Positions 1 through 45,382 of a stretch of 45,382 nucleotides of DNA are shown one piece after another. Position 1 is the first letter of the stretch, and every line of letters starts with the position of its first letter. This DNA is from Chitinophagaceae bacterium (lineage in GTDB: Bacteria > Bacteroidota > Bacteroidia > Chitinophagales > Chitinophagaceae): assembly GCA_947474815.1 (NCBI GenBank), contig CANJJU010000003.1, positions 1 to 45,382 on the forward strand. The letters run 5' to 3'. The position numbers were made by a program, and so were the translations under genes. The notes under the pieces were generated by a model. That model did no database searches. It was not told the origin of the DNA and worked only from the letters and a program-made list of their open reading frames with translations.

Positions 1-521
1 CGAAGAATACCACTGTTATCGGCTGCATTTTGAGCTTGAGTAGAGGGAGTGCCATATAATCCAAGACCATCACTATTATTTATACCCCCTTCGATTTCAC
101 CCAATCCAGCAGTCCCGTTAAATGATGAATTTGTAGGTGCATTACCCAAAATAACCAACCCTGCCCAATCACCACGAGTAGGGCTAGAAGCTTCAGAAGT
201 AAATACGATTGGTTTATCTATTGTTCCATCTGCAATAATTTTGCTGCTTCTAGTAATAATTAAACCGCCGTTTCTACCCAATTCGCCAACAATTTTAGTG
301 CCTGGCTCAATCGTTAAAACTGCACCATTGGTTACATATACCAAGCCACGTAACTTATATATATAATTTGCGCTCAATGTTCTATTAGCAGTAATCCTTC
401 CTTCAAGAATTACATTTTCACTAGAACTTCCGCCATTGTTAGGTGTTCCGTCAACTTCAATTTTACGACAGCTGCTTGTAATAAGTATAACAGCCATTGC
501 AATGAGGGTTATTTGTTTCAT
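1..521 (-). CDS. Lipoprotein downstream of TonB receptor (partial, N-terminal 173 residues)
   Basis: Reading the minus strand from the ATG at 519-521 gives an open frame to the window edge, so the C-terminus is missing. The protein begins MKQITLIAMAVILITSSC, a lipoprotein signal with Cys18 as the probable lipidated residue. The rest is Gly/Asn/Thr-rich with beta-helix-like stretches (LTIEPGTKIVGE, then IVFTSEASSPTRGDWAGLVILG). This pattern is familiar from large Bacteroidota surface lipoproteins, often with T9SS or adhesin-like labels, but I cannot assign a function. It starts 36 bp after the TonB receptor stop on the same strand, so the two probably form one operon and may act together at the outer membrane. 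A plus-strand frame over the same bases is an artefact. Confidence 0.8.
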   Translation of the reverse strand, partial: MKQITLIAMAVILITSSCRKIEVDGTPNNGGSSSENVILEGRITANRTLSANYIYKLRGLVYVTNGAVLTIEPGTKIVGELGRNGGLIITRSSKIIADGTIDKPIVFTSEASSPTRGDWAGLVILGNAPTNSSFNGTAGLGEIEGGINNSDGLGLYGTPSTQAQNAADNSGIL

Positions 522-557
522 GATTTTTGTTTGTGTGTTTTAAAAAAATGTATACGT

Positions 558-3335
558 TTATTTAATTATGTATGCAAAAGATATGCTGACATTTGCTCCA
601 TAGTTTCTGCTAATAGCCAAGACATCCTTTGAATTTTTAGAGTATTTTTTATTATTATCTAGGTCATGATAAAAATATCCAGGTGTATTTAACATATCAC
701 TGATATTCAATTTGATTTCACCTTTCTTATCCAACACCTTTTTAGCCAATTGCAAGTCCAATAACGGACGGGGGTTTTCCCATATATCAGAAATTGCTTC
801 ACTTCCTACAAATAAAATCCTACGACCAATCTGATTAAATAAAAGCGTGCTAGTGAATCCTATTTTTTCAAGATCGTATTGCAAGCCAACATTCAAGAGA
901 TATGGACTTTGTCCTTGTAAAGGACGATTGATGGTTTGAGTACTATCAGTTACTTTACTATAGATATAACTTAGGTTTCCCGTAACTGTAAAGTTTTTAA
1001 ATACGTTTGAAAAATCAAGTTTTTTTCTAAATTCCACCTCTCCGCCAAATGCTGTAGCCAACTTTGTATTAAGAATGTTGAATGTATTGGTGCCCGGACC
1101 AGTTCTATTGAAATAATATTCAATTGGGCTATCGAAATATTTAAAAAACGCCCCGATTGTTAATAGTTCACCTGGTCTTGGGTACAATTCATACCTCAAA
1201 TCAGCATTGGTGATTTTGGTTCTTTTCGCTGCCTTGTTTCCAACTACTTGTGCGCCTAATTCGAAATCATAAAAAGCAAAAGGGCTAAGCTCTCTAAATT
1301 CTGGTCTAACTACCGTCTGGCTTGCAGCAAAACGAATGTTGGTGTTTGCTGATGGCTTATAGGTTAAGTTGATGCCAGGTAAAAAATCTTTTACCAAGGT
1401 GTTTACATGTCTTGGATCAGATTGTATTACACTGCCTACTAGTTGATCAAAGCTCTCAAAGCGAACACCCCAAACCAACCTAAACTTTTCTCCTAGAGGA
1501 TTGTCAAACTGAAGATAGGCTGCGTTCATAATCGTATTGGCTATATACCTGAAAGCATTGCCTCCTATTTCATCAAACTGAGCTTTATCATTTCCAGTTC
1601 CAAAATTTTCTGCAGAAAAAATTTCATTAGCAGACAATTGTTTTATAGCATTACTAGCAGTATTGATGAAGAAAGGACGACTGTCAAACAATCTATCCTT
1701 AACCTGAAAAAGATAGCCTGCCTTGATAGAATGCTTATTTCCCTTCCAGTCAAATGTTTTGGCAACATCGCCGCCAGCATTATAGATGTAGTCATTTAAG
1801 AAACTATAGAAAATACTACCACTTTTTTGTCCAGCACCCATTCCCAACAACGCATAATAAGGAGCAGAAGGATCATTGCCATCTTGAGTATAAAAAAGTC
1901 TGCGCTGATCTGGGATGTATTGATCAAGAATATTAAATCCCCCATACCATTTTAATCGAGTGTTGTACTTTGTAATATTGTGCTCTCCTGTTACTTGCGT
2001 ATTAAAAAAAGTATTCTGCTTAAAGCCAATTTCAGTCGCTTTTATACGATCTCCATTTCCGCCGCCACTAATGATATAATCTCTTCCATCATATCTATCA
2101 ATTACATAATCAGTCGAATTGATGTTGATGATGTTTTTAAATGAAAGGCGATGATTGTTATTGAATTGTAATGTAACATTTGCTAGACCTCCTGCTAATA
2201 CGTCTCTGCTATACTTATTGTTATTATATAAAAGTTCTATATCCCCTTCATTATTAGCAATAAACCTATTATCAAAACTTGTACGCTTATTTGTATTGTT
2301 GTAAGTGATTGCAAAAATACCTGCTACCTTTTTACCAAATAATCTAGTATTGTTTCCACCACTTAATTGAAAGGAAGAATTAAGGGGAGCGTTGCCTACA
2401 AAGGGCTGCCAGTTATTTCTGAATTGGGCGCCAAAAGCTGTTTTATCGGAAATTTTCAATTGACTAAAATCATATCGCAATGGCAAAGAAGAAGGCAATG
2501 CGCGGGTTCCATTGTCAACCCCTAGCCAATCCAAGCTACCTCCATTCGATTGAAGAAAATCTTTTCCAATGGTATTGGTATTAAACCCTGTACCCAATTG
2601 GATATTTAAAAATGAAGTTGAAGGGACATCTTTGGTTTGAACCTGAACCAATCCGCCCGCCCATTCTCCCGGAAGCTCTGGAATAAATGTTTTGTTCATC
2701 ACAATATTGTCAATCATTGCAGCAGGAAAAATATCAAAACTGAATGTTTTTCTATCGGGTTCAGTACTACTTAATAAAATCCCATTGAGCATGGCTTGAT
2801 TATAACGATCACTCAATCCGCGAACAACTAAAAATTTTCCTTCTTGAACAGAGGTACCGGGTACTCTTTTTAAAATCTCTCCAGTATTTTTATCCGGACT
2901 TCTACGAATAGCCTCAGCACTGATGACTTGTGCTACAACTGAAGTGTTTTTTTGAAGTGAAATCAGTGCGTTTACAGACTCTTTTCTTGCAGACGATCTT
3001 ACTTCTATTGCAGATTCTGTTTTTGTAGCACTTTGAAGAATAATATTCAGAGAAACTGTTTCATTTACAATAGTTTCAACGCCATCAATTATTTTAGTTT
3101 GATAGCCAATAGAAGAAATTTTTAAAGAATACTTTTTAGGTGCATCAAGTATAAAAGCATAATTGCCATCAATATCAGTAGCAACGGTTGCAGACATTTC
3201 AATAACCTCAATAGAAACAGATGAAATTTTTGCCCCTGTTTTAGCATCTGTTACCTTTCCTTCAATTCTTCCCTTCTGTGCATTGGCTGAAAGAATACCC
3301 AATAAAAAAGTGGCAATTAGTATACCCTGTCTCAT
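558..3335 (-). CDS. TonB-dependent outer-membrane receptor with CarboxypepD_reg-like N-domain
   Basis: A 925-residue outer-membrane receptor that should import a ligand using TonB energy. Residues 1-19 are a signal peptide (ATFLLGILSANA, then Q20). Residues about 21-105 form the carboxypeptidase-D regulatory-like beta sandwich common in Bacteroidota receptors (GRIEGKVTDAKTGAKI). Residues about 118-238 are the plug (ILKRVPGTSVQEGKFLVVRG, later GEWAGGLVQVQTKD). The rest is beta-barrel strands rich in aromatic and Asn residues, ending in ISFAYIIK. The length is normal for the family. It is followed by a lipoprotein gene that lacks an obvious SusD start, so I do not call it SusC. It is divergent from a PhoU-Pit pair across a region carrying phased 7-mer repeats, which suggests phosphate-linked control. 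The substrate is not deducible from the sequence. Confidence 0.92.
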   Translation of the reverse strand: MRQGILIATFLLGILSANAQKGRIEGKVTDAKTGAKISSVSIEVIEMSATVATDIDGNYAFILDAPKKYSLKISSIGYQTKIIDGVETIVNETVSLNIILQSATKTESAIEVRSSARKESVNALISLQKNTSVVAQVISAEAIRRSPDKNTGEILKRVPGTSVQEGKFLVVRGLSDRYNQAMLNGILLSSTEPDRKTFSFDIFPAAMIDNIVMNKTFIPELPGEWAGGLVQVQTKDVPSTSFLNIQLGTGFNTNTIGKDFLQSNGGSLDWLGVDNGTRALPSSLPLRYDFSQLKISDKTAFGAQFRNNWQPFVGNAPLNSSFQLSGGNNTRLFGKKVAGIFAITYNNTNKRTSFDNRFIANNEGDIELLYNNNKYSRDVLAGGLANVTLQFNNNHRLSFKNIININSTDYVIDRYDGRDYIISGGGNGDRIKATEIGFKQNTFFNTQVTGEHNITKYNTRLKWYGGFNILDQYIPDQRRLFYTQDGNDPSAPYYALLGMGAGQKSGSIFYSFLNDYIYNAGGDVAKTFDWKGNKHSIKAGYLFQVKDRLFDSRPFFINTASNAIKQLSANEIFSAENFGTGNDKAQFDEIGGNAFRYIANTIMNAAYLQFDNPLGEKFRLVWGVRFESFDQLVGSVIQSDPRHVNTLVKDFLPGINLTYKPSANTNIRFAASQTVVRPEFRELSPFAFYDFELGAQVVGNKAAKRTKITNADLRYELYPRPGELLTIGAFFKYFDSPIEYYFNRTGPGTNTFNILNTKLATAFGGEVEFRKKLDFSNVFKNFTVTGNLSYIYSKVTDSTQTINRPLQGQSPYLLNVGLQYDLEKIGFTSTLLFNQIGRRILFVGSEAISDIWENPRPLLDLQLAKKVLDKKGEIKLNISDMLNTPGYFYHDLDNNKKYSKNSKDVLAISRNYGANVSISFAYIIK

Positions 3336-3353
3336 ACCTTCTATATTTTAATA

Positions 3354-3361
3354 CAAAGTAA
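3354..3361 (-). promoter_or_regulatory. Candidate -7 element of the TonB receptor promoter
   Basis: On the minus strand this reads TTACTTTG, one mismatch from the Bacteroidota -7 consensus TAnnTTTG, 18 bp before the receptor ATG. No TTG is seen at the expected -33 position. Instead the phased 7-mer array begins 9 bp upstream, as expected for a promoter that depends on an activator. Weak on its own. Confidence 0.35.
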
Positions 3362-3370
3362 GAGAGACCA

Positions 3371-3432
3371 TGTTAACAGACTGTATGATAATGGTTAGCT
3401 AATTGCTAACTCTCTGTTACCAAAACATTACC
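3371..3432. promoter_or_regulatory. Array of six 7-mers at 11-bp spacing (PhoB/PhoP-type operator)
   Basis: 7-mers start at 3371 TGTTAAC, 3382 TGTATGA, 3393 GGTTAGC, 3404 TGCTAAC, 3415 TGTTACC and 3426 CATTACC, each separated by a 4-bp spacer (AGAC, TAAT, TAAT, TCTC, AAAA). The consensus is TGTTAnC with an 11-bp period. On the minus strand the units read GTTAACA, TCATACA, GCTAACC, GTTAGCA, GGTAACA and GGTAATG. Known biology: OmpR/PhoB-family regulators bind 7-bp direct repeats with an 11-bp period, and the Bacillus PhoP box is TTAACA-like. The array covers the -33 region of the receptor promoter. Because GTTAAC is itself palindromic, the site could also be read as dyads (GTTAGC-5-GCTAAC at 3394-3410). 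Confidence 0.6.
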
Positions 3433-3519
3433 AACAATGAAATAGCCTAGCAACAAGAATCAGTTAGGCAAATGAGTAAACATTAAAAATGGCTAAGATT
3501 ACTACCAAAAATCGACTAA

Positions 3520-3537
3520 TGTTAAGAAATTATTACC
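3520..3537. promoter_or_regulatory. Second phased 7-mer pair upstream of the PhoU-Pit promoter
   Basis: TGTTAAG at 3520-3526, a 4-bp spacer AAAT, and TATTACC at 3531-3537 repeat the motif and 11-bp step of the array at 3371-3432. The pair ends 35 bp before the TACCTTTG -7 candidate, the right place for an activator contacting polymerase at the PhoU-Pit promoter. With only two copies in AT-rich DNA, chance is a real possibility. Confidence 0.4.
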
Positions 3538-3572
3538 AATTAAGGGGATGTACTATAAAGGGGGTATAATTT

Positions 3573-3580
3573 TACCTTTG
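3573..3580 (+). promoter_or_regulatory. -7 promoter element (TACCTTTG) for PhoU-like/Pit operon
   Basis: A perfect TAnnTTTG match 17 bp before the ATG of the PhoU-like gene. There is no clear TTG at -33, only a TG at 3549-3550 (22-bp spacing). This fits a weak promoter helped by the regulator whose candidate sites lie just upstream. Confidence 0.5.
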
Positions 3581-3597
3581 GAACAAATTATCTAATT

Positions 3598-4245
3598 ATG
3601 GCCTTTAATACAATTCTTAAAATATTCTTGCCTAAAGACAGGGTCTTTTACCAACTATTTGAAAATGTTTCTGGCGTATTGGTTAAGATGGGACAAAAAT
3701 TAAAAGAAGTGGTTACGGAGCCCGACTTTGAACAAAGAGCAAAACTTATTAAAGAAGTGGAAGATCTTGAGCACATCAACGATGATTATACCCATCAAAT
3801 TTTTACTGAACTAGGAAAGAATTTTATTACCCCATTTGATAGAGAAGATATCCATTATCTAGCAAGTTCTCTAGATGACATCGCGGATTACATTTATGCT
3901 TCCGCAAAGAAAATTAATTTCTATCATGTAGACCCTAATGACATAGGCATTCAAAAAATGGCTGATCTTATTGCGGTTGGTTGTACACATGTTCATAAAG
4001 CTGTTACAGAATTACGCAACATGAAAAATATGCGTCAAATTACAGATGCATTAGTAGCCATAAATAGTATAGAAAACCAGGGTGACGATATTTTTGATAT
4101 GAGTATTGAAAGATTGTTTGCAACAGAACCTGACGCCAAAGAAGTAATCAAGAAAAGAGAAATTTATCAAGTAATGGAAATCGTTACCGATAAATGTGAA
4201 GATGCAGCCAATGTGATTGAATCAATCATTATTAAATACGCTTAA
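3598..4245 (+). CDS. PhoU-like Pit accessory protein (DUF47 family)
   Basis: A 215-residue, all-helical cytoplasmic protein without signal or membrane segments, matching the DUF47/TIGR00153 PhoU-like family that pairs with Pit-type phosphate permeases. Diagnostic features are the KEVEDLEHINDDYTHQIF and FITPFDREDIHYLASSLDDI helices, whose acidic residues (E/DxxxD) bind metal clusters in PhoU relatives, and a second half with IENQGDDIFD. It lies 27 bp upstream of the Pit gene on the same strand, the usual arrangement. The expected role is to modulate phosphate transport or signal phosphate status. The start is the ATG at 3598, 17 bp after a -7 promoter match. Confidence 0.93.
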   Translation: MAFNTILKIFLPKDRVFYQLFENVSGVLVKMGQKLKEVVTEPDFEQRAKLIKEVEDLEHINDDYTHQIFTELGKNFITPFDREDIHYLASSLDDIADYIYASAKKINFYHVDPNDIGIQKMADLIAVGCTHVHKAVTELRNMKNMRQITDALVAINSIENQGDDIFDMSIERLFATEPDAKEVIKKREIYQVMEIVTDKCEDAANVIESIIIKYA

Positions 4246-4272
4246 TCATTAATTGAAGCTAAAAAAATCACT

Positions 4273-5487
4273 ATGACTTTTTTGATTGTTATCATAGCGT
4301 TGGCTTTGATTTTCGACTACATTAATGGATTTCATGATGCAGCCAATTCAATAGCTACAGTAGTCTCTACAAAAGTACTCACCCCAGGACAAGCGGTGAT
4401 TTGGGCAGCCATGTTTAATTTTGTTGCTTACTTTATTTTTAAAGATCATGGCGTAGCAAATACAATTGCCAAAACAGTAAGACCAGAAATTGTGAGCGGT
4501 CACAATATGTTATTGGTAATATTTTCCGGGTTGCTTTCTGCTATTTTCTGGAATTTATTCACTTGGTGGTTTGGCATCCCTTCCTCTTCCTCTCATGCTC
4601 TTATTGGGGCTTTTTCAGGTGCCGCTGTGGCTTTTGGAGGATTTGCTTCTATTAATTCCGAGCCTATTATCAAAACGATTTCATTTATTTTATTAGCGCC
4701 GATTATAGGTATGGTCATAGCATTTATTATTTCGCTTTGGTTTATTCATTCTTTCAAGAAAGGCTGGATGCCTAAAATAATTGCATTCCTTGTTTTTATT
4801 TTAGTACTGATTTTCTTAAAAAACAATCTTATAACTGATTCAGCAGCTATTAAAAGTGTTCAGTTTAAAAGTAATGCCTTAAAAATTATTTTTTTTGGCT
4901 CCAATTTTAAATGGATTTTACTGTCAGCTATTTTATTCATTATGGCTGCATTCACTTTATTTTTAAGTTCTTTAAATGCACACAGCGCGAATGTTTGGTT
5001 TAAAAAACTTCAACTAGTATCCTCCGCAGCATTTAGCATTGGACATGGTGGTAACGACGCACAAAAAGTAATGGGAATTATTATGGCTGCGCTGATTGCA
5101 TATGACCCTACCCGTTATTTCTTGCACAATATGGTTTGGTGGGTTCCATTGGCTTGTTATGCTGCCATTGCACTGGGCACAATGAGTGGCGGCTGGAAGA
5201 TTGTAAAAACGATGGGGACCAAAATTACAAAAGTGACCCCATTTGAAGGAGTTGCTGCAGAAACGGCTGGAGCGATTACCTTATTTGTAACAGAAGCTTT
5301 AAAAATACCCGTAAGCACTACTCATACGATTACAGGAAGCATCATTGGGGTAGGTGCAACAAAAAGACTTTCAGCAGTAAGATGGGGCGTTACAGTTAAT
5401 TTGTTATGGGCTTGGATTTTAACGATTCCCATCAGCGGATTACTTGCAGCATTCATTTACACTGTCCTTCATTATTTTAAATTCTAA
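4273..5487 (+). CDS. pit: Low-affinity inorganic phosphate transporter, Pit family
   Basis: A 404-residue polytopic inner-membrane permease of the PiT/PHO4 family, which moves metal-phosphate or phosphate with cation symport. Both family signature repeats are present: GFHDAANSIATVVSTKVL near residues 19-36 and SIGHGGNDAQKVMGIIMAAL in the second half. GIPSSSSHALIGAFSGA and KIPVSTTHTITGSIIGVGA form the inverted-repeat pair of substrate loops. About ten membrane segments are visible. Co-transcription with the PhoU-like gene is likely, and an intrinsic terminator follows at 5512. Nothing is missing or truncated. Confidence 0.95.
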   Translation: MTFLIVIIALALIFDYINGFHDAANSIATVVSTKVLTPGQAVIWAAMFNFVAYFIFKDHGVANTIAKTVRPEIVSGHNMLLVIFSGLLSAIFWNLFTWWFGIPSSSSHALIGAFSGAAVAFGGFASINSEPIIKTISFILLAPIIGMVIAFIISLWFIHSFKKGWMPKIIAFLVFILVLIFLKNNLITDSAAIKSVQFKSNALKIIFFGSNFKWILLSAILFIMAAFTLFLSSLNAHSANVWFKKLQLVSSAAFSIGHGGNDAQKVMGIIMAALIAYDPTRYFLHNMVWWVPLACYAAIALGTMSGGWKIVKTMGTKITKVTPFEGVAAETAGAITLFVTEALKIPVSTTHTITGSIIGVGATKRLSAVRWGVTVNLLWAWILTIPISGLLAAFIYTVLHYFKF

Positions 5488-5511
5488 TGCGCTGATTAGC
5501 GCTTTACTGAT

Positions 5512-5541
5512 AAAAATCACTCTACTAATGGGTGATTTTTT
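5512..5541 (+). terminator. Intrinsic terminator after pit
   Basis: AAAAATCAC (5512-5520) pairs perfectly with GTGATTTTT (5532-5540) across an 11-nt loop, and the T-rich arm provides the U-tract. It lies 25 bp after the pit stop and before the galE promoter. Confidence 0.7.
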
Positions 5542-5547
5542 GTTTTC

Positions 5548-5576
5548 TTTGTAATAGTGAATTTTTACTAACTTAG
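5548..5576 (+). promoter_or_regulatory. Candidate galE promoter
   Basis: TTTG at 5548-5551, a 17-bp spacer, then TAACTTAG at 5569-5576, one mismatch from TAnnTTTG. It sits 6 bp from the galE ATG at 5583, so transcription would begin almost at the start codon. The AlkB gene has a similar TTTG/TAnnTTAG arrangement. Confidence 0.4.
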
Positions 5577-5582
5577 AACTGC

Positions 5583-6611
5583 ATGAAAAAAATACTCGTA
5601 ACAGGCGGATGTGGATATATAGGGTCTCATACAATCGTAGATTTATTACAAAATGGCTTTGAAGTAATATCAGCTGATAATAACAGCCGAAGCACTCCAG
5701 CAATCTTAGAGGGCGTTGAACGTATTACAGGCAAAAAGGTGAAAAATTATTTTATAGACTTATGTAATCTTGAAGATACCAGACGCTTATTTATAGACAA
5801 CCCCGACATCAGTGGAATTATTCATTTTGCAGCTTTTAAATCAGTAGGAGAATCCGTAGAAAAGCCTTTGATGTATTTTGAAAACAATCTCGGCTCTTTA
5901 TTCAATTTATTAAAATGCTGTACTGAATTTAGTGTTGATACGTTCGTTTTTTCTTCTTCTTGCACAGTATATGGAAACCCAGATCAAAGTCCAGTTACAG
6001 AAGAAACGCCCATTAAAATGGCAGAGTCCCCTTATGGATATACAAAACAAATGAGTGAGGAAATCATTCAACAAACAGTTAAAGCAACTAATATACAAGC
6101 CATCCTATTAAGATATTTTAATCCAGTGGGCGCACACCCTTCTAATCAAATTGGAGAAGTGCCAATTGGAAGACCAGCGAATCTTGTTCCCGCAATCACG
6201 CAAACTGCTATTGGAAAACTATCACAAATGCAGGTATATGGCAATGACTACCCAACTAGAGATGGTAGCTGTATGAGGGATTATATTCATGTGTCTGACA
6301 TTGCCCATGCGCATACACTTGCACTTAATTATCTCATTGAAAAAAATAACAAAACAAATTGTGAGATTTTTAATTTGGGAACTGGTAATGGATATACCGT
6401 GTTAGAAGTTATTAAAACATTTGAAAAAATAAGTGAGCACCCGCTCAATTACGTTATTGGGGGCAGAAGAAATGGAGATGTTGTAGCCATTTATGCCAAT
6501 AATGAAAAATCACAACAGCTATTAGGCTGGAAACCTCAATATACCTTAGAAGACATGATGCAAACCGCTTGGAATTGGGAATTAAAATTAAAAGAAGAGC
6601 AAAATAAATAG
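5583..6611 (+). CDS. galE: UDP-glucose 4-epimerase
   Basis: A 342-residue extended-SDR epimerase that interconverts UDP-glucose and UDP-galactose using bound NAD. The Rossmann motif TGGCGYIGSH is at residues 7-16. The catalytic Ser region FSSSCTVYG is at 123-131, and Tyr151-x3-Lys155 (YGYTK) is the catalytic pair. Downstream family motifs include LRYFNPVGAHPS and the terminal LGWKPQYTLEDM. The length is typical. It is followed 66 bp later by a transketolase subunit on the same strand; that pairing is not a known functional unit. The product should feed surface polysaccharide and Leloir metabolism. Confidence 0.95.
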   Translation: MKKILVTGGCGYIGSHTIVDLLQNGFEVISADNNSRSTPAILEGVERITGKKVKNYFIDLCNLEDTRRLFIDNPDISGIIHFAAFKSVGESVEKPLMYFENNLGSLFNLLKCCTEFSVDTFVFSSSCTVYGNPDQSPVTEETPIKMAESPYGYTKQMSEEIIQQTVKATNIQAILLRYFNPVGAHPSNQIGEVPIGRPANLVPAITQTAIGKLSQMQVYGNDYPTRDGSCMRDYIHVSDIAHAHTLALNYLIEKNNKTNCEIFNLGTGNGYTVLEVIKTFEKISEHPLNYVIGGRRNGDVVAIYANNEKSQQLLGWKPQYTLEDMMQTAWNWELKLKEEQNK

Positions 6612-6677
6612 AATTAAGAAAAGGTTTTATAATTAAAGAAAGTCGGGCTAAATTGCATCCATACTAAAATCATATGT

Positions 6678-7634
6678 ATGCTGGCTAACATTCAAGTAAC
6701 AGGAAATAAAGATACAAGAAGCGGATTTGGAGACGGGATTTTGGAAGCCGCACGCGAAAATAAAAACATCATTGCACTAACTGCAGATCTTGCAGGATCG
6801 ATGAAACTAAATGGATTTATAAAAGAATTTCCAGAAAGATTTATTCAATGCGGTATTGCAGAAGCCAATATGATAGGTATTGCAGCAGGGTTAACCATTG
6901 GAGGCAAAATTCCCTACACTACTACTTTTGCAAATTTTTCTACCGGAAGAGTATATGATCAAATCAGACAAAGCATTGCATACAGCGGAAAAAATGTAAA
7001 AATTTGCGCATCTCACGCCGGACTTACCTTAGGAGAAGATGGAGCTACACATCAAATTTTAGAAGATATCGGATTAATGAAAATGCTACCAGGCATGACC
7101 GTTATCGTTCCAGCAGATTACAATCAAACCAAAGCAGCTACAAAAGCAATCGCTCAATTTGAGGGACCAGTTTATTTAAGATTCGGAAGACCCGTATGGC
7201 CAATATTCACTAAAGAAGAAGATTTTGTAATTGGAAAAGCGCAAAATATATCAGAAGGGAAAGACGTATCTATCTTTGCCTGTGGACACCTAGTATGGAT
7301 TGCTATTGAAGCAGGAAAAATACTGGAAGCCAAAGGAATCAGTGTAGAAATAATTAATATTCATACCATCAAGCCAATTGACAAAGAAGCCGTTGTTACT
7401 TCAATCATGAAAACCGGCTGCGCCGTAACTGCTGAAGAACATAATATTATTGGTGGACTTGGAGATAGTATAGCTCAAATTGCATCAACCGATTGCCCCA
7501 TCCCTATTGAATATATAGGAACCAAGGATACTTTTGGAGAAAGTGGAACACCTTCTGAGCTATTGGTGAAATATGGTTTAGATGCAGTACACATAGTAGC
7601 CGCAGCAGAAAAAGCAATCTCAAGAAAGAAGTAA
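6678..7634 (+). CDS. Transketolase C-terminal subunit (split transketolase)
   Basis: 318 residues covering only the pyrimidine-binding and C-terminal domains of transketolase, which transfers C2 units between sugar phosphates with thiamine diphosphate. The catalytic Glu lies in CGIAEANMIGIAAG (Glu62), which activates the cofactor. SHAGLTLGEDGATHQ and PVYLRFGRP are typical of the family, and the end (GTKDTFGESGTPSELLVKYG) is the complete C-domain. The N-terminal, diphosphate-binding half is not adjacent: the upstream gene is galE. In split-transketolase genomes the two halves are usually neighbours. A complete partner must be encoded outside the window for activity. The start is the ATG at 6678. 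Confidence 0.92.
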   Translation: MLANIQVTGNKDTRSGFGDGILEAARENKNIIALTADLAGSMKLNGFIKEFPERFIQCGIAEANMIGIAAGLTIGGKIPYTTTFANFSTGRVYDQIRQSIAYSGKNVKICASHAGLTLGEDGATHQILEDIGLMKMLPGMTVIVPADYNQTKAATKAIAQFEGPVYLRFGRPVWPIFTKEEDFVIGKAQNISEGKDVSIFACGHLVWIAIEAGKILEAKGISVEIINIHTIKPIDKEAVVTSIMKTGCAVTAEEHNIIGGLGDSIAQIASTDCPIPIEYIGTKDTFGESGTPSELLVKYGLDAVHIVAAAEKAISRKK

Positions 7635-7639
7635 ACCTT

Positions 7640-7678
7640 CTTGTTTATTTTTCAGTATTAAACTTTTAAATAAACAAG
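7640..7678 (+). repeat. Perfect 11-bp inverted repeat upstream of the sigma-factor gene
   Basis: CTTGTTTATTT (7640-7650) and AAATAAACAAG (7668-7678) are perfect reverse complements with a 17-nt loop. No U-tract follows on the plus strand, so it is not a classical terminator for the transketolase gene. It ends 32 bp before the sigma-factor ATG and could be an mRNA hairpin, an operator, or a Rho-independent-like stop. Confidence 0.5.
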
Positions 7679-7710
7679 GAGTCTCACTATATTATTCCCC
7701 TTTCCGCATT

Positions 7711-8262
7711 ATGGCTGAACACTTAGATGATAAAGACTTATTGTTTCAATTTAAAAATGAGACCAACAAAGAAGCAGCCTTTACTTCTATTATTAAAAAA
7801 TATCAAGAAAAACTTTACTGGCACATACGTAGATTGGTCGTAGAGCATGAAGATGCCAATGACGTACTTCAAAATATGTTTATCAAAGTTTGGAAGAATC
7901 TTGACAACTTTAGAGAAGACAGTCAATTATACACATGGCTTTACCGAATAGCAACGAACGAAAGCCTGACTTTTTTAGAAAAACAAAAAAAACGTCACAG
8001 TATTTCCCTGAGTGATGATGAAAATAATTTAACTAATAAAATAGTTGCTGATAAATATTTTGATCCAAATAAGATTGAATGGAAGCTTCAAATTGCTATC
8101 CAAAAGCTACCTGAAAAACAGCGAGTTGTATTTACCCTGAGATATTATGACGAGATGCCTTATGAGAAAATGAGCAAGATTCTAGAAACGAGTGAAGGTG
8201 CTCTCAAAGCCAGTTACCATCACGCAGTAAAAAAAATAGAAGAATTTATATTAAATCATTAA
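7711..8262 (+). CDS. ECF-type RNA polymerase sigma factor
   Basis: A 183-residue sigma-70 family protein with only regions 2 and 4. Region 2 contains DANDVLQNMFIKVWKNLDNF and LYTWLYRIATNESLTFLEKQ, the -10 recognition and core-binding helices. Region 4 contains IQKLPEKQRVVFTLRYYDEM and the helix-turn-helix EKMSKILETSEGALKASYHHA. The next gene, 26-32 bp downstream, encodes a membrane protein of the size and layout of an anti-sigma factor, and the third gene is a secreted Spy-like protein. This suggests an envelope-stress regulon that includes its own operon. No TAnnTTTG promoter precedes it, consistent with autoregulation through a different promoter. Confidence 0.93.
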   Translation: MAEHLDDKDLLFQFKNETNKEAAFTSIIKKYQEKLYWHIRRLVVEHEDANDVLQNMFIKVWKNLDNFREDSQLYTWLYRIATNESLTFLEKQKKRHSISLSDDENNLTNKIVADKYFDPNKIEWKLQIAIQKLPEKQRVVFTLRYYDEMPYEKMSKILETSEGALKASYHHAVKKIEEFILNH

Positions 8263-8294
8263 ACAATTAGTATTTATAGTAGTCAAAGTTGGTC

Positions 8295-8918
8295 ATGCAC
8301 AAAAACGAACAAATACAAAGCGAATTAATAGAACTGAATAGCATATTGGCTAGACTCCCTCTAATCAATGTATATAAGGTGCCAGAAAACTATTTCGACA
8401 ATAATTCAATCGTCATGATTGAAAAGACTAAAAATAAAATACAACTAGAAGGAGATAGTAAGAAAAATACTTACAACGTCCCTAATGGCTACTTTGATTC
8501 ATTGGCAAATGTTATTCTAAGCAAGTTGGCCACCGAGGCTAAGGTAATGCCTATTAGATCCCGCAAAACTTATTTCAACTATGCAGTTGCTGCAAGTATT
8601 GCTGGAATGATTGGCGTAGGTTTGTTTTTTATGACAACCAGCAATACAGGAGAAAAAAATAATTTAGCAAGTTTATTAGAAGAAGCCAATGTTATTTTAA
8701 AGAATGGCGCTTTTGATAGCGAAATGGAAAAATTATCGGATGATGATATTGTCAATTATCTAAACTTAAACGGAAGCGATGTTAATGCAGCATTGGTAGC
8801 GTCTATTAGCGATGATAAGAAATTACCAAATGAAGAGGAATACCTATATGATGATCAGACACTAGATAATTTTTTAAAAGAAATTAATATTAAAAAGGTA
8901 AATTTAATTATAAACTAA
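8295..8918 (+). CDS. Single-pass membrane protein, probable anti-sigma factor
   Basis: 207 residues from the ATG at 8295; an in-frame TTG at 8289 is less likely. The cytoplasmic N-half has two copies of a short motif, VPENYFD (29-35) and VPNGYFD (62-68), each followed by a short helix. One membrane helix spans about 93-113 (NYAVAASIAGMIGVGLFFMT). The C-half is acidic and would be periplasmic. No zinc-binding HxxxCxxC anti-sigma motif is present. Proteins of this layout directly after an ECF sigma gene occur in Chitinophagaceae. I infer an anti-sigma role from position and topology only; no family is recognised with certainty. Confidence 0.7.
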   Translation: MHKNEQIQSELIELNSILARLPLINVYKVPENYFDNNSIVMIEKTKNKIQLEGDSKKNTYNVPNGYFDSLANVILSKLATEAKVMPIRSRKTYFNYAVAASIAGMIGVGLFFMTTSNTGEKNNLASLLEEANVILKNGAFDSEMEKLSDDDIVNYLNLNGSDVNAALVASISDDKKLPNEEEYLYDDQTLDNFLKEINIKKVNLIIN

Positions 8919-8933
8919 CACCAGTAGAATAAG

Positions 8934-9362
8934 ATGAGAAAGACAATACTTTATATCATGATACTTTTAAGTAGCATAACTATTGTAAAGGCGCAAGACC
9001 AAAAAGAACAGAACCAATATAATAAAGCGCAAAAGATGCAAGCACTTTATATCGCGTACATTACCCGAGAGCTTCAGCTAAACGAAATGGAAGCACAGCG
9101 ATTTTGGCCATTGCACAATCAATTTGATGTAGAATTAAAATCAATTACACTTAGGAACTTACCCGAATTAGAAAAAGAAGAAGCTAGTTTAAAAGTAAAA
9201 AAGAGTTACAAAGATAGATTTGCAAAAATCATAGGTGAAAGCAGAACAGATGATTTTTATAGAAAAGATGCAGAATTTAGAAGAAAGCTAGTTGAAAAAC
9301 TCCGCGATCATCAACAAGGCAAGAATACGAATAGACCAAATAAAAAATATCGTCAATTATAA
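8934..9362 (+). CDS. Secreted Spy/CpxP-like periplasmic protein
   Basis: 142 residues with an N-terminal signal peptide (MRKTILYIMILLSSITIVKA, cleavage before Q21). The mature part is highly charged and helical: LYIAYITRELQLNEMEAQRF followed by W-P and long Lys/Glu-rich helices. The ELQL-x-E-x3-FWP pattern is the familiar LTxxQ-like motif region of Spy/CpxP-type periplasmic chaperones and sensors in Bacteroidota. It starts 15 bp after the anti-sigma-like gene and is followed by a strong terminator, closing a three-gene operon. Likely job: binding misfolded envelope proteins or reporting stress to the upstream anti-sigma protein. The family assignment is by pattern, not by a defining catalytic motif. 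Confidence 0.7.
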   Translation: MRKTILYIMILLSSITIVKAQDQKEQNQYNKAQKMQALYIAYITRELQLNEMEAQRFWPLHNQFDVELKSITLRNLPELEKEEASLKVKKSYKDRFAKIIGESRTDDFYRKDAEFRRKLVEKLRDHQQGKNTNRPNKKYRQL

Positions 9363-9383
9363 AGTTTCAACCTAGCTTATTAC

Positions 9384-9415
9384 AATCCCATTCAAATATG
9401 AATGGGATTTTTTTT
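9384..9415 (+). terminator. Intrinsic terminator of the sigma-factor operon
   Basis: AATCCCATTC (9384-9393), 6-nt loop, GAATGGGATT (9400-9409), then a run of T to 9415. A perfect 10-bp stem. It lies between convergent genes and closes the operon ending at 9362. Confidence 0.85.
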
Positions 9416-9425
9416 GAATACTAAC

Positions 9426-10169
9426 TTAAAATGAAAATGTAGGAGATTTAATATCATGATAAAATAAAAAAGTCCATTTTTTGTTGGCCCCTTCCTCCCA
9501 CCATTGCTGCCTGAGTTGCATGGTTTTTTTTCCATCAAAATCATATTTAGCAACAAACCTGCTTTTCATCTGTTGTAATTGTGGCGCATCATCAGCACCA
9601 TAAAAAACAATTTGATTGTCTTCCTTTATCCAAAAAACCTGATGAAAGGCAGAATGGGCATTAGTTAATTCGTATGTGATATATTCATCAATAGTTCCAT
9701 TTCCTTCGAGTAGCACTATGTTGTGGGATTTATTTAAAATACCTAAAGTCTCGGGCAGATAAGAAAGACTCTGATGCTGAAATGCATAATTCAGTTCGTC
9801 TTTGTTTATATAATAACGAGCATTAGGAAAGCTTAGAAATGATTGTTGAAGAATATCATCTTTTTTACAAACCCCTCCAGCATGATCTTTATGTAAGTGG
9901 CTCAACAAAACCTTTGTAACATGTAATGGATTGATGTTATTGTTTAATAGATTTTGATGAATTTGCAAAACCCCCTCTGGATTGGTAAAGCCAAGCCCAC
10001 AATCAAGCAGAATGATATCTTTTTTCGTAACTACTACAAAAGGCTGAATTTCTACCAATAAGCTACCTATTGGCCTTTGCTGCAAATCATCTTTTTCTTT
10101 ATTAAAAGGAACGAATGCTTTTGTTTGATCTATGGTAAATGCCCCTTCGCTTAATGGAATAATCTTCAT
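9426..10169 (-). CDS. Metallo-beta-lactamase-fold hydrolase
   Basis: A 247-residue MBL-fold protein. The zinc motif HxHxDH is present as HLHKDH (His91, His93, Asp95, His96) within VLLSHLHKDHAGG, with later candidate ligands in LTNAHSAFH and LFYHD. DIILLDCGLGF is the usual preceding strand. The chosen start is the ATG at 10167-10169 (MKIIPLSEGAF); a longer frame from 10226 adds 19 hydrophobic residues unlike the family start. It follows rodA by 62 bp as the last gene of the mre-rodA cluster. No substrate can be assigned. Quorum-type lactonases and generic hydrolases share this layout, and no signal peptide is present. Confidence 0.85.
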   Translation of the reverse strand: MKIIPLSEGAFTIDQTKAFVPFNKEKDDLQQRPIGSLLVEIQPFVVVTKKDIILLDCGLGFTNPEGVLQIHQNLLNNNINPLHVTKVLLSHLHKDHAGGVCKKDDILQQSFLSFPNARYYINKDELNYAFQHQSLSYLPETLGILNKSHNIVLLEGNGTIDEYITYELTNAHSAFHQVFWIKEDNQIVFYGADDAPQLQQMKSRFVAKYDFDGKKTMQLRQQWWEEGANKKWTFLFYHDIKSPTFSF

Positions 10170-10231
10170 GAGTATAGCTTGACTTAAAGAGAAACAAAAA
10201 TAGTGTAGAATAGTTTTAAAAGACAATAATA

Positions 10232-11581
10232 TTAACGCAACACCATCTGCCTGTCTGAATCAAGTCGGATTAAAATAAAAATGAGAATAGTAAAAGTTAA
10301 TAAAGAAGAGCCCCCATAACTCATGAGTGGCAATGTAATCCCTATTACTGGAGCCAACCCTATTGTCATACAAATATTGATAGCAATATGAAAAAATAAA
10401 ATTGCAGCTACCGAATAAGCATATACACGACTAAATGTACTTCGCTGCCTTTCTGCTATAAATACAATTCGTAAAAGCATGTTTAAATATAAAATCATTA
10501 AAATTACACAGCCTATAAATCCAAAGTTTTCCGCTAAGGAGGTGAAAATAAAATCGGTATGCTGTTCGGGCACAAAATCTCCTTGGGTTTGAGTGCCTTT
10601 TAAAAACCCTTTGCCAAAAAAACCGCCAGATCCAATGGCAATTTTAGATTGTTTGACATTATAATTTTCTTTATCTGATTTCGCCTTTTTCTCAACTGCA
10701 GTACCGGCAGTAATGTCAGCCGTATTTTGAATTACATAAGGATTGTCTTTCCCTATCATACTAAAAATCCTGTCCGCTTGATATTGTTGGAAAACATGTT
10801 TGAATAAAAACGGTACCATCACACCAATAAACAGGGTGCTTAATGCCCATGCTCCCACAATTATAAAAAGCAATGATTTATTTCTTTTTATTTTCCTTTT
10901 TAAAGAGTTTATCAAAAACAATCCAACCACTCCCAAAAAAATGATAAGAGGTTTTGCAGGAAATAACAAAGTGACAACGAGTAATACTCCCATTGAAGCA
11001 CCCATAACTAAATATGCGGGCGGGAATCCTTCCCTATACATTGGCAATAAAAATGAAAAGTATACAAGGGCAAGTCCCGTTTCGTTTTGTAATAAAGAAA
11101 AAACAATAGGCAAAAAACATATAGCGGAGGCAATTAACTGCGATCTGGGTTTTGCAAAATTGGTGTCCGATCGCGATAAATATTTTGCCAGCGCAAGAGC
11201 AGTGAATATCTTACAAGTTTCCACAGGCTGGAGATTCATAAACCCAAGAGGAATCCAACTTTTAGAGCCGTTTACTGTTTTACCAACAAAAAAAGTAGCA
11301 ATCAATAAACCAATGCCAAATACATACAAAAGATTGGGTGTAGCGGTGAACAGCTTACTATCTGTTAATAAAATAAACATGGCCACAATAACACACACAA
11401 TAAGATAATAAAACTGCTTGCTATAGTTTTTTTGAAATGCAAAAAGCGATTTAACAACATCATCATTAGGCCTATATTCCACCGAAAAAATACAGATCAA
11501 TCCAATTAAAGCAATCAATCCGTACATCCAGATAAGCACCCAATCTTTTCCTTGAAGTATGACTGATTTTTTTTGATACAT
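10232..11581 (-). CDS. rodA: RodA, SEDS-family peptidoglycan glycosyltransferase
   Basis: A 449-residue polytopic membrane protein of the FtsW/RodA/SpoVE family, which polymerises lipid II during lateral wall growth together with the class B PBP encoded just upstream. Signature segments are KIAIGSGGFFGKGF, then GDFVPEQHTDFIFTSLAENF, and near the C-terminus IGITLPLMSYGGSS. The extracytoplasmic loop before KIAIGSGG carries a charged insert of about 25 residues (TAVEKKAKSDKENYNVKQ) relative to the enterobacterial protein. It starts 34 bp after the PBP2 stop. The mreBCD-PBP2-rodA order favours RodA over FtsW. Confidence 0.94.
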   Translation of the reverse strand: MYQKKSVILQGKDWVLIWMYGLIALIGLICIFSVEYRPNDDVVKSLFAFQKNYSKQFYYLIVCVIVAMFILLTDSKLFTATPNLLYVFGIGLLIATFFVGKTVNGSKSWIPLGFMNLQPVETCKIFTALALAKYLSRSDTNFAKPRSQLIASAICFLPIVFSLLQNETGLALVYFSFLLPMYREGFPPAYLVMGASMGVLLVVTLLFPAKPLIIFLGVVGLFLINSLKRKIKRNKSLLFIIVGAWALSTLFIGVMVPFLFKHVFQQYQADRIFSMIGKDNPYVIQNTADITAGTAVEKKAKSDKENYNVKQSKIAIGSGGFFGKGFLKGTQTQGDFVPEQHTDFIFTSLAENFGFIGCVILMILYLNMLLRIVFIAERQRSTFSRVYAYSVAAILFFHIAINICMTIGLAPVIGITLPLMSYGGSSLLTFTILIFILIRLDSDRQMVLR

Positions 11582-11615
11582 GACTATGGCATATTATTCA
11601 CCTAAAGAATAATTT

Positions 11616-13742
11616 TTATTTTTGGCGTTTACTTGAATCTGAAATATTATTACTCTTCTTTTCTTTGGGCAACAATGCTTCATGCGACAAACTAGTATCC
11701 TTCATTGGTTTGTTTCCCTTAGACTTATCCTTATTCATTTTATCGAAATCATCATTATTGACTTCGTCGTCTTCAATACCTAGTGTGTCTTTTACAAGTT
11801 TGATATACCCTTTAGCAAGAAGATAAGATAAATCCTTTGAATGACGTATCGAATCTTGTCTTCTAAGTTCAGCAAATATTCTAGGTGGCATAAGATTTAA
11901 TTTAGATAACTGTTCTAATCTTGCCACCCTAGCTTTGTCTGTTATAGAATCTTTTAAATATTTTTCAATCATTAACCCAACGATAGGAGCTGCATATGTA
12001 CCCCCAAAACGTCCGCTATTTTCTACCACACACATGATGGCAATAGTAGGATTTTCTCGGGGAGCAAAGCCGCAAAAGAACGAGTGATTTTGTTGCTTCA
12101 CTCCTCTATAATAATTTTCTACTGTACCTGTTTTGCCACAAATCACAATATCTTTCACTTTAGCGCCTGCACCAGTTCCCCTATCCACTACTCCTTGCAT
12201 CCCATCATGAACGGCTTCGAAAATACTATCAGGTATATTTGTTGGCTGGATGCGTTTTTTAAAAGCAGTAAGTTGGTTGTACTTATCTCCCCCTTCAATA
12301 GAATCAATTACATGAGGAGCAATATACCATCCCTTGTTGGCTATATAGGCCATTTCATTAGCAACTTGGAGAGGCGTAACTGAAACTTCACCCTGACCAA
12401 TACTTACAGAACGGAAATTGCAAAAATTCCATTTGCCTTTTCCGTAAACAGTATTATAATACTTAGGTGTTGGGATATTGCCCATTTTTTCCGAAGGAAC
12501 ATCTACCCCTAATTTCCTGCCTAGTCCAAATGAATACATATAATTATCCCAATGAGTAAGAGAACTCTCAATATTTGGAAATGCGGGATTGTTAATTACC
12601 TTTTGCATCACATTCGCGAAATAGGTATTATCTGAAATAGTGATAGCATCTCTTAAATCAAACGTTCCTACATCTAAACATCGCATTGGCTTTCCACTTC
12701 CGCAACCATAAAAAGCGCCCGAACAAGAAAAGCGAGTGCTTGTTGAAATTACCCCATCATGCAAACCAATAAGCGCTTGCAATGTTTTAAAAGTTGAGCC
12801 AGGTGAATACGTTGCACTCACAGTTCTATTAAGTAAAGGAAGCGCAGGATTCAAGAATAATTCAGAAAAATGTTTTCTTCTTTCACTCCCTGTTAAATAT
12901 TTTGGTTGATAAGTGGGTGAGCTTACCATAGCAAGTATTCCTCCTGTTTTGGGATCTATAGCAACTATTGACCCCAATTTATTTTGCATTAATTTTTCAC
13001 CGAGTGCTTGTAATTCAATATCAATTGAAGAATACAATGCTTTGCCTGCTCGAGCCAATGTATCGTACTCACGATTGCCTAGTCTTTCGGTAAGCCTATT
13101 TTTATTATCTCTTTTCCAGTATTCAATCCCTCGCTCCCCCATTAATACTTTTTCATAGCTACGTTCCAATCCTGTCATGCCTGCATAGTCTCCTGCAACA
13201 TATCCTTCATTGGGGTGTTTTTTTAAAAAATTTGTATCTACTTCCGCTGTGTACCCTAATACGTTTGCCGCAGCATCATAAGGATAGCTTCTAACGGATC
13301 TTTCTTGCAAGTAAAATGCAGGAGCAAATTTAAACATGGATTCATTGAGCATTGCTAATTTTTCATCGCTGAGCAATGGCTCAAAAACAGAAGGCCTGGA
13401 TCTCCCGTTTTTGATAATAAGTTCAACTATTTTTTTTTGAAATTGTGCTGTATCGATGTTTAATATTTTGCAGAGGGTAAACGTGTCAATGCCTCTGAGT
13501 TTGTTGGGGGTAACCATTAAATCAGAGATGTTTACATTTTGTAAAATGGCATTTCTATGTCGGTCATAAATAATTCCCCTATCTGGATAAATAACTTTTC
13601 TAAAAGTGCCTTGATCTTCTGCTAATATCTTGTATTTGGATGTAATAACCTGTAATGTAAATAGCCTAATAATAATGATTGCAAACAATGCAATAAAAAT
13701 TAAACTGATTACATTTTTTCTAGATTGATTAAAAACAGACAC
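11616..13742 (-). CDS. mrdA: Penicillin-binding protein 2 (elongasome transpeptidase)
   Basis: A 708-residue class B PBP that cross-links peptidoglycan during elongation. A single N-terminal membrane anchor spans about 12-31. The PBP dimerisation/pedestal domain runs from about 45 to 235, including the family motif PDRGIIYDRHRN. The transpeptidase domain has all three active-site motifs: STFK (Ser316-Lys319), SDN (370-372) and KTG (537-539). The C-terminus has a Lys/Ser/Asp-rich, probably disordered tail of about 70 residues. It lies between mreD and rodA, so it is the partner of RodA. Three motifs intact means it should be active and beta-lactam-binding. Confidence 0.95.
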   Translation of the reverse strand: MSVFNQSRKNVISLIFIALFAIIIIRLFTLQVITSKYKILAEDQGTFRKVIYPDRGIIYDRHRNAILQNVNISDLMVTPNKLRGIDTFTLCKILNIDTAQFQKKIVELIIKNGRSRPSVFEPLLSDEKLAMLNESMFKFAPAFYLQERSVRSYPYDAAANVLGYTAEVDTNFLKKHPNEGYVAGDYAGMTGLERSYEKVLMGERGIEYWKRDNKNRLTERLGNREYDTLARAGKALYSSIDIELQALGEKLMQNKLGSIVAIDPKTGGILAMVSSPTYQPKYLTGSERRKHFSELFLNPALPLLNRTVSATYSPGSTFKTLQALIGLHDGVISTSTRFSCSGAFYGCGSGKPMRCLDVGTFDLRDAITISDNTYFANVMQKVINNPAFPNIESSLTHWDNYMYSFGLGRKLGVDVPSEKMGNIPTPKYYNTVYGKGKWNFCNFRSVSIGQGEVSVTPLQVANEMAYIANKGWYIAPHVIDSIEGGDKYNQLTAFKKRIQPTNIPDSIFEAVHDGMQGVVDRGTGAGAKVKDIVICGKTGTVENYYRGVKQQNHSFFCGFAPRENPTIAIMCVVENSGRFGGTYAAPIVGLMIEKYLKDSITDKARVARLEQLSKLNLMPPRIFAELRRQDSIRHSKDLSYLLAKGYIKLVKDTLGIEDDEVNNDDFDKMNKDKSKGNKPMKDTSLSHEALLPKEKKSNNISDSSKRQK

Positions 13743-13792
13743 TTCTATAATTTGTTTTCTAATGTTATTGAGAATGTAAGAAAATTGATCGC

Positions 13793-14326
13793 TTACATGG
13801 TATTTGTTCTAAATTTTTGCTTTCTTGAAAACAATAATTCAGTTATAAATAATAATAATAAACTTACAGCAGTTGATCCAATTGTTTTAATAAAAAAATA
13901 CCAGGTATCGCCAAATTGCCATGCCTCTAGAAAAAAGAGCCAAGCGTTGTGAAACAACATTAAGATACCTGCATAGATCATATAGGGAACCATTCCGCCC
14001 ATGCTTTTAAAAGAAGGTTCTTCATAATTGGTTTCAATTCCCTGCTGTGGAATCATTAGATTAATTAAAAAGGGGCGAATATAGGCAATGAGCAAGCAGG
14101 CTGCTGAATGAAATCCGGGATTGTGACGAAAGCTATCTAAAGTGAAACCAAGAATAAAACCAATTAACATCAACAAAGCCCTATTGATTTTAAAAGGCAG
14201 CCATAAAATAAAAGCAAAATAAATATAAGGGGTAATCATTTGATGCAACCGAATTTTATCCAGCACATACACTTGAATTAAAATAAAAAAAATAAATCGA
14301 AAGATATTTTTTAAAAAACTACTCAT
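13793..14326 (-). CDS. mreD: MreD, rod-shape-determining membrane protein
   Basis: 177 residues with about five to six membrane helices and little soluble sequence. It is recognised mainly by position between mreC and PBP2 and by the MreD-like segments YVLDKIRLHQMITPYIYFAF and GFILGFTLDSFRHNPGFHSA. In the elongasome it helps link MreB/MreC to RodA-PBP2. It starts 23 bp after the mreC stop and ends 50 bp before PBP2, so translation and transcription are probably coupled in one operon. MreD is poorly conserved, hence reliance on context. Confidence 0.9.
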   Translation of the reverse strand: MSSFLKNIFRFIFFILIQVYVLDKIRLHQMITPYIYFAFILWLPFKINRALLMLIGFILGFTLDSFRHNPGFHSAACLLIAYIRPFLINLMIPQQGIETNYEEPSFKSMGGMVPYMIYAGILMLFHNAWLFFLEAWQFGDTWYFFIKTIGSTAVSLLLLFITELLFSRKQKFRTNTM

Positions 14327-14349
14327 AAGAAAAATTGATAAAAATCGAT

Positions 14350-15204
14350 TTAGTGTTGATTGTTGAGTTTATTAAGAATGCCATTAACTATTTGCTGATC
14401 TGCATTGTCTAATATGTACACATACTGCAGATTATGAAAATTAGTAGCGGTTCTGAATTTTACTTTGTAATAATTATTGCTTAGCTCCGTAAATATTGCA
14501 TCAACTTTGCCTATCATCAAACCCTTAGGAAAGGTAGTGCTGAAGCCACTGGTAATAATAGAGTCGCCCTTACTTATTTTAGCACTTTTAGAAATGTTGT
14601 TTAATGTAATCATATTGGGCTCTTTTCCATCCCACACCAGCGTGCCCGTTTCTCCACTCTTTAAAAGTTTGCCACTAATATGACTGTCTTTATGCAACAG
14701 AGACATTACCACTGAATAATTATCGTATACTTCGGTGATAATACCTACAACCGAGTTATTGATATCCACCACTCCCATTCCTTCTCTTAAGTTTGCTGAT
14801 TTGCCTCTTGCTATAACGATGTAATTGCTTTGATTGGTAACAGAATTTGAAACAACGCGAGCACTCAAATAGTTATATTTTCTATACTGAAGAATAGAAT
14901 CTATTCGAATAGAATCTATTACTTGTTTTGAAACACTGTCGGGGAGAATGTAATTGGCCTTTAGTTTATTATAAAGACTTTCATTTGCGTTCACCAATGA
15001 ATCATTGGTCTGCTTTAAATAGAAATATTGTATAACGTTATTGTATTTGGTATTTACTTTTCCCGTGATACGATTAGAAAACTCACCAAAAACAGCATGG
15101 TGATATTCGCTGTTTGAGACAATTAGATATATACTGAATGCCTGTAGAGAAAAAAACAGGATTAGATTAAAATACCTCCTAATAAAAAGAAAAATGTTTC
15201 GCAC
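14350..15204 (-). CDS. mreC: MreC, rod-shape-determining periplasmic protein
   Basis: 284 residues: a short cytoplasmic start, one membrane helix (about 10-28), a coiled-coil stretch (about 60-95) and the beta-barrel MreC domain with the signature GMGVVDINNSVVGIITEVYD and STTFPKGLMIGKVDAI. It forms the periplasmic scaffold of the elongasome. The coiled coil contains an IDSI-R-IDSI repeat that comes from a duplicated DNA dyad at 14893-14920. It lies between mreB and mreD on the same strand. Confidence 0.94.
   Translation of the reverse strand: MRNIFLFIRRYFNLILFFSLQAFSIYLIVSNSEYHHAVFGEFSNRITGKVNTKYNNVIQYFYLKQTNDSLVNANESLYNKLKANYILPDSVSKQVIDSIRIDSILQYRKYNYLSARVVSNSVTNQSNYIVIARGKSANLREGMGVVDINNSVVGIITEVYDNYSVVMSLLHKDSHISGKLLKSGETGTLVWDGKEPNMITLNNISKSAKISKGDSIITSGFSTTFPKGLMIGKVDAIFTELSNNYYKVKFRTATNFHNLQYVYILDNADQQIVNGILNKLNNQH
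14893..14920. repeat. Duplicated 13-bp dyad inside mreC
   Basis: AATAGAATCTATT occurs at 14893-14905 and again at 14908-14920. Each copy is a palindrome around a central A. The 15-bp period keeps frame and encodes repeated IDSI. It most likely arose by local duplication; a protein-binding role is not excluded. Confidence 0.6.
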
Positions 15205-15272
15205 CTGCTTGTAAAAATTTTGAATATTAACCTATTTGCAGCGCAGGAAAATGGCAGCATTTTGATGATGAA

Positions 15273-16298
15273 TTACCTCATTACAAAGGGGAATCTATCA
15301 TAGTTTTTTAAAGCAATGCCTGTGCCTCTTACTACACTTTTCAAGGGATCATCTGCTACATGCACGGGTAGTTTTATTTTATTGGTAAGTCTTTTATCAA
15401 GACCTCTCAACAATGAACCTCCGCCAGTAATATAGAGTCCGCGACGATAAATATCCGCGGCTAATTCTGGAGGCGTTGTTTCCAATGCTTTTAAAATAGC
15501 TTCTTCAATTTTAAAAATACTCTTATCCAATGCTTCGGCAACTTCTTGATAACTTACCATTACTTGTTTGGGAATACCCGTAACAAGATCACGGCCATTA
15601 ACAGGAATGTCATCAGGAGGATTTTCCAAATCTTTCATCGCTGCTCCTACTTGAATTTTAATTTGTTCGGCAGTGCGTTCGCCAATCAATAAACTATGAT
15701 ACCTGCGAAGTGCTTCCATGATGTCAGCTGTAAATTCATCTCCTGCAATTCGAATACTTTGATCACACACAATACCAGCAAGTGCAATTACCGTAATGCC
15801 GGTAGTGCCTCCACCAATATCAATAATCATATTTCCCACAGGCTCTTCCACATCAATGCCTATACCAAGTGCAGCAGCCATTGGCTCGTGAATTAAGTAT
15901 ACTTCTTTAGCACCTGCTTGTTCAGCACTATCTCTTACTGCACGTTTTTCAACTTCAGTAATACTGCTTGGAATACAAATCATCATGCGCCAACTAGGTG
16001 CAAAAAGTGGCTTTTTTGGATACACCAACTTGATAAGCTCTCTAATCATTAACTCAGCAGCATTAAAATCTGCAATTACACCATCTCTAAGCGGACGAAC
16101 AGTGCGAATGCTCTCATGCGTTTTTTCATGCATCATCAACGCCTTCCTACCAACAGCTAATAATATTTTAGGATTGTTTCTATCTAGCGCAACAATAGAT
16201 GGCTCGTTCACCACTACTTCATCGTTATGAATAATCAATGTGTTGGCTGTGCCAAGATCAATTGCTATTTCCTGTGTGAAAAAATTAAAAATACCCAT
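15273..16298 (-). CDS. mreB: MreB, actin-like rod-shape protein
   Basis: A 341-residue bacterial actin that organises lateral wall synthesis. ATP-binding motifs are intact: phosphate-1 DLGTANT (14-20), connect/phosphate-2 IIDIGGGTTGITVI, and the adenosine motif ITGGGSLLRGLDKRL. The near-N-terminal FFTQEIAIDLGTA is typical. It is the first gene of the mreBCD-mrdA-rodA set, with a promoter match 37 bp upstream. Length and ends are normal. Confidence 0.97.
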   Translation of the reverse strand: MGIFNFFTQEIAIDLGTANTLIIHNDEVVVNEPSIVALDRNNPKILLAVGRKALMMHEKTHESIRTVRPLRDGVIADFNAAELMIRELIKLVYPKKPLFAPSWRMMICIPSSITEVEKRAVRDSAEQAGAKEVYLIHEPMAAALGIGIDVEEPVGNMIIDIGGGTTGITVIALAGIVCDQSIRIAGDEFTADIMEALRRYHSLLIGERTAEQIKIQVGAAMKDLENPPDDIPVNGRDLVTGIPKQVMVSYQEVAEALDKSIFKIEEAILKALETTPPELAADIYRRGLYITGGGSLLRGLDKRLTNKIKLPVHVADDPLKSVVRGTGIALKNYDRFPFVMR

Positions 16299-16334
16299 AT
16301 GAAAAGAATACTGTCTTTATTGAATGTATTAGAG

Positions 16335-16366
16335 CAAAGTTGATGTAATTTATTGGATTTAACAAC
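16335..16366 (-). promoter_or_regulatory. Candidate mreB operon promoter
   Basis: On the minus strand GTTG (16366-16363), a 20-bp spacer, and CAACTTTG (16342-16335), one mismatch from TAnnTTTG. The 20-bp spacing equals that of the two best promoters in the window (26269-26299 and 42828-42858). It lies 37 bp before the mreB ATG. The rest of the 243-bp gap to purD (16367-16541) shows no gene. Confidence 0.45.
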
Positions 16367-16541
16367 GGGAAAAAATTTATTTTAGAACTATTTTCCAACA
16401 GGAGTTTCCGCTGAATTTGAGTCATTCTTCCGAACGAGGAAATTGCTAATTTTTTTAGCTAAATAGATGTAGCAAAAAAGGAGAATAATAAGAGCATTTA
16501 CTCATATACGTTATCATCAATTAATTGAGATGAAAGAGTAA

Positions 16542-17822
16542 TTAATAAAATTCATACCCAATATCATTTCTGAAATAAATACCCTCGAAATGAATTTGCT
16601 GAAGGGCTTCTTTGGAAATTGAAGCGGCCTCTTTAATGTCTTTTCCGAATGCTGTTACAGCTAGCACTCTTCCTCCATTGGTAACAATATCGTTATTTTT
16701 AAAGGCAGTTCCCGAATGAAAAAACATACTCTCCTGAACAGCGTTATTATTCAACCCGTTTATCTTTTTTTCTATGTTGTACGGGCCAGGATATCCTTCA
16801 CTAACGGCAACGATTGCAACAGCAGCTCTAGGATCAGTATTTATTTTGATAGAATTAATTTTTCCTGTAGCAGCAGCTAGGAGCATCTCTACAAAGTCAT
16901 TTTTGATTCTTGGAATAACTACTTCTGTTTCAGGATCTCCCAACCTACAATTATACTCAATAACATACGGCTCCCCGTTATTAATCATCAATCCAATAAA
17001 TACAAATCCTTTGTAATGAAATTTTTCTTTTTGAATTCCTTGAATGGTTGGATGAACAATGGTCTTGATTATTTTATCTTTTAATGCTTCGTCAAAAAAA
17101 GACAATGGGCTTACAGCACCCATCCCGCCTGTATTTAAGCCGCTATCCCCTTCTCCAATTCGCTTGTAATCTTTTGCCTCTGGAAGCAGCAGGTAATCGT
17201 GTCCGTCCGTTAAAACAAACACACTCATTTCTATCCCCTCTAGGTATTGTTCTATTACAATTTTATTACCAGCATCACCAAATTTAGATAGCAACATCAT
17301 TTGTTTAAACTCGCTAAGCGCTTCTTCATGACTATTGCAAATCAATACGCCCTTTCCTGCAGCAAGTCCATCTGCTTTTAAAACAATGGGCAACTGATGA
17401 TGGTTGATGTATGCTATGCCGTCTTCATAATTATCAACCGTAAATTCCTGATAAGCAGCAGTAGGGATTTTGTACTTGCTCATAAATGCTTTTGCAAAAG
17501 CTTTGCTACCTTCTAATTGTGCAGCGAATTTATCTGGACCAATAATATTAATATGTTGAGTAGAGGGATTAGAAATAAAATAATCAACTACCCCTTTTAC
17601 CAAAGGCTCTTCTGGACCTACTACAATTAATTGAATATTGTTGTCTAATGCAGCTTGCTTCAATCCTTCAAAATCGTTGCTATTTATTGAAAGATTTATT
17701 CCACAATTAGCCGTTCCCGCATTCCCTGGTGCAATAAACAATTCATCACACAGGTCACTTTGCCTTATTTTCCAAGCCAAGGCATGCTCTCTGCCGCCAG
17801 CACCTATAATGAGGATATTCAT
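16542..17822 (-). CDS. purD: Phosphoribosylamine-glycine ligase
   Basis: A 426-residue ATP-grasp enzyme that joins glycine to phosphoribosylamine in the second step of purine synthesis. The N-domain starts MNILIIGAGGREHALAWKI. ATP-grasp features follow: LPIVLKADGLAAGKGVLIC, then NTGGMGAVSPL and VIEYNCRLGDPETEVV. The start is the ATG at 17822, where the family N-terminus begins; a GTG four codons upstream would add residues before the conserved MNILIIG. It is a stand-alone purine gene with no neighbouring pur genes. Confidence 0.95.
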   Translation of the reverse strand: MNILIIGAGGREHALAWKIRQSDLCDELFIAPGNAGTANCGINLSINSNDFEGLKQAALDNNIQLIVVGPEEPLVKGVVDYFISNPSTQHINIIGPDKFAAQLEGSKAFAKAFMSKYKIPTAAYQEFTVDNYEDGIAYINHHQLPIVLKADGLAAGKGVLICNSHEEALSEFKQMMLLSKFGDAGNKIVIEQYLEGIEMSVFVLTDGHDYLLLPEAKDYKRIGEGDSGLNTGGMGAVSPLSFFDEALKDKIIKTIVHPTIQGIQKEKFHYKGFVFIGLMINNGEPYVIEYNCRLGDPETEVVIPRIKNDFVEMLLAAATGKINSIKINTDPRAAVAIVAVSEGYPGPYNIEKKINGLNNNAVQESMFFHSGTAFKNNDIVTNGGRVLAVTAFGKDIKEAASISKEALQQIHFEGIYFRNDIGYEFY

Positions 17823-17986
17823 AAATATGTTCACTTTATACTATTGCGAAATTATATAAGTTGGGGTATTTGAGTTTTTAATTTTATTGACCATTTCAGC
17901 ATAATTGATGTTGATAAGAGGAATTTTACTATTTTGAGTCTTTATAACCAACAAACTCACTATTTACAAAACCTAAAACCTAAATT

Positions 17987-19726
17987 ATGACTGAGACAAA
18001 AGCGAACAGTAAACACCCAGCAGGTTTATTTGTGCTCTTTTTTACAGAAATGTGGGAGCGCTTTAGCTATTATGGCATGAGAGCTATTTTCACTTTATAT
18101 ATGACCAAAGCTTTATTAATAGACAAAGCTGCCGCATCTAATATCTATGGTAGTTTTACTGGATTGGTTTACCTCACGCCACTAATTGGTGGATATGTAG
18201 CTGATCGATATTGGGGGAATAGAAAATCTATTTTTCTAGGTGGTTTACTAATGGCCATTGGTCAGTTTTTAATGTTCTTTAGTGCCAGCAACTACCAAAA
18301 TGTAGACCTTAGTACTATTTTTATGTGGCTTGGTCTTACAGGATTAATAGTAGGAAATGGTTTTTTCAAACCCAATATTTCTACATTAGTTGGACAGCTT
18401 TACCCAAGAGGTGATACGAGATTAGATTCTGCTTTTACCTTATTTTATATGGGCATCAATCTTGGAGCATTCTTCTCTCCTATTGTTTGTGGTTTATTAG
18501 GCGATACTGGAAATCCTGCAGACTTTAAATGGGGTTTCTTTGCTGCAGGAGTTGGTATGTTACTTGGCATTGTTTCTTTTGAGCTAATGAAAAGAAAATA
18601 TTTGGTTAATCCAGACGGAGAAGCGGTAGGTGCTATTTCTAATAAAAAAAGAGATGCGGCTGATAAAGCAGCTTCTTTAGCAAAAGGAGAAAGTGATACA
18701 AGTCCTGTTGGATCTATTTCAAATACAAGTATCGCCATTTGGGCAGGAATAGCTATTGCTCTTATTCTTGTTTTCCATTTTATAGTAGATCAAGATTGGA
18801 TTGGTGCATGTATTTTTAGTATCTCTATTGCTGCGCCTGGATTGATTTTATCAGATTCCTCTCTTAGTAAAATTGAGAAAGAAAGAATATTCGTTGTTTT
18901 CATTGCAGCATTTTTTGTGATATTTTTCTGGGCTGCCTTTGAACAAGCAGGTGCATCCTTAACATTTTTTGCTGATGAGCAAATGGACAGATCAGTAAAT
19001 ATTACTACTAGTTACGGAGTCGTTTATCTAGTTATTACTGCCTTGGCTAGTATGCTCTATTACACGCTTCAAAGAATAATGGATATACCAAAAGAATTTA
19101 AAATCCTATTTACTGCTATTGGTGCTTTGCTATTAGGATTGGTTGTAAAAGCATTTGTTAACGGCACACAATTTGAACTTAAGGATATTCCAGCTTCTAC
19201 CTTTAATAGCGTAAATGCAATTTTCATTGTTGTGCTCGCTCCTATTTTTGCAGAACTATGGGGCAAATTAGGAAGTAGAAATCTTGAACCTGCTTCTCCT
19301 TATAAGCAAGCCCTTGGACTCTTATTCCTTTCATTAGGTTATGTGGTTATCGCCATTGGGGTAAAAGGATTGCTTCCAGGAATCAAGGTAAGTATGATGT
19401 GGTTGATTATTCTTTATTTGCTTCATACCATTGGTGAATTATGCTTGTCTCCTATTGGTTTGTCGCTAGTAAATAAATTAGCGCCCGCAAGATTTGCCTC
19501 CTTATTAATGGGAACCTGGTTCCTTGCGAATGCTACCGCTAATAAATTTGCAGGCACATTAAGTGCATTGTATCCAGAGGCAGGAAAGACAAGTAGCTTT
19601 ATGGGATACCAGATGACAGGACTATACGATTTCTTTGTACTCTTTATTATTATGAGCGGAGTAGCTTCATTGATACTATTTGCATTAAGCAAATGGTTAT
19701 TGAAAATGATGCATGGTATTAGGTAA
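17987..19726 (+). CDS. POT/PTR-family proton-coupled di/tripeptide transporter
   Basis: A 579-residue, 12-14-helix major-facilitator transporter for small peptides. The POT proton-coupling motif ExxERFxYYG is present as EMWERFSYYGMRAIF near residues 21-35. The next signature is GGYVADRYWGNRKSIFLGG, followed by the PTR2 motif FYMGINLGAFFSPIVCG. A longer, Lys/Ala-rich central loop (about 205-245) links the two halves. It is a monocistron flanked by divergent purD and a convergent peroxidase gene, and ends in a bidirectional terminator. Upstream (17823-17986) I find no convincing TAnnTTTG. Confidence 0.93.
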   Translation: MTETKANSKHPAGLFVLFFTEMWERFSYYGMRAIFTLYMTKALLIDKAAASNIYGSFTGLVYLTPLIGGYVADRYWGNRKSIFLGGLLMAIGQFLMFFSASNYQNVDLSTIFMWLGLTGLIVGNGFFKPNISTLVGQLYPRGDTRLDSAFTLFYMGINLGAFFSPIVCGLLGDTGNPADFKWGFFAAGVGMLLGIVSFELMKRKYLVNPDGEAVGAISNKKRDAADKAASLAKGESDTSPVGSISNTSIAIWAGIAIALILVFHFIVDQDWIGACIFSISIAAPGLILSDSSLSKIEKERIFVVFIAAFFVIFFWAAFEQAGASLTFFADEQMDRSVNITTSYGVVYLVITALASMLYYTLQRIMDIPKEFKILFTAIGALLLGLVVKAFVNGTQFELKDIPASTFNSVNAIFIVVLAPIFAELWGKLGSRNLEPASPYKQALGLLFLSLGYVVIAIGVKGLLPGIKVSMMWLIILYLLHTIGELCLSPIGLSLVNKLAPARFASLLMGTWFLANATANKFAGTLSALYPEAGKTSSFMGYQMTGLYDFFVLFIIMSGVASLILFALSKWLLKMMHGIR

Positions 19727-19748
19727 AATACTATTGCCACTAAATAAA

Positions 19749-19780
19749 AACAATAGGCTGTCGATTGACAGCCTATTGTT
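19749..19780. terminator. Bidirectional intrinsic terminator between convergent genes
   Basis: A perfect 14-bp stem, AACAATAGGCTGTC (19749-19762) with GACAGCCTATTGTT (19767-19780) and a 4-nt loop GATT. T-runs follow on both strands (TTTTAT on plus; the A-run 19746-19750 on minus). It serves the POT transporter and the peroxidase gene. Confidence 0.9.
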
Positions 19781-19803
19781 TTATACTATTGATTAACGAA
19801 CGA

Positions 19804-21492
19804 TTATCTTTTAGAAATTTTTCTCGTGTACACTTGGTTATTACTATCTACAATCTGTAGATAGTATTCTCCAAAAGGAAATTCTAATAAACTAACAATT
19901 TTAGAGGGGCTATTTATGCTTTTAAGGATCTTTCCTGAGGCGTTTAGAATGCGGATATTCTTTATGAGTATTTTAGATTGGATGTTAATATAGTCTTTTG
20001 TAGGATTAGGGTATACCGAGACACTAGAAGAATTATAATCTGAAGTAACTATTTTAGAATAGGTATGCTTATTGTCAAGATCAACTTCTTTAATTCTGTA
20101 GAAATTAATACCTGTAAAAGGTATTCTATCTTGAATTTTATATAAATGATAGATGGATGAATTGCCAACAGATTGAACTTGATTTATCTTGTCAAAATGC
20201 ACTCCATCAGTACTTCTTTCTACTTCAAATCGATCACAATTAATTTCTGTAGCAGTACCCCAAATAACTTCTATTCCCTCACTAATATTATAGGCCTTAA
20301 TTGGGTCAGCAAACTTCACAGAGAGCAAAGAGCGCTCGCAAAATGGATTACTCCATCTCACGTCTTTCGTAATAATAGTGTCGGTAAGTGTATTTAAAAA
20401 TGCTATAAGGGCTTGCTTTTCGGTATCAGAAAAATGAGGTTTTCTTGGTGGACAACTATTACATGGATTATTATTAGGATCAGGATTAGGTACACCAGGA
20501 AAAGTATCACGCAAAAATCCAGACAAGATTGGATGATTTTTAACTGAGTCGCTATAGTGATTTATTACTTGTTCTAATGTCTTAAATCTACCATCGTGCA
20601 TATAAGGGGCCGTTAATGCAACATTAATAAGTGAAGGGACACTAAATTCTCCATTTTTTTGAGGATTATTATAGGCTGCTCCAACACCATTATCTGTGTA
20701 AACTAAATCTAATCCAATGTTTTTACTACCCTGAGGCACCATTACATTTCTCGTATGACAAGCCTGACAATTTCCTCTTTTTTCATCCATGAATAAATCC
20801 TTTCCCAAGTTTTCTTGTGCAGTAAAATTTGGAAAATGAACAATAGAGGGATTGCCTGTAGTGGTTTCTATTTCACTACGAAATCTTGAGCCAAAGGTGT
20901 TCATACTTCTAATAAATTGAGCCAATGCTTTTGAAATTCTATCCGATGAAACAGCAGGATCACCAAAAGCACTTTGAAATAAATTTGGATAGAATGATTT
21001 TCCAGACACTCTTGCAACCAAAGTATCTAATGTCAATCCCATTTCTACGCCATTTTGTATAGGCATTAATGTCTGAATTTCTAGACTTGCAGCTCTATTG
21101 TCCCAAAAAAATGAACTATCTTTTTGAAACCTTGCATGTATGAGTCCCATTGAATTTCTTCCAGTCAACCCTCCATTAAACCCTTCGCTAAAACGCGCCG
21201 TGTCAGTAAATGAAAATTCTTGTATATGACAAGAGGAACAAGAAACAGTATGATTAAAAGACAAATCAACATCATAAAACAATACCCTTCCTAATGTTGC
21301 ACCGGCATCAGTAGTTGGATTGTTTGATGGAGTGTTATCCATAGAGGATAAGTTATTAACCACATCGCTAGGAAATTCAATATTCGCATAATTATACGGT
21401 GTGATTGGTAAGTTAATACATAAATAATCGTACACAGTGAAAGACATCAGAGAAAGCAGGATAATAATGAATATTATAAATTTTTTCGACAT
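19804..21492 (-). CDS. Di-haem cytochrome c peroxidase (MauG/CcpA type) with T9SS sorting tail
   Basis: 562 residues. An N-terminal hydrophobic signal (about 4-20) exports the protein. Two c-type haem sites are present: CSSCH (85-89) and CQACH (242-246), spaced as in bacterial di-haem peroxidases, along with family segments RFQKDSSFFWDNRAASLE and PYMHDGRFKTLEQVINHYSD. Residues about 390-480 look like a fibronectin-type or linker beta domain. The last ~75 residues, beginning VSVYPNPTKDYINIQS and ending YTRKISKR, are a type A T9SS C-terminal domain, so the enzyme is probably secreted or anchored at the surface rather than free in the periplasm. The partner electron donor is unknown; a small cytochrome c is encoded nearby. 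Confidence 0.92.
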   Translation of the reverse strand: MSKKFIIFIIILLSLMSFTVYDYLCINLPITPYNYANIEFPSDVVNNLSSMDNTPSNNPTTDAGATLGRVLFYDVDLSFNHTVSCSSCHIQEFSFTDTARFSEGFNGGLTGRNSMGLIHARFQKDSSFFWDNRAASLEIQTLMPIQNGVEMGLTLDTLVARVSGKSFYPNLFQSAFGDPAVSSDRISKALAQFIRSMNTFGSRFRSEIETTTGNPSIVHFPNFTAQENLGKDLFMDEKRGNCQACHTRNVMVPQGSKNIGLDLVYTDNGVGAAYNNPQKNGEFSVPSLINVALTAPYMHDGRFKTLEQVINHYSDSVKNHPILSGFLRDTFPGVPNPDPNNNPCNSCPPRKPHFSDTEKQALIAFLNTLTDTIITKDVRWSNPFCERSLLSVKFADPIKAYNISEGIEVIWGTATEINCDRFEVERSTDGVHFDKINQVQSVGNSSIYHLYKIQDRIPFTGINFYRIKEVDLDNKHTYSKIVTSDYNSSSVSVYPNPTKDYINIQSKILIKNIRILNASGKILKSINSPSKIVSLLEFPFGEYYLQIVDSNNQVYTRKISKR

Positions 21493-21545
21493 GACTTTAA
21501 TTGAATAAACGCGTAGTTAGACTTTGAAACAATTAACAAGTTTAA

Positions 21546-21553
21546 CAAAACTA
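21546..21553 (-). promoter_or_regulatory. Candidate -7 element of the peroxidase gene
   Basis: The minus strand reads TAGTTTTG, a perfect TAnnTTTG, 53 bp before the peroxidase ATG. No TTG at the matching -33 position. Confidence 0.35.
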
Positions 21554-21596
21554 CAAAAAAAATAATTTTAATTACAGGAACCTATTTTTAAAAAAG

Positions 21597-21624
21597 TTTG
21601 ATTAAGCAATTTGCTGTAAATTAG
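21597..21624 (+). promoter_or_regulatory. Candidate AlkB gene promoter
   Basis: TTTG at 21597-21600, 16-bp spacer, TAAATTAG at 21617-21624 (one mismatch from TAnnTTTG), 16 bp before the ATG. It resembles the candidate galE promoter. Confidence 0.35.
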
Positions 21625-21640
21625 AGTTGAAATATATACT

Positions 21641-22690
21641 ATGTCAATTAGAGTGTTCAAATACCTTTCTCCAATTAGTATTTTTTTAACTGCTTGGGTT
21701 GCGCTTACTTTTCATGGATGGGTAACCTGGTTGCCTATGATATATGTTTGGCTGCTTATTCCGCTGCTTGAGCTAATGGTGCATCCAAATAATAAAAACA
21801 TGGAAGCTGCAGAAGAAGAGATTTCTAAAAGAAATAAATGGTATGATTACCTGCTCTACATTATTGTGCCATTACAATATGCCGCATTGATTTATTTTAT
21901 TTTTTCTATGCAAGAAGCTGAGTTGTTAGGTTGGGAGAGAGCAGGCAGAATAGGCAGTATGGGACTTCTCTGTGGAACTTTTGGCATCAATGTAGCGCAC
22001 GAATTGGGCCATAGAGTAAATCGATTTGAACAATTCCTAGCAAAAGCATTATTGGCCACCTCTTTATACATGCATTTTTTTATTGAGCACAATAAAGGAC
22101 ACCATAAAAATGTGGCTACTCATGAAGACCCAAGCAGCGCAAGACTTAACGAACCTGTTTATCTTTTCTATTGTCGTACAATATTTTTTTCTTACGTATC
22201 TGCCTGGAAAATTGCAAATGAAGACTGCAGAAAAAAGGGATATCCTGCTTTTAGCTTGGGAAACGAAATGATAGAAGTTCATCTATGGCAACTATTGTTG
22301 ATACTTACAATTCTTATACTGTTTGGTGGATTTGTAACTTGTTGTTTTTTAGCTGCAGCATTTATTGGAATTATATTATTAGAAACGGTGAATTATATTG
22401 AGCACTATGGATTGGTAAGAAAGCTCTCAACTTCAGGTTCATATGAAAGAACAATGCCTATTCACAGCTGGAATAGCAGCCATCCGATTGGAAGAGTAAT
22501 GCTGTTTGAATTGAGTCGTCACAGCGATCATCATTACCTTGCCAGTAAAAAATATCAACTATTAAAACACCATAGCGATGCTCCCCAACTTCCAACAGGT
22601 TATCCCGGAAGCATGGTTTTATCTTTAGTGCCTCCGATATGGTTTTATGTAATGAACAAAAGAATTAAATACTACGAGAGAGACAATTAA
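21641..22690 (+). CDS. alkB: AlkB-type membrane non-haem di-iron hydroxylase (alkane 1-monooxygenase)
   Basis: 349 residues with about six membrane helices and all four His motifs of AlkB: HELGHR (120-125), EHNKGHH with THEDP (149-164), NYIEHYG (251-257) and LSRHSDHH (291-298). The enzyme hydroxylates terminal carbons of alkanes or related hydrophobic substrates at the inner-membrane surface using electrons from rubredoxin. No rubredoxin or reductase gene is nearby; instead it faces a small cytochrome c gene whose stop codon overlaps its own. The NYxEHYG box supports AlkB rather than a simple fatty-acid desaturase, but the substrate cannot be told from the sequence. Confidence 0.9.
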   Translation: MSIRVFKYLSPISIFLTAWVALTFHGWVTWLPMIYVWLLIPLLELMVHPNNKNMEAAEEEISKRNKWYDYLLYIIVPLQYAALIYFIFSMQEAELLGWERAGRIGSMGLLCGTFGINVAHELGHRVNRFEQFLAKALLATSLYMHFFIEHNKGHHKNVATHEDPSSARLNEPVYLFYCRTIFFSYVSAWKIANEDCRKKGYPAFSLGNEMIEVHLWQLLLILTILILFGGFVTCCFLAAAFIGIILLETVNYIEHYGLVRKLSTSGSYERTMPIHSWNSSHPIGRVMLFELSRHSDHHYLASKKYQLLKHHSDAPQLPTGYPGSMVLSLVPPIWFYVMNKRIKYYERDN

Positions 22691-22998
22691 CTAGCTTTTG
22701 CGTTTGCATATACATAAGCCAATGCATTTGATTTTTGACTTTCAGTAAACCCTGCCTTTTTGCACATTCTATCCATAATAGGTGTCCATTGACGTTGTGT
22801 TAATTCAGCTGGACTTGGTAAACGGTGACAGCGACCACAACTTGCCTGATAAATTCTTTGGCCTTCTTCAATATTAATAACAAGGGAAGCTTTGGGCTGA
22901 GCAGCAATTACAGTTGCTGTTGGAGTTGTTTTTTTAGCACATGATGCAATGCATATTACTAGTAAACAAAGGAATACAATGGAAGAAAATATTTTCAT
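22687..22998 (-). CDS. Small cytochrome c lipoprotein
   Basis: 103 residues. Lipoprotein signal ending in the lipobox IASC (Cys20), then a Pro/Ala/Thr linker and one haem site CGRCH (54-58) with the following LPSPAELT. A Met ligand is plausible in IMDRMCKKAGF. It belongs to the small single-haem periplasmic carriers anchored by lipid. It is convergent with alkB; the two stops share the TTAA at 22687-22690. It could pass electrons to the di-haem peroxidase or a terminal oxidase, but this is inference from proximity. Confidence 0.88.
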   Translation of the reverse strand: MKIFSSIVFLCLLVICIASCAKKTTPTATVIAAQPKASLVINIEEGQRIYQASCGRCHRLPSPAELTQRQWTPIMDRMCKKAGFTESQKSNALAYVYANAKAS

Positions 22999-23023
22999 TT
23001 TTGGAAATATTAATAAATAAAAA

Positions 23024-24295
23024 TTAATTTATAATCGTGAGCCCAACGTATTGATGTAGGGCTTGGGGTAGATTTATTCCGTTTTCAGTTTGATTGTTTT
23101 CCAACAAAGCAGCTACGATTCTTGGCAATGCCAATGAGGAGCCGTTCAGTGAATGAAGCAATTGAGTTTTGCCATTTTCATCTTTGTGGCGAATCTTCAT
23201 TCTATTGGTTTGAAATGTTTCAAAGTTACTCACAGAGCTCACTTCAAGCCATTTTTGTTGCGCTGCGCTATATACTTCAAAGTCGTAAGTTAATGCAGAA
23301 GTAAATCCCATATCTCCCCCGCACAAACGCAATATTCTGTAAGGCAATTCAAGTAACTGTAACAACTTTTCTACATGCAATACCATCTCTTCTAATACTT
23401 GATAGCTATTTTGCGGGTGTACCAACTGAATGATTTCCACTTTATCAAATTGATGCACTCTATTTAATCCTCTTACATCACTCCCAAAGCTACCCGCCTC
23501 TCGTCTGAAGCAAGGGGTGTAAGCCGTCATCTTCACTGGAAGATCTGCTTCTTTAATAATTTCATTGCTGAAAACATTTGTCACAGGAACTTCTGCAGTG
23601 GGAATTAGGTACAACCCGTCTGCAGTGATATGATACATTTGTCCTTCTTTATCTGGCAGCTGCCCGGTACCGTAAGCAGTAGCTTCATTTACCATTAATG
23701 GAGGCATGTATTCTGTATAGCCTGCTGCGGTATTATAGTCTAGAAAAAATTGTATTAATGATCGTTGCAGCTTTGCTCCCTTTCCTTTATACAGAGGAAA
23801 TCCGCTTCCAGCAAGCTTCGCGCCTGTTTCAAAATCAATCAAATTGTATTGCTTAATAAGATCCCAATGAGGTTTTGCGGAGGGAATCAACGTGGGCATA
23901 TTACCCCCCACTCTCACTACTTCATTGTCTTCTGCCGATTTTCCAGCAGGCACACTGGTGTGAGGAAGATTGGGTAATAGTAAAATATTTTTGGTAAAAG
24001 AGGCTTCTAATTCAAGTAGAGTCGCTGTTTTTTCTGTTAGTTCGTTTTTAAGGGCTGTTACTTCTTGTTTTTTAATTTCGGCCGTTTCTTTTTCTCCTTT
24101 CGCCATCAGCATCCCGATTTCCTTAGAGGCGTTATTAATAGACGCTTGCAGATTTTCTGTAATGCCCTTTACTTTCCTCCATTCGTCATCTATTTCAAGA
24201 ATGGTGTCTACTAATCCAATATTAGCAAAATTCCGAACGGCAAGCCTTTCTTTCGTCAGTACTGTATTTTGGCGTATAAAATTTACTTGTAACAT
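23024..24295 (-). CDS. serS: Seryl-tRNA synthetase
   Basis: A 423-residue class II synthetase that charges tRNA-Ser. The N-terminal antiparallel coiled-coil arm spans about 27-105. Catalytic motif 2 is seen as PCFRREAGSFGSDVRGLNRV and motif 3 as GSSLALPRIVAALLENNQ. The TAEVPVTN segment contacts serine. The start is the ATG at 24295 (MLQVNFIRQNTVLTKERL), matching the family N-terminus. A single gene with a -7 promoter match 36 bp upstream, divergent from the next gene. Confidence 0.96.
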   Translation of the reverse strand: MLQVNFIRQNTVLTKERLAVRNFANIGLVDTILEIDDEWRKVKGITENLQASINNASKEIGMLMAKGEKETAEIKKQEVTALKNELTEKTATLLELEASFTKNILLLPNLPHTSVPAGKSAEDNEVVRVGGNMPTLIPSAKPHWDLIKQYNLIDFETGAKLAGSGFPLYKGKGAKLQRSLIQFFLDYNTAAGYTEYMPPLMVNEATAYGTGQLPDKEGQMYHITADGLYLIPTAEVPVTNVFSNEIIKEADLPVKMTAYTPCFRREAGSFGSDVRGLNRVHQFDKVEIIQLVHPQNSYQVLEEMVLHVEKLLQLLELPYRILRLCGGDMGFTSALTYDFEVYSAAQQKWLEVSSVSNFETFQTNRMKIRHKDENGKTQLLHSLNGSSLALPRIVAALLENNQTENGINLPQALHQYVGLTIIN

Positions 24296-24330
24296 CTACC
24301 TTTTATAATTTTAAGAGATTATCAACAAAG

Positions 24331-24338
24331 CAAAGATA
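24331..24338 (-). promoter_or_regulatory. -7 element (TATCTTTG) for serS
   Basis: A perfect TAnnTTTG on the minus strand, 36 bp before the serS ATG. No clear -33 TTG. It lies 20 bp from the opposing -7 element at 24359. Confidence 0.45.
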
Positions 24339-24358
24339 ATCGGGAATTGCTTATTACC

Positions 24359-24366
24359 TACATTTG
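24359..24366 (+). promoter_or_regulatory. -7 element (TACATTTG) immediately before the gene at 24371
   Basis: A perfect TAnnTTTG that ends only 4 bp before the ATG at 24371. Transcription would begin at about the start codon, implying a leaderless or almost leaderless mRNA. No clear -33 TTG at the expected place. Confidence 0.45.
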
Positions 24367-24370
24367 CCTT

Positions 24371-24721
24371 ATGCAACATACAGAAGAGGATTTGCAGGTA
24401 AGATGGCTGAAATTAAGAATAAGGCTGAAAGAGACATTTGGTATTAAGCCAGATATGAATGGAATATTGTTAATTATTGGGGTACAGGAATTAGGTCAAG
24501 GACCTCAAGAATTTAGTAAGGAACAAAAGCAAGACCTAATGCATATAGCCATTTGCACTATTTTGTCGCCTAGTGGATACTATGCCAATGCAGGAAATGA
24601 TGAAGAGGGATGGCCGCACTTTACTCAGCTAAAAGCCTTGCCAACCTTCGATTTATTTGAGCAAGAAAATTTTCTTAAAGATCATGTTTTGCTATATTTT
24701 CAATCTCAAGAATTTATTTAA
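24371..24721 (+). CDS. Conserved-looking hypothetical protein
   Basis: 116 residues from the ATG at 24371; an in-frame TTG at 24347 would add 8 residues that overlap the promoter. No signal or membrane segment. It is a compact, mixed alpha/beta soluble protein: helical LKLRIRLKETFGIKPDMNGI, then strand LLIIGVQELGQG, a conserved-looking CTILSPSGYYANAG and the acidic NDEEGWPHF. I do not recognise a named family. It is followed 15 bp later by a cyclophilin gene, so it may head the operon. Its function is unknown. Confidence 0.75.
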   Translation: MQHTEEDLQVRWLKLRIRLKETFGIKPDMNGILLIIGVQELGQGPQEFSKEQKQDLMHIAICTILSPSGYYANAGNDEEGWPHFTQLKALPTFDLFEQENFLKDHVLLYFQSQEFI

Positions 24722-24736
24722 ATTAAAATAAAACCA

Positions 24737-25399
24737 ATGAAAATGCTTCGTTTTTTAATTGTAGCCATCATTGTAAGCAGCTGCACATTAAGTGGGTTTT
24801 CACAAGTAAGTAAAACATCTGTAAGAATAAAAATCACGACAGACTCGGGCACTATGATTGTTGCCCTGTACGATTCCACCCCTTTGCATAGAGACAATTT
24901 TATTAAACTGGTGCAGCAAGGTTTTTATGATAGTTTATTATTTCACAGAGTCATTCCTGAATTTATGATACAGGGAGGGGATCCAATGAGTAAAAATGCC
25001 GCTCCAGGCTCCATGCTAGGAATGGGAGGAAGCGACATGCCACGGATACCTGCAGAATTCAATAAAAACATCATTCACAAAAAAGGTGCGCTTTGTGCAG
25101 CAAGAGATGGCAATCCACTAAAAGCAAGCAGCGCTTGTCAGTTTTACATTGTTCAAGGAAAAAAATCCTCGGAGCAGGATTTGAATATGATGGAGCAACA
25201 GAAGGGAATCAGATATACGTCCGAACAAAAAAACAGCTATAAAACAATTGGGGGTACTCCTTTTTTGGATATGGATTATACTGTTTTTGGAGAAGTAATC
25301 AGCGGAATGGACACAATAGACAAAATTGCAACCGCAGCAGCAAATTCATATAACAGACCAATGAATGATATTCATATGAAGATGGAGATCATTAAATAA
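24737..25399 (+). CDS. Exported cyclophilin-type peptidyl-prolyl isomerase
   Basis: 220 residues with an N-terminal export signal; SSC at 15-17 could be a lipobox, or cleavage may occur near GFSQ. The cyclophilin core has the Arg/Phe active-site region SLLFHRVIPEFMIQGGDP, then GALCAARDGNPLKASSACQF (Gln in CQFYIVQG) and TVFGEVISGMDTID. A 25-residue insertion (KKSSEQDLNMMEQQKGIRYT) precedes the last strands, as in many Bacteroidota homologues. It should catalyse proline isomerisation during envelope protein folding. It sits between a hypothetical gene and gcvH. Confidence 0.92.
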   Translation: MKMLRFLIVAIIVSSCTLSGFSQVSKTSVRIKITTDSGTMIVALYDSTPLHRDNFIKLVQQGFYDSLLFHRVIPEFMIQGGDPMSKNAAPGSMLGMGGSDMPRIPAEFNKNIIHKKGALCAARDGNPLKASSACQFYIVQGKKSSEQDLNMMEQQKGIRYTSEQKNSYKTIGGTPFLDMDYTVFGEVISGMDTIDKIATAAANSYNRPMNDIHMKMEIIK

Positions 25400-25467
25400 A
25401 TATCCTCCTTCGGAAATAATTTTTCAACTAAATTGCAACCACTTTTAAATCATTATAACTATTACAC

Positions 25468-25845
25468 ATGAATTATCCTGCTAATTTAAAGTACACCAAA
25501 GATCATGAATGGATTCTATTAGAAGGCAATGTAGCCACTGTTGGAATTACCGATTTTGCTCAACATGAATTGGGAGACATCGTTTATATTGATATTAATA
25601 GTAAAGGGAAGTCGTTGAATGCAGAAGAGATTTTTGGCACAGTGGAAGCAGTAAAAACAGTAAGTGATCTTTTTACACCTATTGCCGGAACAATTACAGA
25701 AATTAATCCCGCTTTAGAAGCAAACCCTGAATTGGTAAACAGCGATCCTTATAATCAAGGATGGATGATTAAAATGACGGTTGCCAATGTGGAAGATGTA
25801 GCAGCTTTAATGAATGCTGAAGCTTATTCGGCCCTTGTGGGATAG
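25468..25845 (+). CDS. gcvH: Glycine cleavage system H protein
   Basis: 125 residues, a full-length lipoyl carrier that shuttles the aminomethyl group between GcvP, GcvT and the dehydrogenase. The lipoylated lysine is Lys63 in [13 protein letters not shown]. The start [16 protein letters not shown] matches the family. The partner genes gcvT and gcvP are not in the window, which is usual in Bacteroidota. It is followed by a VanZ-like gene 20 bp downstream. Confidence 0.96.
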
Positions 25846-25865
25846 TTATTTTAGGAGTTCTTTCA

Positions 25866-26267
25866 ATGAAAAGTTCAGTATTTAAAATACCATTAATAAA
25901 ATTTATACCAGGCATTGCCTGGTTTTTTGTAGTACTCATCATGATTTGTTTGCCCAAAACAGATCTTCCAGAAGTAGAGGGATGGTTAGACTACTTATAC
26001 ATTGACAAATGGATACATATAGGAATGTTTGGAATACTCGCTTTTCTATTTATGTACCCTTTTCATAGAAAAGACATTGTCCCAACAACCAAAAGGGGCT
26101 ACTTTCTTATAATATTCACGTTAACTGTCTGTTGGGGACTTGTTACAGAATGTATACAATTATACATTCCTGGACGCAGTTTTGACCTATTGGACTGGGT
26201 GGCAGATAGTTCGGGTGCATTACTGGCGCTTTACTGGTGTAAAAAGCGCTATTTATTTAACGGATAG
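25866..26267 (+). CDS. VanZ-like membrane protein
   Basis: 133 residues with four predicted membrane helices (about 12-28, 49-66, 78-97, 110-125) and the VanZ-family segments DKWIHIGMFGILAFLF and TECIQLYIPGRSFDLLDWVA-x-SSGALL. The conserved acidic/His residues of these (DK-x-H, E-Q, D-x-x-D) are present. The family is named after the teicoplanin-resistance protein; most chromosomal members have no known role. It is probably in one operon with gcvH; the next gene has its own promoter. Confidence 0.88.
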   Translation: MKSSVFKIPLIKFIPGIAWFFVVLIMICLPKTDLPEVEGWLDYLYIDKWIHIGMFGILAFLFMYPFHRKDIVPTTKRGYFLIIFTLTVCWGLVTECIQLYIPGRSFDLLDWVADSSGALLALYWCKKRYLFNG

Positions 26268-26268
26268 G

Positions 26269-26299
26269 TTGTTTCAAAGCCATTATCTACTTAACTTTG
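26269..26299 (+). promoter_or_regulatory. Promoter of the DUF4290 gene (TTG-N20-TAACTTTG)
   Basis: TTG at 26269-26271, exactly 20 bp, and TAACTTTG at 26292-26299: a full Bacteroidota promoter. The expected transcript start (about 26303-26306) falls on the upstream ATG at 26304, which argues for the ATG at 26322 as the real start. Confidence 0.65.
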
Positions 26300-26321
26300 A
26301 GGTATGCTGAATGTTGAAAAT

Positions 26322-27035
26322 ATGGAGTATAATACTACCAGAAATCATTTGATTATGAAGGAATACGGCCGTCATATTCAAAAAATGGTAGAGTACTTAT
26401 TACAAATAACCGATAGAGAAGAAAGACAGCGCAATGCGTATGCCGTGATTGAACTAATGGGTTTTTTAAATCCTCATCTTAAAAATGTGGAGGACTTTCG
26501 CCATAAACTATGGGATCACCTTTTTTTAATTAGCGATTTTACCTTAGATGTGGATAGCCCCTATCCAATCCCTACCAGAGAAACATTAAAAGCAAAACCA
26601 GAAAGATTAAGATACCCTAAAAGATATCCGAAGTTTAATCATCTGGGAAAAAACATTGAAATTGTAATTGACAAAGCACTGAAAGAAGAAAATCCTGAAA
26701 AGAAGCAAGGTTTTGCAAATGCAATTGCCTATTACATGAAATTGACTTATAGTAACTGGCACAAGGAATTGGTACATGATGACAATATTCAAACTGAATT
26801 GAATAGCATTACCAACGGAGAACTCGAATTTAATAACAAACCATTTGTAAAACATAGAACTGATAACCGTCCTGAAAGAGACGATTATGGTGGTCGCGGC
26901 CAATATAGACAAAACTTCGGCAGTAGAGATGGCAGTAGAAGTGGTGGCGGAAGAGACGGTAGAAACAATCGTGGTGGTGCAGGCGGAGGAAGAGACAGCA
27001 GAAACAATAACCGAAATTTCAAAAAACGCTATTGA
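26322..27035 (+). CDS. DUF4290 family protein with Arg/Gly/Asn-rich tail
   Basis: 237 residues from the ATG at 26322, where the family-typical N-terminus MEYNTTRNHLIMKEYGRHIQ begins. An in-frame ATG at 26304 would add MLNVEN but lies at the predicted transcript start. Residues 1-180 are the helical DUF4290 domain, found almost only in Bacteroidota and of unknown function (FLNPHLKNVEDFRHKLWDH, then PKRYPKFNHLGKNIE). Residues about 181-237 are a low-complexity tail with many Arg, Gly, Asn and Asp, ending FKKRY. The tail is RGG-like, which in other proteins often means RNA binding or disorder. A terminator follows. Confidence 0.88.
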   Translation: MEYNTTRNHLIMKEYGRHIQKMVEYLLQITDREERQRNAYAVIELMGFLNPHLKNVEDFRHKLWDHLFLISDFTLDVDSPYPIPTRETLKAKPERLRYPKRYPKFNHLGKNIEIVIDKALKEENPEKKQGFANAIAYYMKLTYSNWHKELVHDDNIQTELNSITNGELEFNNKPFVKHRTDNRPERDDYGGRGQYRQNFGSRDGSRSGGGRDGRNNRGGAGGGRDSRNNNRNFKKRY

Positions 27036-27060
27036 TTATAGGAAAGTATTCAAACAAAAA

Positions 27061-27092
27061 CCCTGATGTTATAATTGGCATCAGGGATTTTT
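27061..27092 (+). terminator. Intrinsic terminator after the DUF4290 gene
   Basis: CCCTGATG (27061-27068), 10-nt loop, CATCAGGG (27079-27086), then ATTTTTA; an A-run before the stem lets it extend. Ends just before the murA promoter, whose -33 TTG lies in the loop. Confidence 0.8.
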
Positions 27093-27103
27093 ATTTACGT
27101 TTG
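27075..27103 (+). promoter_or_regulatory. Candidate murA promoter
   Basis: TTG at 27075-27077, 18-bp spacer, perfect TACGTTTG at 27096-27103. It gives a leader of about 48 nt before the murA ATG. It overlaps the terminator hairpin of the gene before. Confidence 0.5.
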
Positions 27104-27154
27104 CTTTTAAATATTGATCAAGCAACCTATTTTAAAGATTAAAGAGAACTGTGT

Positions 27155-28462
27155 ATGAGTATTTTTGAAGTAATTGGAGGAAAAAAACTTTCGGGTGAAA
27201 TAACCCCTCAAGGAGCAAAAAATGAAGCATTGCAAATCATTAGTGCCGTTTTACTCACTGATGAAGAAGTCACTATTCATAATATTCCTGATATTATTGA
27301 TGTTAACCTATTAATAGAATTATTAAAGGAAATTAATGTAAAAACCAATCGCATCGATAGGCACACTTGCAGCTTTCAGGCAAATGATATTGATGTTGAT
27401 TATTTACAAAGTGATGCATTCCATAAAAAAAGCGGGCGCTTAAGAGGTTCTGTGATGCTTGCTGGGCCGCTATTGGCAAGATTTAAAAAAGCATATTTAC
27501 CCAAACCAGGCGGAGATAAAATTGGTCGCCGCAAGTTGGATACACATATTATTGGGTTTCAAAAACTGGGCGCGTCTTATACTTATAATGACAATGCAAG
27601 TTTTTTTACACTTGAAGCGAAAGAATTAAAAGGTTGTTTTATTTTACTAGATGAGCCAAGTGTTACGGGCACCGCGAACATATTAATGGCTGCAGTATTG
27701 GCAAATGGTACAACGACCATTTACAATGCAGCTTGCGAGCCTTACGTGCAACAGCTATGTAAAATGCTCAACCGAATGGGCGCAAACATTGAGGGAGTTG
27801 GAAGCAACATGCTGATCATACATGGGGTGAAAAAACTACATGGAACTTCTCACACCATGCTTCCTGACATGATTGAAGTGGGTAGTTTTATTGGACTGGC
27901 TGCGATGACACAAAGCGAGATTACAATTAAAAATGCAGGAGTGAAAGACTTGGGAGTTATTCCGGAAAGATTTCAACAACTAGGAATTAAACTGAATATT
28001 ATTGGAGATGACATACATATTCCTGCACAAGAATTATACGAAATACAAACTTTTCTTGAAGGAGGTATTCTTACCATGTATGATCATCCATGGCCAGGTT
28101 TAACACCCGATTTACTAAGTATTCTTTTGGTTACCGCAGTGCAAGCAAAGGGAAGCGTACTCATTCATCAAAAGATGTTTGAAAGTCGTTTGTTCTTTGT
28201 AGATAAATTGATTGAAATGGGAGCTCAGGTAATTTTATGTGATCCTCATAGAGCGGTTGTGGTAGGTATGGAGCGGGAGAAAAAACTTAGAGGAATTACG
28301 ATGAGTTCGCCCGATATCAGGGCAGGTGTTGCCTTATTAATTGCAGCATTGAGTGCAGAAGGTAAAAGTGTCATTCAAAATATTGAGCAAATTGACAGAG
28401 GATACCAGTTTATTGATGAACGACTAATAAAACTAGGCGCCGCGATTAAAAGGATTTCCTAA
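27155..28462 (+). CDS. murA: UDP-N-acetylglucosamine 1-carboxyvinyltransferase (Asp-type active site)
   Basis: A 435-residue EPSP-synthase-fold enzyme that adds enolpyruvate to UDP-GlcNAc, the first committed step of peptidoglycan synthesis. The N-terminus has the substrate motif GAKNEALQIISAVLL. The loop that carries the fosfomycin-reactive Cys115 in E. coli reads KPGGDKIGRRKLDTH here, so the residue is Asp121. Asp variants of MurA are active and fosfomycin-insensitive (known from Mycobacterium, Chlamydia and Borrelia). The C-terminal DIRAGVALLIAALSAEG is typical. It heads a run of plus-strand genes with gmk 52 bp downstream. Confidence 0.95.
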   Translation: MSIFEVIGGKKLSGEITPQGAKNEALQIISAVLLTDEEVTIHNIPDIIDVNLLIELLKEINVKTNRIDRHTCSFQANDIDVDYLQSDAFHKKSGRLRGSVMLAGPLLARFKKAYLPKPGGDKIGRRKLDTHIIGFQKLGASYTYNDNASFFTLEAKELKGCFILLDEPSVTGTANILMAAVLANGTTTIYNAACEPYVQQLCKMLNRMGANIEGVGSNMLIIHGVKKLHGTSHTMLPDMIEVGSFIGLAAMTQSEITIKNAGVKDLGVIPERFQQLGIKLNIIGDDIHIPAQELYEIQTFLEGGILTMYDHPWPGLTPDLLSILLVTAVQAKGSVLIHQKMFESRLFFVDKLIEMGAQVILCDPHRAVVVGMEREKKLRGITMSSPDIRAGVALLIAALSAEGKSVIQNIEQIDRGYQFIDERLIKLGAAIKRIS

Positions 28463-28514
28463 AAATTAGCACAATCAAATCACTGTTCACCCTAATTATT
28501 TCATTTCTTTGCAA

Positions 28515-29090
28515 ATGGCAAGTATTCATCAAAAAATATTAATCATTACAGCTCCATCTGGGGCGGGGAAAACGTCTATTACTCATTATCTAATGAAAGA
28601 GTTTCCCATGCTTGAATTTTCAATTTCAGCAACTACTAGGTCTATTAGAGGGAACGAGGAAAATGGGAAAGATTACTACTTCATCAGTATAGAAGAATTC
28701 AAACAAAAAATACAACACAAAGAATTTGCAGAATGGGAAATGGTGTATGAAGGAAAATACTATGGTACCCTAAAAACTGAAATGAAACGTATTTGGGCCA
28801 GTGAAAAAGTACCCGTACTAGACGTGGATGTGAAAGGTGCTATTCATGTGCAACAACAATACCCAGAAAACACGTTAAGTGTTTTTATTGAAGCGCCTTC
28901 GATTGAAGAATTAAAGAATCGCTTGTTGGCAAGAGGTACAGAAAACGAAGAGTCTATCAATGCAAGAATGAACAAAGCATCATACGAGATTTCTTTCAAG
29001 GACCAATTTGATAAAATAATTATCAATGATGATTTAGATACAGCCTGCAAAAAAGCAAAAGCACTTGTGACTGAATTTTTACAATCATAA
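28515..29090 (+). CDS. gmk: Guanylate kinase
   Basis: A 191-residue nucleoside monophosphate kinase that turns GMP into GDP with ATP. The P-loop is APSGAGKT (13-20). GMP-binding residues are in TTRSIRGNEENGKDYYFIS and in EWEMVYEGKYYGTLK. The lid region is RLLARGTENEESINARM. The start is the ATG at 28515; a TTG two codons earlier (28509) overlaps a promoter-like TTTCTTTG. The length is as expected. Confidence 0.96.
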   Translation: MASIHQKILIITAPSGAGKTSITHYLMKEFPMLEFSISATTRSIRGNEENGKDYYFISIEEFKQKIQHKEFAEWEMVYEGKYYGTLKTEMKRIWASEKVPVLDVDVKGAIHVQQQYPENTLSVFIEAPSIEELKNRLLARGTENEESINARMNKASYEISFKDQFDKIIINDDLDTACKKAKALVTEFLQS

Positions 29091-29129
29091 GTGAAAGAAA
29101 AATTAAACTGATTTTATTATTTTTATACT

Positions 29130-30419
29130 ATGGATTGGATTTCATTGTTAGCAATATTTATCTCTCTTATCTTAATTGGATTTCTCTCCGGAATTGAAAT
29201 TGCATTTATTTCAGCGAATAAATTCTCCATAGAATTAAACAAGAAACAAGGAACCTTCAGCGGAAAAACATGGGGGCGTCTTTCAGATAATCCCACCAGA
29301 TTTATTGGGACTGTATTGGTTGGATTGAATGTTGTACTAGTGATTTATGGGCTTTTAATTGGAGACATGCTATATCCAGTATGGAAATGGATTGAAGGAA
29401 AACTGCCCGACTCTGCGGTAGATTATTTAAAATTCATACGACTATTGATAGAGACCATCTTATCCACCTCTATTATATTGTTTGTAGAATTTTTAAGCAA
29501 AGCATTTTTTAAAGCAAGGAACAACACAATTTTAAGTATTCCTTTCATCAGCTATCTTGCTGCTTTTTTTTATTGGCTCTTTTCATCAGTGGCTACCTTA
29601 TTTGTAAATTTAGCAGAGTGGATTCTTACATTCATTTTCAATGTAAAACTAAATAATAAAAAGGAAGCTTTCAGCAAAGTAGATCTTGAACATTTTGTGC
29701 AACAAAGTAAACATCACGATGAAGAAAGCAGTTCTGAAATTAATAAAGAATTTTTTGAAAATGCCCTTTCTCTCAGCGAAATTAAATTAAGAGAATGTCT
29801 CATACCAAGAAAGGAAATTGAAGGAGTTGAAAGCACGGTAGAAATTGAGAAAGTAAAAGCAAAGTTTATTGAAACGAAATTAAGCAAGCTGTTGGTGTAT
29901 GAAAACAACATTGATACAATCCTTGGATATATCCATCATTTAGATATGTTTAAAAATCCTTCTTCAATTAAAGAAATTTTACACCCTATTCCAACAGTAC
30001 CTGAAACCATGAGTGCTACTGACCTGATGAATAAGTTTAGCAAGGAAAGAAAAAGCATTGCTTGGGTAATAGATGAGTTTGGAGGGACCGCAGGGATTGT
30101 TACAATGGAAGATTTATTAGAAGAGATATTTGGTGAAATCGAAGACGAATATGATGGCGCAGAATCCTTAATAGACAAACAGCTTTCTCAAGATGAATTT
30201 ATATTTAGCGGGAGACTGGAATTAGATTTCATATCTGAAAAATATCACTTAGCATTTAACGGAAACGAAGGAGCAGAAACACTTTCAGGATATATCATAC
30301 AAAATCACGAAGATATTCCCAAACAAAAAGAACGCATCATCATAGGCAACTTTGAATTCGATATTCTCAACGTCAGCGACACCAGAATTGAAACAGTAAA
30401 AGTTAAAGTACTGAAATAA
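29130..30419 (+). CDS. CNNM/CorC-type membrane protein with CBS pair (GldE-like)
   Basis: 429 residues. The N-terminal CNNM/DUF21 domain has about four helices (ILIGFLSGIEIAFISANKF, then VGLNVVLVIYGLLIGDML). A CBS pair spans about 220-340 (ECLIPRKEIEGVEST and VIDEFGGTAGIVTMEDLLEE). A CorC/HlyC C-terminal transporter-associated domain ends it (FSGRLELDFISEKYHL). This layout is shared by magnesium/cobalt efflux proteins and by the Bacteroidota gliding protein GldE, which is of similar length. A gldC gene lies 1.1 kb downstream, which raises the chance of GldE, but the usual gldD neighbour is not here. I leave the symbol empty. Confidence 0.88.
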   Translation: MDWISLLAIFISLILIGFLSGIEIAFISANKFSIELNKKQGTFSGKTWGRLSDNPTRFIGTVLVGLNVVLVIYGLLIGDMLYPVWKWIEGKLPDSAVDYLKFIRLLIETILSTSIILFVEFLSKAFFKARNNTILSIPFISYLAAFFYWLFSSVATLFVNLAEWILTFIFNVKLNNKKEAFSKVDLEHFVQQSKHHDEESSSEINKEFFENALSLSEIKLRECLIPRKEIEGVESTVEIEKVKAKFIETKLSKLLVYENNIDTILGYIHHLDMFKNPSSIKEILHPIPTVPETMSATDLMNKFSKERKSIAWVIDEFGGTAGIVTMEDLLEEIFGEIEDEYDGAESLIDKQLSQDEFIFSGRLELDFISEKYHLAFNGNEGAETLSGYIIQNHEDIPKQKERIIIGNFEFDILNVSDTRIETVKVKVLK

Positions 30420-30428
30420 TTATCTATA

Positions 30429-31502
30429 ATGACCATTGTTGTTCAAATTGATTCGAGTAATGCTGCGAATGACATTAGAAGAGATTTTAATGAACGTTGT
30501 TTTATATTGTTAGCAAAGAAGAACCCCTCAGTGTCTTTTGTTTTTGTTTCAGACACCCCTTTTTTGAAATCTTTTGAAGCAATTCAAAATATCACCTATT
30601 TAACTATAGGCCCTAGATTAAGGAATTCTCTATTTAATCATTACTGGTATCAGCATAAGCTTTCCAAAATATTAAAAAAGCTGAATGCAAATTATTTTTT
30701 TAGCAGCACGAATCATTGCAACCATAAAACCAATACAGCTCAGGCAATATATTTAGAGACGCTTTTATCCTCAAGAGATAATAAGAAAAAAAATCTATTA
30801 AAAGCTTCTCATATTATTGTTCCAAATGACTACATTAAATTAAACGCTTCGCTATTAATGCCTGCTATTACTGAGAAGTTATTGGTGTGCTATTCTGGAA
30901 TAGAAAAAAAAGTTGCCGCCGCAATTGAAATAAAAGAAAATATTAAAAAGACATACACAGGAGATAAGGATTTTTTCTTTTTCGATTTTGAAGACACAAC
31001 AGATAAAAAGTTACTACTTGTACTGAAGGCTTTTTCTCTTTTTAAGAAATGGCAACAATCTAAAATGAAGTTACTACTGGCAGTAGATTCAATTAAAATA
31101 CAATCTGTTGAAACAATATGTTCAAATTATAAATACAAAGAAGATGTTGTGATCGTTTCTAGCCAATCAAAAGAAACATTAGATTTCCTCATAGGGAGCG
31201 CTTACGCAAGTATTTTCATGCCGAATCAACATAAAATACCCCTAAATGTTCATACGGCGTTGTCGTATGAAGTGCCTGTGATTTTACCAGAAACAGCATT
31301 TTACAGAGCTAATTTTGGCGAAGCCATTTTATATTCTGAAGAAAATGAAACATCCATTTCCAATGGCATGATACTATTATATAAAGATGAACGAGCCCGA
31401 AACCAATTTATACAAAAAGGGAAAGAATTATCTGCAGATAGAACCTGGGAAAACTGTGCCCACTCTGTTTGGGAATCAATAATTAATAAAAAGAAAATAT
31501 AA
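30429..31502 (+). CDS. Divergent glycosyltransferase-like protein (GT-B fold)
   Basis: 357 residues, no signal or membrane segment. The arrangement resembles a GT4-type glycosyltransferase: N-domain beginning MTIVVQIDSSNAANDIRRDF, a central hinge (VCYSGIEKKVAAAIEIKENI), and a C-domain with FFFFDFEDTTDKKLLLVLKA and a helix-strand close to the donor site (LIGSAYASIFMPNQHKIPLN then ALSYEVPVILPE). The usual E-x7-E donor motif is weak or lost. It starts 9 bp after the CNNM gene, so they are probably co-transcribed. Acceptor and donor are unknown; it may be a degenerate or highly diverged transferase. Confidence 0.65.
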   Translation: MTIVVQIDSSNAANDIRRDFNERCFILLAKKNPSVSFVFVSDTPFLKSFEAIQNITYLTIGPRLRNSLFNHYWYQHKLSKILKKLNANYFFSSTNHCNHKTNTAQAIYLETLLSSRDNKKKNLLKASHIIVPNDYIKLNASLLMPAITEKLLVCYSGIEKKVAAAIEIKENIKKTYTGDKDFFFFDFEDTTDKKLLLVLKAFSLFKKWQQSKMKLLLAVDSIKIQSVETICSNYKYKEDVVIVSSQSKETLDFLIGSAYASIFMPNQHKIPLNVHTALSYEVPVILPETAFYRANFGEAILYSEENETSISNGMILLYKDERARNQFIQKGKELSADRTWENCAHSVWESIINKKKI

Positions 31503-31508
31503 ACACAT

Positions 31509-31516
31509 TAACTTTG
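31509..31516 (+). promoter_or_regulatory. -7 element (TAACTTTG) upstream of gldC
   Basis: A perfect TAnnTTTG 18 bp before the gldC ATG. No TTG at the expected -33 position. May give gldC a promoter separate from the genes before it. Confidence 0.4.
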
Positions 31517-31534
31517 TAAATAAACAACACAAAA

Positions 31535-31885
31535 ATGCAAAAATCAACCATCACAATAGACATCATCTTGGATCCAAATAAAATACCCGAACAAATTAAT
31601 TGGGAAGCAAGCGACAGCAATGCCGAGATGAAACAAAAGGCCAAAGCAATGTGTTTGGCATTTTGGGATGGGGCAGATAAGTCTGCCTTGCGAATAGATT
31701 TATGGACAAAGGATATGATGGTAGATGAAATGGGTGATTTTTTTTATCAGATGATGATGACCATGGCAGATACTTTTCAAAGAGCAACAAAACAAGATGG
31801 GCTTACCGAAGAAATGAAAGTATTTGCAAAAGCCTTCTTTAAGAAATTCAGAGATGCACAAATCACAGAGCAGGCGGCTAATTAA
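31535..31885 (+). CDS. gldC: GldC, gliding-motility-associated protein
   Basis: 116 residues, full length for GldC. The signature is the central RIDLWTKDMMVDEMGDFFYQ followed by MADTFQRATKQDGL, and the N-terminal beta segment with INWEASDSNAEMKQKAKAM. GldC is a soluble protein conserved across Bacteroidota; mutants show a partial gliding defect, and its biochemical role is not settled. It lies in a housekeeping run (GT-like, YqeY, CvpA) rather than in a gliding operon. Confidence 0.92.
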   Translation: MQKSTITIDIILDPNKIPEQINWEASDSNAEMKQKAKAMCLAFWDGADKSALRIDLWTKDMMVDEMGDFFYQMMMTMADTFQRATKQDGLTEEMKVFAKAFFKKFRDAQITEQAAN

Positions 31886-31928
31886 CTTAGTTACACATAC
31901 ATTATTTAATTAAATAAAAAGTTGAGAT

Positions 31929-32378
31929 ATGTCTTTAGAACAAACGATCATGACCGAAATGAAAGAGGCCATGAAATCAAAAAATGAAGCAGCCCTAAGA
32001 AGTCTTAGAGCGATTAAAGCAGAAATTATTAAAGCGAAAACGGATCCTGGGGCTGGAGGAGAAATTGATGAAGCAACCGAACAAAAGTTTCTTCAAAAAA
32101 TGATGAAGCAAAGAAAAGATTCACTAGAAATATTTGAAAAACAAGGAAGAGAAGATTTAGCCGCTAAAGAAAGAGAGGAAATGTCAATCATCGAAAAATT
32201 TTTACCAAAACAACTTACTGAAGAGGAAATCAAAGAAGCATTAAATCTTATTATCAAAGAGATCGGCGCAAGTACTGCTGCAGACATGGGTAAAGTAATG
32301 GGAGTAGCTTCAAAGCAATTGGCCGGAAAAGCAGATGGAAAAACAATCAATGCAATAGTTAAGTTGCTGTTGGTTTAA
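31929..32378 (+). CDS. GatB/YqeY domain protein
   Basis: 149 residues, stand-alone YqeY-type protein. Two helical bundles: MSLEQTIMTEMKEAMKSKNE, then LRSLRAIKAEIIKAK and the family segment EEMSIIEKFLPKQLTEEEIK, ending in GKVMGVASKQLAGKADGKTI. The domain is also found at the end of GatB and is thought to bind tRNA, but the free protein has no proven role. It lies 43 bp after gldC and 14 bp before the CvpA gene, so translation is probably coupled. Confidence 0.93.
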   Translation: MSLEQTIMTEMKEAMKSKNEAALRSLRAIKAEIIKAKTDPGAGGEIDEATEQKFLQKMMKQRKDSLEIFEKQGREDLAAKEREEMSIIEKFLPKQLTEEEIKEALNLIIKEIGASTAADMGKVMGVASKQLAGKADGKTINAIVKLLLV

Positions 32379-32391
32379 AATATATCACCCT

Positions 32392-32925
32392 ATGTTCATT
32401 GATATACTATTTGTTTTTTTAATGGCGCTTGCCATTTTCAAGGGACTGAGCAGAGGGTTCATTCTTTCTCTATTTTCCATTGTGGCATTTATTGTTGGTC
32501 TTGCGGCAGCATTAAAACTATCATCAGTCGTAGCCAATAGACTAGCCAACTATCAATATTTGAATAGCAAATGGATACCCTTTGTATCGTTTGTGTTGGT
32601 ATTTATTGCAGTGGCTATTTTAGTAAAAATATTCGCCTCCGTTATTCAAAAATTTGCCGAAATATTGATGTTGGGCTGGCTCAATAAGCTCGCGGGGATT
32701 GTATTATTTGTCCTTTTGTATGGCATCATCTACAGTGTTTTTCTTTTTTACGGCACTCAATTACATATTATTCAAGAAGAGAGCATACAAACCTCTATGA
32801 TATATCCATATGTATGTCCCTTAGCACCCAAAATAATGAATATAATAGGAAGCGTTATCCCGCTTTTTAAAGATATATTCGCACAGTTGGGCCATTTTTT
32901 TAATAGCTATAGCAATAAACTATAG
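32392..32925 (+). CDS. CvpA family membrane protein
   Basis: 177 residues with four membrane helices and the CvpA signature near the start (DILFVFLMALAIFKGLSRGF) and in the middle (LNKLAGIVLFVLLYGIIYSV). Named after the E. coli colicin V production protein; the true role is unclear, though envelope stability is suspected. It starts 13 bp after the YqeY-like gene. The 97 bp that follow contain short AT-rich repeats (CTATAGCAATAA twice) but no gene. Confidence 0.9.
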   Translation: MFIDILFVFLMALAIFKGLSRGFILSLFSIVAFIVGLAAALKLSSVVANRLANYQYLNSKWIPFVSFVLVFIAVAILVKIFASVIQKFAEILMLGWLNKLAGIVLFVLLYGIIYSVFLFYGTQLHIIQEESIQTSMIYPYVCPLAPKIMNIIGSVIPLFKDIFAQLGHFFNSYSNKL

Positions 32926-33022
32926 CAATAATTTCAGCTATTGTTTGATTTGATGTATTTTTAACAATAGAGTACAGAGGGGCATTTCAACATTTTGTTA
33001 CACAAATCTCATAAATAAACAA

Positions 33023-33784
33023 ATGAGCTACGAAATAAAAGAAGACGGCAAATTTAAATTCATTGAGGAAGGAGAAGGCGAACCTTTAATGTTGTTGCAT
33101 GGGCTATTTGGAGCACTCAGTAATTTTAAAGACCTAATTGAACATTTTCGTCATACACACAAAGTAATCGTACCTCTTTTACCTCTCTTAGATTTAGATC
33201 TTCTTCATACATCTGTTGGGGGGCTACAAAAGTATGTTCAGCGTTTTATTGAACATAGAGACTACAAGAATATTCATTTAATGGGAAATTCATTGGGAGG
33301 ACATGTAGCCTTAGTGTATGCTCTAAAAAAACCCGAAAGAATTAAATCGCTTATTCTAACTGGAAGCTCAGGCTTATTCGAAAATGGTATGGGTGATTCG
33401 TATCCTAAAAGAGGCGACAAAGAATATATCCGAAATAAAACATCCCTGACATTTTACAATCCAGCATTGGCAACAGATGAGTTGGTAGAGGAGGTTTTTG
33501 AAATTACCAACAACAGAATGAAAGTGATAAAAATTATTGCATTAGCAAAAAGCGCCATTCGCAATAATCTTGGTAATGAACTAAATCAAATTAATCTGCC
33601 CACTTGCTTAATTTGGGGGAACAACGACACGATTACTCCTCCCTTTGTTGGAGAAGAGTTTCATAAACTACTACAAAATAGCGAGTTGCATTTTATCGAT
33701 AAATGTGGGCACGCCCCCATGATGGAAGTACCTGAAGAATTTAATAAAATTCTTGAAGGATTTTTATCAAAATTGAAATCATAG
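33023..33784 (+). CDS. Alpha/beta-fold hydrolase
   Basis: 253 residues, cytoplasmic. The nucleophile elbow is GNSLGG with Ser90. The acid is Asp201 in WGNNDTITP and the base His229 in DKCGHAPMMEVPEEF. The oxyanion region LLHGLFGALSNF follows the usual HG motif. The cap domain is short. The substrate is not evident; similar proteins include esterases, haloperoxidase-like and ring-cleavage hydrolases. The triad is intact. It lies 97 bp after the CvpA gene and 90 bp before the CBS gene. Confidence 0.9.
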   Translation: MSYEIKEDGKFKFIEEGEGEPLMLLHGLFGALSNFKDLIEHFRHTHKVIVPLLPLLDLDLLHTSVGGLQKYVQRFIEHRDYKNIHLMGNSLGGHVALVYALKKPERIKSLILTGSSGLFENGMGDSYPKRGDKEYIRNKTSLTFYNPALATDELVEEVFEITNNRMKVIKIIALAKSAIRNNLGNELNQINLPTCLIWGNNDTITPPFVGEEFHKLLQNSELHFIDKCGHAPMMEVPEEFNKILEGFLSKLKS

Positions 33785-33874
33785 TAACGAGGGTTTAACA
33801 ATTTATTTGTTTGAATTTGCAAACAACACCCTATTTTACAGTATCAATTTCTGCACAAACTAATTGTTCATCTA

Positions 33875-34537
33875 ATGCTGACAGCTGCACTCGTCATTAA
33901 TAATATTCCTCAACTCCAGCTTCAAGATTCTGTTGGCAAGGCGCGTCAAATAATTAATGATTATAAACTAACTCATCTTCCTGTAGTAATAGACCATAAA
34001 TACCTTGGTTTATTAAGCGAAGACGACTTATTAGATGTTGAAGATGAAAAATTACCAATAGAAATAATTCAAGATAGTTTTCTCAAAGCATTTGTGCTAG
34101 ACGATGTTCATTTTCTAAATGCAGTAAATACAAGTAATCAATTTGAAACAAATATTGTGCCTGTAGTAAATAAGGAAAATGAATTTGTAGGTGTTATTGT
34201 TACAGCAGATCTTTTAAAGGCAATGGGTGATTTTTCAGGCGCAAATGAAATTGGAGGAATCATCGTATTGGAAATGAAGAGAATTCAATTTGCTATTTCC
34301 GAAATTAGTCGAATAGTAGAAAGCAATGATTGTACTGTACTTCACCTCAATACCACCATTGATCCTTTAACCGGCATGCTTAGAGTTACTTTACATATCA
34401 ACAAAAAGGAAGTCAGCGCTGTTGTTTCTACATTTGAAAGATATGATTATACGGTTTTGTATCACTTTGGAGTTGAACATTACGAAAACGAATTAGACAA
34501 CAACTACAAGCATCTTATGAATTATTTAAACTTGTAG
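33875..34537 (+). CDS. CBS-domain protein with ACT-like C-domain
   Basis: 220 residues. A tandem CBS pair spans about 1-120 (VGKARQIINDYKLTHLPVV then EFVGVIVTADLLKAM), likely to bind an adenine nucleotide. Residues about 130-205 resemble an ACT-like regulatory fold (GGIIVLEMKRIQFAISEISR then DCTVLHLNTTIDPLTG). No catalytic domain. It lies next to a BamA-like and a nadK gene, an order I associate with this phylum, and may sense NAD(P) or energy state; that is inference. Confidence 0.88.
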   Translation: MLTAALVINNIPQLQLQDSVGKARQIINDYKLTHLPVVIDHKYLGLLSEDDLLDVEDEKLPIEIIQDSFLKAFVLDDVHFLNAVNTSNQFETNIVPVVNKENEFVGVIVTADLLKAMGDFSGANEIGGIIVLEMKRIQFAISEISRIVESNDCTVLHLNTTIDPLTGMLRVTLHINKKEVSAVVSTFERYDYTVLYHFGVEHYENELDNNYKHLMNYLNL

Positions 34538-34562
34538 CGCATTGATTTCACTAATAAAACAT

Positions 34563-36005
34563 TTGAAGCACTTTCTTATATTATTAGGATTATTGAGTTT
34601 TTTTCAGTCGTCTGCGCAGGAGATAAAATCCTACCCGGGATTTTATGATGAAATGAATAATAAAATCTCAGTTGACTCTTCTGCGAAATTGCTTATTAAT
34701 AAGATTAATATTATCGGGAACAACAAAACAAAGGATTATATCATTCTTAGGGAAATGAAGATCAAGAAAGGCGATTCTATTATTGCCGCCAATCTGTTCG
34801 AGGCCATAGAAGAGTCACACAACTTAATTTACAACACATCACTTTTTTCAGAAGTAGCTATAGAGCCGGTTTTAACCACTGCCTTTACGCTCACTTTAAA
34901 TATTATTCTTAAAGAACGCTGGTACATATATCCAACTCCTCAATTTAAACTAGTAGATCGTAATTTTAATGAATGGTGGAAGACTTATAATGCTGATTTT
35001 AATCGCGTTATTTATGGAGCAAAGTTTTTACACTATAATATTAGTGGGCGCGGAGATCAGTTGCGTATTTTCCTCCAAAATGGTTACGCAAGAAATTTTT
35101 CCATTAGCTATTCATCTCCCTATAGCAATAAACGACTCGACGAGGGCTATTCAATAGGATTTAATTTAACCCAAAATAGAGAGTTCCCTTACAAAACTTC
35201 TTATAATAATGGATTGCTACTTTATAAAAAAAGCAATTTTGAAAGAGACGGGGTTTTAATCAACGCTACCTACATATCTCGAAAAGGCTATTTTAAGAAA
35301 CACTATTTTTCTTTTCTATTCAATTACATCAAAGTAAATGACAGTGTACTAACTTCCCCATACAACCCACATTATTTAAATTCTACAAAATCAAGCATTT
35401 CATTTCCCGACCTGATCTATACTTATTCGTACAACAATACCAATAAAGTTGATTTTCCACTAAAAGGCAAATCTTACTCTTTTTCAATTGTAAAGCGAGG
35501 ATTGGGATTAAGCGACGGTATTAACATGTTTGCTTTTGATGCAACTTTTAAAAAATATTTTACACTACGAAATCACTTTTATACGAATATTCAACTCTTT
35601 ACGAAAGTTAAGCTTCCTTTTAAGCAGCCTTATATCAATCAACGCTCTTTAGGGTATGGTAATTTTTATTTAAGAGGGTTAGAGTATTATGTAATTGATG
35701 GAGTTGCTGCAGCATTATCAAAGTACACAATCAGCAAAAAAATAGTTTCGTTTAAAATACCCGTTCCATTTAATATCAAGGCCATACCATATATCCCTTT
35801 TTCGTTTTATGCAAAAACTTTTGCAGATGCAGGCTTTAGTTACAATAGCAAAGAATATGATACAAGATTAAACAATACACTACTGTATACTGGAGGAATT
35901 GGCATTGATATGCTTACCTTATACGATATAAACATAAATCTTGAATATAGTTTCAATCAATTAAGGGAAAAGGGATTATTTTTACATGTGAAAGGCAGTT
36001 TATAA
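34563..36005 (+). CDS. BamA/TamA-like outer-membrane protein (TTG start)
   Basis: 480 residues from a TTG at 34563, giving the signal peptide MKHFLILLGLLSFFQSSAQ. A TTG seven codons earlier (34542) is the alternative, and no ATG exists in frame before residue ~31, which would destroy the signal. A single POTRA-like domain (NKINIIGNNKTKDYIILREM and GDSIIAANLFEAIEESHNLI) is followed by a barrel with the typical repeated strands and a terminal aromatic-hydrophobic motif (LFLHVKGSL). Much shorter than BamA (one POTRA instead of five), so it is a TamA- or surface-antigen-type insertase of unknown substrate. It begins 25 bp after the CBS gene. Confidence 0.82.
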   Translation: MKHFLILLGLLSFFQSSAQEIKSYPGFYDEMNNKISVDSSAKLLINKINIIGNNKTKDYIILREMKIKKGDSIIAANLFEAIEESHNLIYNTSLFSEVAIEPVLTTAFTLTLNIILKERWYIYPTPQFKLVDRNFNEWWKTYNADFNRVIYGAKFLHYNISGRGDQLRIFLQNGYARNFSISYSSPYSNKRLDEGYSIGFNLTQNREFPYKTSYNNGLLLYKKSNFERDGVLINATYISRKGYFKKHYFSFLFNYIKVNDSVLTSPYNPHYLNSTKSSISFPDLIYTYSYNNTNKVDFPLKGKSYSFSIVKRGLGLSDGINMFAFDATFKKYFTLRNHFYTNIQLFTKVKLPFKQPYINQRSLGYGNFYLRGLEYYVIDGVAAALSKYTISKKIVSFKIPVPFNIKAIPYIPFSFYAKTFADAGFSYNSKEYDTRLNNTLLYTGGIGIDMLTLYDININLEYSFNQLREKGLFLHVKGSL

Positions 36006-36025
36006 TAACCTTGAATTGTACAAAA

Positions 36026-36904
36026 ATGAAAATAGCTATTTATAGTAGGGGAATAGAAAACGATCAACTTAAAGATCTTAATCTGCTTTTAGAAGAGCTT
36101 GCCCATAATAATATCGAACCGGTGTTTTTTCAAGACTTCTTTAACCAATTTTATTCTGCTATTAACATTGAAACAAAATATTCTACTTTTAATTCTAGTA
36201 GTGATTTAGACGACAGTATTGACTGTATCATTAGTTTGGGTGGAGACGGAACATTGCTCGATACCGTTACCCTCGTAAAAGATTCCGGTATTCCCGTTTT
36301 AGGAATCAATTATGGAAGATTAGGCTTTTTAGCTAATATAGGAAAAGAAGAAATTGGTTTAGTAATTAGTGCTATTGCAAATAGAGAATATGTGTTAGAC
36401 AAAAGATCACTCATTCATCTTGATGCAAATGTTCCGCTCTTTGGAGAAACACCCTATGCGTTAAATGAATTCTCATTACATAAGAAAGACAGCTCACCAA
36501 TGATTAAGATTCATACTTATCTTAATGGAGAGTTTTTAAATACATATTGGGCAGATGGATTGATTGTAGCAACCCCCACCGGATCAACTGGATATTCTCT
36601 GAGCTGCAATGGACCAGTCGTTTTCCCCGATAGTAGCAGCTTTGTAATTACTCCCGTTGCGCCGCATAACTTAAATGTTCGTCCAATCATTGTGCCAGAC
36701 AATACAATTATTTCTTTCGAAATAGAAGGACGTACAGATGGATTTCTTTGTACGCTAGATAGCAGAAGGGAACTTGTTACCAAAGAAATTCAACTAGCAG
36801 TTAAAAAGGAAGAATTTTCAATCAACCTGATAAGAATGAATGAAAATAATTTTCTTCAAACACTTAGAAACAAACTTAGTTGGGGATTAGATAAAAGAAA
36901 CTAA
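36026..36904 (+). CDS. nadK: NAD kinase
   Basis: A 292-residue ATP-NAD kinase that makes NADP. The start is the ATG at 36026 (MKIAIYSRGIEND); a TTG at 36011 is less likely. The GGDGT motif is at 72-76 (LGGDGTLLDT). The NAD-binding motifs ALNEFSLHKKD and TPTGSTGYSLSCNGPVVFPD are intact. The length is normal. It starts 20 bp after the BamA-like gene and is followed 15 bp later by a histidine kinase. Confidence 0.96.
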   Translation: MKIAIYSRGIENDQLKDLNLLLEELAHNNIEPVFFQDFFNQFYSAINIETKYSTFNSSSDLDDSIDCIISLGGDGTLLDTVTLVKDSGIPVLGINYGRLGFLANIGKEEIGLVISAIANREYVLDKRSLIHLDANVPLFGETPYALNEFSLHKKDSSPMIKIHTYLNGEFLNTYWADGLIVATPTGSTGYSLSCNGPVVFPDSSSFVITPVAPHNLNVRPIIVPDNTIISFEIEGRTDGFLCTLDSRRELVTKEIQLAVKKEEFSINLIRMNENNFLQTLRNKLSWGLDKRN

Positions 36905-36919
36905 TCAGTTTAATTTACC

Positions 36920-37897
36920 ATGACTAATAAATCAAAAAAAATAAGACTGATTTTTATATTCTATTGGTTTTTGCTTACCTACATTATCGCAGCGCTCATC
37001 TGGTGGTATATTGCGCTTTCCTCTCAAAACAATCAAATGGCTGAATATAAAATTCATCTATTAAACAAAACAAACAAAGAATACAATTTACAATATGAAT
37101 CTATCTTACAAGAAGAAATACGAAAAACAAAGCAATATATAGGCGAAGGCACGATATTCTTTCTTCTGATTGTAGCAGGGGCAGTTTTTCTATATAATGC
37201 TATTAGAAAACAATTGAAGATAAGTCTGCAGCAACAGAACTTTATGATGGCTATTACACATGAACTAAAAACCCCTATAGCCATAGCAAAATTGAATTTA
37301 GAAACACTTCAAAAAAGAAAGCTAAATGAAATTCAGCAAGAAACACTGCTCACTAATACCTTACAGGAAGCCAATCGGATGAATACGCTTTGCAACAACT
37401 TGCTGTTGTCTTCACAAATTGAAGGAGACGGGTATAGAATTACCAAAGAAAATATTGATTTAAGTAATTTATTACAACATTGCGTTACAGATTTTAAAAT
37501 AAGATATCAAAGCAAAATAATTCAAACAGAAATTGAGCAAGATGTTTATGTGTCGGGGGATACTTTTATGTTGCAAATAGCCATCAGCAACCTGATTGAA
37601 AACGCAATTAAATACGCCCCAAAAGAAACAGCAATAAAAGCTACTTTAAAAGTAAATAACAATAATGCGAACCTGTCTATTATAGATGAAGGGCATGGAA
37701 TACACGACAGTGAGAAGAAAGAGGTTTTTAAAAAGTTTTACCGATTGGGAACAGATGCAACTAAAAAAGCAAAAGGAACTGGATTGGGACTGTTTCTTGT
37801 TGACAAAATCGTTTCGGCCCACAATGGAAAGGTAAGTGTAATTAATAATAGTCCAACTGGATCAATATTTGTTATTCAATTGAAACAGCTTGCTTAA
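36920..37897 (+). CDS. Membrane sensor histidine kinase
   Basis: 325 residues. Two membrane helices (about 9-31 and 76-94) enclose a 45-residue periplasmic loop, too small for a large ligand domain. The phospho-accepting His is His114 in MMAITHELKTPIAIAKLNLE. The ATPase motifs are N (NLIENAIKYAP), G1 (DEGHGI), F (FKKFYR) and G2 (KGTGLGLFLV). No HAMP or PAS is obvious. Its partner response regulator starts 6 bp after its stop. The signal is unknown. Confidence 0.94.
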   Translation: MTNKSKKIRLIFIFYWFLLTYIIAALIWWYIALSSQNNQMAEYKIHLLNKTNKEYNLQYESILQEEIRKTKQYIGEGTIFFLLIVAGAVFLYNAIRKQLKISLQQQNFMMAITHELKTPIAIAKLNLETLQKRKLNEIQQETLLTNTLQEANRMNTLCNNLLLSSQIEGDGYRITKENIDLSNLLQHCVTDFKIRYQSKIIQTEIEQDVYVSGDTFMLQIAISNLIENAIKYAPKETAIKATLKVNNNNANLSIIDEGHGIHDSEKKEVFKKFYRLGTDATKKAKGTGLGLFLVDKIVSAHNGKVSVINNSPTGSIFVIQLKQLA

Positions 37898-37903
37898 AGT
37901 ATT

Positions 37904-38611
37904 ATGATAAAGAAAAAATATTCTATCCTACTAGTAGAAGATGAAGAAAATCTACAAGAAGCACTCAAACTAAATCTAGAGCTGGAAGACTATGAAGTTA
38001 GAAGTAGTTATGATGGCGCAAATGCTTTAAAACTTGTTCATCAAGAACATTTTGATCTAATAATATTAGATGTAATGCTTCCAGAAGTTGATGGAATTAC
38101 TGTTTGCGAAACCATTAGACTGCAAAACATTGCTATTCCCATTTTGATGCTCAGCGCAAAAAATACTAGTGCCGACAGAGTTTTGGGATTAAAAAAAGGA
38201 GCCGATGACTATTTAACAAAGCCTTTTAATCTCGAAGAACTATTACTGCGGGTAGCGAATTTGATAAAGAAAAATGAACAACTTACCTTAAAATCAGCAA
38301 TCCCAGATTTATATGAATTCGGAAAAAATAAAATTGATTTCAAAGGATTGGAATGCTTTAATAAAAAAGGAGACAAAATAAACTTGACTAAAAGAGAAGG
38401 GATGTTACTAAAACTTTTAATAGAAAATAAAAACGAAGTAGTAACAAGAGAAATAATATTACAAAAAGTATGGGGATATAATGTTTACCCCACTACTAGA
38501 ACAATTGACAACTTCATCTTATCATTTAGAAAATATTTTGAAGAAGATAGCAAACACCCTGTTTATTTTCATTCAATAAGAGGTATAGGATATAAATTTA
38601 CCGCTTCCTAG
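37904..38611 (+). CDS. OmpR/PhoB-type response regulator
   Basis: 235 residues. Receiver domain with the acidic pocket (VEDEEN), phospho-acceptor Asp56 in LIILDVMLPEVDG and Lys106 in DYLTKPF. A winged-helix DNA-binding domain follows (INLTKREGMLLKLLI and RTIDNFILSFRKYFEE, then FHSIRGIGYKF). Proteins of this class bind direct repeats 11 bp apart, the arrangement seen at 3371-3432, but nothing here proves that this regulator acts there. Co-transcribed with the kinase. Confidence 0.94.
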   Translation: MIKKKYSILLVEDEENLQEALKLNLELEDYEVRSSYDGANALKLVHQEHFDLIILDVMLPEVDGITVCETIRLQNIAIPILMLSAKNTSADRVLGLKKGADDYLTKPFNLEELLLRVANLIKKNEQLTLKSAIPDLYEFGKNKIDFKGLECFNKKGDKINLTKREGMLLKLLIENKNEVVTREIILQKVWGYNVYPTTRTIDNFILSFRKYFEEDSKHPVYFHSIRGIGYKFTAS

Positions 38612-38620
38612 ATCCAATGA

Positions 38621-39319
38621 TTACAAATCACCTAACATAGGGCGAATGACAATATCTTCTACTACTGCTTGAGAGGACAATTTAGTAGCGGAGAAAATCA
38701 TTTCGGCAATGTCGGACGGCTCCATCATTCTCTTCGTTGAATTATCAAAATTACCCCAGGAATCAGTAATCACAGCACCAGGAAAGACCCCTGTAACTTT
38801 TATATTGTGTTGCATTAGTTCTAATCGAAGGTTTTGATTGAAACCATTTAAGGCAAACTTACTAATGCCATAACTTCCTCCTCCTTCATAGCCCTTTAAC
38901 GATGCAATAGAGCACATGTTAAAAATATGACCGCTCTCATTTTTAATCATACTAGGGAGGAGCTTTCTAGTCAAATAATACGCACTAAAGAGATTTATAT
39001 TCAACGCTTTTTCTAAATTACCCTCTACCTCATCCATGACTTTGCCAGGCAAATAAGTCCCCACGTTATTGACTACGATATTAGGCACTCCTATTTTTAA
39101 ACAAAAACTTGCAAAATCTTCTACTTGAGCCTTTATTGAAAGGTCTGCTTGATACGAATGAATAACAACGGAAGGATAAAGTTCATGAATCTCTACGATG
39201 GCTTTTTGAAGCATGTCGTTGTTTCTTGCACATAAAAAAAGAGTTGCTCCTGATTCAGCAAATTTTAATGCAATGGCTTTCCCAATTCCTTTGCTTGCTC
39301 CGGTAATAATAACATTCAT
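38621..39319 (-). CDS. Short-chain dehydrogenase/reductase
   Basis: A 232-residue classical SDR. The cofactor motif TGASKGIG is at 6-13. NNVG (84-87) replaces the usual NNAG. The catalytic residues are Ser137 (MCSIAS), Tyr150 and Lys154 (SYGISK). The acidic or basic residue after beta-2 is Arg32 (CARNND), which favours NADP(H). The product is not clear; sepiapterin-reductase-like or 3-oxoacyl-type reductases share this layout. It is convergent with the response-regulator gene with a 9-bp gap. Confidence 0.9.
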   Translation of the reverse strand: MNVIITGASKGIGKAIALKFAESGATLFLCARNNDMLQKAIVEIHELYPSVVIHSYQADLSIKAQVEDFASFCLKIGVPNIVVNNVGTYLPGKVMDEVEGNLEKALNINLFSAYYLTRKLLPSMIKNESGHIFNMCSIASLKGYEGGGSYGISKFALNGFNQNLRLELMQHNIKVTGVFPGAVITDSWGNFDNSTKRMMEPSDIAEMIFSATKLSSQAVVEDIVIRPMLGDL

Positions 39320-39400
39320 ATAATAAATTTAAAATTGTAATATGAGTATCTTTGATATTCATTGTAAAGATAATCATCGTTCAATTATAAAATAAACGAA

Positions 39401-40102
39401 TTGGCACGCACATATAAACATCTTTTTTTTGATTTGGATCATACCCTTTGGGATTTTGATTCTAATGCAAAGAATGCAATAACAGACCTTTATAGTGAGT
39501 TTGAGCTGCATACTACCGTAACAGATGACTTTGAAGAATTTTATAGTAAATACACATTCCATAATAAAATATTATGGGAGCGCTACCAGAAAGGATTTAT
39601 TACTGTTGATGATTTGAAATGGAAAAGAATGTCTCGAACACTTCTTGAGTATAAAATAGGAAACGAAATGTTAGCAAAGGCCCTAAGTGTAAGATTCTTA
39701 GAGATTCTTCCAACCAAAAAAGCAATGTTTCCACATACGGAAGAAATACTCAACTATCTAAAAGAAAAAGAATATGCGCTACATTTAATAACCAATGGAT
39801 TCGAAAAAACACAATGGCAGAAATTACGCAATAGTAAAATAGATCATTTTTTTACTGAAGTGATTACCTCAGAAGCTAGCAATGCCGCAAAGCCCGATAA
39901 GGAGATTTTTGAATTCGCTCTTCAAAAAGCCAATGCTAGTATAATTGATTCAATCATGATAGGCGATAATGTAGAAGCAGATATTCAAGGTGCCATTAAT
40001 ATGGGCATGGACAATGTTTTCGTAAATCATATTAATGCTACTACATCAATCAATCCAACTTATACTATTACTCACTTGAAGGAATTGGAAAATATTTTTT
40101 AA
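39401..40102 (+). CDS. YjjG-type HAD pyrimidine nucleotidase (TTG start)
   Basis: A 233-residue haloacid-dehalogenase phosphatase. Motif I is FFDLDHTLWDF (Asp11, Asp13). Motif II Thr is in LHLITNGFEKTQW. The motif III Lys is in NAAKPDKEIFEFAL and motif IV is IMIGDNVEADIQGAINMGMD. The family (noncanonical pyrimidine nucleotidase) removes damaged pyrimidine monophosphates. No ATG is available in frame between the upstream stop at 39371 and the start, so the TTG at 39401 (MARTYKHLFF) is used. TATCTTTG at 39347-39354 is a possible -7 element. Confidence 0.9.
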   Translation: MARTYKHLFFDLDHTLWDFDSNAKNAITDLYSEFELHTTVTDDFEEFYSKYTFHNKILWERYQKGFITVDDLKWKRMSRTLLEYKIGNEMLAKALSVRFLEILPTKKAMFPHTEEILNYLKEKEYALHLITNGFEKTQWQKLRNSKIDHFFTEVITSEASNAAKPDKEIFEFALQKANASIIDSIMIGDNVEADIQGAINMGMDNVFVNHINATTSINPTYTITHLKELENIF

Positions 40103-40118
40103 AAAAAGACATAAAAAA

Positions 40119-40140
40119 AACCTCCTAAAATTAGGAGGTT
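40119..40140 (-). terminator. Intrinsic terminator of the small Cys-rich peptide gene
   Basis: A 10-bp inverted repeat, AACCTCCTAA (40119-40128) and TTAGGAGGTT (40131-40140). The U-tract is on the minus strand (from the A-run 40113-40120), so the terminator acts for the gene at 40162-40320. The plus strand has no T-run after it. Confidence 0.8.
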
Positions 40141-40161
40141 AATAAGTTGAATTAAAAAGAA

Positions 40162-40320
40162 TTACATTTCTGCAGTCTTTTTATCCTTACTACAAGCTTT
40201 TGCTTTTTGACAGCAAGACTTTCCTTTAGCACATTTTTTCTTTTTTCCTTTGTCTGTATTAGCAAAAGAAATACCACTAACAAGCAAAGCAGCTGTTGCA
40301 AATAATAATACTTTTTTCAT
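40162..40320 (-). CDS. Small secreted Cys/Lys-rich peptide (52 residues)
   Basis: Starts at the ATG 40318-40320 and reads MKKVLLFATAALLVSGISFA, a strong signal peptide with cleavage after Ala20, then a 32-residue mature peptide. The mature part has 11-12 Lys and four Cys in the pattern C-x5-CC-x5-C (CAKGKSCCQKAKAC), and ends TAEM. No other gene fills 40103-40412. An intrinsic terminator on the same strand follows 22 bp after the stop, which supports a real, transcribed gene. It lies 92 bp after psd. Possible roles are metal binding, antimicrobial or cationic envelope peptide; none is proven. Similar short Lys-rich, Cys-containing proteins seem to occur in Chitinophagaceae. Confidence 0.75.
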   Translation of the reverse strand: MKKVLLFATAALLVSGISFANTDKGKKKKCAKGKSCCQKAKACSKDKKTAEM

Positions 40321-40412
40321 TGTTAAGATTTTAAATTGATTAATTATAGTGAAATTACGAATAAAAAATTATTAATAAAAAGGATAAATTGTTAAATCGC
40401 CGAAAGTCATCG

Positions 40413-41069
40413 CTAGATATTGGCTATCACCGTCACCCCGCCCTGTACCACTTCATTAAGCCCTACATTCAGTTTGGTGCCAATAGGCAATAAAAGGTCT
40501 ACTCTACTGCCAAATTTTATAAACCCTAACTCTTCTCCCTGTTTTACCTGTTGGCCAACCTGCAAATAATTAACAATTCTTTTAGCAACGGCACCTGCAA
40601 TTTGCTTTACCAATATTTGGGTGTTGCCTTTTTTTAGCACCACGGAATGACGTTCGTTTTCTGTAGAAGATTTAGGATTCCATGCTACGAGATATTTCCC
40701 TTTGTGATACTGATTATAAATTACTTCACCACTAATAGGATTACGATTAACATGCACATTAGCAGGACTCATAAAAATCGAAACCTGTAATCTCTTTTCT
40801 TTAAAATATTCCTCATCAATTGTTTCTTCTATTACTACCACTTTTCCATCTGCAGGCGCAATAATAAAATTTTCATTCACCGTTAAAGTACGAGCAGGAA
40901 TTCTAAAAAAAGAAATAATAAATAATAGAAATATAAACGAAATCAAAAGGACTGACAAGCAAAGCCATAAAAAATCGCCCTTAAAGAGCCATAAAAATAA
41001 CATATTAAGCACCCCTACAAATAATGTGGTGGCTGCAATTGTTTTGTATCCTTCCCGATGAATAGTCAT
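40413..41069 (-). CDS. psd: Phosphatidylserine decarboxylase proenzyme
   Basis: 218 residues from the ATG at 41067-41069 (MTIHREGYKT); a longer frame from 41102 adds 11 residues. It makes phosphatidylethanolamine from phosphatidylserine. The short PSD-A type has a self-cleavage site between Gly187 and Ser188 in FIKFGSRVDLLLP, where the Ser becomes the pyruvoyl group. Two N-terminal membrane helices (about 10-28 and 34-54) precede the domain; ANVHVNRNPISGEV is the family motif. It lies 54 bp downstream of cdsA: two steps of one pathway, co-transcribed. Confidence 0.94.
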   Translation of the reverse strand: MTIHREGYKTIAATTLFVGVLNMLFLWLFKGDFLWLCLSVLLISFIFLLFIISFFRIPARTLTVNENFIIAPADGKVVVIEETIDEEYFKEKRLQVSIFMSPANVHVNRNPISGEVIYNQYHKGKYLVAWNPKSSTENERHSVVLKKGNTQILVKQIAGAVAKRIVNYLQVGQQVKQGEELGFIKFGSRVDLLLPIGTKLNVGLNEVVQGGVTVIANI

Positions 41070-41123
41070 GCTGTTTAAATTGAGCGACAAATGTACAAAC
41101 ACAAGCGCATTAAAAAATAAGTA

Positions 41124-41834
41124 TTAGAAATTTAATTTAATATACAGCCACACAAATGGGGTCGCCATAAGCAAAGAATCGAATCGATCAAGAAATCCGC
41201 CATGGCCTGGCATAAAACTACCACTGTCTTTAATGTTTGCTAATCGCTTTAATTTACTTTCAAATAAATCTCCTATTGTTCCAGCAACACCACAAATAGC
41301 AGCAATCATTACCCAGTGATTCCAATGAATTGTTTTTGTATAAGCAATAGATGTTGCTAAAAAATAAATAGCTACCACACAGAGTATTACCCCGCCAATA
41401 GTACCTTCCCACGTTTTTTTAGGAGAAATAGATGAAAAGGGTGTTTTGCCAATTAACGACCCAACAATATATGCCATGGTATCATTAATCCATATTGAAA
41501 AAATAATTGCACAAGGCAAAATAGGAGAATATGAATCAATAGCATTTTCAGATACGACAGATTGATGCAAATAAAATAATCCATTCATACCTAAATCAAT
41601 CAATAGCATCAATGGCAAGATGATATACCCAAAAGCCAAGGGAAGAAAGTAAAAGTATTTATCTCCATTTATGAGTCTCGCTATTTTGCTAAATTCATAT
41701 ACACATCCCAGCATAATAATTGAAAACAATGCCAGGTAAGTATAGCCATTTACCAACAATCCAGTAAGCATCACCGTTGCAAAAATCAAGGCGGTGAAAG
41801 ATCTCGTTTTCAATGTTTCAAGATGAATAGACAC
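41124..41834 (-). CDS. cdsA: Phosphatidate cytidylyltransferase
   Basis: A 236-residue membrane enzyme that makes CDP-diacylglycerol from phosphatidate and CTP, the precursor for the psd pathway. The CdsA signature is near the C-terminus: GDLFESKLKRLANIKDSGSF then MPGHGGFLDRFDSLL. About six helices. Slightly shorter than enterobacterial CdsA. It begins 15 bp after the CPBP protease stop. Confidence 0.94.
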   Translation of the reverse strand: MSIHLETLKTRSFTALIFATVMLTGLLVNGYTYLALFSIIMLGCVYEFSKIARLINGDKYFYFLPLAFGYIILPLMLLIDLGMNGLFYLHQSVVSENAIDSYSPILPCAIIFSIWINDTMAYIVGSLIGKTPFSSISPKKTWEGTIGGVILCVVAIYFLATSIAYTKTIHWNHWVMIAAICGVAGTIGDLFESKLKRLANIKDSGSFMPGHGGFLDRFDSLLMATPFVWLYIKLNF

Positions 41835-41849
41835 AATTAATATTTTTAG

Positions 41850-42833
41850 TTAAGCGAGTGGGTTGCCTATATTTTCATTTACAAGCAATGCTTGTTCACG
41901 AGCATAGATTTTCATTTTATTATCTTCAGAATAACGATGCAGATATTTGAATAGCATAACCAAAACTGCCACGGCTAAAAAGCCAACCCACCAATCTACC
42001 TTAGGGTCTAGTTTACTGATATCGATGCTTTCTTTTTTACCACTTAAAACAAACATTTGTATTACAGCAATGGCGTTGTTTAAAAAATGAGCAATGATAT
42101 TTACCCATATATTTTTAGTTTTATAATACATCAAGCCCAATACAAATCCTAATATCGCCCTACTTAAAAAAAGATAAATAGACATATGTATAAAACTAAA
42201 AAACAAAGAAGTAAAAATAATCGCGAGCAATGGCATCTTCCACCATTTAACTAATAAAGTTTGTATGGCTCCCCTAAAAAAAAGCTCTTCAAACATGGCA
42301 GGGAAAAAAGCCATAATAAATATGGCTAAAATAAATTCGGGCCAGCTTTTTAAATTACTTAATAATAATACCTGTTCATTATAAGTAGCCTCAAGATTTT
42401 TAGCCATACTATCTAATGAAGGCATATAAGCTATTGCTTTTTTTGTTAGTTCCTCCAAAGGCATCGCCATTATATTAGCCATAAAAATGATCAGAAAACC
42501 AATCATTATCTGAGGCAGATTGATGTGCTTATTAAACCCCAACCAAAAAGGATTTCTTCCATTACATACCCAAGAATACAATACAGCAGGTATAAACATA
42601 ATACATAAGGTTCCAATAACTTGGAGGATACGGGATACGCCAACGTTTTTAGGATCTTTGAGCGCTTCAATCATCGCCGTTCCTATTTGAGAAAAAGACG
42701 TGCCAGCAGGCACAATATAAAAGCCGATTAACAATTGAATAAAGCCTGTCAACATTAGACCTACACCCAAAAAAAGAAGAAGCATTCCTAATTGGCCAAG
42801 CCCTGAGAAACCTTTATTGCTTTTATATTGCAT
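41850..42833 (-). CDS. CPBP/ABI-type intramembrane metalloprotease
   Basis: 327 residues with eight or so membrane helices. Motif 1 EExxxR is MFEELFFRGAIQTLL, motif 2 is FFSFIHMSIYLFLSRA (FxxxH) and motif 3 is NIIAHFLNNAIAV. All putative metal and catalytic residues are present. The family relates to Rce1 and bacteriocin-immunity proteins; substrates here are unknown. It heads the cdsA-psd operon and is divergent from dusB; the -33 element of dusB lies in its first codons. Confidence 0.9.
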   Translation of the reverse strand: MQYKSNKGFSGLGQLGMLLLFLGVGLMLTGFIQLLIGFYIVPAGTSFSQIGTAMIEALKDPKNVGVSRILQVIGTLCIMFIPAVLYSWVCNGRNPFWLGFNKHINLPQIMIGFLIIFMANIMAMPLEELTKKAIAYMPSLDSMAKNLEATYNEQVLLLSNLKSWPEFILAIFIMAFFPAMFEELFFRGAIQTLLVKWWKMPLLAIIFTSLFFSFIHMSIYLFLSRAILGFVLGLMYYKTKNIWVNIIAHFLNNAIAVIQMFVLSGKKESIDISKLDPKVDWWVGFLAVAVLVMLFKYLHRYSEDNKMKIYAREQALLVNENIGNPLA

Positions 42834-42858
42834 ACGACGAGTATTAATTGTAAATTTG
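42828..42858 (+). promoter_or_regulatory. dusB promoter (TTG-N20-TAAATTTG)
   Basis: TTG at 42828-42830, exactly 20 bp, TAAATTTG at 42851-42858, 25 bp before the dusB ATG. A full match to the Bacteroidota promoter; its -33 box overlaps the first codons of the divergent CPBP gene. Confidence 0.7.
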
Positions 42859-42883
42859 CCCCTGCAATATACTAAAGAATGCT

Positions 42884-43921
42884 ATGGCCAAAATAGGCAA
42901 TATCGAATTACCCGAATTTCCACTTCTACTAGCTCCCATGGAAGATGTGAGTGATCCTCCATTTAGATCAGTGTGCAAAGACAATGGTGCCGATATTATG
43001 TACAGCGAATTCATTAGTAGCGAAGGATTGATAAGAGATGCCATCAAAAGCAAACAGAAATTAGATTTTAGTGAAGAGGAAAGACCTTTTGGTATTCAGA
43101 TATTTGGAGGAGATGAAGATGCAATGGCAATGAGTGCAAGAATTTGCGAAACCGTTAACCCCGACTTAGTAGATATTAATTTTGGTTGTCCGGTTAAAAA
43201 AGTTGTAAGCAAAGGGGCTGGAGCAGGTGTATTAAAAGACATTGATTTAATGATTCGCTTAACAGAAGCAGTAGTGAAAAGCACGGCCCTTCCCGTAACA
43301 GTAAAAACAAGGTTGGGATGGGATGACAATACAAAAAACATAGAAGAAGTAGCTGAAAGACTGCAAGATGTAGGCGTTAAAGCATTGTCTATTCATGGAA
43401 GAACAAGAGCGCAATTATATAAAGGAGAGGCAGATTGGACACTTATAGGAAAAGTAAAAAACAATCCGCGGATACATATTCCAATATTCGGAAATGGGGA
43501 TATCGATAGCGCCCAGAAAGCTTTTGAATATAAAAACAGATATGGTATAGATGGAATAATGATTGGGCGAGCAGCAATTGGATACCCTTGGATATTTAGA
43601 GAAATAAAAGCTTACCTAAAAGACAAAACCATTCTTTCTTCTCCTACTTTAGAAGAAAGAATTGCTGTTTGTAAAAAGCATTTGCATAAATCAATTGACT
43701 GGAAAGGGCCTGTTGTTGGAATTAATGAAATGCGCAGACATTACACAAATTACTTGAAAGGATTACCTGGTATAAAAGAATTTAGGTATAAACTAGTTAC
43801 ACTTACTACTCCCGAATCAATTGTAGAAGTATTAGATCAAATCAGCGAACATTACAAGGAGTACCAATTTCAACATACTCCGATTGAAATTATTGATTAC
43901 CACCAGAAATGTCCGTTGTAA
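42884..43921 (+). CDS. dusB: tRNA-dihydrouridine synthase, DusB type
   Basis: A 345-residue FMN enzyme that reduces uridines in tRNA. The N-terminal FMN motif is LLLAPMEDVSDPPFRSV. The catalytic Cys is Cys102 in DINFGCPVKKVV. Substrate/FMN residues are seen in VKTRLGWDD, ALSIHGRTRAQLYKGEADW and FGNGDIDS. The C-terminal helical tRNA-binding part has EMRRHYTNYLKGLPGIKEFR. The start is the ATG at 42884, 25 bp after the promoter. Complete. Confidence 0.95.
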   Translation: MAKIGNIELPEFPLLLAPMEDVSDPPFRSVCKDNGADIMYSEFISSEGLIRDAIKSKQKLDFSEEERPFGIQIFGGDEDAMAMSARICETVNPDLVDINFGCPVKKVVSKGAGAGVLKDIDLMIRLTEAVVKSTALPVTVKTRLGWDDNTKNIEEVAERLQDVGVKALSIHGRTRAQLYKGEADWTLIGKVKNNPRIHIPIFGNGDIDSAQKAFEYKNRYGIDGIMIGRAAIGYPWIFREIKAYLKDKTILSSPTLEERIAVCKKHLHKSIDWKGPVVGINEMRRHYTNYLKGLPGIKEFRYKLVTLTTPESIVEVLDQISEHYKEYQFQHTPIEIIDYHQKCPL

Positions 43922-43949
43922 ATACTTAACCGATTGAATAGATTTGTCA

Positions 43950-44637
43950 CTAATCAATGCCGAGGGCTTTTTTCATTTCATTTCCCAATGGTGGTACCGA
44001 TGAATCGAAAAAGTGAGTAAGGACACCATTTTCATTGACAATATATTTACAAAAATTCCAAGTAGGCGACTGATTATTCCATCCATTTAGATTTTTATCA
44101 CTAAGCCATTTATAGATTTCTTGTTGATTATTATTCTTAACTACAACGTCCTTTGTGGCAATGGGGAAAGTGACTCCATAATTTTTTTTTACAAAAAGAG
44201 GCAATGGCTTCGTTGCTTCCCTTTTCCTGTTGTTGAAAATCATTTGCAGGAAATCCAATCACAATAATCTTGTCATTATATTGCTGAGATAATTTTTGTA
44301 AACCTTCATATTGTGCAGTAAAACCACAATCAGAGGCGGTATTGACTAACACCACTTTTTTACCTTTAGTAGAAGACATTTTAAAATCAGTACTGTCATT
44401 TAGTTTGATCTCTAATGAATAGAAGTCAACCATTGGCTTCTGCTGCGCCGTATTTGTTGCTGATTTCTTTTTGCCCACTTTCATAATAATAGGATAAAAA
44501 GCTTTTAATATTTTTTGTCTAGTTGTCATTTGTTTTGAATTTTTATTAGCAATGGCTACATATACGATAGCGCCCGACAATAGGACACATAACACAATAA
44601 TTGTTTTCATTTTCCAATTGTATTTTAATGAATTCAT
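43950..44637 (-). pseudogene. Glutathione peroxidase-like thiol peroxidase, frameshifted in an A9 run
   Basis: Two overlapping minus-strand frames together encode one GPx. Frame 1 begins at the ATG 44635-44637 (an ATG at 44610 is the alternative), has a membrane/signal segment at about 11-30, the redox Cys104 in NTASDCGFTAQYEGL and FPANDFQQQEKGSNEA. It fails after the A9 run 44182-44190, where FCKKK is followed by out-of-family sequence. Removing one A restores CKKNYGVTFPIATKDV and later WNFCKYIVNENG, giving about 228 residues. Either the base is a sequencing error, a recent null mutation, or polymerase slippage rescues it. It lies one base after the aldehyde dehydrogenase stop. Confidence 0.8.
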
Positions 44638-44638
44638 G

Positions 44639-45382
44639 TTACCGAATAAATTTTTTAAAAAGCCCTAGTTTTCCTTTGAATGGTGGATATTTCATAGAAG
44701 GGTCAAACCAAGTAGGTGTTTTAAGAATTGATTTTTTATGACTGAAGGTATCAAAACTAAACTTCCCTTGATATTGTCCTATTCCACTGAATCCCCTTCC
44801 TCCAAATGGTAAATTATGATTGGTAAGATGCCAACTTGCATTATTGATGCACCCACCCCCAAACGACACTTGCTCCATCCATTCGGATTCCTTTTTTGGA
44901 GAGGAGGTAAAAACATATAAAGCCAAAGGATTTTTATTTTTTGAAATAATCTCAATAGCCTCTTCGTGATTGTTAAAAGTTAGGATAGGAAGGATTGGGC
45001 CAAATATTTCTTCCTTCATGATAGGGCTTTCTATATCTACCTTATCCATTAACGTGGGTTCAATAAATAAATTTTCTCTATTGCTTGCGCCTCCATAAAC
45101 GATAGTGCCGTCATCTAAATATTTAATAATTCTATCAAATTGTTTTTCGTTAATAATTTTACCATAATGCTCAACGGAAGACGCTTCATCTGTAAAGAAT
45201 TTTTTAATAGTGGTAATCAGCGCTTCAACCACTTGCGCTTTAATAGAATGATTCACTAATAAATAATCTGGAGCCACACACATTTGTCCAACATTAGAAA
45301 ATTTAGTTACTACAATTCTTTTTGCAGCCACTGTAATATCAGCATCGGCTTCAATAATACAAGGGCTTTTCCCTCCTAGTTC
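44639..45382 (-). CDS. Aldehyde dehydrogenase, ALDH3 type (partial, C-terminal 247 residues)
   Basis: The frame is open from the right edge, so the N-terminal half is missing and the ATG at 45331 is internal. The fragment begins at the catalytic-Glu motif (ELGGKSP) and contains the catalytic Cys35 in NVGQMCVAPDY. The later EEIFGPILPILTF and the loop NLPFGGRGFSGIGQYQGKFS, with C-terminal SHKKSILKTPTW, fit the class 3 fatty-aldehyde dehydrogenase group. It oxidises aldehydes with NAD(P). A GPx-like gene follows one base later, suggesting an oxidative-stress or lipid-aldehyde unit. Confidence 0.9.
   Translation of the reverse strand, partial: ELGGKSPCIIEADADITVAAKRIVVTKFSNVGQMCVAPDYLLVNHSIKAQVVEALITTIKKFFTDEASSVEHYGKIINEKQFDRIIKYLDDGTIVYGGASNRENLFIEPTLMDKVDIESPIMKEEIFGPILPILTFNNHEEAIEIISKNKNPLALYVFTSSPKKESEWMEQVSFGGGCINNASWHLTNHNLPFGGRGFSGIGQYQGKFSFDTFSHKKSILKTPTWFDPSMKYPPFKGKLGLFKKFIR

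Follow-up and report, generated by a model that had tools for sequence, protein, structure and literature searches.

OmpR-type regulators typically bind direct repeats. The PHO box of Escherichia coli consists of head-to-tail 11-bp units, is found at genes for phosphate functions, phoB and pst among them, and sits in place of the upstream promoter element, some 10 bp from the -10 element; the PhoP box of Bacillus subtilis is built from TTAACA repeats with an 11-bp period. The unit bound by E. coli PhoB is given as CTGTCAT and that of the Streptomyces and Mycobacterium PhoP boxes as GTTCACC (PMC4415409), and Mycobacterium PhoP has been described with direct repeats of 7-bp units separated by 4-bp spacers (PMC4832192).

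Within the Bacteroidota, PhoB of Bacteroides fragilis binds the pstC promoter in gel shifts with a 512-bp fragment (PMC3547664). This is a regulator from the same phylum as ours, and we found no box sequence in the available text of that paper; the words "consensus" and "motif" do not occur in its main text. In Flavobacterium johnsoniae, phosphate depletion induces a TonB receptor encoded beside phoBR, together with PhoB, PlcP and a glycosyltransferase, while OprP is not induced (PMC8115612); these are the same kinds of gene as we describe here, and the main text of that source contains neither "pho box" nor "motif". Pho boxes have also been predicted bioinformatically upstream of plcP-glycosyltransferase clusters in marine bacteria (PMC4796936), a gene pair that is present here as well, and the available text of that study yielded neither a box sequence nor a statement on whether any of the clusters was from Bacteroidetes. 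We likewise found no Bacteroidota box in the available text of PMC8812569, PMC6365647 or PMC4415409, and no PHO-box sequence for Bacteroidota in the open-licence literature searched, as far as its accessible text extends.

PHO boxes are well known elsewhere, and the candidate box that we describe from a member of the Chitinophagaceae adds a lineage to a known class of operator; its comparative support is unusually full. It resembles the E. coli PHO box in its head-to-tail 11-bp units, in having phoB and pst among its targets, and in standing in place of the upstream promoter element; it differs in that the unit on the coding strand is TTAACA or GTAACA rather than CTGTCAT, in that up to six slots are used, and in that the promoter has a Bacteroidota-type -7 element (TnnnTTTG). 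With the B. subtilis PhoP box it shares the word, the 11-bp period and the coding-strand orientation at receptor, phoB and pst promoters, but phylum and promoter are different and the units fall into a six-slot register with a weak slot 2. The direct-repeat layout of 7-bp units and 4-bp spacers is that of the Streptomyces and Mycobacterium PhoP boxes, whereas the unit sequence and the targets are not.

Results

A six-unit array in the promoter of a TonB-dependent receptor gene

The window, by which we mean the whole stretch of 45,382 nucleotides that was analysed, carries a divergent gene pair with the following features.

558..3335, minus strand: TonB-dependent receptor, 925 aa (PF00593, PF07715)
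3354..3361, minus strand: -7-like element TTACTTTG in the receptor promoter, separated from the array by 9 bp
3371..3432, minus strand: predicted six-slot PHO operator of the TonB receptor (nearest slot 3371-3377, farthest slot 3426-3432)
3382..3388, minus strand: slot 2, a degenerate unit near the -33 position; in relatives, too, this slot is filled least often (0.33 of 48 promoters)
3520..3537, plus strand: predicted two-unit PHO box of the DUF47-Pit operon, TGTTAAG-N4-TATTACC, in sense orientation
3573..3580, plus strand: -7-like element TACCTTTG in the DUF47-Pit promoter, 35 bp downstream of the two-unit box
3598..4245, plus strand: DUF47/PhoU_div protein, the Pit partner (PF01865)
4273..5487, plus strand: Pit-type phosphate permease of the PHO4 family (PF01384)

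An earlier sequence-only reading had proposed that six 7-mers lie at exact 11-bp spacing between a TonB receptor and a phosphate permease with its PhoU-like partner, and both the gene assignments and the positions hold: the units begin at 3371, 3382, 3393, 3404, 3415 and 3426, exactly 11 bp apart. The unit word is TGTTAMC on the plus strand and KTTAACA-like on the coding strand of the receptor. Bacteroidota promoters follow a -7/-33 model, and the array begins 9 bp upstream of TTACTTTG and extends through the -33 zone of the receptor promoter, an overlap that had also been proposed. Scans for sigma70 promoters and terminators returned no matches.

Against a genus-wide unit matrix, units 1, 5 and 6 score strongly (10.1, 11.6 and 6.1), units 3 and 4 are marginal (-0.8 and 1.5), and unit 2 (TGTATGA) is a poor fit (-18.9). 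Of 500 dinucleotide shuffles of the 262 bp between the two genes, 2 attained the period-11 self-similarity score of the array, and 12 did so when any period from 8 to 14 was allowed; two further areas of the window, at 31474/31485 and at 40913, equal it. These figures are what speaks for chance periodicity in an AT-rich spacer. Taken alone, the self-similarity of the array is weak evidence. The case rests on comparison with relatives, which is decisive.

The window also contains a perfect inverted repeat, GTTAGC-TAATT-GCTAAC, at 3394-3410, which is probably a by-product of two direct units.

The array keeps its register in relatives

In relatives with the same divergent pair, phased GTTAMC-type units stand in place of the window array, as seen by alignment in loci L032-L034, L041 and L043 and by reading the sequence in L050 and L052; the close relative L035 keeps the units with one base missing inside the array. 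An element of the form TnnnTTTG lies between array and gene in 48 of 51 receptor or barrel sites with an antisense array. Measured from this -7 element, the units in these 48 promoters fall at an offset of 9 plus multiples of 11, with occupancies of 0.62, 0.33, 0.77, 0.85, 0.67 and 0.67 for slots 1 to 6 and zero for both slots 7 and 8, and for the ten other offsets tried (between 4 and 14) the occupancy of any slot was at most 0.12. The window has the same layout, with six slots, an offset of 9 and slot 2 as the worst, and slot 2 may be relaxed owing to its place near the -33 position. OprP-like and PAP2 genes have other offsets, chiefly 11 (16 of 76 pooled) and 6 (5 of 76 pooled).

We then described the receptor promoter by a 79-nt profile trained on 41 of these promoters, after removal of seven loci belonging to the clade of the window. 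The top position in the window was the array with its -7 element (3432-3354, minus strand) at 35.3 bits, the next position reaching 14.4 bits (mean -44.8, standard deviation 11.7). The held-out relatives L032-L034, L041 and L043 scored 34.6 to 54.5 bits; L035 scored only 5.6 bits, yet this was the best position of its own locus. Locus L050 does not count as held out, as it is the same place as training locus L190, and L250, whose receptor is 79% identical to that of the window, was left out of this profile but kept in the model R1 described below. The profile consensus runs TTAACATT..TAACAT..GTAACA and so on, and the consensus of the box on the coding strand is (C/G)(T/G)TAA(C/T)A. This agrees with the earlier suggestion that the minus-strand units are TTAACA-like. 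Conservation of the 11-bp phasing had been set in advance as a test of the proposal, and the phasing is conserved, both in the six-slot register of the 48 promoters and in the held-out profile, with L035 one base short.

These comparisons bear on two simpler accounts of the array. Chance periodicity would leave no reason for a profile trained elsewhere to favour this position by 35.3 bits over 14.4 in the window, or for the array to be the top match in the source genome, among the sites scored, for a model trained on other genomes (see below); the conserved register refutes this explanation, to which we give almost no credence. According to the second, the operator is the palindrome GTTAGC-N5-GCTAAC at 3394-3410, or a hairpin, and the 11-bp spacing is incidental. 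The repeat is plainly visible in the window sequence, but among the loci compared only L249 shares it. What relatives retain are the TTAC/TTAA units at 11-bp spacing; in the six-slot register, slots 3 and 4 each contain a direct unit, and the region is upstream of both -7 elements. As an operator the palindrome is largely refuted by this comparison, and we consider it highly improbable.

Some database titles among the relatives look wrong. The contigs of L032, L037 and L083 carry the locus of this Chitinophagaceae genus. L032, whose DUF47 protein is 96% identical to that of the window, is titled as a Streptomyces griseus MAG, apparently a mislabel, and the titles of L037 and L083 as Chitinophaga pinensis MAGs are doubtful.

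The motif lies at phosphate genes across the genus

A search with the three-unit pattern TRTTAMS-N4-TRTTAMS-N4-TRTTAMS, allowing at most one mismatch, gave 130 matches, compared with 14 for the reversed pattern; 64 of 93 genus genomes were matched and 29 had no match. We took 96 regions around these matches and merged the sites into 105, of which 95 lie within 260 bp of a gene from one of seven recurring clusters and 10 lie at none.

Window's TonB receptor family: 42 sites, array antisense to the gene
DUF47-Pit: 32 sites, sense
OprP-like porin: 19 sites, antisense; of two representatives, one reaches PF07396 and the other has no match
Second outer-membrane barrel protein (PF25183): 9 sites, antisense
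Metallophosphoesterase followed by glycosyltransferase: 8 sites, 5 antisense and 3 sense
PAP2 phosphatase: 5 sites, antisense
Protein without a Pfam match: 5 sites, antisense

For 60 of the 105 sites, a gene for DUF47-Pit, an OprP-like porin, a metallophosphoesterase or PAP2 is no more than 260 bp away. A further 32 have only a receptor or barrel gene, and so are without an independent phosphate label, and three have only the unnamed protein. One of the ten sites outside the clusters (L187) stands at the head of a series of genes that encode, among others, a PstS-like protein and PstC, two phosphoesterase sites (L183 and L243) adjoin a PhoB/PhoR-like pair, and another site (L252) lies between a phosphoesterase and a polyphosphate kinase gene. 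The expectation that the motif would be concentrated near phosphate genes is thus borne out for DUF47-Pit, the OprP-like porin, PAP2 and the phosphoesterase with its glycosyltransferase, as well as for pst and phoB, treated below.

At L200 the box (2501-2529) separates a TonB receptor from a gene (1246-2388) for a FAD oxidoreductase of TIGR03364 (HpnW_proposed), with a membrane protein adjoining, and L241 has this arrangement also. We take TIGR03364 to be linked to phosphonates, hinting that some boxed receptors may import them.

Boxes precede pst genes in some Bacteroidota

Across the phylum, the three-unit pattern gave 191 matches compared with 42 for the control, and 110 of 296 Bacteroidota genomes were matched. 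No PstC was detected in the source genome, which encodes a Na/Pi cotransporter-family protein besides Pit, and of 40 genus genomes only 4 had pstC above the cut-off; for this reason pst was tested phylum-wide. The loci were chosen by gene and not by motif, as the best-scoring 30, with 75 of 118 genomes having a match. Thirteen model matches (E at most 1) were found in 11 of the 30 loci, which span 115 kb, and all of them lie directly upstream of pst genes in antisense orientation, the first pst genes being assigned by position. The other 19 loci had no model match at E at most 1; in some of these the operon may begin beyond the flank taken.

The source genome and its candidate regulator

For the 1.9-Mb source genome we used a 29-nt model, R1, built from 84 of 101 distinct sites, all from other genomes. 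The 17 sites left out by choice were five of the window's close clade (L245, L249, L254, L257 and L261) and twelve others, most of which have no recurring target gene, although L228 and L240 among them do. Of 991 first-look candidates 150 were scored, giving six model matches. Among the scored sites the best was 3407-3432 (15.8 bits, E 0.033), and the second, 3518-3537 (14.8 bits, E 0.069), is in the same intergenic region. The third (13.6 bits; C2:20428-20449, minus strand, equal to L298 1501-1522) lies antisense upstream of a PcrB-family (geranylgeranylglyceryl phosphate synthase-like) gene; for the other three no connection with phosphate is evident. A strong box also stands before a PcrB-family gene in another genus (L271, 1501-1529), and these boxes suggest that the regulon may include a lipid gene.

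Simpler searches told us less. The genus pattern at up to one mismatch had no match in the source genome, the window array being degenerate, and a looser three-unit pattern with one mismatch was uninformative there (4 matches, compared with 17 for its reversed control). With a PSSM built solely from the six units of the window, 11 was the best period in 32 of 78 usable upstream regions (80 taken), followed by 21 (8 regions) and 22 (7 regions), and was superseded by the genus-wide model.

Three OmpR-type regulators are encoded in the source genome. One of them, L136 on contig C63, is best matched by PhoB models, its two best being TIGR02154 (211 of 296.2 bits) and NF053854 (201 of 270 bits), in both cases below the curated cut-off; the alignment to the PhoB model is full-length, PF00486 is matched, and an adjacent open reading frame encodes a PhoR-type kinase with HisKA and HATPase_c. 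Its ortholog at L183 has PF00072 and PF00486 together with a PhoR/PnpS-like kinase. The other two regulators have YycF and RprY as their best models.

Only the PhoB-like regulator has a box upstream, scoring 11.1 bits; this box is absent from the genome-scan output, for which 150 of the 991 candidates were scored. At the other two no box was found at E at most 0.5 in their locus stretches. Thirty genus orthologs of L136 were taken, one of which was too short upstream; 26 of the other 29 have an antisense two-unit box 54-67 bp upstream of the phoB start codon. The 18-mer TATTATYAAATTGTTAAS is present in 24 of these 29 loci and absent from the rest of their sequence (99,781 bp). The three loci without the relaxed two-unit box are L312 and L330, each off by one letter, and L324, which is differently arranged. 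In L284 and L287, which belong to other families of this class, the array adjoins a PhoB-like gene.

One may postulate instead that the array is a direct-repeat operator for another OmpR-type regulator, RprY-like or the response regulator encoded at 37904-38611 in the window, with phosphate genes forming only part of its targets. The presence of three such regulators in the genome, one of them in the same window, makes this worth considering, as does their general preference for direct repeats. Against it, the box precedes phoB in 26 of 29 genus loci and neighbours a PhoB-like gene at two loci from other families, it precedes pst genes in 11 of the 30 phylum loci, and the other two regulators have neither a box at E at most 0.5 nor PhoB as their best family model. 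We regard this alternative as improbable; the regulator is most likely the PhoB-like L136 encoded elsewhere in the genome, and not the response regulator of the window.

The DUF47-Pit operon has a box of its own

The reading of the array as a Pho box is supported by these results, with one correction. The array would serve the receptor, and Pit has its own two-unit box at 3520-3537, which had been missed. The source genome contains no exact two-unit match besides TGTTAAG-N4-TATTACC, and three matches to the reversed control. A two-unit box before DUF47-Pit is conserved in relatives, but not everywhere, as L032-L034 have a single unit there. The 35-bp spacing from the box to a TACCTTTG-type element is shared with 8 of 22 relatives that have the DUF47 gene within 70 bp.

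The orientation of the Pit box to its own gene is opposite to that of the receptor array and inverted relative to most other boxes. Given this inverted orientation and the distance of 35 bp, either sign of control is compatible with the arrangement. The orfA-pit operon of Sinorhizobium is presumably the counterpart of DUF47-Pit. That operon is repressed upon phosphate starvation (PMC3131613).

In L279, a more distant relative from another family, the DUF47 box (1503-1529) is antisense to its gene (819-1463) and 37 bp from the start codon, an orientation opposite to the arrangement in the genus. The polarity of Pit control may thus have switched between lineages.

Discussion

The explanation that we favour, and consider very probable, is that the array is a tandem PHO operator of six half-sites through which PhoB would activate the receptor gene in low phosphate, with a separate two-unit box controlling DUF47-Pit. 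Under this model, exhaustion of phosphate would lead PhoR to phosphorylate PhoB. By analogy with known PhoB/PhoP operators, the six head-to-tail 11-bp half-sites, with room for three dimers, would be filled by PhoB along a single helical face, covering the -33 position of the receptor promoter and the DNA upstream of it. There PhoB would stand in for the upstream promoter element and bring RNA polymerase to the -7 element, at a distance of 9 bp. The TonB receptor would thereby be switched on, and phosphorus compounds, its presumed ligands, could cross the outer membrane. The two-unit box, being of the same kind, would control the divergent DUF47-Pit operon.

A wider interpretation can be offered more tentatively, and we think it possible but rather doubtful: a single Bacteroidota PHO box may exist in which orientation sets the sign of control. 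A coding-strand TTAACA about 9-11 bp from the -7 element would let as many as three PhoB dimers activate outer-membrane receptors, porins, pst and phoB, and the inverted box 35 bp from the DUF47-Pit promoter would act otherwise, perhaps turning Pit down. If this is true, a bacterium in which no Pst was detected would use one intergenic region to replace low-affinity uptake of phosphate with scavenging through a receptor.

Omics studies have mapped low-phosphate regulons in Bacteroidota, and the consensus and promoter register reported here now allow PHO regulons to be predicted from genomes. Such predictions would include TonB receptors with cargo still to be assigned, for which exact fragments are given for gel shifts and reporters.
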